Shown: positions 1 to 64,000 of the stretch, piece by piece
Numbering within the stretch: position 1 is the first letter of the stretch
Layout of the letters: the number at the start of each line of letters is the position of its first letter
Assembly (NCBI RefSeq): GCF_003259315.1
Contig: NZ_QLLT01000015.1
Coordinates: forward strand, 62,001-126,000
Source of the DNA: Kitasatospora sp. SolWspMP-SS2h
Lineage (GTDB): Bacteria > Actinomycetota > Actinomycetes > Streptomycetales > Streptomycetaceae
Reading direction: 5' to 3'
DNA: 64,000 nucleotides
Notes under the pieces: generated by a model
Told to the model about the DNA's origin: nothing
The model's input: the letters and a program-made list of their open reading frames with translations, nothing else
The model's database searches: none
Made by a program: the position numbers and the translations under genes

Positions 1-1418
1 ACCTGGAGCTCTCCGAGGACGAGGGGAGCGCCCACAAGTTCTACGAAGTCACGGTCGAGGAAGCCGAGTTGACCATCCGCTACGGCCGGATCGGCGAGCC
101 GGGCACCACCAGGACCACGGTCTGCGCGAGCGCCGAGAAGGCCGCCGCGCAGGCCGCCCGGAAGATCGGCGAGAAGGTCCGCAAGGGCTACGCCCCGGCC
201 GTGCGGGGCGTGCGCCAGCGCCGGTCGGTGACCCGCCGGCAGATCACCTCGACCCGCTCCACCGCCCGCCAGGCCCCGCTGCTGTGGCGCTTCCGCTCCG
301 GCTCGCCCGCGTTCGGGGTGTACGTCGGAGAGGAGCACGCCTGGGTCGGTAACGAGCAGGGCGACGTCTACACGCTCACCACGGACGGCCGGGTCACCGG
401 CCGGTTCGGCCTGCCCGACGGCGTCAAGTGCATCGTCGCCGACGACTGGTGGATCTACGCGGGCTGCGACGACGGCAAGGTGTACGACCTCGGCGGGAAG
501 GTGCCGCGGGTGGCGTACGAGATCGCCCAGGACGTGGACATCTACTGGCTGGACATCCACGACGGCGTGCTCGGCGTCGCCGACGAGCGCGGCGGGCTGA
601 CCACCGTCGACCACGAGGACGAGTTCCAGTGGCGGCGCAACGCCCAGGGCTCCTCCGGCTGGATGGTGCGCTGCGACGCCGAGTCGGTCTACCACGGCTG
701 GTCGGCGGGCGTGGCCCGGTACGCCAAGCGCGGCGGCGACCAGCTCTGGCACACCCGCACCAGGGGCGCGGTGCTGTTCGGCTGGCAGGAGCGGGACGAG
801 GTGTTCGCCGGCACCTCGCAGGGCTGGGTGCACCGGCTGCGCAAGGCCGACGGCGCGGAGGTCGCCGCGTACAGGTGCGACGCCTCGGTGTTCTCCTGCG
901 CGGCCTCCCCGGACGGGGAGTTCGTGTTCGCGGGCGACAACCACTCGTCCGTCTACTGCTTCGCCGCCGACGGCACCCGGCTGTGGAAGCTGGGCACCGG
1001 CTGCGGCTCGGCGTACAGCATGCAGTACCGCGACGGGCGGCTGTACCTGGTCACCACCGACGGCTCGCTGGCCTGCCTGGACGCCTCCCAGGGCGCCGTG
1101 CGGGCCGCCGAGCAGGGCACCCTGCCGGCCACCGCCGAGGTGAGCGGCGCGGGCGTCGAGCGGGTCGCGGCCGGCGCCGAGCTGGAGACCGTCAGCGCCG
1201 GCGCGGTGGCCTCCGGGTCCGGCGTCGAGGTGGAGTGCGTGGCCGAGGGCGGCCGGCTGCGGGTCCGGGTGGTCACGCCCGGCTACGACGCGGCGCTGCG
1301 GGTGCAGTTCCCCAAGGACGTCCGGGTCGCCGGGGCGCGGTACCTGGTCGCCGAGGTGCGCCGGTCCGAGTCCGGCGGGTTCTACCGCGCCCGCGGGGAG
1401 ATCAAGCGACTGCTGTGA
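1..1418 (+). CDS. WGR-domain / beta-propeller protein, 5' partial
   Basis: The frame is open from the first bases of the window, so the start lies outside it; the visible part is about 471 residues. The N-terminal part resembles a WGR domain, with an FYEV element followed by an R-Y-G-R-I-G turn, the form of WGR used in PARP-type and MolR-like proteins. After a basic linker comes a series of short beta repeats (W-x-G-x-x-x-G-x-V-like units, roughly residues 95-350) that read as a WD40 or PQQ-like propeller. A C-terminal beta-rich tail of about 100 residues has no family I recognise. Known WGR domains bind nucleic acid or partner proteins. The role here is unknown. A TTG at 69 is only an internal codon, because the WGR fold begins upstream of it. 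Confidence 0.75.
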   Translation, partial: LELSEDEGSAHKFYEVTVEEAELTIRYGRIGEPGTTRTTVCASAEKAAAQAARKIGEKVRKGYAPAVRGVRQRRSVTRRQITSTRSTARQAPLLWRFRSGSPAFGVYVGEEHAWVGNEQGDVYTLTTDGRVTGRFGLPDGVKCIVADDWWIYAGCDDGKVYDLGGKVPRVAYEIAQDVDIYWLDIHDGVLGVADERGGLTTVDHEDEFQWRRNAQGSSGWMVRCDAESVYHGWSAGVARYAKRGGDQLWHTRTRGAVLFGWQERDEVFAGTSQGWVHRLRKADGAEVAAYRCDASVFSCAASPDGEFVFAGDNHSSVYCFAADGTRLWKLGTGCGSAYSMQYRDGRLYLVTTDGSLACLDASQGAVRAAEQGTLPATAEVSGAGVERVAAGAELETVSAGAVASGSGVEVECVAEGGRLRVRVVTPGYDAALRVQFPKDVRVAGARYLVAEVRRSESGGFYRARGEIKRLL

Positions 1419-1510
1419 CGTCCCCGGGCGATCGCCCGGGGCGCCCCCCGGCGTTCCGCGGCCGGGAGGCGCGCGCGGCGGCCGGCCGACGATGCGGGAG
1501 GATGCGCGGC

Positions 1511-2698
1511 ATGGGGACGCGGGGGACGTGGGGGACGTGGGGGAAGCGGACGGACGGGCTGCTGGCCTGGGGGCGGGCCCGGCCCTGGGCGGTGGACGGG
1601 CCGCTGCTGGCGCTCGCCGTCGGCGTCTCGCTCTGGGGGGTGTACACCGACGGGCACCCGGCCGAACGGCAGTGGTGGGCCTACGCGCTGGCGCTGGCCG
1701 GGTCGCTGCCGCTGTGGTGGCGCCGCCGCGCCCCGTGGGCGGTGCTGCTGGCCTGCGCGGTGCCCACCTGCACGCTGTCGGTGCTCGCGCACTTCGCGAT
1801 GCCGCAGATCCAGGTCGCCATGGCGGTCGCCGTCTACACCGTCGCCGACCGCGGCCGGGACTGGCAGCGCGCCGCGCTGCTGGCCTTCACGGTGGTCGGC
1901 AACGTGGTCGGCACCCGCTCCTTCGGCGGCATGCTGTTCAGCCTGGTGGTGGCGGTCGGCAGCTTCGTGCTCGGCTCGCTGGTGCGGGAGCTGCGCCGAC
2001 TGGCCGGCGTCGAGGCCGAACGGGCCCGGCAGGCCGGGCTGCGGGCCGCCAGCGACGCCGCCCGCGCGGTCGCCGAGGAGCGCGCCCGGATCGCCCGCGA
2101 GATGCACGACATCCTGGCCCACGCGGTCTCGCTGATGGTCGTGCAGGCCGAGGCCGGGCCGCTGGTGGTGCGCGGCGACCCCGACCGGGCGGTCCGCGCG
2201 TTCGACGCCATCGCCGACTCCGGGCGCGACGCGATGGTCCAGCTCCGGCGCTCGCTGGGCGTGCTGAAGGAGGGCGGCGCGGCGCCCGCGCTCGCCCCGC
2301 AGCCCCGGCTGGCCGAGCTCGCGGACGTGCTGCAGCGGGTCCGCGACTCCGGGGTGGCGGTCGACGCCGAGATCGAGGAGGCCGGGCCGGCCGAGGTGCA
2401 GGCGGCGGCCTTCCGGATCGTCCAGGAGGCGCTCACCAACGTGGTCAAGCACGCCGGCGCCCGGCGGGTCGGCGTCCGGGTCGCGGTCCGCGACGGGGCG
2501 CTGCTGGCGGTCGAGGTGGTCGACGACGGCGCGGGCGCGGGGGCGGGGGCGGCGGCCGGGGTCGACGGGCGCTCCGGCGGGCGCGGCCTGCTCTCCATCC
2601 GGGAGCGGGCGGCGGCCTGCGGCGGCAGCGCCGAGACCGGGCCCCGACCCGACGGGCCCGGCTACCTGGTGGCCGCCGTGCTGCCGCTCGACGCCTGA
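1511..2698 (+). CDS. Sensor histidine kinase, NarL/DesK type (HisKA_3)
   Basis: A 395-residue membrane histidine kinase. About five hydrophobic segments lie between residues 28 and 155, with no large extracellular sensor domain. A HisKA_3 dimerisation helix follows, with phospho-acceptor His199 in E-M-H-D. The HATPase_c domain has an N-box (Q-E-A-L-T-N) and a glycine-rich G-R-G-L segment near the end. I chose ATG 1511 because GGGAGG at 1496-1501 sits 9 nt upstream; an in-frame ATG at 1502 would overlap that site. It should phosphorylate the response regulator encoded 56 nt downstream. The inducing signal cannot be read from the sequence. Confidence 0.9.
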   Translation: MGTRGTWGTWGKRTDGLLAWGRARPWAVDGPLLALAVGVSLWGVYTDGHPAERQWWAYALALAGSLPLWWRRRAPWAVLLACAVPTCTLSVLAHFAMPQIQVAMAVAVYTVADRGRDWQRAALLAFTVVGNVVGTRSFGGMLFSLVVAVGSFVLGSLVRELRRLAGVEAERARQAGLRAASDAARAVAEERARIAREMHDILAHAVSLMVVQAEAGPLVVRGDPDRAVRAFDAIADSGRDAMVQLRRSLGVLKEGGAAPALAPQPRLAELADVLQRVRDSGVAVDAEIEEAGPAEVQAAAFRIVQEALTNVVKHAGARRVGVRVAVRDGALLAVEVVDDGAGAGAGAAAGVDGRSGGRGLLSIRERAAACGGSAETGPRPDGPGYLVAAVLPLDA

Positions 2699-2742
2699 GA
2701 GCTGCCGCTCGACGGCTGAGAGCTGTCGATCAACACCTGAGA
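2680..2742 (+). repeat. Three tandem 21-bp repeats across the kinase stop codon
   Basis: Units run 2680-2700, 2701-2721 and 2722-2742. The first two differ at one base; the third is more diverged. Each unit carries the last codons and the TGA of the kinase gene, so the true stop is followed by two pseudo-copies of the gene end. They fill the gap before the response-regulator ribosome-binding site. Confidence 0.9.
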
Positions 2743-2754
2743 GAGGGACGGAAG

Positions 2755-3429
2755 TTGACCATACGCGTGGTGATCGCCGACGACCAGGAACTGGTCCGGG
2801 CCGGGTTCGGCATGATCCTCGACGCCCAGCCCGACATCGAGGTCGTCGCCGAGGCCGGCGACGGGCGGCAGGCCGTGGAGGCCGTCCGCGCGCACGCCCC
2901 CGACGTCCTGCTGCTGGACGTCCGGATGCCCGTCATGGACGGCCTGGAGGCCGCCCGCCGGGTCTGCGCCGAGCACCCCGGCTGCCGGGTCATCATGCTC
3001 ACCACCTTCGACGTCGACGACTACGTCTTCGACGCGCTGTACGCCGGGGCCAGCGGCTTCCTGCTCAAGGACGTCCGCCGCGACGACCTCGCCCACGCCG
3101 TCCGGGTCGTCCACTCCGGCGAGGCGCTGCTCGCCCCGTCCGTCACCCGCCGGGTGATCGGCGAGGTCACCGCCCGCAAGACCGGCGCCGCCCCGGCCGT
3201 CGCCCGGCCGCTGCGGCGCCTGCTGGAGTCGCTCACCGCCCGGGAGTCGGAGACCCTGCGGCTGGTCGCCCGGGGCATGTCCAACGCCGAGATCGCCGCC
3301 GAACTGGTGGTCAGCGAGCACACCGTGAAGACCCACGTCAGCAACCTGCTGCAGAAGCTCGGCCTGCGCGACCGCGTCCACGCGGTGGTCTTCGCGTACG
3401 AGGCGGGGGCGGTCACGGCGGGGGAGTGA
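2755..3429 (+). CDS. Response regulator, NarL/FixJ (LuxR-type HTH)
   Basis: A 224-residue DNA-binding response regulator. The receiver domain has the acidic pair at residues 9-10 and the phosphorylated Asp55 in L-L-L-D-V-R-M-P. A C-terminal LuxR/GerE helix-turn-helix (about residues 160-215) contains the conserved S-N-A-E-I-A and E-H-T-V-K-T-H-V segments. The start is TTG 2755, preceded by a GAGAGGGACGGAAG purine stretch. It is the cognate partner of the kinase just upstream, and both are presumably made from one message. The targets are unknown; neighbouring membrane and NAD-related genes are possible but unproven. Confidence 0.93.
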   Translation: MTIRVVIADDQELVRAGFGMILDAQPDIEVVAEAGDGRQAVEAVRAHAPDVLLLDVRMPVMDGLEAARRVCAEHPGCRVIMLTTFDVDDYVFDALYAGASGFLLKDVRRDDLAHAVRVVHSGEALLAPSVTRRVIGEVTARKTGAAPAVARPLRRLLESLTARESETLRLVARGMSNAEIAAELVVSEHTVKTHVSNLLQKLGLRDRVHAVVFAYEAGAVTAGE

Positions 3430-3564
3430 GACCCGTCCGCCGCCGTGCCGCGCTCCCCCGGGGGAGGGAGGCCCGGGCATCGCCGTCGCGGGGGAGGCGC
3501 GGCGGCGGCCGCCACGGGAGGGTGAGGGGTGTCAGGAAGGCACTCTCACAAGGGGGTTGGGACG

Positions 3565-4146
3565 ATGGTGACGGGACGTCGGGCGCTGGGCTGGGCGGCG
3601 GGACTGCTGGCGGTGTACGGGCTGGTGCGGCTGCTGCCGGGCTCGCGCGGGGTGGGCGCCGGCTGGACGGTGGGGCACCTGGCGCTGTTCGCCGGGCTGG
3701 CGCTGCTGGGCGCGGGGCTGCCGGAGCTGTGGCGGCTGGGCGGCCGGGACGGGGCGTGGGGCCGGGCCTGGCTCGGCCTCGGCTGGGCCGGGGTGGCGGC
3801 CGGCCTGGCGCAGGCCGGGATCGACCTGTACGCGAACGCCGTCTCGGCCGACCGGGCGGCCCGCTCGGCGCTGTTCGACCGGGTGCAGTCGGTGCCGGGC
3901 GTGCTGCCGCTGGTGTACACCGTCGTCCCGCTGCTGCTGTACGTCGGCCTGCTCGGGCTGCTGGCCCGCCTGGCGCTCCGCCGGACCGTCCCGTGGTGGA
4001 GCCCGGCGCTGGTGCTGCTGGGCACCCTGGCGGCGGGCGCGTCGCTGGACTTCCTGGCGCTCACCGCGGCGCTCTACCTGCTGGCGTTCCGGCCGGTGAT
4101 AACCGGTGGCCGCGGCGGGCCGCGGGCCGTACCGTCCGGGGCATGA
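3565..4146 (+). CDS. Small polytopic membrane protein, unknown function
   Basis: About 193 residues with five or six hydrophobic segments rich in Leu, Ala and Gly, and no catalytic motif that I recognise. ATG 3565 is chosen because AGGGGG lies about 8 nt upstream; an upstream GTG at 3529 is in frame but lacks such a site. The stop overlaps the sirtuin start in an ATGA arrangement, so the two are probably translationally coupled. That coupling is the only hint at a role. Confidence 0.75.
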   Translation: MVTGRRALGWAAGLLAVYGLVRLLPGSRGVGAGWTVGHLALFAGLALLGAGLPELWRLGGRDGAWGRAWLGLGWAGVAAGLAQAGIDLYANAVSADRAARSALFDRVQSVPGVLPLVYTVVPLLLYVGLLGLLARLALRRTVPWWSPALVLLGTLAAGASLDFLALTAALYLLAFRPVITGGRGGPRAVPSGA

Positions 4147-4892
4147 ACGGGAAGCGGCCGCTGGTGGCGGTCTTGACGGGGGCGGGCATCTCCACGGACT
4201 CGGGCATCCCCGACTACCGGGGCCCGCAGGGCCTCTGGCAGCGGGACCCGAGCGCGCAGGAGCTGGTCACGATCGGCCCGTACCTGGCGAGCACCGAGGT
4301 GCGGCGCCGGGCCTGGCTGATGCGGCGGGACGCGGGCGCGATCGGCGCCCGGCCGAACGCCGGGCACCGGGCGCTGGCGGACCTGGAGCGGGCGGGCGTC
4401 CCGGTGCGGGTGCTCACCCAGAACGTGGACGGGCTGCACCAGGCGGCCGGCGTCTCCCCGCGCAAGGTGCTCGAACTGCACGGCACGGCCACCGGGGTGC
4501 GCTGCGCGGGCTGCGGGGAGTCCGGCCCGATGGCGGCGGCCCTGGCGCGGGTCGCCGCCGGCGAGGACGACCCGGCGTGCGCGCGCTGCGGCGGGGTGCT
4601 GCGGCCGTGCACCGTGATGTTCGGCGAGCCGCTGGACGAGCGGGTGCTGGAGCAGGCGGACGCGATCGCCCGGAACTGCCAGGTGTTCCTGGCGGTCGGC
4701 AGCTCGCTCCAGGTGCACCCGGCGGCGCTGCTGCCGCGGATCGCGCTGGAGCACGGCGCGCGGCTGATCGTGGTCAACGGCGAGCCCACGCCGTACGACG
4801 CGGAGGCGCACGAGGTGGTCCGCACGCCGATCTCGACCGCGCTGCCCGCGCTGGTGGCCCGCCTGGTGGACGGCGACCTGTCCGGGCGCTGA
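4143..4892 (+). CDS. NAD-dependent protein deacylase, sirtuin (Sir2/CobB class)
   Basis: A 249-residue sirtuin that removes acyl groups from lysine using NAD+, releasing nicotinamide and O-acyl-ADP-ribose. Visible motifs are G-A-G-I-S (13-17), the T-Q-N-V-D NAD-binding segment (92-96), catalytic His113 in L-H-G, and a complete zinc site of two C-x2-C pairs (121/124 and 146/149). Length is normal. It overlaps the preceding membrane-protein gene by 4 nt and is closed by a strong hairpin at 4909-4934. Whether it acts in acetylation control or in local ADP-ribose metabolism cannot be told from sequence. Confidence 0.95.
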   Translation: MNGKRPLVAVLTGAGISTDSGIPDYRGPQGLWQRDPSAQELVTIGPYLASTEVRRRAWLMRRDAGAIGARPNAGHRALADLERAGVPVRVLTQNVDGLHQAAGVSPRKVLELHGTATGVRCAGCGESGPMAAALARVAAGEDDPACARCGGVLRPCTVMFGEPLDERVLEQADAIARNCQVFLAVGSSLQVHPAALLPRIALEHGARLIVVNGEPTPYDAEAHEVVRTPISTALPALVARLVDGDLSGR

Positions 4893-4908
4893 GCCGCCGC
4901 CCGGGGCG

Positions 4909-4934
4909 CCCGGCCCGCCGCGCGGCGGGCCGGG
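4909..4934 (+). terminator. Hairpin terminator after sirtuin
   Basis: A perfect 11-bp GC stem (4909-4919 with 4924-4934) and a 4-nt loop, 17 nt after the sirtuin stop. There is no T tract, as is usual in streptomycetes. A TAGCAT hexamer at 4940-4945 just downstream could be a -10 box for the P450 gene. Confidence 0.7.
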
Positions 4935-4972
4935 GCCCGTAGCATGGCGGCCCGACGAGCAGGGAGGACCCC

Positions 4973-6211
4973 GTGGACCCCGTGGACCCCGTGGACCCCG
5001 TGGCGGTCGACGCCTTCGACCCGTGGTCGGCCGCGTTCGTGGCGCACCCCTACCCGGCGTACGCCGCGCTGCGCGAGCGGGCGCCCGTCCACCACTACGA
5101 ACCGACCGGCCAGTGGCTGGTCTCCCGGCACGCCGACGTCAACGCGCTGCTGCGGGACCGGCGGCTCGGCCGCACCCACACGCACCGGTTCACCCACGAG
5201 GAGTTCGGGCGGCCCGCGCCGGACCCCGCCCACGAGCCGTTCCACACCCTCAACGACCACGGGCTGCTGGACCTGGAGGGCCCCGACCACGCCCGGATCC
5301 GCCGCCTGGTCACCAAGGTCTTCACCCCGCGCACGGTCGAGTCGCTGCGCCCCGCCGTCCGCAGACTGGCCGGCGAACTCGTCGACGGCCTGCTCGCCGA
5401 GGGCGGCGGCGACCTGATCGCCCGGGTCGCCGAACCGCTGCCGGTCGCGGTGATCGCCGAGCTGCTGGGCGTCCCCGAGCCGGACCGGCACCTGCTGCGC
5501 CCCTGGTCCGCCGACATCACCGGCATGTTCGAATTCCACCCGAGCGCGGAGACGGCCCGCCGCGCCGTCACCGCCAGCATCGAATTCTCTTCCTACCTGA
5601 GGGAGTTGATCCGCCGCCGGCGCGCCGACCCGGGCCCCGACCTGATCAGCGCGCTGGCCCTGGCCGCCGAGGACGGGCAGTCGCTCAGCGAGCAGGAGGT
5701 GGTCTCCACCTGCGTGCTGCTGCTCAACGCCGGCCACGAGGCCACCGTCAACACCACCGGCAACGGCTGGCTCGCCCTGTTCCGCAACCCCGGCGAACTC
5801 GCCCGGCTGCGCGGCGCGGTGGACGCACTGCTGCCCACCGCCGTCGAGGAGCTGATGCGCTACGACACCCCGCTGCAGATGTTCGAACGCTGGGTGCTGG
5901 ACGACATCGAGGTGGCCGGCACGCACATCCCGCGCGGCGCCGAGGTCGCCCTGCTGTTCGGCTCCGCCAACCACGACCCCGAGCGCTTCACCGACCCCGG
6001 ACGGCTCGACCTCGGCCGCACCGACAACCCGCACCTCAGCTTCGGCGCCGGAATCCACTTCTGCCTCGGCGCCCCGCTCGCCAGAATGGAACTCACCGAG
6101 TCCTACGGCGCACTGCTCCGCAAGGCCCCCGGGCTGACGCTGCGGCGCGAGCCCGACCGGCGCCCCGGCTACGTGATCCGCGGGCTGGAGGAACTGCTGG
6201 TCGAGGTCTGA
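4973..6211 (+). CDS. Cytochrome P450 monooxygenase
   Basis: A 412-residue soluble bacterial class I P450. It has the I-helix oxygen-activation motif A-G-H-E-A-T (253-258), the K-helix E-x-x-R (Glu293/Arg296) and the heme-binding loop F-G-A-G-I-H-F-C-L-G with thiolate ligand Cys364. These suggest a CYP107/CYP105-like family member; the substrate is unknown. No ferredoxin or reductase gene is adjacent, so redox partners must come from elsewhere. The N-terminus is odd: three tandem GTGGACCCC nonamers encode M-D-P-V-D-P-V-D-P-V, so GTGs at 4973, 4982 and 4991 are all in frame. 4973 is favoured because AGGGAGG (4961-4967) is 5 nt upstream. Confidence 0.95.
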   Translation: MDPVDPVDPVAVDAFDPWSAAFVAHPYPAYAALRERAPVHHYEPTGQWLVSRHADVNALLRDRRLGRTHTHRFTHEEFGRPAPDPAHEPFHTLNDHGLLDLEGPDHARIRRLVTKVFTPRTVESLRPAVRRLAGELVDGLLAEGGGDLIARVAEPLPVAVIAELLGVPEPDRHLLRPWSADITGMFEFHPSAETARRAVTASIEFSSYLRELIRRRRADPGPDLISALALAAEDGQSLSEQEVVSTCVLLLNAGHEATVNTTGNGWLALFRNPGELARLRGAVDALLPTAVEELMRYDTPLQMFERWVLDDIEVAGTHIPRGAEVALLFGSANHDPERFTDPGRLDLGRTDNPHLSFGAGIHFCLGAPLARMELTESYGALLRKAPGLTLRREPDRRPGYVIRGLEELLVEV

Positions 6212-6215
6212 GGGA

Positions 6216-6265
6216 GAACCCACGGTGCAGGAGGAACCCACGGTGCAGGGGAACGCGCGGTGAAG
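6216..6265 (+). repeat. Tandem duplication of a GTG-containing 16-mer at an ADP-ribosylglycohydrolase start
   Basis: Two identical 16-nt copies (6216-6231 and 6234-6249, period 18) are followed by a degenerate third copy at 6251-6265 that contains the actual GTG start. The duplication sits between the P450 stop and the next gene. Confidence 0.85.
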
Positions 6266-7255
6266 CGGGCGACCGGGGCGATGCTGGGGCTGGCGATCGG
6301 GGACGCGCTCGGCAAGCCCACCGAGTTCCTGGACCTGGACGAGATCGGGCGGATCAGCGCCGACTGGCGCCGCCTCCCGCTCCCGACGAAGGCCGCGGTC
6401 ACCGACGACACCCAGATGACGCTCGCGCTGGCCCGCGCCCTGCGCGACGCCCTCGCCGAGGGCCCGCTCGTCCCGCCGCGCCTCGAACTCCCGCTGCGCG
6501 AGGAGTTCGTGGACTGGTGGCGCTCCCCGGACAACGACCGCGCCCCCGGCATGACCTGCCTGCGCTCCTGCTCCCGGCTCTCCACCGGCCGCCCCTGGCA
6601 GGACGCCAGTGACCTCGGCTCCAAGGGCTGCGGCGCGAACATGCGGGTCGCCCCGCTCGGCCTGGTCCGCGAACTGACCGACCGCCAGGTCGCCGGCGCC
6701 GCCCGGCTGCAGTCCGGCCTCACCCACGGCCACCCCACCGCGCTGGCCGCCAGCGAGCTCACCGCGTTCACCGTCCGCTGGCTCGTCCAGGGCGTCGAGC
6801 CGGCCGAACTCCCGGCCCGGCTGCGCGCCCACGCGCACCGGCAGCGCACCCGCTACGACGAGTTCTGGCTCGGCGACCTCGCCGCCCGGGACCACACCGG
6901 CACCCCGGAGCAGTTCACCGCCCGCGGCTGGGACGACTGCCTGGACGCCCTGGACCGGCTCGACGCCGCGCTCGCCGCCCCCGACCTCGACGCCGACCCG
7001 TGCGAGCGCACCGGCGCGGGCTGGATCGCCGAGGAGGCCCTCGCCACCGCCCTGCTCTGCTTCCTGCTGCTGCCCGACGACCCGGTCGCCGCCGTCCGCC
7101 GCGCCGCGGTCTCCTCCGGCGACTCCGACTCGCTCGCCTGCCTGGCCGGCGCCTTCGCCGGGGCCCGGCACGGCGCGGACGCCTGGCCGCGCGAGTGGAC
7201 CGACCGGATCGAGTACCGCCGTGAACTGCTGGCCCTCGGCGCGCTCTGGGACTGA
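6260..7255 (+). CDS. ADP-ribosylglycohydrolase family protein (ARH/DraG), copy 1
   Basis: A 331-residue member of the ADP-ribosylglycohydrolase fold, which removes ADP-ribose from proteins or small molecules using a dinuclear metal centre. It has the N-terminal G-D-A-L-G-K-P element, the metal-binding T-D-D-T (48-51), a mid-protein S-K-G-C-G segment and a C-terminal S-G-D-S-D-S metal site (286-291). All expected acidic ligands are present. The start is GTG 6260, inside a short tandem repeat. It lies 48 nt after the P450 gene and converges on a second ARH gene. Which ADP-ribosyl substrate it acts on is not evident. Confidence 0.9.
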   Translation: MKRATGAMLGLAIGDALGKPTEFLDLDEIGRISADWRRLPLPTKAAVTDDTQMTLALARALRDALAEGPLVPPRLELPLREEFVDWWRSPDNDRAPGMTCLRSCSRLSTGRPWQDASDLGSKGCGANMRVAPLGLVRELTDRQVAGAARLQSGLTHGHPTALAASELTAFTVRWLVQGVEPAELPARLRAHAHRQRTRYDEFWLGDLAARDHTGTPEQFTARGWDDCLDALDRLDAALAAPDLDADPCERTGAGWIAEEALATALLCFLLLPDDPVAAVRRAAVSSGDSDSLACLAGAFAGARHGADAWPREWTDRIEYRRELLALGALWD

Positions 7256-7262
7256 ACCGCGG

Positions 7263-7286
7263 GCTCCCCGGCCGCCGCCGGGGAGC
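7263..7286. terminator. Bidirectional terminator between convergent ARH genes
   Basis: A perfect 10-bp stem (7263-7272 with 7277-7286) and a 4-nt loop, placed midway in the 40-nt gap between two converging stop codons. Confidence 0.75.
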
Positions 7287-7295
7287 GGCTCGGGC

Positions 7296-8453
7296 TCAGC
7301 CGCGCGGCCGGAACCGCGCCCGCTCCGGCCCGCCCGTGGGGGCGGGGGCGGGTATGGCGGCGGGGGCGGGCGCGGCAACGGCGACGGGGGCGGGCCCGGC
7401 GGCGGGACCGGGCACCGTCGCGGGCCGCGGGTAGCGGGCGTCCAGGGCCGACCGGTCGCCGCCGGTGGCGGCGGCCGTGCCGGCGGTGACGAGGTCGTCG
7501 GCGACCTGGAGGACCACCGCGCGGCCCTCCACCAGGGCGCACCAGTCGGCGGGCAGGCCGGACCGCCCGTGCAGGGCGCCGACCAGGTTGCCGCAGACCG
7601 CGCCGGTGGAGTCGCTGTCGCCGGAGTGGTTGACCGACAGCACCAGGGCGGTGCGGGCGTCCGGCCCGGCCAGGGCCGCGTACACGGCCACGGCCAGGCA
7701 CTCCTCGGCGATCCAGCCCAGCCCGACCCGCTCCACGGCCTCCGCCGTGCCCGGGCCCTCCGCGGCGATCCGGACGGCCCGGCGCAGCGCGTCGCCGGTC
7801 TCCGCGCCCAGCCGGTGCGCGTCCAGCCGGGCGAGCACCGCGTCCACGGCCGGGCGCAGCGGCGTCCCGGCGGCGACCCGGTCGACCAGGGCCGCGAACG
7901 CGCCCGCCGCGAGGTAGCCGGTGGGGTGGCCGTGGGTCAGCTGCGCGGCCACCGCGGCCTGCCGGAACGCCTCCTCCGGGCCCAGCCCGAGCAGCCCGAA
8001 CGGGGCCGAGCGCATCACCGCCCCGCAGCCCTTGGAGCCCGGGTTGACCGGGCCGTCCTGGCCGAACGGGGCGGCCGGCCGGTAGGCGGCGGCCACCCCG
8101 GTGGTGCAGGCGTTGCCCGGGGCCCGGGAGGCGTACAGGAAGTCCTGGGCGGCCAGCCAGCCGTCGGGGTCGCGCCCCGGCCCGGGCAGCCGCTGGGTGA
8201 GGAACCAGCGCCGGTACGCGGCGTGCAGGTCCTCCGGGCGGCCGCCGCGCAGCAGGCCCTCCGCGGTGAACAGGGTCAGCTGGGTGTCGTCGGTGACCTG
8301 CCCGCCGAGCCCGGCGTCCGCCAGGTCGGTCAGGCCGTCCGGCCCGAACCGCTCCCGGATCCGCTCCAGCCGCTGGAACTCGATCGGCCAGCCCAGGGCG
8401 TCGCCCAGCGCGCCCCCGAGCAGCGCGCCGCGCACCCGGTCGGTGAAATCCAT
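7296..8453 (-). CDS. ADP-ribosylglycohydrolase family protein (ARH/DraG), copy 2
   Basis: A 385-residue ARH-fold protein encoded on the opposite strand to copy 1. It has G-D-A-L-G-W-P near the N-terminus, T-D-D-T at 54-57, an S-K-G-C-G segment and the S-G-D-S-D-S metal motif, so it should be catalytically competent. It is clearly diverged from copy 1: the motifs are shared but little of the sequence between them. It ends in a low-complexity Ala/Pro tail of about 35 residues. The upstream DUF2786 gene is transcribed the same way with a 34-nt gap, suggesting an operon. Its substrate is unknown. Confidence 0.9.
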   Translation of the reverse strand: MDFTDRVRGALLGGALGDALGWPIEFQRLERIRERFGPDGLTDLADAGLGGQVTDDTQLTLFTAEGLLRGGRPEDLHAAYRRWFLTQRLPGPGRDPDGWLAAQDFLYASRAPGNACTTGVAAAYRPAAPFGQDGPVNPGSKGCGAVMRSAPFGLLGLGPEEAFRQAAVAAQLTHGHPTGYLAAGAFAALVDRVAAGTPLRPAVDAVLARLDAHRLGAETGDALRRAVRIAAEGPGTAEAVERVGLGWIAEECLAVAVYAALAGPDARTALVLSVNHSGDSDSTGAVCGNLVGALHGRSGLPADWCALVEGRAVVLQVADDLVTAGTAAATGGDRSALDARYPRPATVPGPAAGPAPVAVAAPAPAAIPAPAPTGGPERARFRPRG

Positions 8454-8487
8454 CGGTCCTCCCCCGCCACGGGGTGCCGCCGGCCGG

Positions 8488-9804
8488 TCAGCGCGCGATG
8501 CGCCCCGAACCGCGGTGCAGGGAAGCCCGGTCGGCGGCGGCCCGGCCCTCGACCCAGCCCTCGCCGTCGCTCACCCGCACCCGCTGCGACACCAGTTTGG
8601 GGAACATCTTGCCCACCGCGTCGTCGACGGCCTCCGCCCGGGCCGCCAGTACCGGCAGCAGGCCGCCGTCCGGGACGGCCGGCAGCGGCGCGCGGTCCGG
8701 GTCGGCGCCGTCCGGGTGCCCGGCCGCGCCCCCGGCCGTGCGCCCGGCCGCGACGTCCTCGCCGGCCTGCGCGGTGGCCCGCTCGGTGGCCTCGGCCAGC
8801 CGCTCCCGGATCCGGGCCGCGTACGCCACCAGGAAGGACTGCCGGAACGCCTTGGTCCGGGCCGCGCCGTCCCTGTGCTTGCGGCTGCCCGCCCGGTGCA
8901 TCGCCGCCGTCGCCTGCACCAGCAGCGAGGTGTACAGCAGCTCCACCGCGTCCAGGTCGGCGTCGAAGCCGACCACCGTGCAGAACCCGAACTCCTTCGC
9001 CCACACCACCCGGCACCGGTTCGCCGCCGCCACCGCGTCCAGCAGCATCGTCTTGGGGCCCTCGTACGGGTTGTCCACCCCGATCCGGACCGCCGCCGGG
9101 TCGTCCGCCGACCGGCCGCCGCCCGCCGCCAGCAGCGCCTCGTCGATCGAGTGGCGGGCCATCAGCTCCTGCGCCTTCGCGGTCAGCGCCTCCGCCTCGT
9201 CCGGGAACCCGGTCGACTCGGCCTTCGCCAGCAGCGCCCGGATCCGCCCCAGCATCCGCGGCTCGTCCGCGCGCGGCGCGCCCGCCCGCGGGGCCGACCG
9301 CCCGGGCCCCGGACCCACCGGCTGCACCGGCGGCAGCAGCGCCCAGGCCCGCAGCAGCTCCAGCGCCGCCGTCGCCAGCGCGAACCGGTCCAGCCGGTGC
9401 CGGGCCGCGAACTCCGGCAGGTACGCCTCGTCGGACGGCCACCACGGGTGGGCGTCCAGCTCCCGCAACTGCTCGCGCCAGCGCCGGTCCAGCGCCGCCG
9501 CCGGGTGCCGCCGGCCCTCCGCCGCGATCAGGTCCACCGCCAGCGCGACCTGCACCGGGCCCAGCTCCCGCCGCGCCACCCGCACCAGGTCGGCCGGCTG
9601 CCACCCGGCCGCCCAGCAGCGGCCCACCGCCCGCTCGGCGGCCCCCAGCAGCGCCCGGCTCACCCCCGGCCACCGCTCCGCCGACGCCGCCAGCAGCGAC
9701 GCCGCCCCGTCCACCACGTACTCCAGCCCCCCGGCCGACGCCCCCGCCACCCGGGCCACCGCCTCCGCCACCAGCTCGTCCACGGGCTGATCGGTGCTGG
9801 CCAC
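8488..9804 (-). CDS. DUF2786 domain protein
   Basis: A 438-residue protein of unknown function. The N-terminal ~160 residues are helical and Ala/Arg rich. A short DUF2786-like segment follows (about 184-225, beginning R-I-R-A-L-L-A-K-A-E-S-T and ending in a M-A-R-H-S-I-D-E helix). A C-terminal domain (about 240-340) has the W-A-K-E-F-G-F-C style often found fused to DUF2786. It starts at GTG 9804 with AGGAA about 5 nt upstream. It probably shares a message with ARH copy 2. No enzymatic residues can be assigned. Confidence 0.75.
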   Translation of the reverse strand: MASTDQPVDELVAEAVARVAGASAGGLEYVVDGAASLLAASAERWPGVSRALLGAAERAVGRCWAAGWQPADLVRVARRELGPVQVALAVDLIAAEGRRHPAAALDRRWREQLRELDAHPWWPSDEAYLPEFAARHRLDRFALATAALELLRAWALLPPVQPVGPGPGRSAPRAGAPRADEPRMLGRIRALLAKAESTGFPDEAEALTAKAQELMARHSIDEALLAAGGGRSADDPAAVRIGVDNPYEGPKTMLLDAVAAANRCRVVWAKEFGFCTVVGFDADLDAVELLYTSLLVQATAAMHRAGSRKHRDGAARTKAFRQSFLVAYAARIRERLAEATERATAQAGEDVAAGRTAGGAAGHPDGADPDRAPLPAVPDGGLLPVLAARAEAVDDAVGKMFPKLVSQRVRVSDGEGWVEGRAAADRASLHRGSGRIAR

Positions 9805-9917
9805 GGCGGTTCCTGCTTCCTACGAGGGGGCGGGGGAGGGGGAGGGGGACGCCCTCCATGATGCCGGAGCCGATGCCGCAGCCGATGCCGCAGCCGATGC
9901 CGCGGCCCGGCGGGCCG

Positions 9918-11558
9918 TCACCGCTCGATCACCCGGGCGAGGATCTCCGGCGCCCGCTCCACCAGCCGCCCCGAGGCCAGCCGGACGCCCAGCAGGGCCA
10001 GGCCCGCCCCGTACAGCACGCCCACCGGCAGCACCGGCCAGGCCGGGTGGTGGCCGTGCAGCAGGAGGGCGAGCAGCGTGCCGAGCGGCAGGCAGAGCAC
10101 CGCCACGCCGACCATCGAGCCGAAGGCGTTGAGCAGCACCGCGCCGTTCTGGCCGGGCGCCGCGTTGCGCATCGGGTTGCCGTCGGCGGGCAGCGCGTAC
10201 GGGGCGCGGACGCTGATCACGCAGCCCAGGCCGATCGCGGTGCCGAGCACGGCCAGCGCCAGCCCGAGCGCCGGGGCCAGGCCGCGCCAGTCGCCGGTGA
10301 GGGCGGCCACCGGCGGACCGAACAGCAGCAGCACCGGCACCGCGTACGCCAGGACCGCCAGCGCCCGGCCGCGCAGCTCGTCCCGGGCGTCCCGCCGGGT
10401 GGCGAGGGTGGCGGCGATCATCCAGAAGCCGGAGCCGTCCGCGCCGAACAGGTTGCCGGCCTGCAGGCCGAGCATCAGCCCGCCGATCGCGATCACGTAC
10501 ACCGAGCCCCAGCCCTGCACCACCGACAGGACCGAGAAGACCGCCGTCATCCCGATGCCGGTGAACACCGCGGCCTTCGCCCGCGGCTCCCGCCAGGCGT
10601 ACCGCAGCTGCCGCTGGGCGACCGCGCCGACCCGGCCGGGGGGCAGCAGCCGCCACCGGCCCGCCGTCCGGGCCGAGGCGGCGGGCGAGCGCTCCAGCAG
10701 GGTCGAGGAGTCGCCGCTGACCATCAGCTCCCGCAGGCTCCGCAGCCACCAGCGCAGCAGCCCGGCCAGCAGGGCCGCGGTCAGCAGCAGCTGCCCGGCC
10801 GCGACCGGGTAGGCGCCCTCCCCGGCCGAGCGCACCGCGTCGACCGCCGCGACCGGCGGGAGCCACCGCACCACCGAGGCGTACGGGTGCAGCACCGACA
10901 GGTCGACGCCCGGGCCGGAGCCATTCAGCGAGCTCTGCAGGGCGAGGTTGCCGCCCTGCGCCAGCACCGCGAACAGCAGGCCGCCGAAGACGGCGAAGTC
11001 CTTGCCGCGCCGGCTGGACAGCATCCGGGCGTTGGCCGCCCCGACCGCCCGGATCAGCGCGACCAGCACCAGCAGGGTCAGCGGCACCGCGAGCACCGCC
11101 ACCGCCGCCGAGGCCGCGCCCCGCCCGGCCGCCGCCGCGGCGCCGGCCAGCAGCAGCAGGCTGACCAGCGGCCCCGGCCCGACCAGGCCGCCCAGCAGGG
11201 TGCCGCGCAGCAGCACGGCCGGCCGCAGCGGCAGCATGGTCAGCCGGGTCGGGTCGGCGCTCTCGTCGCTGGAGAAGAAGAAGAGCGGCATCGCCGCCCA
11301 GGACGCCGTCAGCCCGGCGACCAGCACCGCGGCCGCGTCGGCCGCCCCCGCCCGGCCGTGCAGCACGGCCAGCCCGGCGGCGCCGCCCAGCCCGAACAGC
11401 AGCCCGACGACCAGGCCGAGGACGTACCCGGCGGCCAGCCCGGGCGTGCGCCGCAGCCCGTTGCGCAGCAGCCGGAGCTTGAGCCCGACGAGGGCCCGGA
11501 CGGCGGCGCGGTCCCCGGCGGTGGTGGCGGCGGTGGCGGCGGTGGCGTCGGCGCTCAC
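9918..11558 (-). CDS. ABC transporter permease
   Basis: A 546-residue integral membrane protein with about twelve hydrophobic segments in two halves, separated by a hydrophilic stretch around residues 280-320. This is typical of large ABC-2-like exporter permeases in actinomycetes. The GTG start overlaps the stop of the ATPase gene by 3 nt (GTGA), so the two are translationally coupled. The N-terminal Ala/Thr-rich run (T-A-A-T-A-A) is low complexity. Together they should form an exporter; the cargo is unknown. Confidence 0.85.
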   Translation of the reverse strand: MSADATAATAATTAGDRAAVRALVGLKLRLLRNGLRRTPGLAAGYVLGLVVGLLFGLGGAAGLAVLHGRAGAADAAAVLVAGLTASWAAMPLFFFSSDESADPTRLTMLPLRPAVLLRGTLLGGLVGPGPLVSLLLLAGAAAAAGRGAASAAVAVLAVPLTLLVLVALIRAVGAANARMLSSRRGKDFAVFGGLLFAVLAQGGNLALQSSLNGSGPGVDLSVLHPYASVVRWLPPVAAVDAVRSAGEGAYPVAAGQLLLTAALLAGLLRWWLRSLRELMVSGDSSTLLERSPAASARTAGRWRLLPPGRVGAVAQRQLRYAWREPRAKAAVFTGIGMTAVFSVLSVVQGWGSVYVIAIGGLMLGLQAGNLFGADGSGFWMIAATLATRRDARDELRGRALAVLAYAVPVLLLFGPPVAALTGDWRGLAPALGLALAVLGTAIGLGCVISVRAPYALPADGNPMRNAAPGQNGAVLLNAFGSMVGVAVLCLPLGTLLALLLHGHHPAWPVLPVGVLYGAGLALLGVRLASGRLVERAPEILARVIER

Positions 11559-12334
11559 CGGTGGCCCCCGCCCAGCCAGTCGAGCGCCGGCCCGTCGTCC
11601 TCGCGGACGCCGACCAGCCCGAGGAACGCCTGGTGCAGCGACGTCCCGCCGCGCACCACGTCCAGCGGCCCGGCGGCGACCACCCGCCCGGCGTTCACCA
11701 CCGCGACCCAGTCGCACAGCGACTCGACCAGCTCCATCACGTGGCTGGAGAACACCACCGTCGACCCGGAGACGGCGTACCGGGTGAGCACGCCGCGGAT
11801 GGTCTGCGCGGAGACCGGGTCGACGCCCTCGAACGGCTCGTCCAGGAACAGCACGTCCGGGTTGTGCAGCAGCGCGGCGGCCAGGCCGATCTTCTTGCGC
11901 ATGCCGGTGGAGTAGTCGGCCACCAGCTTGTCGGCGGCGCCGGTCAGGTCGAGCACCGCCAGCAGCTCCTCGGCCCGCCGGTCGGTCTCCGGGCCGTCCA
12001 GCCCGCGCAGCCGGCCGTTGAACCGCAGCAGCTCGCGCCCGCTGAGCCGCTCGAACATCCGCAGCCCCTCCGGCAGGATGCCGATCCGGGCCTTCACCGC
12101 GACCGGGTCCCGCCACACGTCCGCGCCGTGCACCAGCACCGTGCCCCGGTCGGGCCGCAGCAGCCCGGTGACCATCGACAGCGTGGTGGTCTTGCCGGCC
12201 CCGTTCGGGCCGACCAGGCCGATGAAGGACCCGGCGGGCAGGTCGAGGCTCAGCCCGGCGACGGCGGTCTGGGCGCCGAAGCGCTTCCACAGGTCGCGGA
12301 TCGAGACGGCGGGCGGCGGGGTGGTCGCCTCCAT
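11555..12334 (-). CDS. ABC transporter ATP-binding protein
   Basis: A 259-residue ABC ATPase with Walker A G-P-N-G-A-G-K-T-T (42-50), a variant signature Y-S-T-G-M (141-145) and Walker B L-F-L-D-E-P (162-167). The drug-exporter or CcmA-like Y-S-x-G-M form fits export rather than uptake. The start is ATG 12334, with AGGAGG 9 nt upstream. It is the first gene of a two-gene operon with the overlapping permease. A plus-strand terminator-shaped hairpin lies in its leader region. Confidence 0.93.
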   Translation of the reverse strand: MEATTPPPAVSIRDLWKRFGAQTAVAGLSLDLPAGSFIGLVGPNGAGKTTTLSMVTGLLRPDRGTVLVHGADVWRDPVAVKARIGILPEGLRMFERLSGRELLRFNGRLRGLDGPETDRRAEELLAVLDLTGAADKLVADYSTGMRKKIGLAAALLHNPDVLFLDEPFEGVDPVSAQTIRGVLTRYAVSGSTVVFSSHVMELVESLCDWVAVVNAGRVVAAGPLDVVRGGTSLHQAFLGLVGVREDDGPALDWLGGGHR

Positions 12335-12360
12335 GGCGGGTGGCCTCCTGGTCGAGGTCG

Positions 12361-12396
12361 GTCCGGACGGGTCCTGCGGTCCGGACGGATTTTTTT
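12361..12396 (+). terminator. Terminator-like hairpin with T7 tract, antisense to the ABC leader
   Basis: Two copies of the self-complementary octamer GTCCGGAC (12361-12368, 12379-12386) form an 8-bp stem with a 10-nt loop, followed by GGA and seven T residues (12390-12396). It has the canonical intrinsic-terminator form on the plus strand, yet no plus-strand gene precedes it. Confidence 0.55.
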
Positions 12397-12604
12397 CCGA
12401 CGCGTTCCGGCCGGGCACCCGGCCGGGCGGGGCGACGGCCGGGGGCGGGCCTGACGTGACCCTACGGCCGTTCCCCCACCCGCACATCCCCCGTTCGGCG
12501 GTACGCCGTCCCTTCTCCCGCCGGGACCGGCAACTACCCGGGCCCTCCGTTCGTCCTGCATGCTGGGAGCGCACGCGCAGCACGGGGAACGGGAGGAGGC
12601 CGCG

Positions 12605-13156
12605 GTGGCAGGTCAGTGGGGGTCGCCGGCGCCGTACGGGCAGCAGCCCTGGCAGCCGGCGCCGACGCCGCAGTCCGCGATGCGGGCCGCCAACTCCGAC
12701 CGGGAACGCACCATCGACGTGCTGAAGGCCGCCTTCTCCGAGGGCCGGCTGACCGCCGCCGAGTACGAGCACCGGATGTCCGCGGCCCACCAGGCCGCCA
12801 CCTACGGGCAGTTGGCCTCGCTGGTGGCCGACCTGCCGTCCGGGCCGATGGTGCAGCCCTTCGGCGCGCCCGTCCCGGTGGTGCCGCCGACCTTCATGCC
12901 CGCCTACCTGCCGCCGCCCTCGCGTCCCGTCCGCAACAACGGCCTGGCGGTGGCCTCCGCGACGCTCGGCTGCCTGACCGTGCTCACCTTCGGCGTCACC
13001 GGGCTGCCCGCCGTGATCACCGGCCACATGGCCCGCAACCGGATGCGCGTCACCCGCGAGGACGGCGACGGCCTGGCGGTGCTCGGCCTGGTCCTGGGCT
13101 GGCTGTCGGTGGCCGGCTGGGTGCTCTTCCTCCTGCTGGCCCTCGCCTCGGCCTGA
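12605..13156 (+). CDS. DUF1707 / DUF4190 membrane protein
   Basis: A 183-residue protein. A Gln/Pro-rich N-terminus leads into a DUF1707 module (about 25-78) with the typical D-R-E-R-T...G-R-L-T-x-x-E-Y-E-x-R pattern. A Pro-rich linker is followed by a DUF4190-like pair of hydrophobic segments flanking a short R-x-R loop. GTG 12605 is preceded by GGGAGGAGG. Such proteins are common in streptomycetes and lack a defined biochemical role. It is a single gene, closed by a hairpin, just before the str operon promoter. Confidence 0.85.
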   Translation: MAGQWGSPAPYGQQPWQPAPTPQSAMRAANSDRERTIDVLKAAFSEGRLTAAEYEHRMSAAHQAATYGQLASLVADLPSGPMVQPFGAPVPVVPPTFMPAYLPPPSRPVRNNGLAVASATLGCLTVLTFGVTGLPAVITGHMARNRMRVTREDGDGLAVLGLVLGWLSVAGWVLFLLLALASA

Positions 13157-13171
13157 GCCGGGGCCGCCCGG

Positions 13172-13197
13172 CGCGGGCCCGGCCTCGCGGGCCCGCG
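13172..13197 (+). terminator. Hairpin terminator after the DUF1707 gene
   Basis: A perfect 10-bp GC stem (13172-13181 with 13188-13197) and a 6-nt loop, 15 nt after the stop codon. A third copy of the arm sequence near 13217-13229 could form an alternative pairing. Confidence 0.65.
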
Positions 13198-13252
13198 GCC
13201 TGTTCCCGTACCAGGTCCGCGGGCCCGCGCAACCGGGCGCACTCCATTTGTT

Positions 13253-13281
13253 TTGACCACCGCCTGTGCGCTAGGTACGCT
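13253..13281 (+). promoter_or_regulatory. Vegetative (HrdB-type) promoter of the str operon
   Basis: TTGACC at 13253-13258, a 17-bp spacer, and TACGCT at 13276-13281. This closely fits the streptomycete vegetative consensus (TTGAC-N17/18-TAnnnT). The predicted transcript start is near 13288. Confidence 0.75.
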
Positions 13282-13509
13282 CTGACCTTGTGCCTGGGGT
13301 GTGCCCGGGTCCTTGTGCGTGCCAGCAGATCGGCCGCCGCAGCGGAGACTCCACCCGCTCGGTGTGCGCCGTAGCCGCAGCGCAGCTCATGGGATTCCGC
13401 GATTCTTCCCCCGAAGAAGGCCAACACACCCGACCGCGTGGGTCGGAGGGTGCGGGCCATACCGCAGGTTAGTTCCACCAAGCCTTGGCACACAGAAAAC
13501 GGAGAAACG

Positions 13510-13881
13510 GTGCCTACGATCCAGCAGCTGGTCCGAAAGGGCCGGCAGGACAAGGTCGAGAAGAACAAGACGCCCGCACTGAAGGGTTCGCCCCAGCGCC
13601 GCGGCGTCTGCACGCGTGTGTACACGACCACCCCGAAGAAGCCGAACTCGGCTCTCCGCAAGGTCGCCCGTGTGCGCCTCACCAGCGGGATCGAGGTCAC
13701 CGCTTACATTCCGGGCGAGGGCCACAACCTGCAGGAGCACTCCATCGTGCTGGTCCGCGGTGGCCGTGTGAAGGACCTTCCTGGTGTCCGCTACAAGATC
13801 ATCCGCGGCTCGCTCGACACCCAGGGTGTCAAGAACCGCAAGCAGGCTCGCAGCCGCTACGGCGCCAAGAAGGAGAAGTAA
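13510..13881 (+). CDS. rpsL: 30S ribosomal protein S12
   Basis: A 123-residue S12 of the decoding centre, first gene of the str operon. The conserved [10 protein letters not shown] loop is present. Lys43 and Lys88, the classic streptomycin-resistance positions, are both wild type, so no S12-based resistance is predicted. GTG 13510 follows GGAGAAAC. The stop is 2 nt before rpsG. Confidence 0.99.
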
Positions 13882-13883
13882 GA

Positions 13884-14354
13884 ATGCCTCGTAAGGGCCC
13901 CGCCCCGAAGCGCCCGGTCATCATCGACCCGGTCTACGGCTCCCCGCTGGTGACCTCGCTGGTCAACAAGATCCTGCTGCACGGCAAGCGCTCCACCGCC
14001 GAGCGGATCGTCTACGGCGCCCTCGAGGGCGTCCGCGAGAAGACCGGCGCCGACCCGGTGGTCGCGCTCAAGCGCGCCCTGGAGAACGTCAAGCCGACCC
14101 TCGAGGTCAAGTCCCGCCGCGTCGGCGGCGCCACCTACCAGGTGCCGGTCGAGGTCCGTCCGGGCCGCGCCAACACCCTGGCGCTGCGCTGGCTGGTCGG
14201 CTACTCCCGCGCCCGCCGCGAGAAGACCATGACCGAGCGCCTGCTCAACGAGATCCTCGACGCCAGCAACGGTCTGGGCGCCTCCGTGAAGCGCCGCGAG
14301 GACACCCACAAGATGGCCGAGTCGAACAAGGCCTTCGCGCACTACCGCTGGTAG
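13884..14354 (+). CDS. rpsG: 30S ribosomal protein S7
   Basis: A 156-residue S7, the primary binder of the 16S rRNA 3' domain at the exit site. The N-terminal M-P-R-K-G-P-A and the R[12 protein letters not shown] segment are standard. ATG 13884 lies 2 nt after the rpsL stop, with GGAG of the rpsL end as its ribosome-binding site. Length is normal and it ends A-H-Y-R-W. Confidence 0.99.
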
Positions 14355-14393
14355 TCCGAACCCCGTCACTAGACAGAGAGAGAACGAGCCACC

Positions 14394-16499
<2,106 letters not shown>

Positions 16500-16704
16500 C
16501 GTCCCGGTAATCGGGATGATTCAGACCCTTTAGGCTAGAAGGAGGGCACCCGGACGCTTGCCCGTCCGGGTTCCGCCCGGGAGCCCTCCGGCACCCCCAC
16601 CCGCGGGACGGCAATGGGGCGCGACACCAGCGCCCCGTTCCAACAACCCGATCCAGACCAACTGACGTCGTACGGCGTACAGAACTGTCCTCAGGAGGAC
16701 TGCA
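16500..16704 (+). promoter_or_regulatory. fusA-tuf intergenic region with possible tuf promoter and leader hairpin
   Basis: This 205-nt gap contains TAGGCT at 16531-16536, a plausible -10 box with only a poor -35 match. Downstream is an 8-bp stem (16549-16556 with 16563-16570) and further GC-rich pairing. Streptomycete tuf genes are known to have an extra promoter in this gap, which fits. The site itself is inferred. Confidence 0.4.
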
Positions 16705-17898
<1,194 letters not shown>

Positions 17899-17925
17899 TT
17901 GTCGATCCGACCTCCGGTCAACCGC

Positions 17926-17967
17926 GAGGGCCCGGCCCCGTCCCGCAAGGGAGGGGGCCGGGCCCTC
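17926..17967 (+). terminator. str operon terminator
   Basis: A 14-bp perfect outer stem (17926-17939 with 17954-17967) and an inner CCC/GGG pairing around a GCAA loop, 27 nt after the tuf stop. Confidence 0.85.
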
Positions 17968-18103
17968 CGGCGTTCCCGGGGAGGGTGTTGGCGCCCAGTC
18001 CCTTCCGCTCTCGTCCTGCGCCCCTCACCACCCGTCTCGCGCCCTCCGCGCCCGGCCGGTCGGCGCCCCTGTCCGCGCTCCCGGTCCGGCGGGCGGGGAC
18101 AGC

Positions 18104-18143
18104 AGAGTGCCCCGCCGGGCCGGTGGGCTCGACGGGGCACTCT
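18104..18143 (-). terminator. Terminator of the minus-strand glycan unit
   Basis: An 11-bp perfect stem (18104-18114 with 18133-18143) and an 18-nt loop, 38 nt beyond the acyltransferase stop. It separates this unit from the convergent tuf transcript. Between it and the tuf terminator (17968-18103) I see nothing further. Confidence 0.65.
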
Positions 18144-18181
18144 GGGAGGGGAAGTGGCCGGGGGCGGGACCCCCGACGGGT

Positions 18182-19438
18182 TCAGGCGGAGACGGTGGGG
18201 GAGGAGTTGTCCTGCCGGGGTGACCCGGCGGGGGGAGAGGGCGGCGCCGGGGGCGTGGAACGGCCCTTCAGCCGACGGACGAACCACGGGGTCCAGTTCT
18301 TCAGCTTCATCACCGGCGACTCGAGCAGGTGCCAGGAGAGGACCGCCAGCACGAAGGTGCCGGCCATCGCGAGCGCCAGGTAGACGGGCTTGCCGTACTT
18401 CGCGTAGCCGAGCATGGCCAGTGCCTGCTCCACGGTGAAGCCGTAGATGTAGATGCCGTACGAGTAGTCGCGCTTGCGGCCGACCTTCTGGAACGGGCGC
18501 GGCAGGCGGATCGCCAGCCAGAGCAGCAGGTAGGCGAAGGCGGGGTAGCCGAACACGAAGAGGCCGCCGAAGTGCAGCGTGAGGCCCAGCACCACGGCCG
18601 AGAGCAGGGCCAGGCCGTCGTGGATCGGCAGCCGCTCCCGGTACAGGTTGAAGGTCGCGCCGATCAGGAACACGAAGCCCAGGTGGATCAGGAAGTGGGT
18701 CGACATGGCACCGAGGAACGGCACGTTGACCGCGGAACCCATGTCACCGGGGATGCCCCGCCAGCCGGGGGCGTCCAGCCAGTCGTTGATGATCAGCACG
18801 CCGAGCGCGCCGGCCAGCAGCGGGACGAACTTCCGGGCCCGGGTCAGTACGCCGGCGACCGCGAACAGGCCGACCATCACGTAGCAGAGGATCTCGTACT
18901 TCAGCGACCACAGGGCACCGTTCACACCGGGGTCGAAGTTGGTGCCGCGGTCGCGGCCCTCGGCCATCACACCGGAGATGTCCCAGCCGTTGCTGATCGA
19001 GGTGTTCCAGGTGCCTTCGAGGTACGGGACCGGGCCGTCGGCGTGGTGCAGGTAGCCGTGGATCGTGCCGTGCAGGTAGTAGTACAGCGCGGGCACGATC
19101 AGGAGGGCGGAGACCAGCAGCGAGCCCCAGAGGCCGGGCAGGATGCGCAGCGCGCGGTGCCAGGAGTAGCGGCCGATGCTGGTGCGGGCGCCGCTGCCGC
19201 TGATCATGAAGCCGGACAGCACGAAGAAGCCGACGACGGCCATCTTGCCGATGTCGGTCTGCAGGCCGCTGTGCTTCCACAGCGGGTCGAGGTGGCCCCA
19301 GGCGATCGGGTACATGTGCGAGACGACGACCGAGGAGGCCAGTACGAGGCGCAGGATGCCGAAACTGTTGGCGCGCGACGAGTACAGCCCGGCGAGTGTC
19401 CCGCGGTACCCGGGCAGGGCGCGCAGTCTGCGATTCAT
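18182..19438 (-). CDS. Acyltransferase family 3 membrane protein (OafA/YrhL type)
   Basis: A 418-residue polytopic protein with about ten hydrophobic segments and the family His at 41 in V-S-H-M-Y-P. These enzymes move acetyl or other acyl groups onto sugars of surface glycans or antibiotics. There is no SGNH domain here; instead the protein ends in a short Pro/Ser-rich cytoplasmic tail. It is the last gene of the minus-strand unit rmlA-rmlC-GT2-SDR-acyltransferase, which suggests O-acylation of the glycan made by this island. Confidence 0.87.
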   Translation of the reverse strand: MNRRLRALPGYRGTLAGLYSSRANSFGILRLVLASSVVVSHMYPIAWGHLDPLWKHSGLQTDIGKMAVVGFFVLSGFMISGSGARTSIGRYSWHRALRILPGLWGSLLVSALLIVPALYYYLHGTIHGYLHHADGPVPYLEGTWNTSISNGWDISGVMAEGRDRGTNFDPGVNGALWSLKYEILCYVMVGLFAVAGVLTRARKFVPLLAGALGVLIINDWLDAPGWRGIPGDMGSAVNVPFLGAMSTHFLIHLGFVFLIGATFNLYRERLPIHDGLALLSAVVLGLTLHFGGLFVFGYPAFAYLLLWLAIRLPRPFQKVGRKRDYSYGIYIYGFTVEQALAMLGYAKYGKPVYLALAMAGTFVLAVLSWHLLESPVMKLKNWTPWFVRRLKGRSTPPAPPSPPAGSPRQDNSSPTVSA

Positions 19439-19515
19439 AGGGGTTCTTCAGGCTTCCTGCGAGGGGGGCGCACGGGATTCGCTCCGGCGTACGGGCCGCC
19501 GAGATTATAGGAGTT

Positions 19516-20463
19516 TCAGGCCGGCAGGACAGCCGCGGCCCAGAGCGCGGCGACCGCCTCGCGCGGGGTGCGCCGCGGCTGCCAACCGAGCGAGTGCCGG
19601 ACCGCCGTGATGTCGAGTTGCTGCCACTCGGTCTCCGGGCCGCTGCCGGCCGGGGCGGCCACCTCGGTCACCACGGTCGGAACACCGCTGACCTCGATCA
19701 GCAGCTCGACCAGCTCGCGGGCCGACGTGGCCCGGCCGAGGCCCACGTTGAGCACCGGCGGGGTGGCGGCGGCCGGGGAGAGCGCGGCGACGATCGCGTC
19801 CACGGTGTCCTGGAGGTCCACGAAGTCGCGCTGGGCGGTCAGCGGCTGGAGCGCGAGCTCCGCCGTCGTCCCGGCGGTCCGCGCCTCGACCAGCTTGGCG
19901 GCCATCACGCCGAGCAGGCTGTGTCCGGGCTGGCCGGCCCCGACCACGTTGCCGAGTCGGAGCACCACGGCGTCCAGTCCCTGGTCGCGGACCGTCTCCG
20001 TGATCAGCTCGGTGGCCTGCAGCTTCAGCCGGCCGTACACCATGGAGGGGGCCGGGACGTGGTCCTCGCCGAGGCTGACGCCGATCGGGCAGAGCCCGTA
20101 CTCGTGCACGGTGCCCAGGTGCACCAGCCGGGGGGCGCGGTCCATCGACCCCAGCGCCTCCAGGAGCCGGGAGACCATGCCGACGTTGGCACCGACCATC
20201 TGTTCGTCGGTGAGGCCCCACATGCCGCCGGCCGCGTTCACCACCACGTCGACCCGCTCGGCGGTCAGCAGCTTCGCCAGGTCCTCCGGCGCGCCCTCGG
20301 TGAGGTCGAAGCGGGCGAAGTCGCCGGGCAGCTCGGCCTCGGGCCGGTTGCGGGCGACGGTCAGCAGGCCGTGGCCGCGTTCCGAGAGGGTGGCGAGGAT
20401 CGCCCGCCCGACGAAGCCGGTACCGCCGAGGACGGCGACGCGGGGCAGGGGGGTGACGGTCAT
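19516..20463 (-). CDS. NAD(P)-dependent sugar epimerase/reductase (extended SDR)
   Basis: A 315-residue extended short-chain dehydrogenase. It has a G-G-T-G-F-V-G dinucleotide-binding loop (13-19) and a Y-x3-K catalytic pair (Tyr143/Lys147), with a Thr at 118 in the usual Ser/Thr position. It sits where rmlD would be expected beside rmlA, rmlB and rmlC. It could therefore supply the missing 4-keto reduction, giving dTDP-L-rhamnose, 6-deoxy-talose or a related sugar. I do not call it rmlD because it lacks an RmlD-like N-terminus and resembles general epimerases more. GGAG lies 7 nt before the start. Confidence 0.8.
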   Translation of the reverse strand: MTVTPLPRVAVLGGTGFVGRAILATLSERGHGLLTVARNRPEAELPGDFARFDLTEGAPEDLAKLLTAERVDVVVNAAGGMWGLTDEQMVGANVGMVSRLLEALGSMDRAPRLVHLGTVHEYGLCPIGVSLGEDHVPAPSMVYGRLKLQATELITETVRDQGLDAVVLRLGNVVGAGQPGHSLLGVMAAKLVEARTAGTTAELALQPLTAQRDFVDLQDTVDAIVAALSPAAATPPVLNVGLGRATSARELVELLIEVSGVPTVVTEVAAPAGSGPETEWQQLDITAVRHSLGWQPRRTPREAVAALWAAAVLPA

Positions 20464-20499
20464 CGGAGGGCTCCGGTGGGGCTCGGGAGTGGCGGGGGA

Positions 20500-21396
20500 C
20501 TACCGGGGGTCGTTGCCGGCGACGTGACGCAGCAGCGTGCGGGCGCCCTGGCTCTGCCGGTTCTTCAACGCGCCCGGGACCATGGTGAGCGCGTGGATGC
20601 GCGAGGAGAGGTGCAGCCGGGCCGCCTTCGCGGCCTTGGACCAGCCGTGCTGGTCGAGCCGGTCCGCGACCTCCGTGAAGAAGCGGTTGGCCTCGGTGAA
20701 GCGGGCGCCGGTGAACGCCTGCTTGGAGGAGATGGACACCGCGTGCCGGCGGTACTGGAAGCACACGGTGCCGGAGATCAGCATCCGCTCGCCGGCCTGC
20801 AGCAGGTCGATCACCAGGGCGAGGTCCTGGGTGACCTCCAGGTTGTCGCGGAAGCCGACGGCGCGCAGCGCCTCGGTGCGCCAGCAGATGGAGGGGAAGA
20901 ACAGCCAGTTGCCGCGCAGCAGGTTGGTGGCCAGTTCCTCGCCGCCCATCACCCGGGTGCCGTCCACCTTCGGCGCGTAGATCCGGCGCTTCGCCTGGTC
21001 GACCAGGCCCTCGGTGGGGGTCCCCGCGCCGTCGATCACCTGCACGCCGGGCTGGACCATGCCGATGCCGGGGTGGGCGGCGAGCGCGGCCCGCACGGTG
21101 GCGACGTAGTCGGGCAGCATGGCGTCGTCGGTGCCCATCATCACGAAGTGCTCTTCGCGGACCAGTCCCAGGCACTTGCGGTAGTTGCCGGTGACGCCGA
21201 GGTTCCGTTCGTTGCGCTGGTACGAGACCCGGTCGTCGCCGAGCTGCTCGAACCAGCCCGGGACGTCCGGTTCCTTGCCGTCGTCCACCACGGTGAGGCG
21301 CCAGTTCGGGTCGCTCTGGGCCAGGACGCTGCGGACGGCGGTCTGCATCAGGGCGACGTCGCCGTAGTAGGGCAGCATGATGTCGAGGGTCGTCAT
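20500..21396 (-). CDS. Family 2 glycosyltransferase
   Basis: A 298-residue GT-A fold transferase with an N-terminal I-M-L-P-Y-Y-G opening, V-V-D-D-G and a D-D metal motif in G-T-D-D-A-M. There are no membrane segments, so it acts at the cytoplasmic face on a nucleotide sugar. I chose ATG 21396, although only a weak ribosome-binding site is visible; longer in-frame starts add an atypical Pro/Arg-rich leader. Its position between rmlC and the SDR suggests that it transfers the dTDP-deoxyhexose. Confidence 0.87.
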   Translation of the reverse strand: MTTLDIMLPYYGDVALMQTAVRSVLAQSDPNWRLTVVDDGKEPDVPGWFEQLGDDRVSYQRNERNLGVTGNYRKCLGLVREEHFVMMGTDDAMLPDYVATVRAALAAHPGIGMVQPGVQVIDGAGTPTEGLVDQAKRRIYAPKVDGTRVMGGEELATNLLRGNWLFFPSICWRTEALRAVGFRDNLEVTQDLALVIDLLQAGERMLISGTVCFQYRRHAVSISSKQAFTGARFTEANRFFTEVADRLDQHGWSKAAKAARLHLSSRIHALTMVPGALKNRQSQGARTLLRHVAGNDPR

Positions 21397-21434
21397 GAAC
21401 GGAACACCCGGATTTCGAGGTGGACGGGGCAGGG

Positions 21435-22034
21435 TCAGCTGTCGATCAGCGCCTGACGGTACCGCAGGCACGCCTGGTAGTCCGGCAGCAGCCCGCGCTC
21501 ACGGGCCTCGGCCAGGGTGGGGGCGGCGGCGTCCCGGTCGGACAGCTGGGGGGTGCCGGTCGGCCAGTCGATCGCCAGGTCCGGGTCGAGCGGGTGCACC
21601 GCGTGCTCGCCGGTCGGGTTGTACGTCTCGGAGCAGACGTACGAAAGGGTGGCGTCGTCCGTGAGGGCGCAGAAGCCGTGGCCGAGTCCCTCGGAGATGT
21701 ACACCGCGCGCCGGTCGACGTCGTCGAGCCGGACGAACTCCGAGCGGCCGAAGGTCGGAGAGCCCACCCGGAGGTCGACCACCACGTCGAGCACCGCGCC
21801 GCGCACGCAGGTCACGTACTTGGCCTGCCCGGGCGGCACGTCGGCGAAGTGGATGCCGCGCACGACGTCCTTGGCGGAGACCGAGAGGTTCGCCTGGGCC
21901 ATCCGCAGCGGGTGGCCGACCGCGGCGGCGAGGTGGTCGAAGCGGTACCACTCCATGAACAGGCCGCGCGGGTCGCCGTGCTGCTGCGGCGTGACCTCCC
22001 AGGCGCCGCCGATGGAGAGTTCGCGGAACTTCAT
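21435..22034 (-). CDS. rmlC: dTDP-4-dehydrorhamnose 3,5-epimerase
   Basis: A 199-residue cupin-fold epimerase. The R-G-I-H-F segment has catalytic His62, followed by P-P-G-Q-A-K-Y-V-T-C-V-R-G and the Tyr132-containing strand. Length is slightly above the usual 180-190. Its ATG shares one base with the rmlA stop (TGATG), and GAGGAG lies 8 nt upstream, so it is coupled to rmlA. It converts dTDP-4-dehydro-6-deoxyglucose to the L-lyxo form. Confidence 0.93.
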   Translation of the reverse strand: MKFRELSIGGAWEVTPQQHGDPRGLFMEWYRFDHLAAAVGHPLRMAQANLSVSAKDVVRGIHFADVPPGQAKYVTCVRGAVLDVVVDLRVGSPTFGRSEFVRLDDVDRRAVYISEGLGHGFCALTDDATLSYVCSETYNPTGEHAVHPLDPDLAIDWPTGTPQLSDRDAAAPTLAEARERGLLPDYQACLRYRQALIDS

Positions 22035-22906
22035 CAGATGTTCTCCTCGTCGAGCAGGGCCTCCAGGTACTGCCCGTAGCCGCTCTTCTTCAACGGCTGG
22101 GCCAGGGCCCGGAGCTGGTCGTCGTTCAGGAAGCCGGCCCGCCACGCGGTCTCCTCGACACAGCCGACCTTGAAGCCCTGGCGTTCCTCGATGACCCGGA
22201 CGAATTCGGAAGCCTGCACCATCGACACGAAGGTGCCGGTGTCGAGCCAGGCGGTGCCGCGGTCCAGAACCGTCACCTGGAGCTCTCCGGTCCGCAGGTA
22301 CGCCTCGTTCACGGCGGTGATCTCCAGCTCGCCGCGGGCGCTGGGAGTGATGGTGCGGGCGATCTCGACCACGCGGTTGTCGTAGAAGTAGAGCCCGGGC
22401 ACCGCGTAGCGGGACTTCGGCTTCTCCGGCTTCTCCTCGATCGATATGACCTGGCCGGCCTGGTCGAACTCGACCACGCCGTACGCGGTGGGGTCGGCGA
22501 CCGGGTAGGCGAAGACCATGCCGCCCTTGGGGTCGGTGCGCTGCGCGAGCCGGGTGCCGAGGCCGCTGCCGTGGAAGATGTTGTCACCGAGGATGAGCGC
22601 GACCGGCTCGTCGCCGATGAAGTCCGCGGCCAGCAGGAAGGCCTGCGCGATGCCCTCCGGCCGCTCCTGGACGGCGTACCGCAGGTCCAGGCCGAGCTGG
22701 GAGCCGTCACCCAGGAGGCGCTGGAACTGCTCCTGGTCCTGGGGAGTGGTGATGATCATGATCTCGCGGATCCCGGCCATCACCAGGGTCGAGAGCGGGT
22801 AGTAGACCATCGGCTTGTCGAAGACCGGGAGCAGCTGCTTCGAGACTGCCCTTGTCAGCGGCCACAGGCGGGAGCCGGTCCCGCCGGCAAGGAGGATGCC
22901 ACGCAT
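22034..22906 (-). CDS. rmlA: Glucose-1-phosphate thymidylyltransferase
   Basis: A 290-residue nucleotidyltransferase that makes dTDP-glucose. The N-terminal L-A-G-G-T-G-S-R-L-x-P signature, Lys23 region and metal-binding Asp108 in L-G-D-N are present. ATG 22906 gives the standard N-terminus; in-frame starts at 22915 and 22918 would add three or four residues. It is the first gene of the minus-strand unit, divergent from rmlB across about 110 bp. Confidence 0.95.
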
Positions 22907-23003
22907 AGGGCTCACCATACGTGGCGGGGGTACGTCGCCCCAACACGGTGCGCGGCACGCCGGTGCGGCCGAGAGGTCAGGATCGGGGCTTCGTACGTGG
23001 TAG

Positions 23004-23009
23004 TAGAAT
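23004..23009 (+). promoter_or_regulatory. Possible -10 box for rmlB
   Basis: TAGAAT ends 10 nt before the rmlB ATG at 23020, and no Shine-Dalgarno sequence lies between. A transcript starting about 7 nt downstream would be leaderless or nearly so. No good -35 hexamer is visible. Confidence 0.45.
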
Positions 23010-23019
23010 CCGCACTACT

Positions 23020-23997
23020 ATGCGCATCCTCGTGACCGGCGGCGCCGGCTTCATTGGTTCAGAGTTCGTCCGTCAGCAGTTGGGTGCGGACGCCACGGCT
23101 CAGATCACGGTCCTCGACAAGCTGACGTACTCGGGCGTGGAGGCCAACCTCGCACCGGTGGCCGGGCACGCGGGCTACGTCTTCGTCCAGGGCGACATCT
23201 CCGACCCGGAGACCGTCGACCAGGTGATGCCCGGTCACGACGTGGTGGTGCACTTCGCCGCCGAGTCGCACGTCGACCGCTCGATCGCCGGTGCCGGCCC
23301 GTTCGTGGTGACCAACGTGCTCGGCACCCAGGTCCTGCTCGACGCCGCCCGCAAGCACGGCGTGGCCCGATTCGTGCACGTCTCCACCGACGAGGTCTAC
23401 GGCTCGATCGACGAGGGCTCCTGGACCGAGGAGTGGCCGCTGGCGCCGAACTCCCCGTACTCCGCCTCCAAGGCGGGCTCGGACCTGCTCGCGCTGGCCT
23501 ACCACCGCACCCACGGGATGGACGTCGTCGTCACCCGCTGCTCCAACAACTACGGGCACTACCAGTTCCCGGAGAAGGTCATCCCGCTGTTCGTCACCAA
23601 CCTGATGGACGGCAAGAAGGTTCCGCTCTACGGCAGCGGCGGCAACATCCGCGACTGGCTGCACGTCTCCGACCACTGCCGGGGCATCGACCTGGCGATG
23701 CGCAAGGGCCGCTCCGGCGAGGTCTACAACATCGGCGGCGGGACGGAGCTCACCAACAAGGAGCTCACCGGGCTGCTGCTGGAGGCCGCCGGCCTGGGCT
23801 GGGACATGGTCGAGCCGGTGGCCGACCGCAAGGGCCACGACCTGCGCTACTCGCTGGACATCGGCAAGATCCGGGCCGAGCTCGGCTACGAGCCCCAGGT
23901 TCGCTTCGAGGACGGCATCGCCGAGACCATCACCTGGTACCGCGAGAACCGTGCCTGGTGGGAGCCGCTCAAGGTGAGGGCCGCCCAGCAACTGTGA
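23020..23997 (+). CDS. rmlB: dTDP-glucose 4,6-dehydratase
   Basis: A 325-residue extended SDR with T-G-G-A-G-F-I-G at the N-terminus, the dehydratase T-D-E triad (123-125) and Y-x3-K (Tyr147/Lys151). This set is specific for 4,6-dehydratases. It opens the plus-strand glycan unit, and its stop overlaps the flippase start (GTGA). An upstream in-frame extension to 22921 is rejected, because the Rossmann motif must be N-terminal. Confidence 0.96.
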   Translation: MRILVTGGAGFIGSEFVRQQLGADATAQITVLDKLTYSGVEANLAPVAGHAGYVFVQGDISDPETVDQVMPGHDVVVHFAAESHVDRSIAGAGPFVVTNVLGTQVLLDAARKHGVARFVHVSTDEVYGSIDEGSWTEEWPLAPNSPYSASKAGSDLLALAYHRTHGMDVVVTRCSNNYGHYQFPEKVIPLFVTNLMDGKKVPLYGSGGNIRDWLHVSDHCRGIDLAMRKGRSGEVYNIGGGTELTNKELTGLLLEAAGLGWDMVEPVADRKGHDLRYSLDIGKIRAELGYEPQVRFEDGIAETITWYRENRAWWEPLKVRAAQQL

Positions 23998-25334
23998 CCG
24001 GGAAAAGCAGCGCGGCACCCGCGAAGCGTTCGCCGCTGGCAGCCCTCCTGAACTCCCTGCCGCCGGGCACCACTTCGGTGATCGGCGGCACGGTCGTACT
24101 CGGCGCGGCTTCATACGTACACCTGATGGCGGCGGGGCACAGCCTCGACACCAAGGACATGGCCTCGGTCTCCGTGCTGTGGACGATCCTGATGTCGGTG
24201 GGACTCGGCCTGTTCTTCCCGGTCGAGCAGGAACTGACCCGGATCGTCGCCGCCGAACGGGTCGAGGGGCACGGCATCGCCGGCGTGGTGCGGCGGATCG
24301 CCGCGCTGGCGACGGTGCTGGTCGCCCTGCTGGCCGTCGCCATGGGCGTCTGGGGCCGCCAGGTCGCCGACGCCTTCTTCAACGGCCGCCTCGACATGGT
24401 GGCCGCCCTGGTGGTCTCCTTCGCCGCGATGGCGGCGAGCAACGTCACCCGCGGCGTGCTGGCCGGCCTGGGCCGCTTCGGACCGTACGGCCTCCAGCTG
24501 GGTATCGACGGCGGCCTGCGGATCGGTCTCGCCGTGGTGCTCGCCCTGGCCGGTGTCCGGTCCCCGCTCGCCTTCGCGCTGATCCTCGCCGTCGCGCCGG
24601 TCGTCTCGGTGCTGGCCACCCTCCGCCCGGTGCTCCAGGGCGTCGACCGGGGGCCGGAGCCGCGCTGGCGGACGCTGCTGTCCGGGCTGGGTCCGCTGGT
24701 GGTGTCCACCCTGCTCTCGCAGATCGTGGTGAACGCGGCCGTCGTCAGTACCAAGCTCCTCGCGCCCGAGGACGCCGCACTGACGGCCGGTCTGCTGAAC
24801 GCCATCGTGCTGGCCCGGGTGCCGCTCTTCGTCTTCGGCTCGCTCCAGGCCTCGCTGCTGTCCGGCCTGTCCACCGCGGCCGCGGCCGGGGACCGCACCG
24901 GTTTCACCCGGTTGCTCGCCAAGACCTGCCTCGTCGTCACCACGTTGGGCGTGGCGGGCGGTGTGCCTGCGACCATTCTCGGACCATGGCTCATCCGGGT
25001 ACTCTTCGGTGCCCAGGACGTACTGGGTCGGGTGGACTTCCTGTGGATGTCGGTCGGAACCCTGAGCTACATGCTGGCGATGGTGCTCGGACAGGCGCTC
25101 ATGGTGATCCACCGGCACCGGCTCCAGCTGCTCTGCTGGGCCTTCGCGACCCTGGTCCTGATCGGCACCACCCTGCTCCCCGGAGCGGTCGCCACCCGGG
25201 TCTGCCTGGCCTACACGCTGGGCTCGCTCGCCGCGGTGGTGTCCATGGCGGTGGCGGTCCGACTGGCCTTCCCGCGCACCTCCCGGACGGAGGGCGGCGA
25301 GGCCAGCCGCCCCACCCTCGTGGACTCCGCATGA
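23994..25334 (+). CDS. Polysaccharide flippase-like membrane protein (MOP/Wzx type)
   Basis: A 446-residue protein with about twelve to fourteen hydrophobic segments and few charged residues, in the style of Wzx or MATE-like lipid-linked oligosaccharide flippases. No sequence motif gives certainty. The GTG overlaps the rmlB stop by 3 nt, so it is translationally coupled. In context it would move the polyprenyl-linked glycan to the outer face of the membrane. An alternative is an uncharacterised polysaccharide-biosynthesis membrane protein. Confidence 0.78.
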   Translation: MTGKSSAAPAKRSPLAALLNSLPPGTTSVIGGTVVLGAASYVHLMAAGHSLDTKDMASVSVLWTILMSVGLGLFFPVEQELTRIVAAERVEGHGIAGVVRRIAALATVLVALLAVAMGVWGRQVADAFFNGRLDMVAALVVSFAAMAASNVTRGVLAGLGRFGPYGLQLGIDGGLRIGLAVVLALAGVRSPLAFALILAVAPVVSVLATLRPVLQGVDRGPEPRWRTLLSGLGPLVVSTLLSQIVVNAAVVSTKLLAPEDAALTAGLLNAIVLARVPLFVFGSLQASLLSGLSTAAAAGDRTGFTRLLAKTCLVVTTLGVAGGVPATILGPWLIRVLFGAQDVLGRVDFLWMSVGTLSYMLAMVLGQALMVIHRHRLQLLCWAFATLVLIGTTLLPGAVATRVCLAYTLGSLAAVVSMAVAVRLAFPRTSRTEGGEASRPTLVDSA

Positions 25335-25409
25335 CCTGGCGCGCGTACCCGCAGCACCACCCTTCCCACATCACGACCTCGCGGCCAGAGGCTGCAGCAT
25401 GGAGCACCG

Positions 25410-26099
25410 ATGTCCGACTATGACGATGTGTGGCTGGTCATCCCGGCCTACAACGAGGGCACCGTCATCGCTGACGTTGTCGAGAACGCGCGCAAGGTAT
25501 TCCCGAACATCGTCGTGGTGGACGACGGCAGCTCGGACGACTCCGCGGAGTCGATCCTGACCACCGGCGCGCACCTGGTCCGGCACCCCGTCAACCTCGG
25601 CCAGGGCGCCGCCCTCCAGACCGGTCTCTCCTACGCGCTGAAGCAGCCCGGTGCCGAGTACTTCGCCACCTTCGACGCCGACGGCCAGCACCAGACGCCC
25701 GATGTGGAGAAGATGGTCGAACTGCTGCGCGCCGACGCCGCCGACGTGGTGCTCGGCTCCCGGTTCATCGAGCAGACCGGCGAAGTGCCGTGGATCAAGC
25801 GGGTCGTGCTGCGCACCGCGGCCACGGTCAGCCCCACCGCCCGCAAGCTCAACCTGACCGACTCGCACAACGGTCTGCGGGTGCTCAACCGCAAGGCCGC
25901 AGCCCAACTGCGGATCACCATGAACGGGATGGCGCACGCCTCCGAGATCGTGGCCTTCCTGGCCTCCTCCGGCCTGCGGGTCACCGAGGTGCCGGTCGAC
26001 ATCCTGTACACCGAGTACTCCCGCGCCAAGGGCCAGTCCCTGATCAACGGCGTCAACATCCTCTTCGACATCTCGCTCCGGGAGCGTGCGCGCAAATGA
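25410..26099 (+). CDS. Family 2 glycosyltransferase, polyprenyl-phosphate sugar synthase-like
   Basis: A 229-residue GT-A transferase resembling dolichyl- or polyprenyl-phosphate mannose synthases. It has V-I-P-A-Y-N-E at the N-terminus, V-V-D-D-G-S-S-D and the metal-binding D-A-D-G-Q-H. There is no C-terminal membrane anchor, but the next gene overlaps it by 4 nt (ATGA) and encodes a small membrane protein. This suggests a two-part enzyme that loads a sugar onto polyprenyl phosphate for the GT-C transferases further downstream. Confidence 0.88.
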   Translation: MSDYDDVWLVIPAYNEGTVIADVVENARKVFPNIVVVDDGSSDDSAESILTTGAHLVRHPVNLGQGAALQTGLSYALKQPGAEYFATFDADGQHQTPDVEKMVELLRADAADVVLGSRFIEQTGEVPWIKRVVLRTAATVSPTARKLNLTDSHNGLRVLNRKAAAQLRITMNGMAHASEIVAFLASSGLRVTEVPVDILYTEYSRAKGQSLINGVNILFDISLRERARK

Positions 26100-26485
26100 A
26101 GTACATCTGGATCCAGCTGCTCCTGCTACTGGGCACCGGCACCCTGGTGCTGACCTTCGTCCGGCGCTGGGACCGTGCACACACCCGGGCCTGGAAGCGG
26201 ATGGCGTTCGCCGCGTTCATCATCGCCAACGTCTACGCGGTCTTCCGCCCGCAGGACGTCACCTGGGTCGCCAACCAGCTCGGCGTCGGCCGCGGCACCG
26301 ACCTGGTGCTCTACCTGCTGGTCATCGCCATGGCGTTCATGACGCTCAACAGCTTCATGCGCTTCCGGTCGCTGGAGGCCAAGCTGACCGACCTCGCCCG
26401 GGCGATCGCCGTCAACGACGGCCAGCGCGTGAACGACGACCGGTTCGCGGAGACCGCAGACCAGTCCGAGACGGCCAGCCGGTAA
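26096..26485 (+). CDS. DUF2304-like small membrane protein
   Basis: A 129-residue protein with three hydrophobic segments (about 2-20, 33-50 and 66-85) followed by a short amphipathic, probably coiled-coil helix and an acidic tail. The layout and the overlap with a GT2 gene fit the DUF2304 family, found next to DPM-like glycosyltransferases. I infer that it anchors or regulates the upstream enzyme. Confidence 0.75.
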   Translation: MKYIWIQLLLLLGTGTLVLTFVRRWDRAHTRAWKRMAFAAFIIANVYAVFRPQDVTWVANQLGVGRGTDLVLYLLVIAMAFMTLNSFMRFRSLEAKLTDLARAIAVNDGQRVNDDRFAETADQSETASR

Positions 26486-26515
26486 CGTCCGACCGACTTT
26501 CGAAGGATGCACGTG

Positions 26516-28171
26516 ATGCCCGTGAGCCCCGTGACGGCCGATCCGGCACCGGACAGCCGCCGGGAAGCCGACTCCGGCCACCCCCCCAGACGCAGTGCCC
26601 CGGCCCGATCGCGCCGCACCGCGGCGGGACTCGTCGCGGCGGAGGCGGTGGCCGGTGTCCTCGCGGCGTTCGGCTTCCTGGTGCTCAGCATGGCGATCAA
26701 GGTCAACCCGACGACTCGGGTGGGCCAGGTCAGCGGGCTCGCCGCGCTGCAACTCCGGTTCCTCCTGGTGGCCATCGTGATCGCCTTCGGGTGGTGGACG
26801 ATCAGCCGTCGGGTCTCCCCCGCAGTCGGCCTCCGGCTTGCCTGCGCCTCGGTCGCGGGCCTGGCGACCGGCCTGTACGCCGGCGGCGTCGCGGTGGCGC
26901 TGCGCGGCACCCCCTGGCCGCTCAACGGCTTCTACGGCGACTCCGCCCAGCTCCAGAACTGGGCTTTCCTGATAAGTGACGGCAAGTCGATACCCGGGGT
27001 CTACCCGCCGCTCTTCCCGCACCTGCTCGCCTACTGGACCGAGCTGTTCAACCCGGGCCACCCCGGGGCCGCGCTGAAGATCCTCACCCTGCTGCTCACC
27101 GCACTGGCCGGACCGGTCCTCTACCTGGCCTGGCGCCTGCTACTGCCCCCGCTGTGGTCGCTGGCCATCGGCGTGGTCTGCGTCTTCCCGCTGTTCACCG
27201 CGGCCAAGCCGTACGTGGACATCATCCTGCTGGTGCTGCTGCCGGTGTTCGCGCACTTCCTCGGCCGACTGCTCGAGTCCGGACGGCGCACCACCAAGCG
27301 CGCACTGCTGGTCGGAGCCGCCTACGGCGCGGTCTTCGCCCTGTTCTTCCTCTGGTACTCCGGCTGGTTCGTCTGGTCCGCGCCCGGCGTGCTGGCCTGT
27401 GCCGCCGTCACCCTGGCTAGGGTGCGTCGCGACGGCCGGCCCGCGCTGCTGCGGGCACTGCTCACCACGGGCACCACCGGCGTGGTCTTCCTGGCGCTGG
27501 CCGGCACCTACCTGGTCCGACTGCTGCAGGGCTCGGGCACCCCCGACTCGTACATGTACTTCGACACCCAGACCGACCCGGCGTACTTCGTGATGTGGAT
27601 GGGCGACCTGCCCGGCGGCTACACCCACGCGAACTGGCCGATCCCCGGGGAGCTCGGCGGCGTCGGGGTCTTCACGCTGCTCCTGCTGGTCGGCCTCGGG
27701 GTGGCCCTGTGGTTGGGCGCGGAGCTGCCGATCGTCCAGGTGGCGGGCTTCTTCCTGGTCGGGACCTTCTTGCTGCGCTACTGGTTCGCCTCGCACATGG
27801 AGCGCGACCAACTGGTGCAGCTCTACCCGCGCACCTCGTCCGAACTGCTCTACTGCTGCCTGATCATGGTCGGCATGGCCGTCCACCTCGCGGTCCGCCG
27901 GATCTCGGAGCGGCGCCGGAGCGAGGACCGGCCCACCCGCCTCCCCGGCAGCCCGATGCGGGCCGGTGGCGCCGCGCTGTGCGCCCTCACACTGTTCTTC
28001 GGCCTGGCGGGCTCGGCGACGGTGGACCGCTTCATGCCGTCCGACGACCCGGCCTCCCTCGGCCGACTGGCCTGGTCGGCCCACAACAGCCAGACCCCCA
28101 AGGGGCCCTGCCCCAAGTTCGCCCACGGTGGCAGGTGCGAACCGTACTCCGAGGAGCAGTTGCGGAAGTGA
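26516..28171 (+). CDS. GT-C type membrane glycosyltransferase, copy 1 (AftA-like)
   Basis: A 551-residue protein with about twelve hydrophobic segments. The first large outer loop carries G-D-S-A-Q with Asp142, the position of the catalytic acid in many GT-C enzymes, then Y-P-P-L-F (163-167). The loop style recalls actinobacterial arabinofuranosyltransferases such as AftA, but I cannot assign the sugar. It ends in an external tail with Cys532 and Cys541. ATG 26516 has GAAGGA 8 nt upstream; in-frame starts at 26507 and 26513 are alternatives. The downstream gene is a clear paralogue. Confidence 0.72.
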   Translation: MPVSPVTADPAPDSRREADSGHPPRRSAPARSRRTAAGLVAAEAVAGVLAAFGFLVLSMAIKVNPTTRVGQVSGLAALQLRFLLVAIVIAFGWWTISRRVSPAVGLRLACASVAGLATGLYAGGVAVALRGTPWPLNGFYGDSAQLQNWAFLISDGKSIPGVYPPLFPHLLAYWTELFNPGHPGAALKILTLLLTALAGPVLYLAWRLLLPPLWSLAIGVVCVFPLFTAAKPYVDIILLVLLPVFAHFLGRLLESGRRTTKRALLVGAAYGAVFALFFLWYSGWFVWSAPGVLACAAVTLARVRRDGRPALLRALLTTGTTGVVFLALAGTYLVRLLQGSGTPDSYMYFDTQTDPAYFVMWMGDLPGGYTHANWPIPGELGGVGVFTLLLLVGLGVALWLGAELPIVQVAGFFLVGTFLLRYWFASHMERDQLVQLYPRTSSELLYCCLIMVGMAVHLAVRRISERRRSEDRPTRLPGSPMRAGGAALCALTLFFGLAGSATVDRFMPSDDPASLGRLAWSAHNSQTPKGPCPKFAHGGRCEPYSEEQLRK

Positions 28172-28421
28172 CGGGGATCCTGGTGCGACCGCTCCCGGGC
28201 CGGGTGCGGTCCGATCCGGACGGCAGGTGGAAGTATGCTCGCGGGGCTGGCACGTCGTTCGGGCGAACCCGACCAGCGGCCGGGGGCTCCGTCACGAAGG
28301 CCAATCCCCGGGTCCTCCGTGCCCGCCGGGCTGCCCGGCAGGTCAGGCCACGAACAGACGGGACGACGTCACGCGTCGTCCGAGCGGGTGTCGGCGGCAC
28401 CCGCGAGACCGAAGGAACTCG

Positions 28422-30332
28422 ATGACGAATCTGGTCTCCGATCCGACCGGTGGAACGTTGGAGGACGCGTCCACCAGGAGTGGCGACGACAGCCCGCGTT
28501 GGTGGCAGCGGCGCTGGGTGGCACCGGCGGCAGAAGCGGCCGTGAGCGTGGGCGCCGCAGGCGTTTACACGCTGCTGTGCACCCGGATCGTCGTCAACCC
28601 GATCAACCGGATCGGCCAGGTCAGCGGTCTCGCCAAGCTGCAGGAGTACGTGGCGGTCCTCGGACTGCCGGTGCTGGCCGTGCTGCTCTTCACCGCCTAC
28701 CGCGGCAGCGCACTCCGCCACCAACTGGTCAAGCGCCTGGTCTGCGCTGTTCTCGCGGGTCTGGCCACCGGCGTGGTGGCCGGCGGCGTGGTGATCGCGC
28801 TGCGCGGTACCCCGTGGCCGCTCGGCGGCCAGGAGGGCGACCCGGGCGTGATCATGGCGATGGCCACCACGATCATGGACGGCAAGGGACTGCCGGGCGT
28901 CTACCCGCCCGGCTTCCCGATGGCGATGGCCCTCTGGTCGGAGCTGTTCTACGGCGGCCGCACCGGAGCCGGCTTCGCCCTGCACGACCTGCAGATCCTG
29001 TTCACCGCGCTGTTCGGCCCGATGGCGTACCTGTCCTGGCGGCTGGTGCTGCGCCCGTTCTGGGCGCTGCTGATCGCGCTGCCCGCCTCGGTGGTCTTCC
29101 TCGACCCGATCCGCCCGTACAGCCACATCGTGATGGTCATGCTCGTCCCGGTGCTGGTGGCGTTCTTCCGCGCGATGGGCCGGGCCCCCGCACGCCGGCC
29201 GCGCACGGCGCTGCTGCTCGGTCTGGCCTTCGGCGCGGTGTTCGGCGCGCTGTTCCTCTGGTACTCCGGCTGGTTCCTCTGGGCGGCGCCTGGCGTGCTG
29301 GTGCTGGCGCTGTTCTGCTTCCCCTGGCGCCGGGGCCGGACGGCCCGTCTGCGGACCGCGCTGTACCTGGCCGGGGCCGCCGCCGGCTTCGCCGTGGTCG
29401 GCTCCCCGCTGCTCTACGAACTGGCCAAGGCGAGCGGCTCGGTCCCCGACCGGTACGCCTTCCTGGCGGTCTACGCCGACCCGTCCTACGTGCTGAACTT
29501 CGTCTCCGACCGCAGCGGCGACCTGACGTACGACACCTGGCCCGGCACCGGCGACCTCGCCGGCCAGAGCGGCATCTCGGTGCTGCTGCTGTTCGGCACC
29601 GGCCTGGCCCTGGGCCTGGCGCTGCGTCAGCTGACCGTCCGGGTGGCGGCCGCGGTGCTGATCGGCTCCTGGCTGCTGCGCTTCTACTACGCGGGGAAGA
29701 TGTCGCACGACCGGGCGGTGCAGCTGTACCCGCGGACCACCTGGATCATCATGTACTGCCTGATGATCATGGCGGTCCTCGGCCTGATGGCTCTGGTCAA
29801 CCGGGGGAGCAACTGGGGCGACCGGGTGCTCGCCGTGCGGGACGCGGCGACCGGGGCGATCCCGCGCCGGGTGGTCAGGCAGGTCGCGGCCGGCATGGTC
29901 TGCGTGATCGCGGTGTTCGGCGCGATGGGCGCCGGCTGGTCGATCAACCGGTACATGCCGGAGGACCCGGCCAAGAACACCATGGGCATGGACGCCTGGC
30001 GCGCCCACCTGCTGCAGAAGCCGGACGGCAAGTGCCCGAAGTACGCCCCGAACGGGGACTGCGTGGTGCACGAGGTCAAGGACCGCAGCCAGTACCCGGA
30101 CGACGGCGTGCTCTGGTGCGCCGGGATCGTCGCGGCCGAGTGGCCCACGATCTGCGGCCGCAAGGCCCCCTTCGACGACCTGTCGACCAAGCCGGCCCCG
30201 GCGCCCGAGCCCTCGGAGTCGCCGAGCCCGTCGGGGCCCGCAGCCGGGACGGAGGGCTCCGCGAAGCCCTCTGAGCCGGCCGGGTCCGCGGAGTCCGCCA
30301 AGCCGTCCGCGACGAAGTCCGGCACCCGGTAG
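28422..30332 (+). CDS. GT-C type membrane glycosyltransferase, copy 2 (AftA-like)
   Basis: A 636-residue paralogue of the preceding gene. It shares V-N-P-x-x-R-x-G-Q-V-S-G-L near the first membrane helix, A-L-R-G-T-P-W-P-L, Y-P-P-x-F (161-165), W-Y-S-G-W-F and Q-L-Y-P-R-T. The candidate catalytic Asp is 140. Its external C-terminal region is longer, with extra Cys residues, and ends in an 80-residue Pro/Ser/Ala/Lys-rich tail that probably spans or binds the wall. GAAGGA lies 5 nt before ATG 28422. The 250-nt gap upstream may hold its own promoter. The stop is followed by a strong terminator. Confidence 0.72.
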   Translation: MTNLVSDPTGGTLEDASTRSGDDSPRWWQRRWVAPAAEAAVSVGAAGVYTLLCTRIVVNPINRIGQVSGLAKLQEYVAVLGLPVLAVLLFTAYRGSALRHQLVKRLVCAVLAGLATGVVAGGVVIALRGTPWPLGGQEGDPGVIMAMATTIMDGKGLPGVYPPGFPMAMALWSELFYGGRTGAGFALHDLQILFTALFGPMAYLSWRLVLRPFWALLIALPASVVFLDPIRPYSHIVMVMLVPVLVAFFRAMGRAPARRPRTALLLGLAFGAVFGALFLWYSGWFLWAAPGVLVLALFCFPWRRGRTARLRTALYLAGAAAGFAVVGSPLLYELAKASGSVPDRYAFLAVYADPSYVLNFVSDRSGDLTYDTWPGTGDLAGQSGISVLLLFGTGLALGLALRQLTVRVAAAVLIGSWLLRFYYAGKMSHDRAVQLYPRTTWIIMYCLMIMAVLGLMALVNRGSNWGDRVLAVRDAATGAIPRRVVRQVAAGMVCVIAVFGAMGAGWSINRYMPEDPAKNTMGMDAWRAHLLQKPDGKCPKYAPNGDCVVHEVKDRSQYPDDGVLWCAGIVAAEWPTICGRKAPFDDLSTKPAPAPEPSESPSPSGPAAGTEGSAKPSEPAGSAESAKPSATKSGTR

Positions 30333-30758
30333 GCCCGGACCGCCGGCCGATCGGCCCCCGACCAGGTGACCCGGTCGGGGGCCGATTGGCGTACGGCCCG
30401 CTTTCTGTGGCAGGATGTCCGGGTTGCTCGGTTGAGTACCGATGCTGCGCGCCTCCCGCCGGGAGGACCGGAAGCGAGTCCCATGTACTCGTCGTTCCCG
30501 TGAATGGCCGTTCATGTGCCCACGTGCTGTGTGTGGGTGCAGTGGTGTGTAAGCGACACCGCGGCAGCTGCGGGGCGAAAGTACGGGAATCTTCCGGGAA
30601 GCGTGTGCGGGGTACCGGCCCGGCTCACCCCACCCCAGCAGTTCGGACCGACGAGATGTCTCGCCGGTTTTTGCAGGCGCAAGGGCGACACGCCCGAGCG
30701 CGGGGGTCGGAGGAGAGGCCGTGCGGCAACGTACGACACAAAGGACTACGAAGTAGCC
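30333..30758 (+). other. Intergenic region and S10 operon leader
   Basis: This 426-nt gap contains the terminator at 30350-30386 and then the untranslated leader of the S10 operon. CAGGAT at 30411-30416, in a T-G-T-G-G-C-A-G-G-A-T context, is the best -10 candidate, with a poor -35. No small gene with a convincing ribosome-binding site is evident. Confidence 0.5.
30350..30386 (+). terminator. Terminator of the plus-strand glycan unit
   Basis: A 14-bp perfect stem (30350-30363 with 30373-30386) and a 9-nt loop, 18 nt after the GT-C copy 2 stop. It insulates the S10 operon. Confidence 0.85.
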
Positions 30759-31067
30759 ATGGCGGGACAGAAGATCCGCATCCGGCTCAAGGCCTACGAC
30801 CACGAGGTCATCGACTCTTCGGCGAAGAAGATCGTCGAGACGGTGATCCGTACTGGTGCGCAGGTCGCGGGCCCGGTGCCGCTGCCCACTGAGAAGAACG
30901 TGTACTGCGTCATCCGCTCGCCGCACAAGTACAAGGACTCGCGCGAGCACTTCGAGATGCGCACTCACAAGCGTCTGATCGACATCCTCGACCCCACGCC
31001 GAAGACGGTTGACTCGCTGATGCGTCTCGACCTGCCGGCGGGCGTCGACATCGAGATCAAGCTCTGA
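30759..31067 (+). CDS. rpsJ: 30S ribosomal protein S10
   Basis: A 102-residue S10 of the 30S head, also a transcription-elongation partner (NusE). It contains the conserved [10 protein letters not shown]-terminus and the long-loop P-L-P-T-E-K region. It is first in an eleven-gene S10 cluster with short gaps or overlaps. The preceding leader is unusually long for this window. Confidence 0.99.
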
Positions 31068-31081
31068 GAGGCGCACCGAAG

Positions 31082-31729
31082 ATGGCTAAGCAGATGAAGG
31101 GCATCCTGGGCGAGAAGCTCGGCATGACCCAGGTCTGGGACGAGAACAACCGGGTCGTCCCGGTGACCGTCGTCAAGGCTGGGCCCAATGTCGTGACCCA
31201 GGTCCACACCGCCGACAGCCCGGCCGGCTACGACGCCGTCCAGATCGGCTTCGGCGAGATCGACCCCCGCAAGGTGAACAAGCCCCTCCAGGGCCACTTC
31301 GCCAAGGCCGGTGTCACCCCCCGCCGCCACCTGGTCGAGCTCCGTACCGCGGACGCGTCCGAGTACACCCTGGGCCAGGAGATCACCGCCGAGCTGTTCG
31401 AGGCGGGTGTCAAGGTCGACGTGACCGGCACCTCCAAGGGCAAGGGCTTCGCCGGTGTCATGAAGCGTCACAACTTCAAGGGCCTCGGCGCCGGTCACGG
31501 CACCCAGCGCAAGCACCGCTCGCCCGGCTCGATCGGTGGCTGTGCCACCCCGGGCCGCGTGTTCAAGGGCATGCGCATGGCGGGTCGGATGGGTCACGAG
31601 CGCGTGACCACCCAGAACCTGACCGTGCACGCGGTCGACGCGGAGAAGGGTCTGCTGCTCATCAAGGGCGCGATCCCGGGTCCGAACGGCGGCCTCGTCC
31701 TCGTCCGCACCGCGGCGAAGGGGCTGTGA
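31082..31729 (+). CDS. rplC: 50S ribosomal protein L3
   Basis: A 215-residue L3, an early 50S assembly protein near the peptidyl-transferase centre. The extended loop motif [13 protein letters not shown] is complete. ATG 31082 follows the rpsJ stop by 14 nt with GAGAGG upstream. rplD begins 5 nt after its stop. Confidence 0.99.
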
Positions 31730-31734
31730 AGGAT

Positions 31735-32412
31735 ATGAGCACCATTGACATCCTGTCGCCGGCCGGCGACAAGGCCGGCAGCGTCGAGCTGCCCGCCGAG
31801 ATCTTCGACGCCAAGGTCAGCGTCCCGCTGATGCACCAGGTCGTCGTGGCGCAGCTCGCCGCGGCTCGCCAGGGCACCCACAAGGTCAAGCGTCGTGGCG
31901 AGGTCCGCGGTGGCGGCAAGAAGCCGTACCGCCAGAAGGGCACCGGCCGCGCCCGCCAGGGCTCGACCCGCGCCCCGCAGTTCGCCGGTGGTGGCGTCGT
32001 GCACGGTCCCGTGCCGCGCGACTACTCGCAGCGGACCCCGAAGAAGATGATCGCCGCCGCCCTGCGCAGCGCGCTCACCGACCGGGCCCGCCACGAGCGC
32101 ATCCACGTCGTGACCGGCGTGACCGCGACCGAGGCTCCGTCGACCAAGGCCGCCAAGGTCCTGTTCGGCAAGATCTCCGAGCGCAAGAACCTCCTCCTGG
32201 TGGTCGAGCGCGAGGACGAGCTGGGCATCCTGTCCGCTCGCAACCTGCCGAACGTGCACATCCTGGACGCCGGCCAGCTGAACACCTACGACGTGCTCGT
32301 CTCCGACGATGTGGTCTTCACCCAGGCCGCCTTCGAGCGTTTCGTGGCCGGTCCGGCCGCGTCCGCCAAGGCCGTTGCTGCTGAGGGCGAGCTCGAAGGG
32401 ACTGCCGCCTGA
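31735..32412 (+). CDS. rplD: 50S ribosomal protein L4
   Basis: A 225-residue L4 with the exit-tunnel loop [18 protein letters not shown] intact. This is where macrolide-resistance changes would appear, and none is seen. I prefer ATG 31735, which gives the M-S-T-I-D-I-L-S-P start typical of streptomycetes, over GTG 31726, although AAGGA sits very close to the ATG. The stop shares a base with the rplW start. Confidence 0.97.
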
Positions 32413-32729
32413 TGAGCGAGATCACCTCCAAGACGTTCACGGACCCCCGTGACGTCCTGATCAAGCCGGTCATCTCCGAGAAGAGCTACTCGCTCCTCGA
32501 CGAGAACAAGTACACGTTCGTCGTGGCTCCCGGTGCCAACAAGACCCAGATCAAGCAGGCCGTCGAGGCGGTCTTCTCGGTCAAGGTCGAGGCCGTGAAC
32601 ACGCTGAACCGCCAGGGCAAGCGCAAGCGCTCCCGCACCGGTTTCGGCAAGCGCAAGGACACCAAGCGCGCGATCGTGACGCTGGCCGAGGGCAACCGCA
32701 TCGACATCTTCGGTGGTCCGGTCTCCTGA
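32412..32729 (+). CDS. rplW: 50S ribosomal protein L23
   Basis: A 105-residue L23 at the tunnel exit, the docking site for SRP and trigger factor. The [15 protein letters not shown]-terminus and the G-K-R-K-R-x-R-x-G basic segment are present. It overlaps rplD by one base (TGATG). Confidence 0.99.
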
Positions 32730-32773
32730 CGTTGCGTCAGGGACCGCGATCGTCGTAAAGGACGAGGACAGAA

Positions 32774-33610
32774 ATGGGTATCCGCAAGTACAAGCCGACT
32801 ACGCCGGGCCGTCGTGGCTCCAGCGTGGCCGACTTCGTCGAAATCACGCGGTCCACGCCGGAGAAGTCGCTGGTTCGCCCGCTGCACAGCAAGGGCGGCC
32901 GTAACAACGCCGGTCGTGTCACCGCTCGCCACCAGGGTGGCGGTCACAAGCGCGCCTACCGTCTGATCGACTTCCGTCGTCACGACAAGGACGGCGTGCC
33001 GGCCAAGGTCGCGCACATCGAGTACGACCCGAACCGCACCGCGCGCATCGCGCTCCTGCACTACGCGGACGGCGAGAAGCGCTACATCATCGCCCCCCGC
33101 GGCGTCGCGCAGGGTGACCGGATCGAGAACGGCGCGGGCGCCGACATCAAGCCGGGCAACAACCTGCCGCTGCGCAACATCCCGGTCGGTACCACCATCC
33201 ACGCGGTGGAGCTCCGTCCCGGCGGTGGCGCCAAGCTGGCCCGCTCCGCGGGTGCCGGCATTCAGCTGCTCGCCCGTGAGGGCCGCATGGCGCACCTGCG
33301 CATGCCCTCCGGTGAGATCCGCCTGGTGGACGCGCGCTGCCGCGCGACCGTCGGCGAGGTCGGCAACGCCGAGCAGTCGAACATCAACTGGGGCAAGGCC
33401 GGCCGTATGCGCTGGAAGGGCGTCCGCCCGACCGTGCGTGGTGTGGCCATGAACCCGATCGACCACCCGCACGGTGGTGGTGAGGGTAAGACCTCCGGTG
33501 GTCGCCACCCGGTCTCGCCGTGGGGCAAGCCCGAGGGCCGCACCCGTCGCCCGAACAAGGCGTCGGACAAGCTCATCGTGCGCCGCCGCAAGACCAACAA
33601 GAAGCGCTAG
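32774..33610 (+). CDS. rplB: 50S ribosomal protein L2
   Basis: A 278-residue L2 required for subunit association and peptidyl transfer. The H-P-H-G-G-G-E-G motif carrying the conserved His and the [10 protein letters not shown] segment are intact. It starts 44 nt after rplW with GGACAG upstream. Confidence 0.99.
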
Positions 33611-33621
33611 GAGCAGGTCAG

Positions 33622-33903
33622 ATGCCGCGCAGTCTCAAGAAGGGCCCCTTCATCGACGACCACCTTCAGAAGAAGGTGGACGTGCAGAACGAGGCGGGCA
33701 CGCAGAACGTCATCAAGACCTGGTCCCGTCGTTCCGTGATCTCGCCGGCCATGCTCGGCCACACGATCGCGGTTCACGATGGCCGCAAGCACGTCCCGGT
33801 GTTCGTCACCGAGTCGATGGTCGGCCACAAGCTCGGCGAGTTCGCCCCCACGCGCACCTTCAAGGGGCACGTGAAGGAAGACCGCAAGTCGAAGCGTCGC
33901 TAA
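33622..33903 (+). CDS. rpsS: 30S ribosomal protein S19
   Basis: A 93-residue S19 of the 30S head. [10 protein letters not shown] and the [13 protein letters not shown] segment are standard. ATG 33622 follows the rplB stop by 11 nt with TAGGAGCAG as its ribosome-binding site. Confidence 0.99.
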
Positions 33904-33962
33904 TCGCTTCCGAGCTGTAGCGCCAGAACGACAAAGTGACTTACTCCATTAAGGGGACAACC

Positions 33963-34310
33963 ATGGAAGCCAGGGCCCAGGCGCGGTACATCCGCGTCAC
34001 GCCCATGAAGGCCCGCCGCGTGGTGGACCTCATCCGTGGCCTGCCGGCCACGGAGGCCCAGGCGGTCCTGCGTTTCGCTCCGCAGGCCGCCACCGTGCCG
34101 GTCGGCAAGGTGCTCAACAGCGCCATCGCCAACGCCGCGCACAACTACAACCACTCCAACACGGACGACCTCTACATCTCCGAGGCGTACGTTGACGAGG
34201 GCCCGACCCTGAAGCGGTTCCGTCCGCGCGCCCAGGGCCGTGCCTACCGGATCCGCAAGCGGACCAGCCACATCACCGTGGTCGTCAGCAGCAAGGAAGG
34301 GACCCGGTAA
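33963..34310 (+). CDS. rplV: 50S ribosomal protein L22
   Basis: A 115-residue L22 that lines the exit tunnel. The [20 protein letters not shown] start and the R-x-x-P-R-A-x-G-R-A beta-hairpin are conserved. ATG 33963 is chosen over an upstream in-frame codon at 33936 because AAGGGGA lies just before it. It overlaps rpsC by one base. Confidence 0.98.
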
Positions 34311-35146
34311 TGGGCCAGAAGGTTAACCCGCACGGGTTCCGCCTCGGCATCAGCACGGACTTCAAGTCCCGCTGGTACGCCGACAAGCTGTACAAGGACT
34401 ACGTCAAGGAAGACGTCGCCATCCGGCGTCTCATGACGCAGGGCATGGAGCGCGCCGGCATCTCGAAGGTGGAGATCGAGCGCACCCGTGACCGCGTCCG
34501 CGTGGACATCCACACCGCCCGCCCGGGCATCGTGATCGGCCGCCGTGGCACGGAGGCCGACAAGATCCGCGGCAAGCTGGAGAAGCTGACCGGCAAGCAG
34601 GTCCAGCTGAACATCCTCGAGGTCCGCAACCCCGAGATGGACGCCCAGCTCGTGGCCCAGGGCGTCGCGGAGCAGCTGTCCTCCCGCGTCTCCTTCCGTC
34701 GCGCCATGCGCAAGAGCATGCAGTCGACCATGAAGGCCGGCGCCAAGGGCATCAAGGTCCAGTGCTCCGGTCGTCTCGGCGGCGCCGAGATGAGCCGTTC
34801 GGAGTTCTACCGCGAGGGCCGTGTGCCGCTGCACACCCTGCGCGCGAACGTCGACTACGGCTTCTTCGAGGCCAAGACCACCTTCGGCCGCATCGGCGTG
34901 AAGGTCTGGATCTACAAGGGCGACGTCAAGAACATCGCCGAGGTCCGCGCTGAGAACGCCGCCGCCCGCTCCGGCAACCGCCCGGCCCGTCCCGAGGGCG
35001 GCCGTCCCGCCCGCGGTGGCGAGCGCGGTGGCCGTGGTGGCGAGCGCGGTGGCCGTGGCCGTCGTCCCGCCGCTGCCGAGGCCCAGGCCCCGGCCGCCGC
35101 GGTGGAGGCTCCGGCCGCCGCTGAGAACACCGGAACGGAGGCCTGA
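34310..35146 (+). CDS. rpsC: 30S ribosomal protein S3 with RGG-rich tail
   Basis: A 278-residue S3, part of the mRNA entry helicase. It has the [13 protein letters not shown]-terminus, a KH domain with G-R-R-G-T-E, and a normal C-domain to about residue 217. It then continues into a roughly 60-residue low-complexity tail with repeated E-R-G-G-R-G-G units, followed by an Ala/Glu stretch. The tail is encoded by short tandem DNA repeats around 35020-35060. Such tails occur in streptomycete S3. Confidence 0.99.
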
Positions 35147-35151
35147 CCGCA

Positions 35152-35571
35152 ATGCTGATCCCCCGTCGGGTCAAGCACCGCAAGCAGCACCACCCGAAGC
35201 GCCGCGGCGCGGCCAAGGGTGGCACCGAGCTGGCGTTCGGCCAGTTCGGCATCCAGGCCGTGACCCCGGCCTACGTGACGAACCGCCAGATCGAGTCCGC
35301 TCGTATCGCGATCACCCGTCACATCCGTCGTGGCGGCAAGGTCTGGATCAACATCTACCCGGACCGCCCGCTCACCAAGAAGCCGGCCGAGACCCGCATG
35401 GGTTCCGGTAAGGGTTCGCCGGAGTGGTGGATCGCGAACGTGCACCCGGGTCGGGTCATGTTCGAACTGTCGTACCCGAACGAGAAGATTGCTCGCGAGG
35501 CGCTCACCCGCGCCGCGCACAAGCTTCCGATGAAGTGCCGGATCGTTCGGCGCGAGGACGGTGAGAGCTGA
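35152..35571 (+). CDS. rplP: 50S ribosomal protein L16
   Basis: A 139-residue L16 near the A-site tRNA elbow. [12 protein letters not shown] and the [10 protein letters not shown] motif are conserved. The ribosome-binding site GGAGG lies inside the end of rpsC. The stop overlaps rpmC by one base. Confidence 0.99.
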
Positions 35572-35795
35572 TGTCGGCCGCTACCAAGGCTGCTGAGCTT
35601 CGCGAACTGGACAACGAGGGCCTCGTTGCCAAGCTCCGTGAGGCCAAGGAGGAGCTGTTCAACCTCCGCTTCCAGGCGGCGACCGGGCAGCTCGACAACC
35701 ACGGACGGCTCCGGCTGGTCCGTAAGGACATCGCGCGGATCTACACCCTGATGCGCGAGCGCGAGCTGGGCATCGAGACGGTGGAGAACGCCTGA
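35571..35795 (+). CDS. rpmC: 50S ribosomal protein L29
   Basis: A 74-residue helical L29 at the tunnel exit next to L23. The [14 protein letters not shown] and [13 protein letters not shown] segments are typical. TGATG overlaps join it to rplP and to rpsQ. Confidence 0.98.
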
Positions 35796-36067
35796 TGACT
35801 GAGAACACCAACGAGACGCGCGGCTTCCGCAAGACCCGTGAGGGTCTCGTCGTCAGCGACAAGATGGACAAGACCGTCGTCGTCGCCGTCGAGGACCGCG
35901 TCAAGCACGCGCTGTACGGCAAGGTCATCCGCCGTACCAACAAGCTGAAGGCGCACGACGAGCAGAACGCGTGCGGTGTCGGCGACCGTGTCCTCCTGAT
36001 GGAGACCCGGCCGCTGTCCGCGACGAAGCGCTGGCGCGTCGTCGAGATCCTCGAGAAGGCCAAGTAA
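35795..36067 (+). CDS. rpsQ: 30S ribosomal protein S17
   Basis: A 90-residue S17 with the [14 protein letters not shown] segment and K-x-H-D-E-x-N loop. It is last in the S10 cluster. A 102-nt gap follows before rplN, the only sizeable break between S10 and spc genes. Confidence 0.98.
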
Positions 36068-36139
36068 CAAGGTTGTTCGCGGTACGGCCGTATGTGCACC
36101 AGGCCCCCAGGGGCGCGGGTGTGAGCAGCGGCCGGCCCG

Positions 36140-36153
36140 TCAACACTTGTTGA
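36140..36153. promoter_or_regulatory. Short palindrome before the rplN ribosome-binding site
   Basis: TCAACA-CT-TGTTGA, a perfect 6-bp inverted repeat 16 nt upstream of the rplN start, AT-rich against a GC-rich background. It could be an operator or a weak RNA stem. The function is unknown. Confidence 0.35.
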
Positions 36154-36169
36154 CGATCAGGAGAAAGCT

Positions 36170-36541
36170 GTGATCCAGCAGGAGTCGCGACTGCGCGTCG
36201 CCGACAACACGGGTGCCAAGGAGATTCTCTGCATCCGCGTTCTCGGTGGCTCCGGTCGCCGCTACGCCGGTATCGGGGACGTCATCGTCGCCACCGTCAA
36301 GGACGCGATCCCCGGCGGTTCGGTGAAGAAGGGCGACGTCGTCAAGTGCGTCGTCGTTCGCACCGTCAAGGAGCGCCGTCGTCCGGACGGTTCGTACATC
36401 CGCTTCGACGAGAACGCCGCGGTGGTTCTCAAGAACACCGATGGCGACCCCCGCGGTACCCGCATCTTCGGCCCGGTGGGCCGCGAGCTGCGCGACAAGA
36501 AGTTCATGAAGATCATCTCGCTGGCGCCGGAGGTGCTCTGA
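36170..36541 (+). CDS. rplN: 50S ribosomal protein L14
   Basis: A 123-residue L14 at the subunit interface. I-Q-Q-E-S-R-L-x-V-A-D-N-T-G-A-K and the G-P-V-x-R-E-L-R end are standard. GTG 36170 has AGGAGAAAG just upstream. It is first in the spc group; rplX follows after 3 nt. Confidence 0.99.
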
Positions 36542-36544
36542 CCC

Positions 36545-36868
36545 ATGGCGAACAGCATGAAGATCAAGAAGGGTGACCTGGTCCAGGTCATCACCGGCAA
36601 GGACAAGGGCAAGCAGGGCAAGGTCATCCAGGCCATCCCCGCCGAGAACAAGGTCCTGGTCGAGGGTGTCAACCGGGTCAAGAAGCACACCAAGCCGGGC
36701 CCCGGCACCCAGGGTGGCATCGTGACCGTCGAGGCCCCGGTGCACGTCTCCAACGTCCAGCTGGTCGTGGAGAAGGACGGCAAGAAGGTCGTCACCCGCG
36801 TCGGCTACCGCTTTGACGACCAGGGCAACAAGATCCGCGTTGCCAAGCGGACCGGTGAGGACATCTGA
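36545..36868 (+). CDS. rplX: 50S ribosomal protein L24
   Basis: A 107-residue L24 assembly initiator with an N-terminal KOW motif (K-G-D-x-V-x-V-I-x-G-K-D-K-G-K-x-G). It overlaps rplE by one base (TGATG). Confidence 0.99.
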
Positions 36869-37437
36869 TGTCTGAGACGACTGTTGAGAAGGTGACCCCC
36901 CGCCTCAAGGAGAAGTACCTCTCCGAGGTCAAGGGTCAGCTGCACGAGCAGTTCTCGTACGAGAACGTCATGCTGATCCCCGGCCTGGTCAAGGTCGTGG
37001 TCAACATGGGTGTCGGCGAGGCCGCCCGTGACAGCAAGCTGATCGAGGGTGCCATCAAGGACCTGACCGCGATCACCGGTCAGAAGCCGGCCGTCACCAA
37101 GGCCCGCAAGTCCATCGCGCAGTTCAAGCTGCGCGAGGGTCAGCCGATCGGCGCCCACGTCACCCTCCGCGGTGACCGCATGTGGGAGTTCGTGGACCGT
37201 CTGGTGTCGCTGGCGCTGCCGCGTATCCGTGACTTCCGCGGCCTCTCGCCCAAGCAGTTCGACGGCCGTGGCAACTACACCTTCGGTCTGACCGAGCAGG
37301 TCATGTTCCACGAGATCGACCAGGACAAGGTCGACCGTCAGCGCGGTATGGACATCACCGTCGTGACCACCGCTCAGACCGACGATGAGGGCCGGGCGCT
37401 CCTGCGCGCTCTGGGCTTCCCGTTCAAGGAGGCGTGA
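36868..37437 (+). CDS. rplE: 50S ribosomal protein L5
   Basis: A 189-residue L5 that binds 5S rRNA and P-site t[12 protein letters not shown] and the [17 protein letters not shown] segment are conserved. rpsZ begins 3 nt after the stop. Confidence 0.99.
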
Positions 37438-37440
37438 GCC

Positions 37441-37626
37441 ATGGCGAAGAAGGCCCTGATCGCTAAGTCCGAGCGCAAGCCGAAGTTCGGCGTCCGGGCG
37501 TACACCCGGTGCCAGCGCTGCGGCCGTCCGCACTCGGTGTACCGCAAGTTCGGCCTCTGCCGTGTCTGCCTCCGTGAGATGGCGCACCGCGGCGAGCTGC
37601 CGGGCGTGACCAAGAGCTCCTGGTAG
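37441..37626 (+). CDS. rpsZ: 30S ribosomal protein S14, zinc-binding type Z
   Basis: A 61-residue S14 with two C-x2-C pairs (24/27 and 40/43) that bind zinc. This is the C+ form kept in the spc operon of actinobacteria; zinc-free paralogues usually lie in Zur-controlled clusters elsewhere. It is followed by a 268-nt structured gap. Confidence 0.98.
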
Positions 37627-37800
37627 TCACTACCGGTCGTTCTGACATCGGCGAGCAGCGTGCCCGACCTCGACGCTTTTGGGTTCCCGCAGGGGATCCC
37701 GTAAGGTGTTGGGGTCGGGCCCCTGCTGCGGCGTCCCCTCCGGGGCGATCCGCGGCCCTCATCCGAGGGTCCGCACACACCCAGTCTTACTACGTCGCAG

Positions 37801-37852
37801 GTCCCCTGCGCTTGTGCCCCTTTCGCACTCCAGCGAGTGCGCGGAGGGGGAC
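37801..37852 (+). promoter_or_regulatory. Nested hairpin in the rpsZ-rpsH leader
   Basis: An outer GTCCCC/GGGGAC pairing (37801-37806 with 37847-37852) encloses a perfect 7-bp stem with a 4-nt loop (37824-37841). It lies about 45 nt upstream of rpsH in a 268-nt gap. It could be a ribosomal-protein binding site or an attenuator. That reading is inference only. Confidence 0.4.
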
Positions 37853-37894
37853 CTGGCGCGGAGAAACCACGGCGGGAGAGGCCTGAGGCCATCC

Positions 37895-38302
37895 ATGACC
37901 ATGACCGACCCCATCGCAGACATGCTCACTCGTCTGCGTAACGCGAACTCGGCGTACCACGACTCCGTGGCGATGCCGGCCAGCAAGATCAAGGCGCACG
38001 TCGCCGAGATCCTGCAGCAGGAGGGGTACATCTCCTCCTACAAGGTTGAGGAGCCCGCCGAGAACGAGGTCGGCAAGAAGCTGACCATCGAGCTCAAGTT
38101 CGGCCCCAACCGCGAGCGTTCCATCGCCGGCATCAAGCGCATCAGCAAGCCGGGTCTGCGTGTGTACGCAAAGTCCACCAACCTGCCGAAGGTGCTCGGC
38201 GGCCTGGGCGTGGCGATCATCTCCACGTCCTCCGGCCTCCTCACCGACAAGCAGGCCGCCAAGAAGGGCGTAGGCGGAGAAGTTCTCGCCTACGTCTGGT
38301 AA
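37895..38302 (+). CDS. rpsH: 30S ribosomal protein S8
   Basis: A 135-residue S8, binder of the 16S central domain and, in some bacteria, a translational repressor of its own operon. [15 protein letters not shown] and the C-terminal G-G-E-V-L-A-Y-V-W are conserved. ATG 37895 is used; ATG 37901 two codons later is possible. Confidence 0.98.
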
Positions 38303-38324
38303 TTCGGGAAACGGAGGTACAGCA

Positions 38325-38864
38325 ATGTCGCGCATTGGACGGCTGCCCATCCAGGTTCCCGCTGGTGTGGACGTCACCATCGACGGCCAGACGGTCTCGG
38401 TGAAGGGCCCCAAGGGTTCGCTCACCCACGTCGTCGCCGCGCCGATCGAGATCGGCAAGGGCGAGGACGGCACGCTGCTCGTCACCCGCCCCAACGACGA
38501 GCGTCAGTCGAAGGCCCTGCACGGCCTGTCGCGCACGCTGGTGGCGAACATGATCACCGGCGTGACCGCGGGCTACCGGAAGTCGCTGGAGATCAGCGGC
38601 GTCGGCTACCGAGTCACGGCGAAGGGCTCCGACATGGAGTTCGCGCTGGGCTACAGCCACCCCATCCTGGTCACCGCGCCGGAGGGGATCTCCTTCGTCG
38701 TCGAGACGCCCACCAAGTTCCACGTGGACGGCACCGACAAGCAGAAGGTCGGCGAGGTCGCCGCGAAGATCCGCAAGCTGCGCAAGCCCGACCCGTACAA
38801 GGCCAAGGGCGTCAAGTACGCGGGCGAGGTCATCCGCCGCAAGGTCGGAAAGAGTGGTAAGTAA
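38325..38864 (+). CDS. rplF: 50S ribosomal protein L6
   Basis: A 179-residue L6 near the factor-binding site. M-S-R-I-G-R-L-P-I and the P-D-P-Y-K-A-K-G-V-x-Y-A-G-E segment are standard. ACGGAGGTAC lies before the ATG. rplR follows after 3 nt. Confidence 0.99.
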
Positions 38865-38867
38865 GCG

Positions 38868-39251
38868 ATGAGCGTCTCTGTCAAGATCGGCAAGGGCAAC
38901 GCCTACAAGAACGCCGCCCGCAAGCGCCGCGCCATTCGCGTTCGCAAGCGCGTCGTCGGCACCGAGGTGCGTCCGCGCCTCGTCGTGACGCGTTCGAACC
39001 GCCACATGGTCGCCCAGGTCATCGACGACGCCAAGGGTCACACCCTGGCGTCGGCGTCCACCCTCGACGTGTCCATCAAGGGCACCGAGGGCGACAAGAC
39101 CGAGCTGGCCAAGAAGGTCGGAAGCCTGGTCGCCGAGCGCGCCAAGGCCGCCGGCGTCGAGTCGGTCGTCTTCGACCGCGCGGGCAACCGGTACGCCGGC
39201 CGCATCGCCGCCCTGGCGGACGCGGCCCGCGAGTCCGGGCTCGACTTCTAA
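38868..39251 (+). CDS. rplR: 50S ribosomal protein L18
   Basis: A 127-residue L18, a 5S rRNA-binding protein. The [11 protein letters not shown] start and the [11 protein letters not shown] motif are conserved. The ribosome-binding site is within the rplF end. Confidence 0.99.
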
Positions 39252-39299
39252 GCCGCTCGTCGACCCTGTCGACGGACGTAAACGAGAGAGGTAATTCCA

Positions 39300-39920
39300 A
39301 TGGCTGGACCCCAGCGCCGCGGTAGCGGCGCCGGCGGCGGCACCGGTGGCGAGCGGCGCGACCGCAAGCGTGACGACCGGGGCGGCGCCCCCGTCGCCGA
39401 GAAGACCGCCTACGTCGAGCGCGTCGTCGCGATCAACCGTGTCGCCAAGGTTGTCAAGGGTGGTCGTCGTTTCAGCTTCACCGCGCTGGTCGTGGTGGGC
39501 GACGGTGACGGCACCGTGGGTGTCGGTTACGGCAAGGCGAAGGAGGTTCCGGCCGCCATCGCCAAGGGTGTTGAGGAGGCCAAGAAGAACTTCTTCAAGG
39601 TCCCCCGTATCCAGGGCACCATCCCGCACCCGATCCAGGGCGAGAAGGCCGCCGGCGTCGTGCTGCTGAAGCCGGCGTCCCCCGGTACCGGCGTCATCGC
39701 CGGTGGCCCGGTGCGCGCCGTCCTCGAGTGCGCCGGCGTTCACGACATCCTGTCGAAGTCGCTCGGCTCGGACAACGCGATCAACATCGTGCACGCCACC
39801 GTGGCCGCTCTGAAGGGCCTCGTGCGCCCCGAGGAGATCGCCGCCCGCCGTGGCCTGCCCCTGGAGGACGTGGCCCCGGCCGCGCTGCTCCGGGCCCGTG
39901 CGGCTGGGGTGAGTGCCTGA
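39300..39920 (+). CDS. rpsE: 30S ribosomal protein S5
   Basis: A 206-residue S5 involved in decoding accuracy. The dsRBD-like core ([18 protein letters not shown]) follows a roughly 30-residue Gly/Arg-rich N-terminal extension, which is longer than in E. coli but seen in other actinobacteria. It overlaps rpmD by one base. Confidence 0.99.
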
Positions 39921-40102
39921 TGGCTCGCCTGAAGGTCACCCAGACCAAGTCGTACATCGGTAGCAAGCAGAACCACCGTGACACCCTGCGTTCGCTCGGC
40001 CTGAAGCGGCTGAACGACACCGTGGTGAAGGAGGACCGCCCGGAGATCCGCGGCATGGTCCACACCGTTCGCCACCTCGTCACGGTCGAGGAGGTGGACT
40101 GA
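39920..40102 (+). CDS. rpmD: 50S ribosomal protein L30
   Basis: A 60-residue L30 with the K-V-T-Q-x-K-S-x-I-G start and the [11 protein letters not shown] segment. A TGATG overlap links it to rpsE; rplO starts 2 nt after the stop. Confidence 0.98.
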
Positions 40103-40104
40103 TC

Positions 40105-40557
40105 ATGACGGACTCGCCGATCAAGCTCCACAACCTGAAGCCCGCCCCGGGTGCCAAGAAGGACAAGATCCGTGTTGGTCGCGGTGAGGGCTCCAAGGGC
40201 AAGACTGCAGGTCGTGGCACCAAGGGCACCAAGGCCCGCTACCAGGTTCCGCAGCGCTTCGAGGGTGGCCAGATGCCCCTCCACATGCGCCTGCCGAAGC
40301 TGAAGGGCTTCAAGAACCCGGCCCACAAGCAGTTCCAGGTCGTGAACCTGGACAAGCTGGCCGAGCTCTACCCGAACGGTGGCGAGGTCACCGTGGCCGA
40401 CCTGATCGAGAAGGGCGCCGTTCGCAAGAACGAGCTCGTCAAGGTCCTCGGCCAGGGCGACATCGCGGTGGCGCTGCAGGTGACGGTCGACGCCGTCTCC
40501 GGCTCCGCGGCCGAGAAGATCGCCGCGGCCGGCGGTTCGGTCACCGAACTGCTCTGA
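40105..40557 (+). CDS. rplO: 50S ribosomal protein L15
   Basis: A 150-residue L15, a late 50S assembly protein. [10 protein letters not shown] and the G-R-G[11 protein letters not shown] segment are conserved. It ends the spc group here, since a strong terminator and a 261-nt gap separate it from secY. Confidence 0.99.
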
Positions 40558-40583
40558 CGCGGTAGATCCGACGCACGGAACGA

Positions 40584-40630
40584 CACCGGGCCCCGCGCCC
40601 CTCTTGCGAAAGGGGGGCCGGGGCCCGGTG
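40584..40630 (+). terminator. spc terminator between rplO and secY
   Basis: A 12-bp perfect outer stem (40584-40595 with 40619-40630) around an inner CCCCT/AGGGG pairing, 26 nt after the rplO stop. It implies separate transcription of secY. Confidence 0.85.
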
Positions 40631-40716
40631 CCGTTCCGGCCGGAGCCCCGGCTCCGTATTTGTGTGTCAAACCCGGGCAAGCCGTACCCCGTGAGTGGGG
40701 GAGCGGCCGCACGCGC

Positions 40717-40746
40717 TTCTTTCCGGGACCCGGGCACTGTTAGAGT
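40717..40746 (+). promoter_or_regulatory. Possible secY promoter
   Basis: TAGAGT at 40741-40746 fits the TAnnnT -10 form. TTCTTT 18 bp upstream is a poor -35. It is placed downstream of the spc terminator and about 70 nt before secY. Confidence 0.4.
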
Positions 40747-40818
40747 CCGTGAAGTTCCCTTTCCCCACATCAGGACCGACCCTTCCGCCGACGACGCGCG
40801 GGAGGCGCAGGAGGCACC

Positions 40819-42126
40819 GTGCTCAGTGCGTTCGCGCGGGCGTTCCAGACGCCCGACCTGCGCAAGAAGCTGCTGTTCACGCTGGGCATCATGGTGCTGT
40901 TCCGGCTGGGCGCCCACGTCCCCATGCCCGGAATCAACTTCCAGGCCGTCCACGCGTGCGTCAACGGGCAGAAGGAAGGCCTGTTCGGGCTGGTCAACCT
41001 GTTCAGCGGCAACGCGCTGCTGCAGCTGACCATCTTCGCGCTCGGCATCATGCCGTACATCACGGCCAGCATCATCCTGCAGCTCCTCACCGTGGTCATC
41101 CCGCGGCTGGAGGCCCTGAAGAAGGAGGGGCAGGCCGGCACCGCGAAGATCACCCAGTACACCCGCTACCTGACGATCGCCCTCGCCGTGCTCCAGGGCA
41201 CCGGCATCCTGGCGACCGCCTCCAGCGGCGCGCTGTTCTCCGGCTGCGCCGAGGGCAACAACATCGTGCCGGACCAGTCGATCTTCCGGATCGCCACCAT
41301 GGTCATCATCATGACCGCCGGCACCACCGTGATCATGTGGCTGGGCGAGCTGATCACCGACCGCGGCATCGGCAACGGCATGTCGATCCTGATCTTCACC
41401 TCGATCGCGGCGGGCTTCCCCGGCTCGATGTGGGCGATCAAGCAGTCCGGCAAGCTGCTGGACGGCTGGGGCGAGTTCGCCTCGGTCATCGCGGTCGGCA
41501 TCATCGTGGTCTGCCTGGTCATCTTCGTCGAGCAGGCCCAGCGCCGGATCCCGGTGCAGTACGCGAAGCGGATGGTGGGCCGCCGGTCCTTCGGCGGCAC
41601 CTCGACCTACATCCCGCTGAAGGTCAACCAGGCTGGCGTCATCCCGGTCATCTTCGCCTCCTCGCTGCTGTACATCCCGGCGCTGGTGGTGCAGCTGACC
41701 AACTCCCAGGCGGGCTGGGCGATCTGGATCCGGAGCCACTTCGTCAAGGGCGACCACCCGGTCTACATGGCGACCTACTTCGTGCTGATCGTCTTCTTCG
41801 CCTTCTTCTACGTCGCGATCTCCTTCAACCCCGAAGAAGTTGCGGACAACATGAAGAAGTATGGTGGCTTCATCCCGGGCATCCGGGCCGGCCGACCGAC
41901 GGCCGAGTACCTGAACTACGTGCTCACCCGCATCACGTGGCCGGGTTCCCTCTACCTGGGCCTCATCGCGTTGATCCCGATGGTCGCCCTGGTCGCCTTC
42001 GGACAGCAGACCAACTTCCCGTTCGGCGGCACCTCCGTGCTCATCGTCGTCGGTGTCGGACTCGAAACTGTGAAGCAGATCGAGAGCCAACTCCAGCAGC
42101 GCAATTACGAAGGGTTCCTCCGCTGA
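40819..42126 (+). CDS. secY: Preprotein translocase subunit SecY
   Basis: A 435-residue core of the Sec channel with ten predicted membrane helices. The [11 protein letters not shown] plug region and the cytoplasmic R-x-I-P-x-x-Y loop are present. GTG 40819 follows GGAGG by 4 nt. The stop overlaps adk by one base, a coupling common in bacteria. Confidence 0.98.
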
Positions 42127-42785
42127 TGCGAATCGTCCTCGTCGGACCCCCCGGGGCCGGGAAGGGTACTCAGGCGCACGTCCTGGCCAAGACCCTGTCC
42201 ATTCCCCACATCTCCACCGGTGACCTGTTCCGTGCCAACATCAGCCAGGGCACCCCCCTGGGTGTCGAGGCGAAGTCCTACATGGACGCCGGGCGCCTGG
42301 TGCCCGACGAGGTCACCATCGGGATGGCCAAGGACCGCATGCTCCAGCCGGACGCCGCCAAGGGCTTCCTGCTGGACGGCTTCCCGCGCAACCTGGGCCA
42401 GGCGGAGGCGCTCGACGCCTTCCTGGCCGAGCAGGGCATCGCGCTGGACGGCGTGCTGGACCTGGAGGTCTCCGAGGACGAGGTCGTCAAGCGGATCGCC
42501 GGCCGCCGGCTGTGCCGCAACGACGGCGCCCACGTGTTCCACGTGGTGTACAACCCGCCGAAGACCGAGGGCGTCTGCGACGAGTGCGGCGGCGAGCTGT
42601 ACCAGCGCTCGGACGACACCGAGGAGGCCGTGCGGGTCCGGCTGGAGGAGTACCACTCCAAGACCGAGCCGATCATCGGCTACTACCAGGAGCAGGGCCT
42701 GCTGGTCACCATCCCCGCCCTCGGCAAGGTGGACGAGGTGACCGAGCGCGCGGTCGCCGCCCTGGAGCAGAAGAAGAGCGCCTGA
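42126..42785 (+). CDS. adk: Adenylate kinase with zinc-type LID
   Basis: A 219-residue AMP/ATP phosphotransferase. The P-loop G-P-P-G-A-G-K-G-T is at 7-15 and the long LID is present. The LID carries Cys130, Asp133, Cys151 and Cys154, a four-ligand set consistent with structural zinc as in Gram-positive enzymes, though with Asp in the first pair rather than the last. It is coupled to secY by TGATG. Confidence 0.98.
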
Positions 42786-42900
42786 CGCCGCACGGCGTCG
42801 CGCGAGACGGCCGGGTCGCCCCGAAGCGGGCGGCCCGGCCGTCTCGTGCGTCGTACGGTGGAGGGCAGTCCGAATTCAGAACGTGGAAGGCGTGGACCAG

Positions 42901-43737
42901 ATGGTGGAGATCAAGACCCCCGAGCAGATCGCCAGGATGCGGGCGGCCGGGCTGGTCGTCGCCGAGGCGCTGAAGGCCTGCCGCGAGGCGGTCGCCCCCG
43001 GGGTGACCACCGGCGAGCTGAACGAGGTCGCCGACGCGGTCATCGCCAAGCACGGCGCCACCTCCAACTTCCGCGCCGACCACGGCGGTCTCTGGTTCCC
43101 GGGCGTGATCTGCGCCTCGGTGAACGAGGAGGTCGTGCACGGCATCCCCGGCGAGCGGGTGCTGAAGGCCGGCGACCTGATCTCGATCGACTGCGGCGCG
43201 ATCCTGGACGGCTGGCACGGCGACGCGGCGATCACCGTCGCGGTCGGCGCGACCGCCGCCGAGAACGCGATGCTGTCGAAGGTCACCGAGGGCTCGATGT
43301 GGGCCGGCATCGCCCAGATGAAGAAGGGCAACCGGCTGGTCGACGTCTCCCGGGCGATCGAGGGCTTCATCCGCCGCCAGCCGCTGCCGCCCAAGGGCAA
43401 GTGGGGCATCACCGAGGGCTACGGCGGCCACGGCATCGGCACCGCGATGCACATGGAGCCGCACGTGCTGAACTACGTCGCGGGCCGCGGCAAGGGCATG
43501 AAGCTGGTGCCCGGCACGGTGCTGGCGATCGAGCCGATGGTCTCGCTGGGCACCCCGCACACCGCGGTGCTGGAGGACGACTGGACGGTCGTCACCACCG
43601 ACGGCACCTGGGCCTCGCACTGGGAGCACTCGGTGGCCGTCACCGAGCAGGGCCCGCTGGTGCTGACCGCCTTCGACGGCGGCCGGGCCGAGCTGGCCAA
43701 GCTGGGCGTCACCGCGGCGCCGGACCCGCTGGGCTGA
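42901..43737 (+). CDS. map: Type I methionine aminopeptidase
   Basis: A 278-residue dinuclear metalloprotease that removes N-terminal Met. The metal ligands Asp97, Asp108, His177, Glu211 and Glu249 are all present. ATG 42901 gives the usual M-V-E-I-K-T-P-E-Q start with GGAAGG 10 nt upstream; GTGs at 42883 and 42892 are weaker choices. A hairpin follows the stop. Confidence 0.97.
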   Translation: MVEIKTPEQIARMRAAGLVVAEALKACREAVAPGVTTGELNEVADAVIAKHGATSNFRADHGGLWFPGVICASVNEEVVHGIPGERVLKAGDLISIDCGAILDGWHGDAAITVAVGATAAENAMLSKVTEGSMWAGIAQMKKGNRLVDVSRAIEGFIRRQPLPPKGKWGITEGYGGHGIGTAMHMEPHVLNYVAGRGKGMKLVPGTVLAIEPMVSLGTPHTAVLEDDWTVVTTDGTWASHWEHSVAVTEQGPLVLTAFDGGRAELAKLGVTAAPDPLG

Positions 43738-43778
43738 ACCGGATCGATCTGAGGCGCTTCTCTCACCGCGGCCGGATC

Positions 43779-43808
43779 GGGGCCCGGGGGTTTGGTCCTC
43801 CGGGCCCC
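43779..43808 (+). terminator. Terminator after map
   Basis: A 9-bp perfect stem (43779-43787 with 43800-43808) and a 12-nt loop, followed by a TGTCCTATTTT stretch that is unusually T-rich for this genome. Confidence 0.7.
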
Positions 43809-43861
43809 CTGTCCTATTTTCGTCAGCTGACACCCGCAGCAACCCCAGGGGAGAGAAGACA

Positions 43862-44296
43862 GTGCTCAAGGGCTTCCGCGACTTCATGATGCGCGGCAAC
43901 GTCATCGACATGGCCGTCGGCGTGGTCATCGGTGCCGCGTTCACCGGCGTGGTGACCGGCTTCGTCAGCGCGTTCCTGACCCCGGTGCTCGGCGTGGTGG
44001 TCGGCGCGGCCGGCGACTTCAGCGCCTACAAGTTCCATGTCGCGGGCGTCATCTTCCCGTACGGCCAGTTCCTGAACGTGCTGATCGCGTTCGTGCTGAC
44101 CGCCGCGGTGCTGTACTTCTGCGTGGTGCTGCCGGTCTCCAAGGCCACCGCCCGGTACCTGCCGAAGAAGCCCTCGGTGCCCAAGCGCCCCTGCCCCGAG
44201 TGCCTGACCGAGATCCCGGAGGCGGCCCGCCGCTGCTCGGCGTGCACCGCGGTGGTCGAGCCGGTCGTCCCGGTCCAGGTCGCCGCGAAGCGCTGA
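43862..44296 (+). CDS. mscL: Large-conductance mechanosensitive channel with zinc-ribbon tail
   Basis: A 144-residue MscL that opens under membrane tension. The N-terminal amphipathic helix, the TM1 pore motif (R-G-N-V-I-D-M-A-V-G-V-V-I-G-A-A-F) and TM2 are complete. The cytoplasmic C-terminal helix is replaced or extended by a C-P-E-C...C-S-A-C ribbon (Cys111, 114, 125, 128) likely to bind zinc. It lies between map and infA, flanked by a terminator and a likely promoter, so it is an independent gene within the ribosomal cluster. Confidence 0.93.
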   Translation: MLKGFRDFMMRGNVIDMAVGVVIGAAFTGVVTGFVSAFLTPVLGVVVGAAGDFSAYKFHVAGVIFPYGQFLNVLIAFVLTAAVLYFCVVLPVSKATARYLPKKPSVPKRPCPECLTEIPEAARRCSACTAVVEPVVPVQVAAKR

Positions 44297-44349
44297 GCCG
44301 GTGCGCGGCGCCGCCGGGCGCTGATTTCGCTCCGGCGCGGTGCTTGGTT

Positions 44350-44355
44350 TACGAT
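44350..44355 (+). promoter_or_regulatory. Possible -10 box for the infA-rpmJ-rpsM unit
   Basis: TACGAT about 135 nt upstream of infA, in the gap after mscL. It fits TAnnnT; the -35 is poor. A promoter is expected here because map and mscL end before it. Confidence 0.45.
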
Positions 44356-44488
44356 GGTGCGTCGGCTCTCTCGTAGCGTGTTCCCGCACGCCCTCAGCCC
44401 AGGGGAATCCCCCGCGCGGAGGTGAAGCCTGGTTCGCACGAGCGTTCCGCATACGGTAGCCGGACCCGAAGGGTGGATCTCGCAGTTC

Positions 44489-44710
44489 ATGGCTAAGAAG
44501 CAAGGCGCCATTGAGATCGAGGGCACCGTGATCGAGTCTCTTCCGAACGCGATGTTCAAGGTCGAGCTGCAGAACGGTCACAAGGTCCTCGCGCACATCA
44601 GCGGCAAGATGCGCATGCACTACATCCGCATCCTCCCGGATGACCGGGTCGTGGTGGAGCTCAGCCCCTACGACCTGACCCGCGGCCGGATCGTCTACCG
44701 CTACAAGTAA
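44489..44710 (+). CDS. infA: Translation initiation factor IF-1
   Basis: A 73-residue OB-fold protein that blocks the A site during initiation. [14 protein letters not shown] and the [10 protein letters not shown]-x-Y-R end are invariant-type. It has a 192-nt upstream region and is followed closely by rpmJ. Confidence 0.99.
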
Positions 44711-44745
44711 CAACCGCCAGATCTAGACCCCGGAGAACCTGAATC

Positions 44746-44859
44746 ATGAAGGTCAAGCCGAGCGTCAAGAAGATCTGCGACAAGTGCAAGGTGATCCGCC
44801 GCCACGGCCGGGTCATGGTGATCTGCGACAACCTGCGCCACAAGCAGCGCCAGGGCTGA
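44746..44859 (+). CDS. rpmJ: 50S ribosomal protein L36
   Basis: A 37-residue L36, M-K-V-K-P-S-V-K-K to H-K-Q-R-Q-G, with zinc ligands Cys11, Cys14, Cys27 and His32 (C+ form). ATG 44746 has GGAGAACC upstream. It lies in the usual place between infA and rpsM. Confidence 0.97.
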
Positions 44860-45037
44860 CGCCACCCCCCAGCATTTCTCGTAGGACCTTCGCGCGACGC
44901 GCACCAACGTCATACGCGGGCCGCCCGATCCGTCCGATGGACGGACTGCCACCCCCGGTCAGAGGCCGGGGCTCCCTGTCGAGAGACAGCGAGTAGGCGG
45001 CGCGTCAGACCTCTGAAAAGAACCACAGGAGCCTTGA

Positions 45038-45418
45038 ATGGCACGCCTTTCCGGCGTTGATCTCCCCCGCGAGAAGCGGATCGAGATCGCCCTCACCTAC
45101 GTCTACGGCATCGGCAAGACCCGCGCCCAGCAGGCGCTCGCCGAGACCGGCGTGAGCGGTGACATCCGCGTCCGCGACATCAGCGAGGACGACCTCGTCA
45201 AGCTGCAGAAGTTCGTGGACGCGAACTTCGAGGTCGAGGGTGACCTCCGCCGCCAGGTCGCCGCCGACATCCGCCGCAAGGTCGAGATCGGCTGCTACGA
45301 GGGCCTGCGCCACCGTCGCGGTCTGCCCGTCCGCGGCCAGCGCACCCACACCAACGCGCGTACCCGCAAGGGCCCGCGTCGCGCGATCGCCGGCAAGAAG
45401 AAGCCGGGCAAGAAGTAG
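45038..45418 (+). CDS. rpsM: 30S ribosomal protein S13
   Basis: A 126-residue S13 of the 30S head that forms inter-subunit bridges. G-V-D-L-P-R-E-K-R and the [19 protein letters not shown] motif are complete. A 178-nt gap separates it from rpmJ; AGGAGCC lies before the ATG. Confidence 0.99.
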
Positions 45419-45490
45419 TCCGTCCCGTCACCGGACATCCCTCCGGCCCGCGGGTCAGCGGACCGACCACCTCAGTAGGAGAACAGACTT

Positions 45491-45898
45491 ATGCCCCCCA
45501 AGGGTCGTCAGGCTGCCGGCGCGAAGAAGATCCGCCGCAAGGAGAAGAAGAACGTCGCCCACGGGCACGCTCACATCAAGAGCACGTTCAACAACACCAT
45601 CGTTTCGATCACCGACCCCTCGGGCAACGTGATCTCCTGGGCCTCGGCCGGCCACGTCGGTTTCAAGGGCTCGCGCAAGTCCACCCCGTTCGCCGCGCAG
45701 ATGGCCGCCGAGGCCGCTGCCCGTCGCGCGCAGGAGCACGGCATGCGCAAGGTCGACGTCTTCGTCAAGGGTCCGGGCTCCGGCCGTGAGACCGCGATCC
45801 GCTCGCTCCAGGCCACCGGCCTGGAGGTGGGCTCGATCCAGGACGTCACCCCCACCCCGCACAACGGCTGCCGTCCGCCGAAGCGCCGCCGCGTCTGA
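45491..45898 (+). CDS. rpsK: 30S ribosomal protein S11
   Basis: A 135-residue S11 of the platform. The H-I[13 protein letters not shown] segment and the C-terminal [11 protein letters not shown] are standard. TAGGAGAACAG precedes the ATG. A strong hairpin follows before rpoA. Confidence 0.99.
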
Positions 45899-45940
45899 CG
45901 CGACGCCTGGGGTCACCAGGCGGTCGGTGTTTCAAACCTG

Positions 45941-45973
45941 GTACGGGGTCCCGTTCTGCGCGGGACCCCGTAC
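45941..45973 (+). terminator. Hairpin between rpsK and rpoA
   Basis: A 13-bp perfect stem (45941-45953 with 45961-45973) and a 7-nt loop, no T tract. It may attenuate, process or terminate the message ahead of rpoA. Confidence 0.65.
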
Positions 45974-46031
45974 GCTTGAGTTCTGTCGGCATCAAATAGT
46001 GGGTGCCGAAGACAACTGGAGGATCCAGAAC

Positions 46032-47054
46032 ATGCTGATCGCTCAGCGTCCGTCGCTGACCGAAGAGGTCGTCGACGAGTTCCGCTCGCGGTTCGTGATC
46101 GAGCCGCTCGAGCCGGGCTTCGGCTACACCCTCGGCAACTCGCTCCGCCGCACGCTCCTCTCCTCGATCCCCGGTGCCGCCGTCACCAGCATCCGGATCG
46201 ACGGGGTCCTGCACGAGTTCACCACCGTGCCGGGCGTCAAGGAGGACGTCACCGACCTCATCCTGAACATCAAGCAGCTGGTCGTCTCCTCGGAGCACGA
46301 CGAGCCGGTCGTGATGTACCTGCGCAAGCAGGGCCCGGGTGTGGTCACCGCCGCCGACATCGCGCCCCCGGCCGGTGTCGAGGTGCACAACCCCGAGCTG
46401 GTCCTCGCCACCCTGAACGGCAAGGGCAAGCTGGAGATGGAGCTGACCGTCGAGCGCGGTCGCGGCTACGTCTCCGCCGTGCAGAACAAGGCCTCGGGCC
46501 AGGAGATCGGCCGCATCCCGGTCGACTCCATCTACAGCCCGGTGCTCAAGGTCACCTACAAGGTCGAGGCGACCCGCGTCGAGCAGCGCACCGACTTCGA
46601 CAAGCTGATCGTCGACGTCGAGACCAAGCCGGCCATGCGTCCGCGCGACGCGATGGCCTCGGCCGGCAAGACCCTGGTCGAGCTGTTCGGCCTGGCCCGC
46701 GAGCTGAACGTCGACGCCGAGGGCATCGACATGGGCCCGTCCCCGACGGACGCCGCCCTGGCCGCGGACCTGGCGCTGCCGATCGAGGAGCTGGAACTCA
46801 CCGTCCGCTCCTACAACTGCCTCAAGCGCGAGGGCATCCACACCGTGGGTGAGCTCGTCGCCCGCTCGGAGGCCGACCTGCTCGACATCCGCAACTTCGG
46901 TGCGAAGTCGATCGACGAGGTCAAGGCGAAGCTGGCCGGCATGGGCCTGGCCCTCAAGGACAGCCCGCCCGGGTTCGACCCGACCGCCGCCGCCGACGCC
47001 TTCGGCGCCGACGACCTGGACGACCAGGGCTACGCGGAGACCGAACAGTACTGA
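46032..47054 (+). CDS. rpoA: RNA polymerase alpha subunit
   Basis: A 340-residue alpha subunit. The N-terminal dimerisation and assembly domain ([10 protein letters not shown]-x-L-L-S-S-I-P-G) is joined by an acidic linker to the C-terminal domain with the E-L-x-x-R-S-x-N-C-L-K-R and K-S-I-D-E-V segments. It ends in an Asp/Glu-rich tail. GGAGGATCC precedes ATG 46032. It is bracketed by two strong hairpins. Confidence 0.99.
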
Positions 47055-47061
47055 GTTTCGG

Positions 47062-47096
47062 CACCGGAGGCGGCCCGCTGAGGACCGCCTCCGGTG
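47062..47096 (+). terminator. Hairpin between rpoA and rplQ
   Basis: A 12-bp perfect stem (47062-47073 with 47085-47096) and an 11-nt loop, 7 nt after the rpoA stop. A second small stem follows (47110-47117 with 47123-47130). Confidence 0.6.
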
Positions 47097-47182
47097 GCGT
47101 GAGAAAGTCGTGCGGACGCGGTGTCCGCACGCCCGCCGCGGTACCTGGTACGGCCGCGGTCGGAGATTCGAGGAGCTAAGTC

Positions 47183-47683
47183 ATGCCCCGTCCCACCAAG
47201 GGCGCCCGCCTCGGCGGCGGCCCGCACCACGAGCCGCTGCTGCTGGCCGGCCTGGCCCGCGAGCTGTTCCAGTACGGCCGCATCACCACCACCGAGGCCA
47301 AGGCCCGCCGCCTGCGCCCGCTGGCGGAGAAGCTGATCACCAAGGCGAAGAAGGGCGACATCCACAACCGTCGCCTGGTGCGCAAGACCATCACCGACGT
47401 GTCGGTCCTGCACACCCTCTTCACCGAGATCGCCCCGCGGTTCGAGAACCGCCCCGGCGGCTACACCCGCATCACCAAGATCGGCGGCCGCCGCGGCGAC
47501 AACGCGCCGATGGCCGTGATCGAGCTGGTCGAGGGCGAGATCGCCACCAAGGCGACCGTCGCCGAGGCCGAGGCCGCCACCAAGCGCTCCGTCAAGGAGG
47601 CCGAGACCAAGGCCGCCGAGACCAAGGCCGCCGAGGCCGAGGAGACCAAGGCCGACGAGGCCGCCGAGACCACCGAGGCCTGA
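47183..47683 (+). CDS. rplQ: 50S ribosomal protein L17 with charged tail
   Basis: A 166-residue L17. The core ([12 protein letters not shown] to the A-P-M-A-V-I-E-L-V) ends near residue 117. About 49 residues of Ala/Glu/Lys/Thr repeats follow, a tail typical of streptomycete L17. GAGGAGC lies before the ATG. Confidence 0.98.
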
Positions 47684-47703
47684 GCCTCCCGGTCGTCTCC
47701 GTC

Positions 47704-47740
47704 CGGGCCCGCCCTCCCGCTCGCCGGGGGAGCGGGCCCG
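47704..47740 (+). terminator. Terminator after rplQ
   Basis: An 8-bp outer stem (47704-47711 with 47733-47740) with further CTCCC/GGGAG pairing inside, followed by a TTCGCTTTCC stretch. Confidence 0.7.
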
Positions 47741-47773
47741 TTCGCTTTCCGCTTGTCAGACAGGGGAGTTGGA

Positions 47774-48748
47774 GTGGTGAACGACTGCGCCGAGCTGCCG
47801 CCGGTGAAGGACGGCCCGGCGGACGGGCACACCCGGGTCCGGCTGGACCTCGCCTACCACGGCGCGGAGTTCTCCGGCTGGGCCCGGCAGCGCGAACGGC
47901 GCACCGTGCAGGGCGAGTTGGAGGACGCGCTGCGGATCGTGCTGCGCAGCGAGGAGAACTTCCCGCTGACCGTGGCCGGCCGCACCGACGCCGGGGTGCA
48001 CGCCCGCGGCCAGGTCGCCCACGTCGACCTCCCCGACGGGCTGTGGGCCCAGCACGGCGCCAAGCTGCTGCGCCGGCTGGCCGGCCGGCTGCCGGCCGAC
48101 GTCCGGGTGTACCGGGTCGCCGAGGCGCCGCACGGCTTCGACGCCCGGTTCGCGGCGGTCTGGCGGCGCTACGCGTACCGGGTGGCCGACCACCCCGGCG
48201 GGGTCGACCCGCTGCTGCGCGGCCACGTCCTCTGGCACGACCGGCCGCTGGACCTGGAGCGGATGAACGAGGCGGCGGCGCTGCTGGTCGGCGAGCACGA
48301 CTTCGCGGCGTACTGCAAGAAGCGCGAGGGCGCGACCACCATCCGCACCCTGCTGGAGCTGCGCTGGGACCGGGTGCCGATCGACCCGTACGCGGCCCAG
48401 GAGGGCTCGCTGGCGGTGGCCACGGTGCGGGCGGACGCCTTCTGCCACAACATGGTGCGCGCCCTGGTCGGGGCGATGCTGCTGGTCGGCGACGGGCACC
48501 GGCCGGTGGAGTTCCCGGGCGAGGTGCTGGCCGGCGGGGTGCGCAACTCCGCGGTCAACGTGATCCGGCCGCACGGGCTGACCCTGGAGGAGGTCGGCTA
48601 CCCGGCCGACGAACTGCTCGCGGAGCGCAACCGCGTCTCGCGCCGGCTGCGGACGCTGGGCGAACCGGCCGGGGGTGCGACCGGGGCCGCCGCCGGGGAC
48701 GCGACCGGGTCCGCCGCCGCGCGGACGCCGGGCGAACCGGCCGGGTAA
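47774..48748 (+). CDS. truA: tRNA pseudouridine(38-40) synthase
   Basis: About 324 residues. The catalytic Asp72 is in G-R-T-D-A-G-V-H-A, and the later C-H-N-M-V-R and G-A-M-L-x-V segments are present. GTG 47774 and GTG 47777 are both plausible, since GGGGAG is 5 or 8 nt upstream. After the normal end the protein has a roughly 35-residue Gly/Ala-rich tail built from repeats, in which R-T-x-G-E-P-A-G occurs twice. Confidence 0.93.
48649..48745 (+). repeat. Direct repeats encoding the TruA tail
   Basis: Two 25-nt copies (48649-48673 and 48721-48745, one mismatch) lie 72 bp apart, in frame. They bracket a second internal repeat of a GCGACCGGG-containing unit. Confidence 0.85.
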
Positions 48749-48754
48749 TCCGTT

Positions 48755-48782
48755 TTGTCGCGGGGTGGGGGCTTGGCACAAT
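48755..48782 (+). promoter_or_regulatory. Possible leaderless promoter of the ABC-F gene
   Basis: TTGTCG (48755-48760), 16 bp, then CACAAT (48777-48782), ending 7 nt before ATG 48790. No Shine-Dalgarno sequence lies between. The geometry fits transcription starting at the ATG itself. Confidence 0.45.
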
Positions 48783-48789
48783 TCCCGGC

Positions 48790-50448
48790 ATGGGACACGT
48801 CGAGATTTCGCACCTGGAGTACTACCTGCCGGACGGGCGGGTGCTGTTCGACGACGCGTCCTTCCGGGTCGGCGAGGGCGCGGCCGTCGCGCTGGTCGGC
48901 GCGAACGGCGCGGGCAAGACCACGCTGCTGCGGATGATCGCGGGCGACGTCCAGCCGCACGGCGGCTCGGTGACGGTCACCGGCGGCCTGGGCGTGATGC
49001 GCCAGTTCGTCGGCACCACCGGCCGGGAGAGCGCCGAGGACGCCCCGGGCGCGCTGCCCGCCGACGCCTCGGTGCGCGACCTGCTGGTCTCCGTCGCCCC
49101 GAAGCGGATCGCCGACGCGGCCCGCGCGGTGGACGCCGCCGAGCTGGCGATGATCGCGCAGGACGACGAGAAGTCGCAGATGGCCTACGCCCAGGCGCTG
49201 TCCGACTGGTCGGACGCCGGCGGCTACGAGTACGAGGCCGACTGGGACGTGTGCACCACGGCCGCGCTCGGCATGCCCTTCGACCGGGCGCAGTGGCGCG
49301 GCCTGAACACCCTCTCCGGCGGCGAGCAGAAGCGCCTCGTCCTGGAGGCCCTGCTGCGCGGCCCCGACGAGGTGCTGCTGCTCGACGAGCCGGACAACTA
49401 CCTGGACGTGCCGGGCAAGCGCTGGCTGGAGGAGGCGATCCGGGCCACCCCCAAGACGGTGCTGTACATCTCGCACGACCGCGAACTGCTCTCCCGCACC
49501 GCCGAGAAGATCATCGCGGTGGAGTCCGGCGCGGCCGGCTCCGGCGTCTGGGTGCACGGCGGCGGCTTCGAGTCCTTCCACCAGGCCCGCCAGGACCGCT
49601 TCGCGCGCTTCGAGGAGCTCGGCCGCCGCTGGGACGAGGAGCACGCCAAGCTGAAGAAGCTGGTGGTCAACCTGCGGCAGGCGGCCTCGGTCAGCCACGC
49701 CCTGGCGACCCGCTACGCCGCCGCGCAGACCCGGCTGAAGAAGTTCGAGGAGGCCGGCCGGCCGGAGGAGCCGCCGCGCGAGCAGTCGATCACCATGCGG
49801 CTCAAGGGCGGCCGCACCGGCGTGCGGGCGTTCACCATGGCGGGCCTGGAGCTGTCCGGCCTGATGAAGCCGTTCGACCTGGAGGTCTACTACGGCGAGC
49901 GGGTCGCGGTGCTGGGCTCCAACGGCTCCGGCAAGTCGCACTTCCTGCGGCTGCTGGCCGGTGACGCCACGGTGGAGCACGGCGGCAGCTGGAAGCTCGG
50001 CGCCCGGGTCGTCCCCGGCCACTTCCGGCAGACCCACGCGCACCCGGAGCTGCTCGGCCGGACGGTGCGCTCGATCGTCGAGGAGGAGCACGCGCTCTCC
50101 CGCGGGGCGGCGATGTCCGCGCTGCGCCGCTACGAGCTGGACCGGCAGGAGGAGCAGAAGTTCGAGTCGCTCTCCGGCGGCCAGCAGGCCCGGCTGATGA
50201 TCCTCAAGCTGGAGCTGTCCGGCTCGACCGCGCTGCTGCTCGACGAGCCGACCGACAACCTGGACCTGGAGAGCGCCGAGGCGCTCCAGCAGGGCCTGGA
50301 GGCGTTCGAGGGCACCGTGCTCTGCGTCACCCACGACCGCTGGTTCGCCCGCAGCTTCGACCGCTTCCTGGTGTTCGGCTCGGACGGCCGGGTCTACGAG
50401 TCCCCGGAGCCGGTCTGGGACGAGGCCCGGGTGGTCCGGGACCGCTGA
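48790..50448 (+). CDS. ABC-F family ATPase
   Basis: A 552-residue protein with two ABC domains and no membrane segments. Walker A motifs are G-A-N-G-A-G-K-T-T (38-46) and G-S-N-G-S-G-K-S in the second half. Signature motifs are L-S-G-G-E-Q and L-S-G-G-Q-Q; Walker B motifs end in D-E-P. A charged linker joins the halves. ABC-F proteins act on the ribosome, either in translation or in antibiotic protection; the placement between truA and rplM fits a translation role. The first Walker B reads L-L-D-E-P-D-N-Y-L-D, typical of the family. It lacks a visible ribosome-binding site. Confidence 0.92.
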   Translation: MGHVEISHLEYYLPDGRVLFDDASFRVGEGAAVALVGANGAGKTTLLRMIAGDVQPHGGSVTVTGGLGVMRQFVGTTGRESAEDAPGALPADASVRDLLVSVAPKRIADAARAVDAAELAMIAQDDEKSQMAYAQALSDWSDAGGYEYEADWDVCTTAALGMPFDRAQWRGLNTLSGGEQKRLVLEALLRGPDEVLLLDEPDNYLDVPGKRWLEEAIRATPKTVLYISHDRELLSRTAEKIIAVESGAAGSGVWVHGGGFESFHQARQDRFARFEELGRRWDEEHAKLKKLVVNLRQAASVSHALATRYAAAQTRLKKFEEAGRPEEPPREQSITMRLKGGRTGVRAFTMAGLELSGLMKPFDLEVYYGERVAVLGSNGSGKSHFLRLLAGDATVEHGGSWKLGARVVPGHFRQTHAHPELLGRTVRSIVEEEHALSRGAAMSALRRYELDRQEEQKFESLSGGQQARLMILKLELSGSTALLLDEPTDNLDLESAEALQQGLEAFEGTVLCVTHDRWFARSFDRFLVFGSDGRVYESPEPVWDEARVVRDR

Positions 50449-50472
50449 TCCGCGGCTCCGGAACCCGCGCTG

Positions 50473-50512
50473 CCGGGCCGGTTTGGAATCCACCCCACCG
50501 GCCCGGTATCGT
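50473..50512 (+). promoter_or_regulatory. Putative rplM promoter with embedded inverted repeat
   Basis: TTGGAA (50483-50488), 18 bp, TATCGT (50507-50512). A perfect 10-bp inverted repeat (50473-50482 with 50497-50506) surrounds the -35 hexamer and fills the spacer. The same repeat could terminate the ABC-F transcript. Confidence 0.55.
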
Positions 50513-50685
50513 TGGCCGCTGTTGTGCGTATTGGCTCGCTCTATCTCACGTGAGAGGTCGGTACGCCGGAGACGACAGGCCGAACTCCAGCGGCTGCCCG
50601 AATTGCGTCCGGGCGGATCGGCTGGAGGCCCCGGGCCTCGGTGCTCCTGTCAGGACCCACTCACTGAAAAGCGAAGGCTACGACC

Positions 50686-51129
50686 GTGCGTACGTACAGC
50701 CCCAAGCCCGGCGACGTCCAGCGTCAGTGGCACGTCATCGACGCGACCGACGTCGTGCTCGGCCGCCTGGCCTCCCAGGCCGCCAACCTCCTGCGGGGCA
50801 AGCACAAGGCGATCTACGCGCCGCACGTTGACACCGGTGACTTCGTCATCATCATCAACGCCGACAAGGTGCACCTCTCGGGCAACAAGAAGACCCAGAA
50901 GCTGGCCTACCGCCACAGCGGCTTCCCGGGCGGCCTCCGCTCGGTCCGCTACGACGACCTGCTCGCGAACAACCCGGAGAAGGCCGTCGAGAAGGCCATC
51001 AAGGGCATGGTTCCGAAGAACAGCCTGGGCCGTCAGATGCTCTCGAAGCTGAAGGTCTACTCGGGCGACCAGCACCCGCACGCTGCGCAGCAGCCGGTGC
51101 CGTTCGAGATCACCCAGGTCGCGCAGTAA
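50686..51129 (+). CDS. rplM: 50S ribosomal protein L13
   Basis: A 147-residue early-assembly protein. W-H-V-I-D-A-x-D-x-V-L-G-R-L-A-S and the H-x-G-F-P-G-G-L segment are conserved. GTG 50686 is preceded by GCGAAGG. It forms an operon with rpsI. Confidence 0.98.
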
Positions 51130-51176
51130 TTCCGGCCACCCGCACCCCGACTGACGTAGAAGAGCTGAGGAACACC

Positions 51177-51683
51177 GTGGCCGAGACTGCCATCGAGAGC
51201 ACCCTCGAGGTCGACTTCGACGACGAGAACGTCGACGAGTACACCACCGAGACCGAGTACACCACCGAGTCGCTGGCCGGCCGCTTCGGCGAGGCCGTCC
51301 CCGGCGCCGGCCTCGGCCGCCGCAAGGAGGCGATCGCCCGCGTGCGCATCGTCCCCGGCACCGGCCAGTGGAAGATCAACGGTCGCACCCTGGAGAACTA
51401 CTTCCCCAACAAGGTGCACCAGCAGACCGTGAACGAGCCCTTCAAGCTCCTCGAGCTGGACGGCCGTTACGACGTCATCGCCCGCATCGCCGGCGGCGGC
51501 GTCTCCGGTCAGGCCTACGCGCTGCGCCTCGGCGTGGCCCGTGCGCTGAACGAGGCGGACGTGGACAACAACCGCGGCCCGCTCAAGAAGGCCGGCTTCC
51601 TGACCCGCGACTCGCGCGCCGTCGAGCGCAAGAAGGCCGGTCTGAAGAAGGCCCGCAAGGCGCCGCAGTACAGCAAGCGCTAA
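51177..51683 (+). CDS. rpsI: 30S ribosomal protein S9 with acidic N-terminal extension
   Basis: A 168-residue S9. The core begins near residue 46 ([13 protein letters not shown]) and ends in the invariant K-A-P-Q-Y-S-K-R that reaches P-site tRNA. Before it lies an acidic, Thr/Glu/Asp-rich segment of about 35 residues with a doubled E-Y-T-T-E unit. GTG 51177 follows GCTGAGGAAC. A strong terminator follows the stop. Confidence 0.98.
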
Positions 51684-51704
51684 TCGCACCCTTCATGCGA
51701 TCCT

Positions 51705-51734
51705 CGCCCCGGAGCACTCCCGTGCTCCGGGGCG
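51705..51734 (+). terminator. Terminator after rpsI
   Basis: A 13-bp perfect stem (51705-51717 with 51722-51734) with a TCCC loop, followed by TTGTG, 21 nt after the stop. Confidence 0.9.
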
Positions 51735-51819
51735 TTGTGCCTCCCGGACCGGTGCGGAGTCCGCGGGGGCGGCACCACCCGAGCCAAGCACAGGCGCGAC
51801 AGGACGGACGAACGCGAAC

Positions 51820-53184
51820 ATGACACGACTCTTCGGTACCGACGGAGTGCGCGGGGTGGCCAACGAGGGCCTCACCGCGGAACTGGCCCTGGGCCTGTCG
51901 GTGGCCGCCGCCCACGTGCTCGGCGACGCCGGCGCGTTCGAGGGCCACCGGCCGGTGGCCGTGGTCGGCCGGGACCCGCGGGCGTCCGGAGAGTTCCTGG
52001 AGGCCGCCGTGATCGCCGGCCTGGCCAGCGCCGGCGTCGACGTGCTGCGGGTCGGCGTGCTGCCCACCCCCGCGGTCGCCTACCTGACCGGCGCGCTCGG
52101 CGCCGACTTCGGCGTGATGCTCTCCGCCAGCCACAACGCGATGCCCGACAACGGCATCAAGTTCCTCGCCCGCGGCGGCCACAAGCTGGACGACGCGATC
52201 GAGGACGCGATCGAGGAGCACTACCGCCGCTACGGCGTCGGCGACGAGACCTGGCACCGCCCGACCGGCGCCGCGGTGGGCCGGGTCCGCCAGTACAACG
52301 AGGGCTTCGACCGGTACGTGGCCCACCTGGTCGCGGTGCTGCCCAACCGGCTCGACGGCGTCAAGGTCGTCATCGACGGCGCGCACGGCGCGGCCGCCCG
52401 GGTCGCCCCCGAGGCGTTCGCCCGGGCCGGCGCCGAGGTGGTGCACACCCTGGGCACCGAGCCGACCGGCCTGAACATCAACGACGGCGTCGGCTCCACC
52501 CACCTGGACAAGCTGCGCGCCGCCATGAAGGAGCACAGGGCCGACCTGGGCATCGCCCTGGACGGCGACGCCGACCGCTGCCTGGCCGCCGACGCCGACG
52601 GCAACGAGGTCGACGGCGACCAGATCATCGCCGTCCTCGCGGTCGCCATGAAGGAGGCCGGCACGCTGCGCCGCAACACCGCGGTCGCCACCGTGATGTC
52701 CAACCTGGGCTTCAAGCTGGCGATGGAGCGCGAGGGCATCGAACTGGTGCAGACCGCGGTCGGCGACCGGTACGTGCTGGAGGAGATGAAGCAGCACGGC
52801 TACGCGCTCGGCGGCGAGCAGTCCGGGCACGTCATCCTGCTCGACCACGCCACCACCGGCGACGGCACCCTGACCGGCCTGATGCTGGGCGCCCGGCTGG
52901 CCGCCACCAAGCAGCCGATGGCCGACCTGGCCGCGGTGATGACCCGGCTGCCGCAGGTCCTGATCAACGTCAAGGGCGTGGACAAGAACCGGGTCGAGTC
53001 CTGCGCCGAGCTCCAGGCCGCGGTCGCCGCCGCCGAGGCCGAACTCGGCGCCACCGGCCGGGTGCTGCTGCGCAAGTCCGGCACCGAGCCGCTGGTGCGG
53101 GTGATGGTCGAGGCGGTCGGCCACGAGCAGGCCCAGGACGTCTGCCAGCGCCTCGCCGACGCGGTCCGGCTGCACCTGGGCTGA
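51820..53184 (+). CDS. glmM: Phosphoglucosamine mutase
   Basis: A 454-residue enzyme converting glucosamine-6-phosphate to glucosamine-1-phosphate for UDP-GlcNAc and peptidoglycan. The phosphorylated Ser104 is in S-A-S-H-N; the metal loop D-G-D-A-D-R and the sugar-specificity G-G-E-x-S-G-H and C-terminal R-x-S-G-T-E-P segments are present. It lies 8.5 kb from glmS, which catalyses the preceding step. Confidence 0.98.
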
Positions 53185-53310
53185 ACGGCCGCCGGTCGCG
53201 GCTTTGGTGACGGAACGACAACGCTTTACCCGTGCTTCGGACAGGCTGTCGAGGCACGGAGCACTACCGATAGCATTCGGGACTGTGATCGAAGCGTGGA
53301 GGGGGCGTTG

Positions 53311-54390
53311 ATGTCCGAGGACCAGCCGCAGCCGCCGGCGTCGGGACCGGGAGTCCCGCCGCAGCCGGGCCCGCCGCAGCCCGCGTACGGCTACCCGCAG
53401 CAGGGGCCGCCGCCGGCACCGGGGCAGGGAGCTCCGCCGCAGCCCGCGTACGGCTATCCGCAGCAGGGGCCGCCGGCCGCCGGCTACCAGCCGCCACAGC
53501 AGCAGCAGCCCTACGGCCCGGGGTACCCGCCGCCGCCCGGGCAGCAGCAGCCCTACCAGGGCCGGTACGGCGCCACCACGTTCCGGGGCGACGCGGAGTC
53601 GCCCGACTGGTCGGCGCTGGCGAGCCAGCACGAGGAGGAGCGGCGCCGGCGCAAGCGCAACCTGGTGGCGCTCAGCACGCTGGGCGCGCTGCTGCTGATC
53701 GGCGGCATCGTCACCGCGGCGATGCTGCTCACGCCGAAGGACAAGCCGGCGGACCCGGTGGCCGGCCCTTCGACGAGTGCGTCCGCGAAGGCCTCGGCGA
53801 GCGCGTCCGCGTCGCCCAAGGCCTCGGACTCGTCGTCCGCCGCGCCCGCGCCGAAGTCCGCGGAGGAGGCGCTGAGCCGGGCCTCCACCGACAAGGCGCC
53901 GGTGTCGCTCGACGCGCTGTTCCCGAACGCCACCCTGACCGTCGACGGGCAGACGCTGCAGAAGGTGGCGACCGAGCACGGCGACCAGTGCGGCGCGGGC
54001 ACCGTCAACGGTCTGGGCGTGGTGCTGGAGAAGGAGAACTGCCGGGACATCTACCTGGCCACCTACCTCTCCGACAAGGCCGCGGTGACCGTCGGTGTCG
54101 TGGTGTTCGACTCCAAGACCCAGGCCGACCGGGCCCAGTCCAAGGTCGTCGGCAACATCAAGCCGCTGCGTTCCGCGCAGACCCCGCGGTTCTGCCCGGA
54201 CCTGGCCCAGTGCGCGTTCTCCAACAAGGCGTTCGGCCGGTACATCGTGTTCACCACGGCGGGCAACGCCGACACGACCCCGGTGACCGACGGGAACCCG
54301 GCGACCAAGCAGGCCGCGGCGGGGGTGTCCAAGCAGGCGGTGGACGACCTGCAGGCCCGCGGTCAGGCCGCCCTGTCGAATGCGGGTTAA
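53311..54390 (+). CDS. Pro/Gln-rich membrane-anchored protein with extracellular domain
   Basis: A 359-residue protein of unknown function. Residues 1-90 are Pro/Gln/Gly/Tyr repeats (Q-P-A-Y-G-Y-P-Q-Q-G-P-P occurs twice). A basic stretch (R-R-R-R-K-R) precedes one membrane helix at about 118-140, and a Ser/Ala/Lys linker leads to an external domain with four Cys residues that probably form two disulfides. ATG 53311 has GGAGGGG about 6 nt upstream. It overlaps the next gene by 11 nt. A TAGCAT hexamer at 53271-53276 may be its -10 box. Confidence 0.75.
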   Translation: MSEDQPQPPASGPGVPPQPGPPQPAYGYPQQGPPPAPGQGAPPQPAYGYPQQGPPAAGYQPPQQQQPYGPGYPPPPGQQQPYQGRYGATTFRGDAESPDWSALASQHEEERRRRKRNLVALSTLGALLLIGGIVTAAMLLTPKDKPADPVAGPSTSASAKASASASASPKASDSSSAAPAPKSAEEALSRASTDKAPVSLDALFPNATLTVDGQTLQKVATEHGDQCGAGTVNGLGVVLEKENCRDIYLATYLSDKAAVTVGVVVFDSKTQADRAQSKVVGNIKPLRSAQTPRFCPDLAQCAFSNKAFGRYIVFTTAGNADTTPVTDGNPATKQAAAGVSKQAVDDLQARGQAALSNAG

Positions 54391-55582
54391 GCGGTTCCGG
54401 ATCCCGCGTCCGCAGCCGCTCCGGCAGTGGCCGGAGCGGCTGCGGGCGCTCCCGGCCGCCCGGCTGTGGCCGCAGCGGCTGCGGGCGCTCCCGGCCGCCC
54501 GGCTGTGGCGGAGCTGCCCGCCGTTGGCGCTGGCGGGGCTGGCGATCGTCCTCGTCCTGGGGTGCACCGCGCTGCTGCTGGACGACGGCGCGCCGAACCA
54601 GGCGGCCGCGCAGACCGGACCGCCCACCGCCCCGGCGCCCACCGTGCCCGGGGGCACCGTTCCGGCCGAGCCGCCGGAGGAGCCCGGCACCGTCGCCCGG
54701 CGGGAGCAGCTGATGAGCCCCCCGGGCGTGCTGTTCGGCATCGCCACGCCGAGCGCGCCGTCCGCGGAGGAGGCCGCGGACATGGCGCAGGCGGCCGGGG
54801 TGCGGTCGACGGTCCAGGAGTACTTCCTGAAGTGGAACCAGGACTTCGACCGGAAGGCGTTCGACGCGTCGTACCGGCTCGGCGGGGTGCCGCTGCTCAC
54901 CTGGGAGCCGTGGTCGGGCGGCGACAAGGCCGTCGACCAGCCGGAGTTCGCGCTGGCGAGGATCGCCGCGGGGGCGCACGACGACTACGTGCGGCGCTTC
55001 GCCCAGGACGTGAAGAAGGCCGGCCGGCCGGTGGTGCTGCGCTTCGCGCACGAGATGAACGAGCCCTGGTACACCTGGTCGGAGGAGCGCAACGGCAACC
55101 GGCGTGGTGACTACGTCGCGGCCTGGCGGCACATCCACGACGTGTTCGAGCAGCAGGGCGTGACCAACGCCGTCTGGTTCTGGTGCCCGGACCTGCAGAG
55201 CCCCGGGAAGTCCCCGCTGTCCCGCTACTACCCGGGCGACGACTACGTGGACTGGATCGGGACGGAGGCGTACAGCACGGAAGGGGAGACCACGGCCGAG
55301 CAACTGCTGGGCGCCACCTACCGGGAGTTGACCGCGCTGTCGGACAAGCCGCTGTTCATCGGCGAGGCCGGGGTGCGGCCCTCGGACGTCAAGGCCGCGC
55401 TGATCCGGGACCTCTTCTCCTGGCTCTCGGCGCACCCGCGGGTCATCGGGTTCGTCTGGTTCCAGTTCTCCGACGCGGACGGCTCCCGTTACGACTGGCG
55501 GTTCACCACCTCGCCGGCGGCGCAGCGCGCCTTCCGGGAGGGCCTGTCGTCACTGCTGCTGGTCCCGGCACCGATGCGTTGA
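54380..55582 (+). CDS. Membrane-anchored GH26-like glycoside hydrolase, copy 1
   Basis: About 400 residues: a basic N-terminus, one membrane helix (about 48-68), a Pro-rich linker and a TIM-barrel domain like family 26 beta-mannanases. The acid/base Glu225 lies in R-F-A-H-E-M-N and the likely nucleophile Glu329 in F-I-G-E-A-G, so it appears active. The first 43 residues contain a perfect 13-residue duplication (R-L-R-A-L-P-A-A-R-L-W), encoded next to a 15-bp hairpin. An alternative TTG start at the membrane helix would give a lipoprotein-like N-terminus. Substrate not known. Confidence 0.82.
   Translation: MRVKRFRIPRPQPLRQWPERLRALPAARLWPQRLRALPAARLWRSCPPLALAGLAIVLVLGCTALLLDDGAPNQAAAQTGPPTAPAPTVPGGTVPAEPPEEPGTVARREQLMSPPGVLFGIATPSAPSAEEAADMAQAAGVRSTVQEYFLKWNQDFDRKAFDASYRLGGVPLLTWEPWSGGDKAVDQPEFALARIAAGAHDDYVRRFAQDVKKAGRPVVLRFAHEMNEPWYTWSEERNGNRRGDYVAAWRHIHDVFEQQGVTNAVWFWCPDLQSPGKSPLSRYYPGDDYVDWIGTEAYSTEGETTAEQLLGATYRELTALSDKPLFIGEAGVRPSDVKAALIRDLFSWLSAHPRVIGFVWFQFSDADGSRYDWRFTTSPAAQRAFREGLSSLLLVPAPMR
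54410..54445. repeat. 15-bp perfect inverted repeat in the GH26 copy 1 N-terminus
   Basis: Arms 54410-54424 and 54431-54445 with a 6-nt loop, 20 nt after the stop of the upstream gene. Its right arm begins the 39-bp direct repeat (identical 33-nt blocks 54437-54469 and 54476-54508). Confidence 0.9.
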
Positions 55583-55706
55583 CGGCCCGCACACGCATCG
55601 TGCACGCCGCACCCATATGATCTGGACCCAGTCAGTGACAGGGGAGTGCTTTCGGCGGCTCGGCGAACTGCTTCGCGCGAGGACCGGGGGCAGAGGAAGA
55701 GAGCTC

Positions 55707-57866
55707 ATGAGCAGTTACCAGCAGCCCGTCCACGGGGACCTCGCGACCGAGGTCCGGGTGGGACCGCGGGCCGGCGGGGGCGGGTCGGCGCTTCCGAGCG
55801 GCGGCCGGAGAGGGGCCCGGCGCAAGGAGCACGGCGGGAAGTCGTTCCGCCCGGACATCGAAGGCCTGCGGGCGGTGGCGGTCCTGCTGGTCCTCGCCTT
55901 CCACGCCGCGCCGAAGTACGTGTCCGGCGGCTTCGTCGGAGTCGACGTCTTCTTCGTCATCTCCGGATTCCTCATCACCTCGCTGCTGGTGCACGAGATA
56001 GCCAGGACCGGTCGGCTCTCGCTGGCCGGGTTCTACGCCCGCCGGGCGAAACGGCTCCTGCCCGCCGCCTGCCTCACCCTGCTCGCCGCAGCGGCGCTCA
56101 CCTACCTCTGCCTGCCGGTCACCCAGCGCTCCACCTTCGGCGGCGACATCGTGGCCGCGGCGGCCTACTTCGTCAACTGGCGGCTGGCCGACCGCTCCGT
56201 CGACTACCTGGCCGCGGACATCCTGCCCTCGCCCGTCCAGCACTTCTGGTCGCTCGCGGTGGAGGAGCAGTTCTACCTGATCTGGCCGGTGCTCATCGTG
56301 CTGGCGCTCTGGCTCGCCCCGAAGGTCCGCTGGTCGCTGAGCCGGATGCTGGGCGTGGTCATCGCGCTGGTGGCCGGTGCCTCGCTGGCCTACTCGGTGG
56401 TCCACACCGCGCTGTCCCCGGAGGCGGCGTTCTTCGTTACCCCGACCCGGCTGTGGGAACTGGCCGTCGGCGCGATCATCGCCCTGGCCGCGCCGCACCT
56501 GGCGGTGTTCGGACGGGGCGCCGGCGCGGCGTTCGCCACGGTCGGCCTGCTGATGATCCTGGGCGGCGGGTACTTCCTCGACGGCACCTTCGCCTGGCCC
56601 GGGTCCTGGGCGCTGCTGCCCACCCTGGGGGCCGCCGCCGTGCTGGCCGGCGGGATCAACGGCCCGTCCGGTGCCGGGAGCCTGCTCGCCCTCCGGCCGC
56701 TGGTGTGGATCGGCGGCATCAGCTACTCGCTCTACCTGTGGCACTGGCCGCTGCTGGTCGCCGCCCAGGCCGAGTGGGGGGACGGGACGAAGGTCAGTGC
56801 CCTCGCCGTGCTGGTGTCCGTCGTCCCGGCCTGGCTGTCGCACAAGCTAGTCGAGAACCCGATCCGGTTCTCCGCCGCCCTGGCCAGGCCGTTCAAGGCG
56901 GTCTGGGCGGTGGGCCTGCCGTTCACCGCGCTCGCCGTCGCCTGCGGCCTGCTGCTCACCACCCTCTCCTCGGGCGCCGAGGACGGCGGCCCGGTGGCCG
57001 GCGCCGCCGCGCTGACCGGGATGAGCGCCCAGCAGCAGGCCGACCTGTGGAAGGTCAACAGCTCACCCACCGTCAAACCCGATCCGCTGAACGCGCTGGC
57101 GGACGTGCCGGAGGCCTACGGCAAGGGCTGCCAGGCCAACCAGGACACCACCAACGTGTCCAGCTGCGACTTCGGCGACACCACCGCCTCCACCGTGGTC
57201 GTGATGGCGGGCGACTCGAAGATGCTGCAGTGGCAGCCGGCCCTCGACACCATCGGCAAGGCGCACGGCATCCACGTCGTCACGGTGACCAAGTCGACCT
57301 GCGCCTTCGCGGACACCACCGCGGTGCTGAACGACAAGCCCTACAAGAGCTGCGTCGAGTGGAACCGCAAGGCGATGGCCAAGATCCTCGCACTGCACCC
57401 GGCCCTCGTGCTCACCTCGCAGAATGCCGCCGTGGCGCTGCCCGACGCCTCGGCGAGCGGGCCCGGCGACGTGCCGCCGATGCGCGGCGGCATGGAGCGC
57501 ACCTGGACCCAGCTGCAGAAGGCGGGCATCCCGGTGACGGTCGTGCTGAACAACGTCAACGGCGTGCCCTCGCCGGTCTACGAGTGCGTCGCCAACCACC
57601 GGTCCAAGCTGTCCGCGTGCTCCTTCGACTCGCCGGACTACCGGACCGCGGACCTCCAGACCGACCTGGCCAAGGCGCTCGGCGCGGGCGTCATCGACCT
57701 CAACCCGATGATCTGCCCGGGCGGGCACTGCCCCGCGGTGATCGGCTCGGCGCTGATCTACCGCGACGGCTCGCACGTCACCGCGACCTACGTGAAGACC
57801 CTGGCGCCGGCCCTCCAGGAGCAGCTGGAGCGGGAGTTCGCCCGCAACAGGATCGCCTGGAAGTAG
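55707..57866 (+). CDS. OafA-type acyltransferase with C-terminal SGNH domain
   Basis: A 719-residue membrane acyltransferase. The family 3 domain has R-P-D-I-E-G-L-R-A and His66, with about ten membrane helices and the F-x-S-L-A-V-E-E-Q-F-Y-L-I-W-P motif. A helix then leads to an external SGNH hydrolase-like domain with G-D-S (Ser504) and D-x2-H (Asp687/His690). Such fusions carry acyl groups across the membrane and attach them to wall or exopolysaccharide sugars. ATG 55707 has AGAGGAAGAG upstream. It ends at a long bidirectional terminator. Confidence 0.93.
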   Translation: MSSYQQPVHGDLATEVRVGPRAGGGGSALPSGGRRGARRKEHGGKSFRPDIEGLRAVAVLLVLAFHAAPKYVSGGFVGVDVFFVISGFLITSLLVHEIARTGRLSLAGFYARRAKRLLPAACLTLLAAAALTYLCLPVTQRSTFGGDIVAAAAYFVNWRLADRSVDYLAADILPSPVQHFWSLAVEEQFYLIWPVLIVLALWLAPKVRWSLSRMLGVVIALVAGASLAYSVVHTALSPEAAFFVTPTRLWELAVGAIIALAAPHLAVFGRGAGAAFATVGLLMILGGGYFLDGTFAWPGSWALLPTLGAAAVLAGGINGPSGAGSLLALRPLVWIGGISYSLYLWHWPLLVAAQAEWGDGTKVSALAVLVSVVPAWLSHKLVENPIRFSAALARPFKAVWAVGLPFTALAVACGLLLTTLSSGAEDGGPVAGAAALTGMSAQQQADLWKVNSSPTVKPDPLNALADVPEAYGKGCQANQDTTNVSSCDFGDTTASTVVVMAGDSKMLQWQPALDTIGKAHGIHVVTVTKSTCAFADTTAVLNDKPYKSCVEWNRKAMAKILALHPALVLTSQNAAVALPDASASGPGDVPPMRGGMERTWTQLQKAGIPVTVVLNNVNGVPSPVYECVANHRSKLSACSFDSPDYRTADLQTDLAKALGAGVIDLNPMICPGGHCPAVIGSALIYRDGSHVTATYVKTLAPALQEQLEREFARNRIAWK

Positions 57867-57871
57867 CGGGC

Positions 57872-57922
57872 GGAACGCGGACGGGCCCGGAGGCGATCCG
57901 CCTCCGGGCCCGTCCGCGTTCC
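57872..57922. terminator. 24-bp bidirectional terminator
   Basis: A perfect 24-bp stem (57872-57895 with 57899-57922) and a 3-nt loop between two convergent genes. It is the longest perfect hairpin noticed in the window. Confidence 0.92.
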
Positions 57923-57929
57923 CGGCGGG

Positions 57930-59093
57930 TCAGCCGGAGAGTCCTCTGGCCAGTTTGACCGAGGCGATGCCGTCCGCGAAGGCGCGCAGGGCCTCGGGGG
58001 TCTCGTCGAAGCGCCAGTCCGCCTTGGCGCCGTGGTCGGTGTCGCGTTCGAACCAGACGAAGCCGATCACGTCGGGCTGCTGGTTGAGCCAGTCGAAGAA
58101 GTCCGAGACCCACTGCGCCTTGAGGGCGGTGGACGGTTCGCGGCCGGTCTCGGTGATCAGGATCGGCTTCGCGGTGATGCCGCGCAGGACGGTCAGGGTC
58201 GGGCCGAAGGTTTCGTCGGCCGTCTGCTCCCCCTTGGTGCCGTAGCCGGTCACGCCGACCCAGTCCACGTAGGCGTCACCGGGGTACAGCGGTGGCAGGG
58301 CCACCTTCGGCAACGGGCGGGTGATGTTGGGGCTCCATATCCAGATCACGTTCGCCGCGCCGGCCTGCGCGAACACGTCGTGGACGTGCTGCCAGGCCTG
58401 CACGTACTGGCCCGCCTGGTTGCCGTTCTGGCTCTCCGACCACGGGTACCAGACGCCGTTCATCTCGTGCGCGAAGCGGATCGCCACCGGCCACTTCTGG
58501 GCGGCGACGGCCTGGGCGAAGCGCCGGATGTAGTCGTCGTGCTGCCCGCCGATGATGGTGGACAGCGCGTACTTCGGCTGGTCGGTGTGGCCGGCCTCCT
58601 CGCCCTCCCAGGGCTCCCAGGAGAGCACGGGCAGGGTGCCGTGCTCGTAGGCCTGGGCGACCGCCTTCGGGTCGAACTCGGCGTTCCAGCGCACGAAGTA
58701 CTCGGTCATGGTGGGCCGGGTGCCGCTCTTGTCGGCGAGCGAGTCCAACTCGGCGGAGGACCAGGGGGCTTCGGCGGTCGCCACCCCGAAGTACTTGCCG
58801 TCGGGGTTGGCGAACACCGACTTGTCGGGTACCGGCGGAGGCTGCGGGTGCACCAGCTGCTGTATGCCGGGGGCGTCCGCCGGGTGCCCGAGGCCGGCGT
58901 ACCGGGGGCCCATGCCGTCCAGCCGCAGTGCCGCCATGACGCCCCAGCAGAGGGCGCTCAGCAGCACGACGTTGACGACCATCCAGACCCGCAGCCGGAT
59001 GCCGCTGCCGCGCGACCACCAGTGCATCTTCTTGCGCCGCCGGGGGACGGCGGCCTCCCGGGCCGCGCTCTGCGCGGCTGTCGTCTCAGACAC
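57930..59093 (-). CDS. Membrane-anchored GH26-like glycoside hydrolase, copy 2
   Basis: A 387-residue protein with a basic N-terminus, one membrane helix (about 35-57) and an external GH26-like barrel. Acid/base Glu210 is in R-F-A-H-E-M-N and the nucleophile Glu315 in I-T-E-T-G. Similar in plan to copy 1 but diverged. Its start lies inside the end of the GT2 synthase gene (8-nt overlap), so synthase and hydrolase are co-translated. Hydrolases paired this way often trim or release the polymer as it is made; that role is inferred here. Confidence 0.87.
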   Translation of the reverse strand: MSETTAAQSAAREAAVPRRRKKMHWWSRGSGIRLRVWMVVNVVLLSALCWGVMAALRLDGMGPRYAGLGHPADAPGIQQLVHPQPPPVPDKSVFANPDGKYFGVATAEAPWSSAELDSLADKSGTRPTMTEYFVRWNAEFDPKAVAQAYEHGTLPVLSWEPWEGEEAGHTDQPKYALSTIIGGQHDDYIRRFAQAVAAQKWPVAIRFAHEMNGVWYPWSESQNGNQAGQYVQAWQHVHDVFAQAGAANVIWIWSPNITRPLPKVALPPLYPGDAYVDWVGVTGYGTKGEQTADETFGPTLTVLRGITAKPILITETGREPSTALKAQWVSDFFDWLNQQPDVIGFVWFERDTDHGAKADWRFDETPEALRAFADGIASVKLARGLSG

Positions 59094-60405
59094 TCATCAT
59101 CACCGATCCGACCAGCATGGCGCTGCCCAGCAGGTAGGGGATGACCACTTTGGCGCTGCGGACGCGCTCACCCGCGAAGCTGTCCTCGCGGGTGCCCCAG
59201 GACGCGTTGTGGCCCATCCGGAAGAAGCCCAGCAGCCGGACCGGCAGCAGGATGAAGGTGTTGATCACCATGAAGACCGGCAGGAAGACCAAGTCCTGGA
59301 TCCGGTAGGCGAAGTGACGGCCGAACCGGATGCAGAGCGACAGCAGCGACATCACCGCGGCGAGCACCAGGATGGTGGCGACGGCCCGCCAGTGCACCGC
59401 GGGCAGCGGCAGCTCCATGTACAGGCTGGGCCCCGTCCGGTGCCACAGGGCCTCGCCCCAGGAGGCGAAGGAGCCGAGCAGCACGAACGGCACCAGGATG
59501 TCGACCAGGTAGAACAGCGCCAGCATCCGGGCCCGGCGCAGCATCCACGGCAGCATCCGCAGGGTGTTGTACTGCGAGCCGCGGGCCCAGCGGTACTGCT
59601 GCTTGGCGAGCTTGCCCAGCCGCAGCGGGGCGTCCGTGTACACCAGGGAGGTGGACTGGTACACCGTGCGGTAGCCCTGCTTGAGGGCGTAGTTGGTCAG
59701 CGTGCGGTCGTCGCTGACCTCCAGGAAGACCCCGAGGAACTTCTCCGACAGGAAGTCGTCCATGCACTCCAGCAGGATCTTCCGGCGGAACGCGATGGTC
59801 CGGCCCGGCAGGCAGCCGACGGTGCCGAGCACGCTCATCGCCGGCAGCGAGTACTGGCAGCGCACGCTCTCCAGCCAGTCCGCCCAGCGGGTGAGCACGG
59901 ACCGGCCGGGCTCCAGGATGCGCTGACGGGTCGTCACCCCGCCGACGTCCTCGTCGCGGAACGGCTTGACCAGCTCCGGCAGGGTGGTGGGGGTCCAGAC
60001 GGTGTCGGAGTCGACCAGCACCGCGATGTCACCGGTGCAGGCCTCCAGGCCGACCTTCAGGGCGTTGCGCTTGCCCGGCGTCCGGGTCCACAGCCAGTAC
60101 ACGCCGAGCTGGTCGCAGACCTGCTCCAGGACTTCGTTGCGCCTGCCGTTGATGACCACGACCATCTCGGTGGGCTGCTGGTCGATGATCCGGTCCAGCA
60201 CCGAGTAGAAGAGGTCCGGCGGTTCGTCGACCACCGGGATGATCACGGAGGTGGTCACCTCGTAGGGCCGCTTCCAGGGGCGGTAGCGGCGGGCCAGGCC
60301 GAGCCTGACGAACCACAGGGCCCACACGCCGGTCATGAAGACGGCGAAGGGGTAGACGGTGCCGACAGTCCACCACTGGCGGAGCTGGAGCAGGAAAGCG
60401 AGCAT
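59086..60405 (-). CDS. Processive family 2 glycosyltransferase (polysaccharide synthase)
   Basis: A 439-residue membrane synthase with one or two N-terminal helices and four or so C-terminal helices. It has the D-S-D motif (132-134), the second acidic motif S-D-D (231-233) and Q-Q-Y-R-W (269-273), the hallmark of processive enzymes such as hyaluronan, cellulose or poly-GlcNAc synthases. The product cannot be told. On the minus strand a TATCAT hexamer (60452-60457) lies about 47 nt upstream and may be its -10 box. It forms an overlapping pair with GH26-like copy 2. Confidence 0.88.
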   Translation of the reverse strand: MLAFLLQLRQWWTVGTVYPFAVFMTGVWALWFVRLGLARRYRPWKRPYEVTTSVIIPVVDEPPDLFYSVLDRIIDQQPTEMVVVINGRRNEVLEQVCDQLGVYWLWTRTPGKRNALKVGLEACTGDIAVLVDSDTVWTPTTLPELVKPFRDEDVGGVTTRQRILEPGRSVLTRWADWLESVRCQYSLPAMSVLGTVGCLPGRTIAFRRKILLECMDDFLSEKFLGVFLEVSDDRTLTNYALKQGYRTVYQSTSLVYTDAPLRLGKLAKQQYRWARGSQYNTLRMLPWMLRRARMLALFYLVDILVPFVLLGSFASWGEALWHRTGPSLYMELPLPAVHWRAVATILVLAAVMSLLSLCIRFGRHFAYRIQDLVFLPVFMVINTFILLPVRLLGFFRMGHNASWGTREDSFAGERVRSAKVVIPYLLGSAMLVGSVMMSV

Positions 60406-60559
60406 GGCCCCCGAAACCGTCCCGACTTGGCTGTGTGCTTAGGCCGTCCTGATGATAGACGCTCGGCCAAGGGCTAAAACGCTGCAATAGCGGGCATACG
60501 CGCCCCCCTGGTGAGGAGGGCCGTGCCAATCGGGACCAAGCCGTAATGTCGAAGGGGCG

Positions 60560-61552
60560 TCAGAGCTTGCGCAGCAGCGCCCGGCGGACCTTGTGGTCCG
60601 GTCCCTTCTGGAGCACCAGGGTGGCCCGGCCGCGGGTGGGCAGGACGTTCTCCAGCAGGTTGGGCTTGTTGATGGTCCGCCAGACCTGGCGGCCGTAGTC
60701 CATCGCCTCCTCCTCGGGCACCTCGGTGAAGCGCCGGAAGTAGGAGTTCGGGTCCTGGAAGGCGGTCTGCCGCAGCTTGCGGAAGCGGTCCAGGTACCAG
60801 GCCTCGATGTCGTCGGTGCGGGCGTCGACGTAGATCGAGAAGTCGAAGTAGTCGGCGACGGCCATCCTGGTCCGGCCGTCGGTGCCGGGCAGGGCCGGCT
60901 GGAGCACGTTCAGGCCCTCGACGATCAGGATGTCGGGGCGCTCCACCACCAGCCGCTCGCCCGGCACGATGTCGTACACCAGGTGGGAGTAGACCGGCGC
61001 GGTGACCCGGTCCTTGCCGGCCTTCACGTCGGCGACGAAGCGCATCAGCGCCCGCCGGTCGTACGACTCGGGGAAGCCCTTGCGGGCCATCAGGCCGCGC
61101 CGGCGCAGCTCCGCGTTGGGCAGCAGGAAGCCGTCGGTGGTGACCAGCTCGACCCGGGGGTGCTCGGGCCAGCGGGCCAGCAGCGCCTGGAGCAGGCGGG
61201 CGGTGGTGGACTTGCCGACCGCGACGGAGCCGGCCACGCCGATGATGAACGGGGTGCGCACCCGTTCGGTGTCGGGCGTGTCCAGGAAGCTCCCGATGGC
61301 GCCGCGCAGCTCGTGGGTGGCGTGCACGTAGAGGTTGAGCAGCCGGGACAGCGGCAGGTAGACGTCCCGGACCTCGTCGAGGTCCAGGGCGGTGCCGAGT
61401 CCGCGCAGGCGCTCGACCTCCTCGGCGGTCAGCGGCAGGGGGGTGCGCTCGCGCAGCGCGCTCCACTCGGCGCGGTCCAGATCCACGTACGGGGAGGGAG
61501 TGGGCGCGGGCGGCGCACCCTTCGTACAGAGTTCGGTCAGCACGGTGTCCAT
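60560..61552 (-). CDS. coaA: Type I pantothenate kinase
   Basis: A 330-residue enzyme for the first step of coenzyme A synthesis. The P-loop [12 protein letters not shown] is at 105-116, followed by T-D-G-F-L-x-P-N and R-K-G-F-P-E-S-Y-D segments typical of the CoaA class. It is transcribed divergently from glmS; the shared 177-bp region contains eight 13-bp repeats. Confidence 0.97.
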
Positions 61553-61590
61553 TGTGGGCCGTGTCCGGGTCGACGGGTGTTGTGGTGTCG

Positions 61591-61694
61591 GTCACCCGGC
61601 GCGGCTGCCCCGTGCGGCCACCCCGTGCGGCCGCCCCGTGCGACGACCCCGCGCGGTCACCCGGTGTGGTCACCCGGTGTGGTCATCCGACGCA
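61591..61694. repeat. Eight tandem 13-bp repeats between coaA and glmS
   Basis: Eight head-to-tail 13-mers with no spacer. Units 6 and 7 are identical (GTCACCCGGTGTG), units 2-4 form a second subtype (G-Y-C/T-R-CCCCGTGCG) and unit 8 is the most diverged. The array ends about 35 bp before the glmS start. Confidence 0.9.
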
Positions 61695-61716
61695 CCGGGG
61701 GCCGAACGTCCGCACT

Positions 61717-61722
61717 TATGCT
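61717..61722 (+). promoter_or_regulatory. -10 box for leaderless glmS transcript
   Basis: TATGCT ends 7 nt before the glmS ATG with no Shine-Dalgarno sequence between, the usual geometry for transcription starting at the A of the ATG. The -35 region is occupied by the end of the 13-bp repeat array and has no TTGAC match. Confidence 0.5.
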
Positions 61723-61729
61723 GGCGCAC

Positions 61730-63586
61730 ATGTGCGGAATTGTTGGATATACCGGGCCTCAGGAGGCCCTCGACGTAGTGATCGCAGGTCTGCGGAGGCT
61801 GGAGTACCGGGGCTACGACTCGGCCGGCGTCGCGGTGCAGACCGCAGGAGCCGACGGGCAGTGGCTCCTGTCCACCGACAAGCGGGCCGGAAAGCTCGTC
61901 AACCTCGAGAAGTCGCTGGCCGAAACCCCTCTCCCGGCCGGCACCACGGGCATCGGACACACCCGGTGGGCCACCCACGGCGGCCCCACCGACGCCAACG
62001 CCCACCCCCACCTGGACGACCACCGCAAGGTCGCGGTGGTCCACAACGGCATCATCGAGAACTTCGCCCGGCTGCGCGCCGACCTCACCGACCGGGGCCA
62101 CACCCTCCGCTCCGAGACCGACACCGAGGTCGTCGCGCACCTGCTCGCCGAGGCCTACGACGGCGACCTGGCCGAGGCCATGCGGGCCGTCTGCCGCCAG
62201 CTCGACGGCGCCTTCACCCTGGTCGCGGTGCACGCGGACGCCCCCGGCACGGTGGTCGGCGCCCGCCGCAACTCGCCGCTGGTGGTCGGCGTCGGCGACG
62301 GCGAGAACTTCCTCGCCTCGGACGTCGCCGCGTTCATCGCGCACACCCGCGAGGCGATCGAGCTCGGCCAGGACCAGGTCGTCGAGCTGCGCCCCGAGGG
62401 CGTCACGGTGACCAACTTCGACGGCACCCCCGCCGAGGTCCGCGAGTACCACGTGGACTGGGACGCCTCGGCCGCCGAGAAGGGCGGCTACGACTACTTC
62501 ATGCTCAAGGAGATCGCCGAGCAGCCGAAGGCCGTCTCCGACACCCTGCTCGGCCGGATCGGCACCGACGGCCGGCTCACCCTCGACGAGCTGCGCATCC
62601 CCGACCAGGTGCTGCGCGAGGTCGACAAGGTGGTGATCGTCGCCTGCGGCACCGCGTTCCACGCCGGCATGATCGCCAAGTACGCGATCGAGCACTGGAC
62701 CCGGGTCCCCTGCGAGGTCGAGGTCGCCAGCGAGTTCCGCTACCGCGACCCGATCATGGACGACCGCACCCTGGTGATCGCCATCTCGCAGTCCGGCGAG
62801 ACCATGGACACCCTGATGGCGCTGCGGCACGCCCGCGAGCAGGGCGCCAAGGTGCTGGCGATCTGCAACACCAACGGCTCGACCATCCCGCGCGAGTCCG
62901 ACGCGGTGCTGTACACCCACGCCGGCCCCGAGGTCGCGGTCGCCTCCACCAAGGCGTTCCTGACCCAGCTGGTCGCCTGCTACCTGGTCGCCCTCTACCT
63001 GGGCCAGGTGCGCGGCACCAAGTGGGGCGACGAGATCTCCTCCGTCATCCGCGAGCTCGGCGACGCCCCCCGGCAGGTCGAGCAGGTGCTCGGCACCATG
63101 GAGCCCGTCCGGGCGCTGGCCCGCTCGCTGGCCGGCGCCCGCTCGGTGCTCTTCCTCGGCCGGCACGTCGGCTACCCGGTGGCCCTGGAGGGCGCGCTCA
63201 AGCTCAAGGAGCTCGCCTACATGCACGCCGAGGGCTTCGCGGCCGGCGAGCTCAAGCACGGCCCGATCGCCCTGATCGAGGAGGGCCTGCCGGTGGTCGT
63301 GGTGGTGCCCTCGCCGCGCGGCCGCTCGATCCTGCACGACAAGATCGTCTCCAACATCCAGGAGATCCGGGCCCGCGGCGCGCGCACCATCGTGATCGCC
63401 GAGGAGGGCGACGAGGCCGTCGTCCCCTACGCCGACCACCTGATCCGCATCCCGGTCACCCCGACCCTGCTCCAGCCCCTGGTCTCCACCGTCCCGCTCC
63501 AGGTCTTCGCCTGCGAGCTGGCCACCGCCAAGGGCCACGAGGTCGACCAGCCGCGCAACCTGGCCAAGTCCGTCACGGTCGAGTAG
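61730..63586 (+). CDS. glmS: Glutamine-fructose-6-phosphate aminotransferase (isomerizing)
   Basis: A 618-residue enzyme that makes glucosamine-6-phosphate, the entry to UDP-GlcNAc. The N-terminal glutaminase nucleophile is Cys2 (M-C-G-I-V-G-Y), which fixes the start at ATG 61730. Two SIS domains follow, and the C-terminal [13 protein letters not shown] is complete. The upstream frame stays open but an extension would bury Cys2. Confidence 0.98.
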
Positions 63587-63601
63587 CGCGCGTATCGTCC
63601 A

Positions 63602-63629
63602 TGCCGGTGCGGAGCGCTCCGCACCGGCA
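63602..63629. terminator. 28-bp perfect palindrome between glmS and acpS
   Basis: A loopless perfect palindrome starting 16 nt after the glmS stop and ending 18 nt before the acpS start. As RNA it would form a 12-bp stem with a 4-nt loop and could terminate glmS transcripts. As DNA it could be an operator. Confidence 0.7.
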
Positions 63630-63647
63630 CGGACGAGGGAGCGGGAC

Positions 63648-64000
63648 GTGATCATCGGGGTCGGCATCGACGTGGCGGACATCGGGCGGTTCGGGGAGTC
63701 CCTGGAACGCACCCCCGGGCTGGCCGAACGCCTCTTCACCCCCGCCGAACTGACCCTCCCCTCCGGACAGCGCCGCGGCACGGCCTCGCTGGCGGCCCGG
63801 TTCGCCGCGAAGGAGGCCGTCGCCAAGGCGCTCGGCGCCCCGCCCGGCCTGCGCTGGGAGGACGCCGAGGTCCGGGTCGAGGCGTCCGGCCGCCCGCTGC
63901 TGCACGTCACCGGCACCGTCGAGGCCCGGGCCGCCGCGCTCGGCGTGACCTCCTGGCACCTCTCCCTCAGCCACGACGCGGGCGTCGCCTCGGCGGTCGT
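63648..64000 (+). CDS. acpS: Holo-[acyl-carrier-protein] synthase, 3' partial
   Basis: The first 117 residues of AcpS, which transfers 4'-phosphopantetheine from CoA to acyl carrier protein. G-V-G-I-D-V with metal-binding Asp8, [12 protein letters not shown] with the catalytic Glu/Lys, and the L-S-L-S-H-D end are visible. Only a few residues are cut off by the window edge. GTG 63648 has GAGGGAGCGGGAC upstream. Its substrate, CoA, depends on the nearby coaA. Confidence 0.95.

Follow-up and report, generated by a model that had tools for sequence, protein, structure and literature searches.

A 13-bp tandem array between coaA and glmS in one Kitasatospora species, probably a young minisatellite grown from the edge of a conserved candidate Crp-type site

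In the window, the 64,000-nucleotide stretch of Kitasatospora DNA analysed here, the divergent genes coaA and glmS are separated by an intergenic region that holds a 13-bp tandem array, a candidate Crp-type site and two putative −10 elements (Table 1). Across 70 genomes of the genus, the listed ATG of coaA, three codons before the GTG, is missing or has shifted out of frame in 5, which makes the GTG the likely start. The coaA −10-like hexamer lies 7 nt from this GTG in 66 genomes and 6 nt in 4, and the glmS −10 lies 7 nt from the ATG in 67 of the 70 and 6 nt in the other 3. According to the accessible parts of two studies, the mean distance from −10 to start point is 6.3 nt and 17% of transcripts are leaderless in Streptomyces lividans (PMC8079986), and about 21% are leaderless in S. 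coelicolor (PMC4895711). To judge from sequence, both coaA and glmS look leaderless, so the array probably lies upstream of both transcripts and of both inferred start points. A consensus scan of positions 61300-62000 for sigma-70 promoters and terminators gave no match. A preliminary description of this DNA had the array running up to the putative −35 position of glmS; it does reach that position, but in none of the 70 genomes does an nTGACn motif lie 15–19 bp ahead of the glmS −10. The window's genome also has a second glmS-like gene elsewhere (L002, G000:C3:393019-393127), identified by a DNA match and by reading the sequence, and in two other genomes the coaA match comes in two pieces (G008:C1:3425208-3426201 and G021:C1:3686441-3687429), possibly through assembly frameshifts.

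Table 1. Features of the coaA–glmS region, in positions of the window
Feature	Position	Strand	Remarks
coaA (pantothenate kinase)	60560..61543	−	Likely start GTG 61543; ATG 61552 in open reading frame lists
Putative coaA −10, CACAAT	61551..61556	−	Plus strand ATTGTG in 69 of 70 genomes, ATTGTC in 1
Crp-type site (putative), GTGGTGTCGGTCAC	61582..61595		14-bp palindrome; unit 1 begins with its right half
13-bp array, eight units	61590..61693		Phased on GGTCAC; 61591-61694 in the phase of the preliminary description
Inner units 2–5, decayed	61603..61654		3–6 of 13 bases unlike the seed unit
Units 7–8, glmS-side copy of the ancestral two-unit seed	61668..61693		0 differences over 13 + 11 bases
Putative glmS −10, TATGCT	61717..61722	+	TATGCT in 67 of 70 genomes, TATCCT in 2, TATGAT in 1
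glmS (glucosamine-6-phosphate synthase)	61730..63586	+

The eight units stand head-to-tail without a single indel. Tandem Repeats Finder reported period 13 at 61589-61679 and 61655-61689, and self-identity was 0.75 at lag 13, 0.72 at lag 26 and 0.66 at lag 39, compared with 0.21–0.38 at all remaining lags between 5 and 38. Over 91 columns, the highest lag score was 70, a value reached by none of 2,000 dinucleotide shuffles (mean 40.9, maximum 50). Unit 6 is identical to unit 7, and units 2–4 form one subtype. These measurements bear out the preliminary description of eight phased 13-bp repeats with two identical units and distinct unit subtypes. Scoring 40 of 152 candidates in the window's genome brought up no second array, the next match having E = 0.004 across 25 bp, and the extended seed gave no further match there with up to three mismatches. 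The exact 15-mer TGTGGTGTCGGTCAC was considered as a regulon motif; it occurs once in the window's genome and is present in 81 of 297 family genomes, so it defines no regulon. When the array was folded as DNA, using DNA parameters only, neither strand did better than shuffles, which leaves no hairpin to account for slippage.

To place the array in the genus, we searched 70 genomes with CoaA, all of which matched, and took the coaA–glmS intergenic region from each; 68 were recovered at first and the last two through looser anchors, and all 70 were compared. The array was found in two of them, both of the window's species, with eight units in the window's genome (G000) and six in the other (G011), so that copy number within the species, as sampled by two genomes, differs in whole units. 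A two-unit seed, GGTCACCCGGTGT followed by GGTCATCCGAC or a near variant, is present in ten sister genomes, and the 13-bp array is absent from the remaining 58 intergenic regions (97–131 bp). The best 39-column identity at lag 13 reached 0.82 and 0.77 in the array genomes and did not exceed 0.51 in any of the remaining 68. Without the array, the coaA GTG and the glmS ATG are 108 bp apart in 42 genomes, 109 in 9, 107 in 2 and 129–131 in 11, with rarer lengths of 97 (two genomes), 124 (one) and 127 (one); with it, they are 186 bp (eight units) or 160 bp (six units) apart. Compared with the usual 108 bp, the array genomes are longer by exactly 78 bp (6 × 13) and 52 bp (4 × 13), and this gain in whole 13-bp units supports the stepwise expansion proposed in the preliminary description. 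That description had also held that an alignment of related regions in which relatives lack the array would point to a neutral minisatellite, and relatives without it are what the 70 intergenic regions show. In a tree built from 750 nt of glmS by a quick method, with 25 of 71 inner branches open, the two array genomes and the ten sisters form one clade (SH-aLRT 99), and the support for grouping the two array genomes together is only 80. Among at least 592 named GlmS matches listed, the closest is that of Kitasatospora mediocidica (93%), and the window's genome is of the Kitasatospora type, not Streptomyces proper. In another clade of the genus, we noted an apparent 22-bp tandem repeat in the same coaA–glmS spacer of G049, G038 and G029 (L097, L101 and L102), with an identity of 0.68–0.82.

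The units have not aged evenly. An alignment of the two genomes of the species spans 2519 bases and contains 19 mismatches altogether, and in the best whole-unit alignment of their arrays at least 9 differences fall within 78 bases, against 1 in 46 and 0 in 36 in the flanks (Fisher p = 0.008). Units 2–4 of G011 differ from the seed at 2–5 bases, in line with the decay of the inner units of G000, and the glmS-side units differ at 0–1. The GTCAC core is gone from all four inner units of G000 and from two of the three in G011, in which unit 4 is the sole inner unit to retain it; units 1, 6 and 7 keep it. In the ten sisters, 4 of 19 columns of the seed block are variable, compared with 25 of 42 in the adjoining spacers (Fisher p = 0.006, for columns that share a phylogeny). 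This conservation suggests that at least the ends of the array are probably functional.

The preliminary description, sound as to the array itself, did not list the palindrome at its start. Every one of the 70 genomes of the genus has GTG(N)6GNCAC at this position, 59 of them in identical sequence, and always 31 bp from the coaA −10. The same form is the Streptomyces Crp consensus (Gao et al. 2012, as quoted in PMC10033298), and the Corynebacterium GlxR consensus is GTG(N)8CAC (PMC10033298); in the accessible part of that paper, purified Crp gave no EMSA binding and GlxR was used in its place. A 224-aa protein encoded in the window's genome has Crp/Fnr-family regulators as its closest solved relatives (E = 4e-81), and we infer it to be the Crp orthologue; the genome contains 15 HTH_Crp_2 matches. 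For comparison with Streptomyces, we took the best 80 of at least 592 named GlmS loci, 46 of which gave a CoaA match. Of the 17 Streptomyces loci with a divergent coaA in this set, 14 have GTG(N)8CAC 30 bp from the coaA −10, and L017, L020 and L026 are without it; by reading, 13 of the 14 sites fit GTG(N)6GNCAC, with L023 departing. In 10 of these 14 loci glmS lies more than 0.5 kb away, which argues that the site is primarily a coaA element. A 150-bp scan of 26 loci from other genera gave GTG(N)8CAC only in L032 and L033, at other positions. The open-access literature searched, outside which lie the 393 Crp targets listed by Gao et al. 2012, contained no report of this array, of the conserved candidate site or of an action of Crp on coaA or glmS.

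The candidate site lies 62–64 bp before the glmS ATG in 53 of the 70 genomes, and its spacer to the glmS −10 is 42–44 bp in 53 of the 68 genomes without the array; the other 15 have spacers of 52, 79, 82 or 84–86 bp, classes whose helical phasing is suggestive, with few independent changes behind it. Among 41 genomes with a 43-bp spacer, pairs with a glmS divergence of at least 0.10 had a spacer identity of 0.38–0.39, compared with 0.29 for shuffled spacers (399 non-independent pairs), and their third codon positions were 0.72–0.76 alike; in closer pairs the spacer identity was 0.53–0.88. Our first spacing control was the distance between coaA and the gene downstream of it; only 5 of 30 loci allowed this to be measured (157, 184, 235, 235 and 242 bp), and it was replaced by the rpsI–glmM intergenic region (30 genomes), an imperfect control that is longer, holds other elements and has lengths that cluster by clade. 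In the same 28 genomes, the coaA–glmS distance was within 1 bp of 108 in 22, whereas rpsI–glmM took 16 lengths with at most 6 genomes within 1 bp of any single length. A steady spacer length over diverged sequence, together with the contrast to rpsI–glmM, suggests selection on the site–glmS spacing, and hence some role for the candidate site at glmS. In the four Streptomyces in which glmS adjoins coaA, the distance from site to glmS is 23, 99, 139 and 166 bp. The array shifts the site to about 115 bp from the glmS ATG in G011 and 141 bp in G000, by an added length of about five helical turns and about 7.4 turns, respectively. Either glmS does not depend strictly on its distance from the site, or its regulation has shifted in the window's species.

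One explanation that would give the array a regulatory effect is that the Crp-type site serves both promoters, so that the altered spacing loses or changes the Crp response of glmS and keeps that of coaA. We consider this rather unlikely. The steady 42–44-bp spacer, the far steadier length of coaA–glmS than of rpsI–glmM and the lack of an nTGACn −35 at glmS, as in activator-dependent promoters, all speak for it, as does class I activation by CRP in Escherichia coli, which peaks at −61.5 and drops sharply with spacing (accessible part of PMC6301791); yet they have to be set against the 15 non-array genomes that are spaced otherwise, the lack of a fixed spacing in the four Streptomyces, the imperfection of the control and the array genomes themselves, in which the spacing is evidently dispensable for survival. 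A fuller version is distinctly improbable: one Crp-type operator would serve two divergent leaderless promoters, for coenzyme A (coaA) and cell-wall amino sugar (glmS), at a steady genus-wide spacing, and a minisatellite born inside it would act as a spacing rheostat that splits the operator in one species; coaA would keep the full site and glmS a half-site copy at the old position, such that strains differ in the cAMP/Crp response of glmS.

The preliminary description had left room for an operator array or an RNA-level element, and both have lost ground. If the repeated units bound a regulator of glmS or coaA, in a single copy or in several, the exact phasing, the conserved seed block of the sisters and the GTCAC kept at units 1, 6 and 7 would be accounted for, but a working operator array is very improbable given its restriction to one species at differing copy numbers, the decay of most inner units and steps of 13 bp that are not whole helical turns. 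Moreover, a scan of both strands gave a single GTG(N)6GNCAC match in each of the two array intergenic regions, and no unit rebuilds the motif. DasR was also considered; its responsive element (dre) is A(G/C)TGGTCTAGACCA(G/C)T, and glmS1 and glmS2 are up in an S. coelicolor dasR mutant, according to the accessible part of PMC4398421. Scored against the 16-bp dre palindrome, the window's intergenic region reached at best 10 of 16, as did 116 of 300 shuffles, and neither array intergenic region has a DasR site above shuffle; among nine intergenic regions scored, only L094, which has no array, was higher (11 of 16; 15 of 300 shuffles). An element acting at the RNA level in the leader of coaA or of glmS, favoured by position alone, is scarcely credible, since both genes look leaderless. 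An Rfam search of 60000-64000 with E up to 5 gave two matches, neither at the array and both below the gathering score, with no glmS ribozyme upstream of glmS, and the folding of both strands, as noted above, adds nothing in its favour. Separately, we observed an element like TGGGAATTTCCGAAATCGGGCA about 63–66 bp before the glmS ATG, a nearly fixed distance, in 10 of the 23 loci scanned (L008–L030), namely L013, L014, L016, L019, L021, L022, L024, L025, L027 and L030. AATTTC occurs in none of the 70 Kitasatospora coaA–glmS intergenic regions, and the element may be a Streptomyces-specific glmS control element.

Whole-unit gain and internal drift are best fitted by a young minisatellite, without conserved function as an array, that grew in one species from the two-unit seed, and we regard this as the likely explanation. 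The seed would have overlapped the right half of the conserved Crp-type site and grown by whole 13-bp units, probably through replication slippage or unequal exchange, to eight copies in the window and six in G011. Inner copies would then decay as both ends stayed near intact, probably because the ends overlap flanking promoter elements. The case against the minisatellite includes the sampling of two genomes of the species, the GTCAC of unit 4 in G011, the seed conservation in the sisters, the support of 80 for the pairing and, as regards slippage, the folding of either strand no better than shuffles. As an ordinary strain-variable minisatellite, the array is less interesting than the conserved candidate Crp-type site in which it originated. 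The site leads one to expect that coaA responds to Crp both in Kitasatospora and in much of Streptomyces, and that glmS perhaps does so in Kitasatospora, and the array supplies two natural spacing variants of one promoter on which a Crp response could be tested.

Among known systems, the DasR responsive element differs in having no match above shuffle in the window's intergenic region. The candidate site fits both the Streptomyces Crp and the Corynebacterium GlxR consensus, whereas the array units are no such sites. In most of the genus, the centre of the candidate site falls about 61.5–63.5 bp ahead of the inferred start point of glmS, a spacing comparable to that of the class I CRP promoters of E. 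coli (accessible part of PMC6301791), a species of another phylum. The array most resembles a bacterial intergenic minisatellite or VNTR locus, with short head-to-tail units, a copy-number difference within the species and degenerate inner units; it departs from such loci in that its unit 1 overlaps a conserved Crp-type palindrome.
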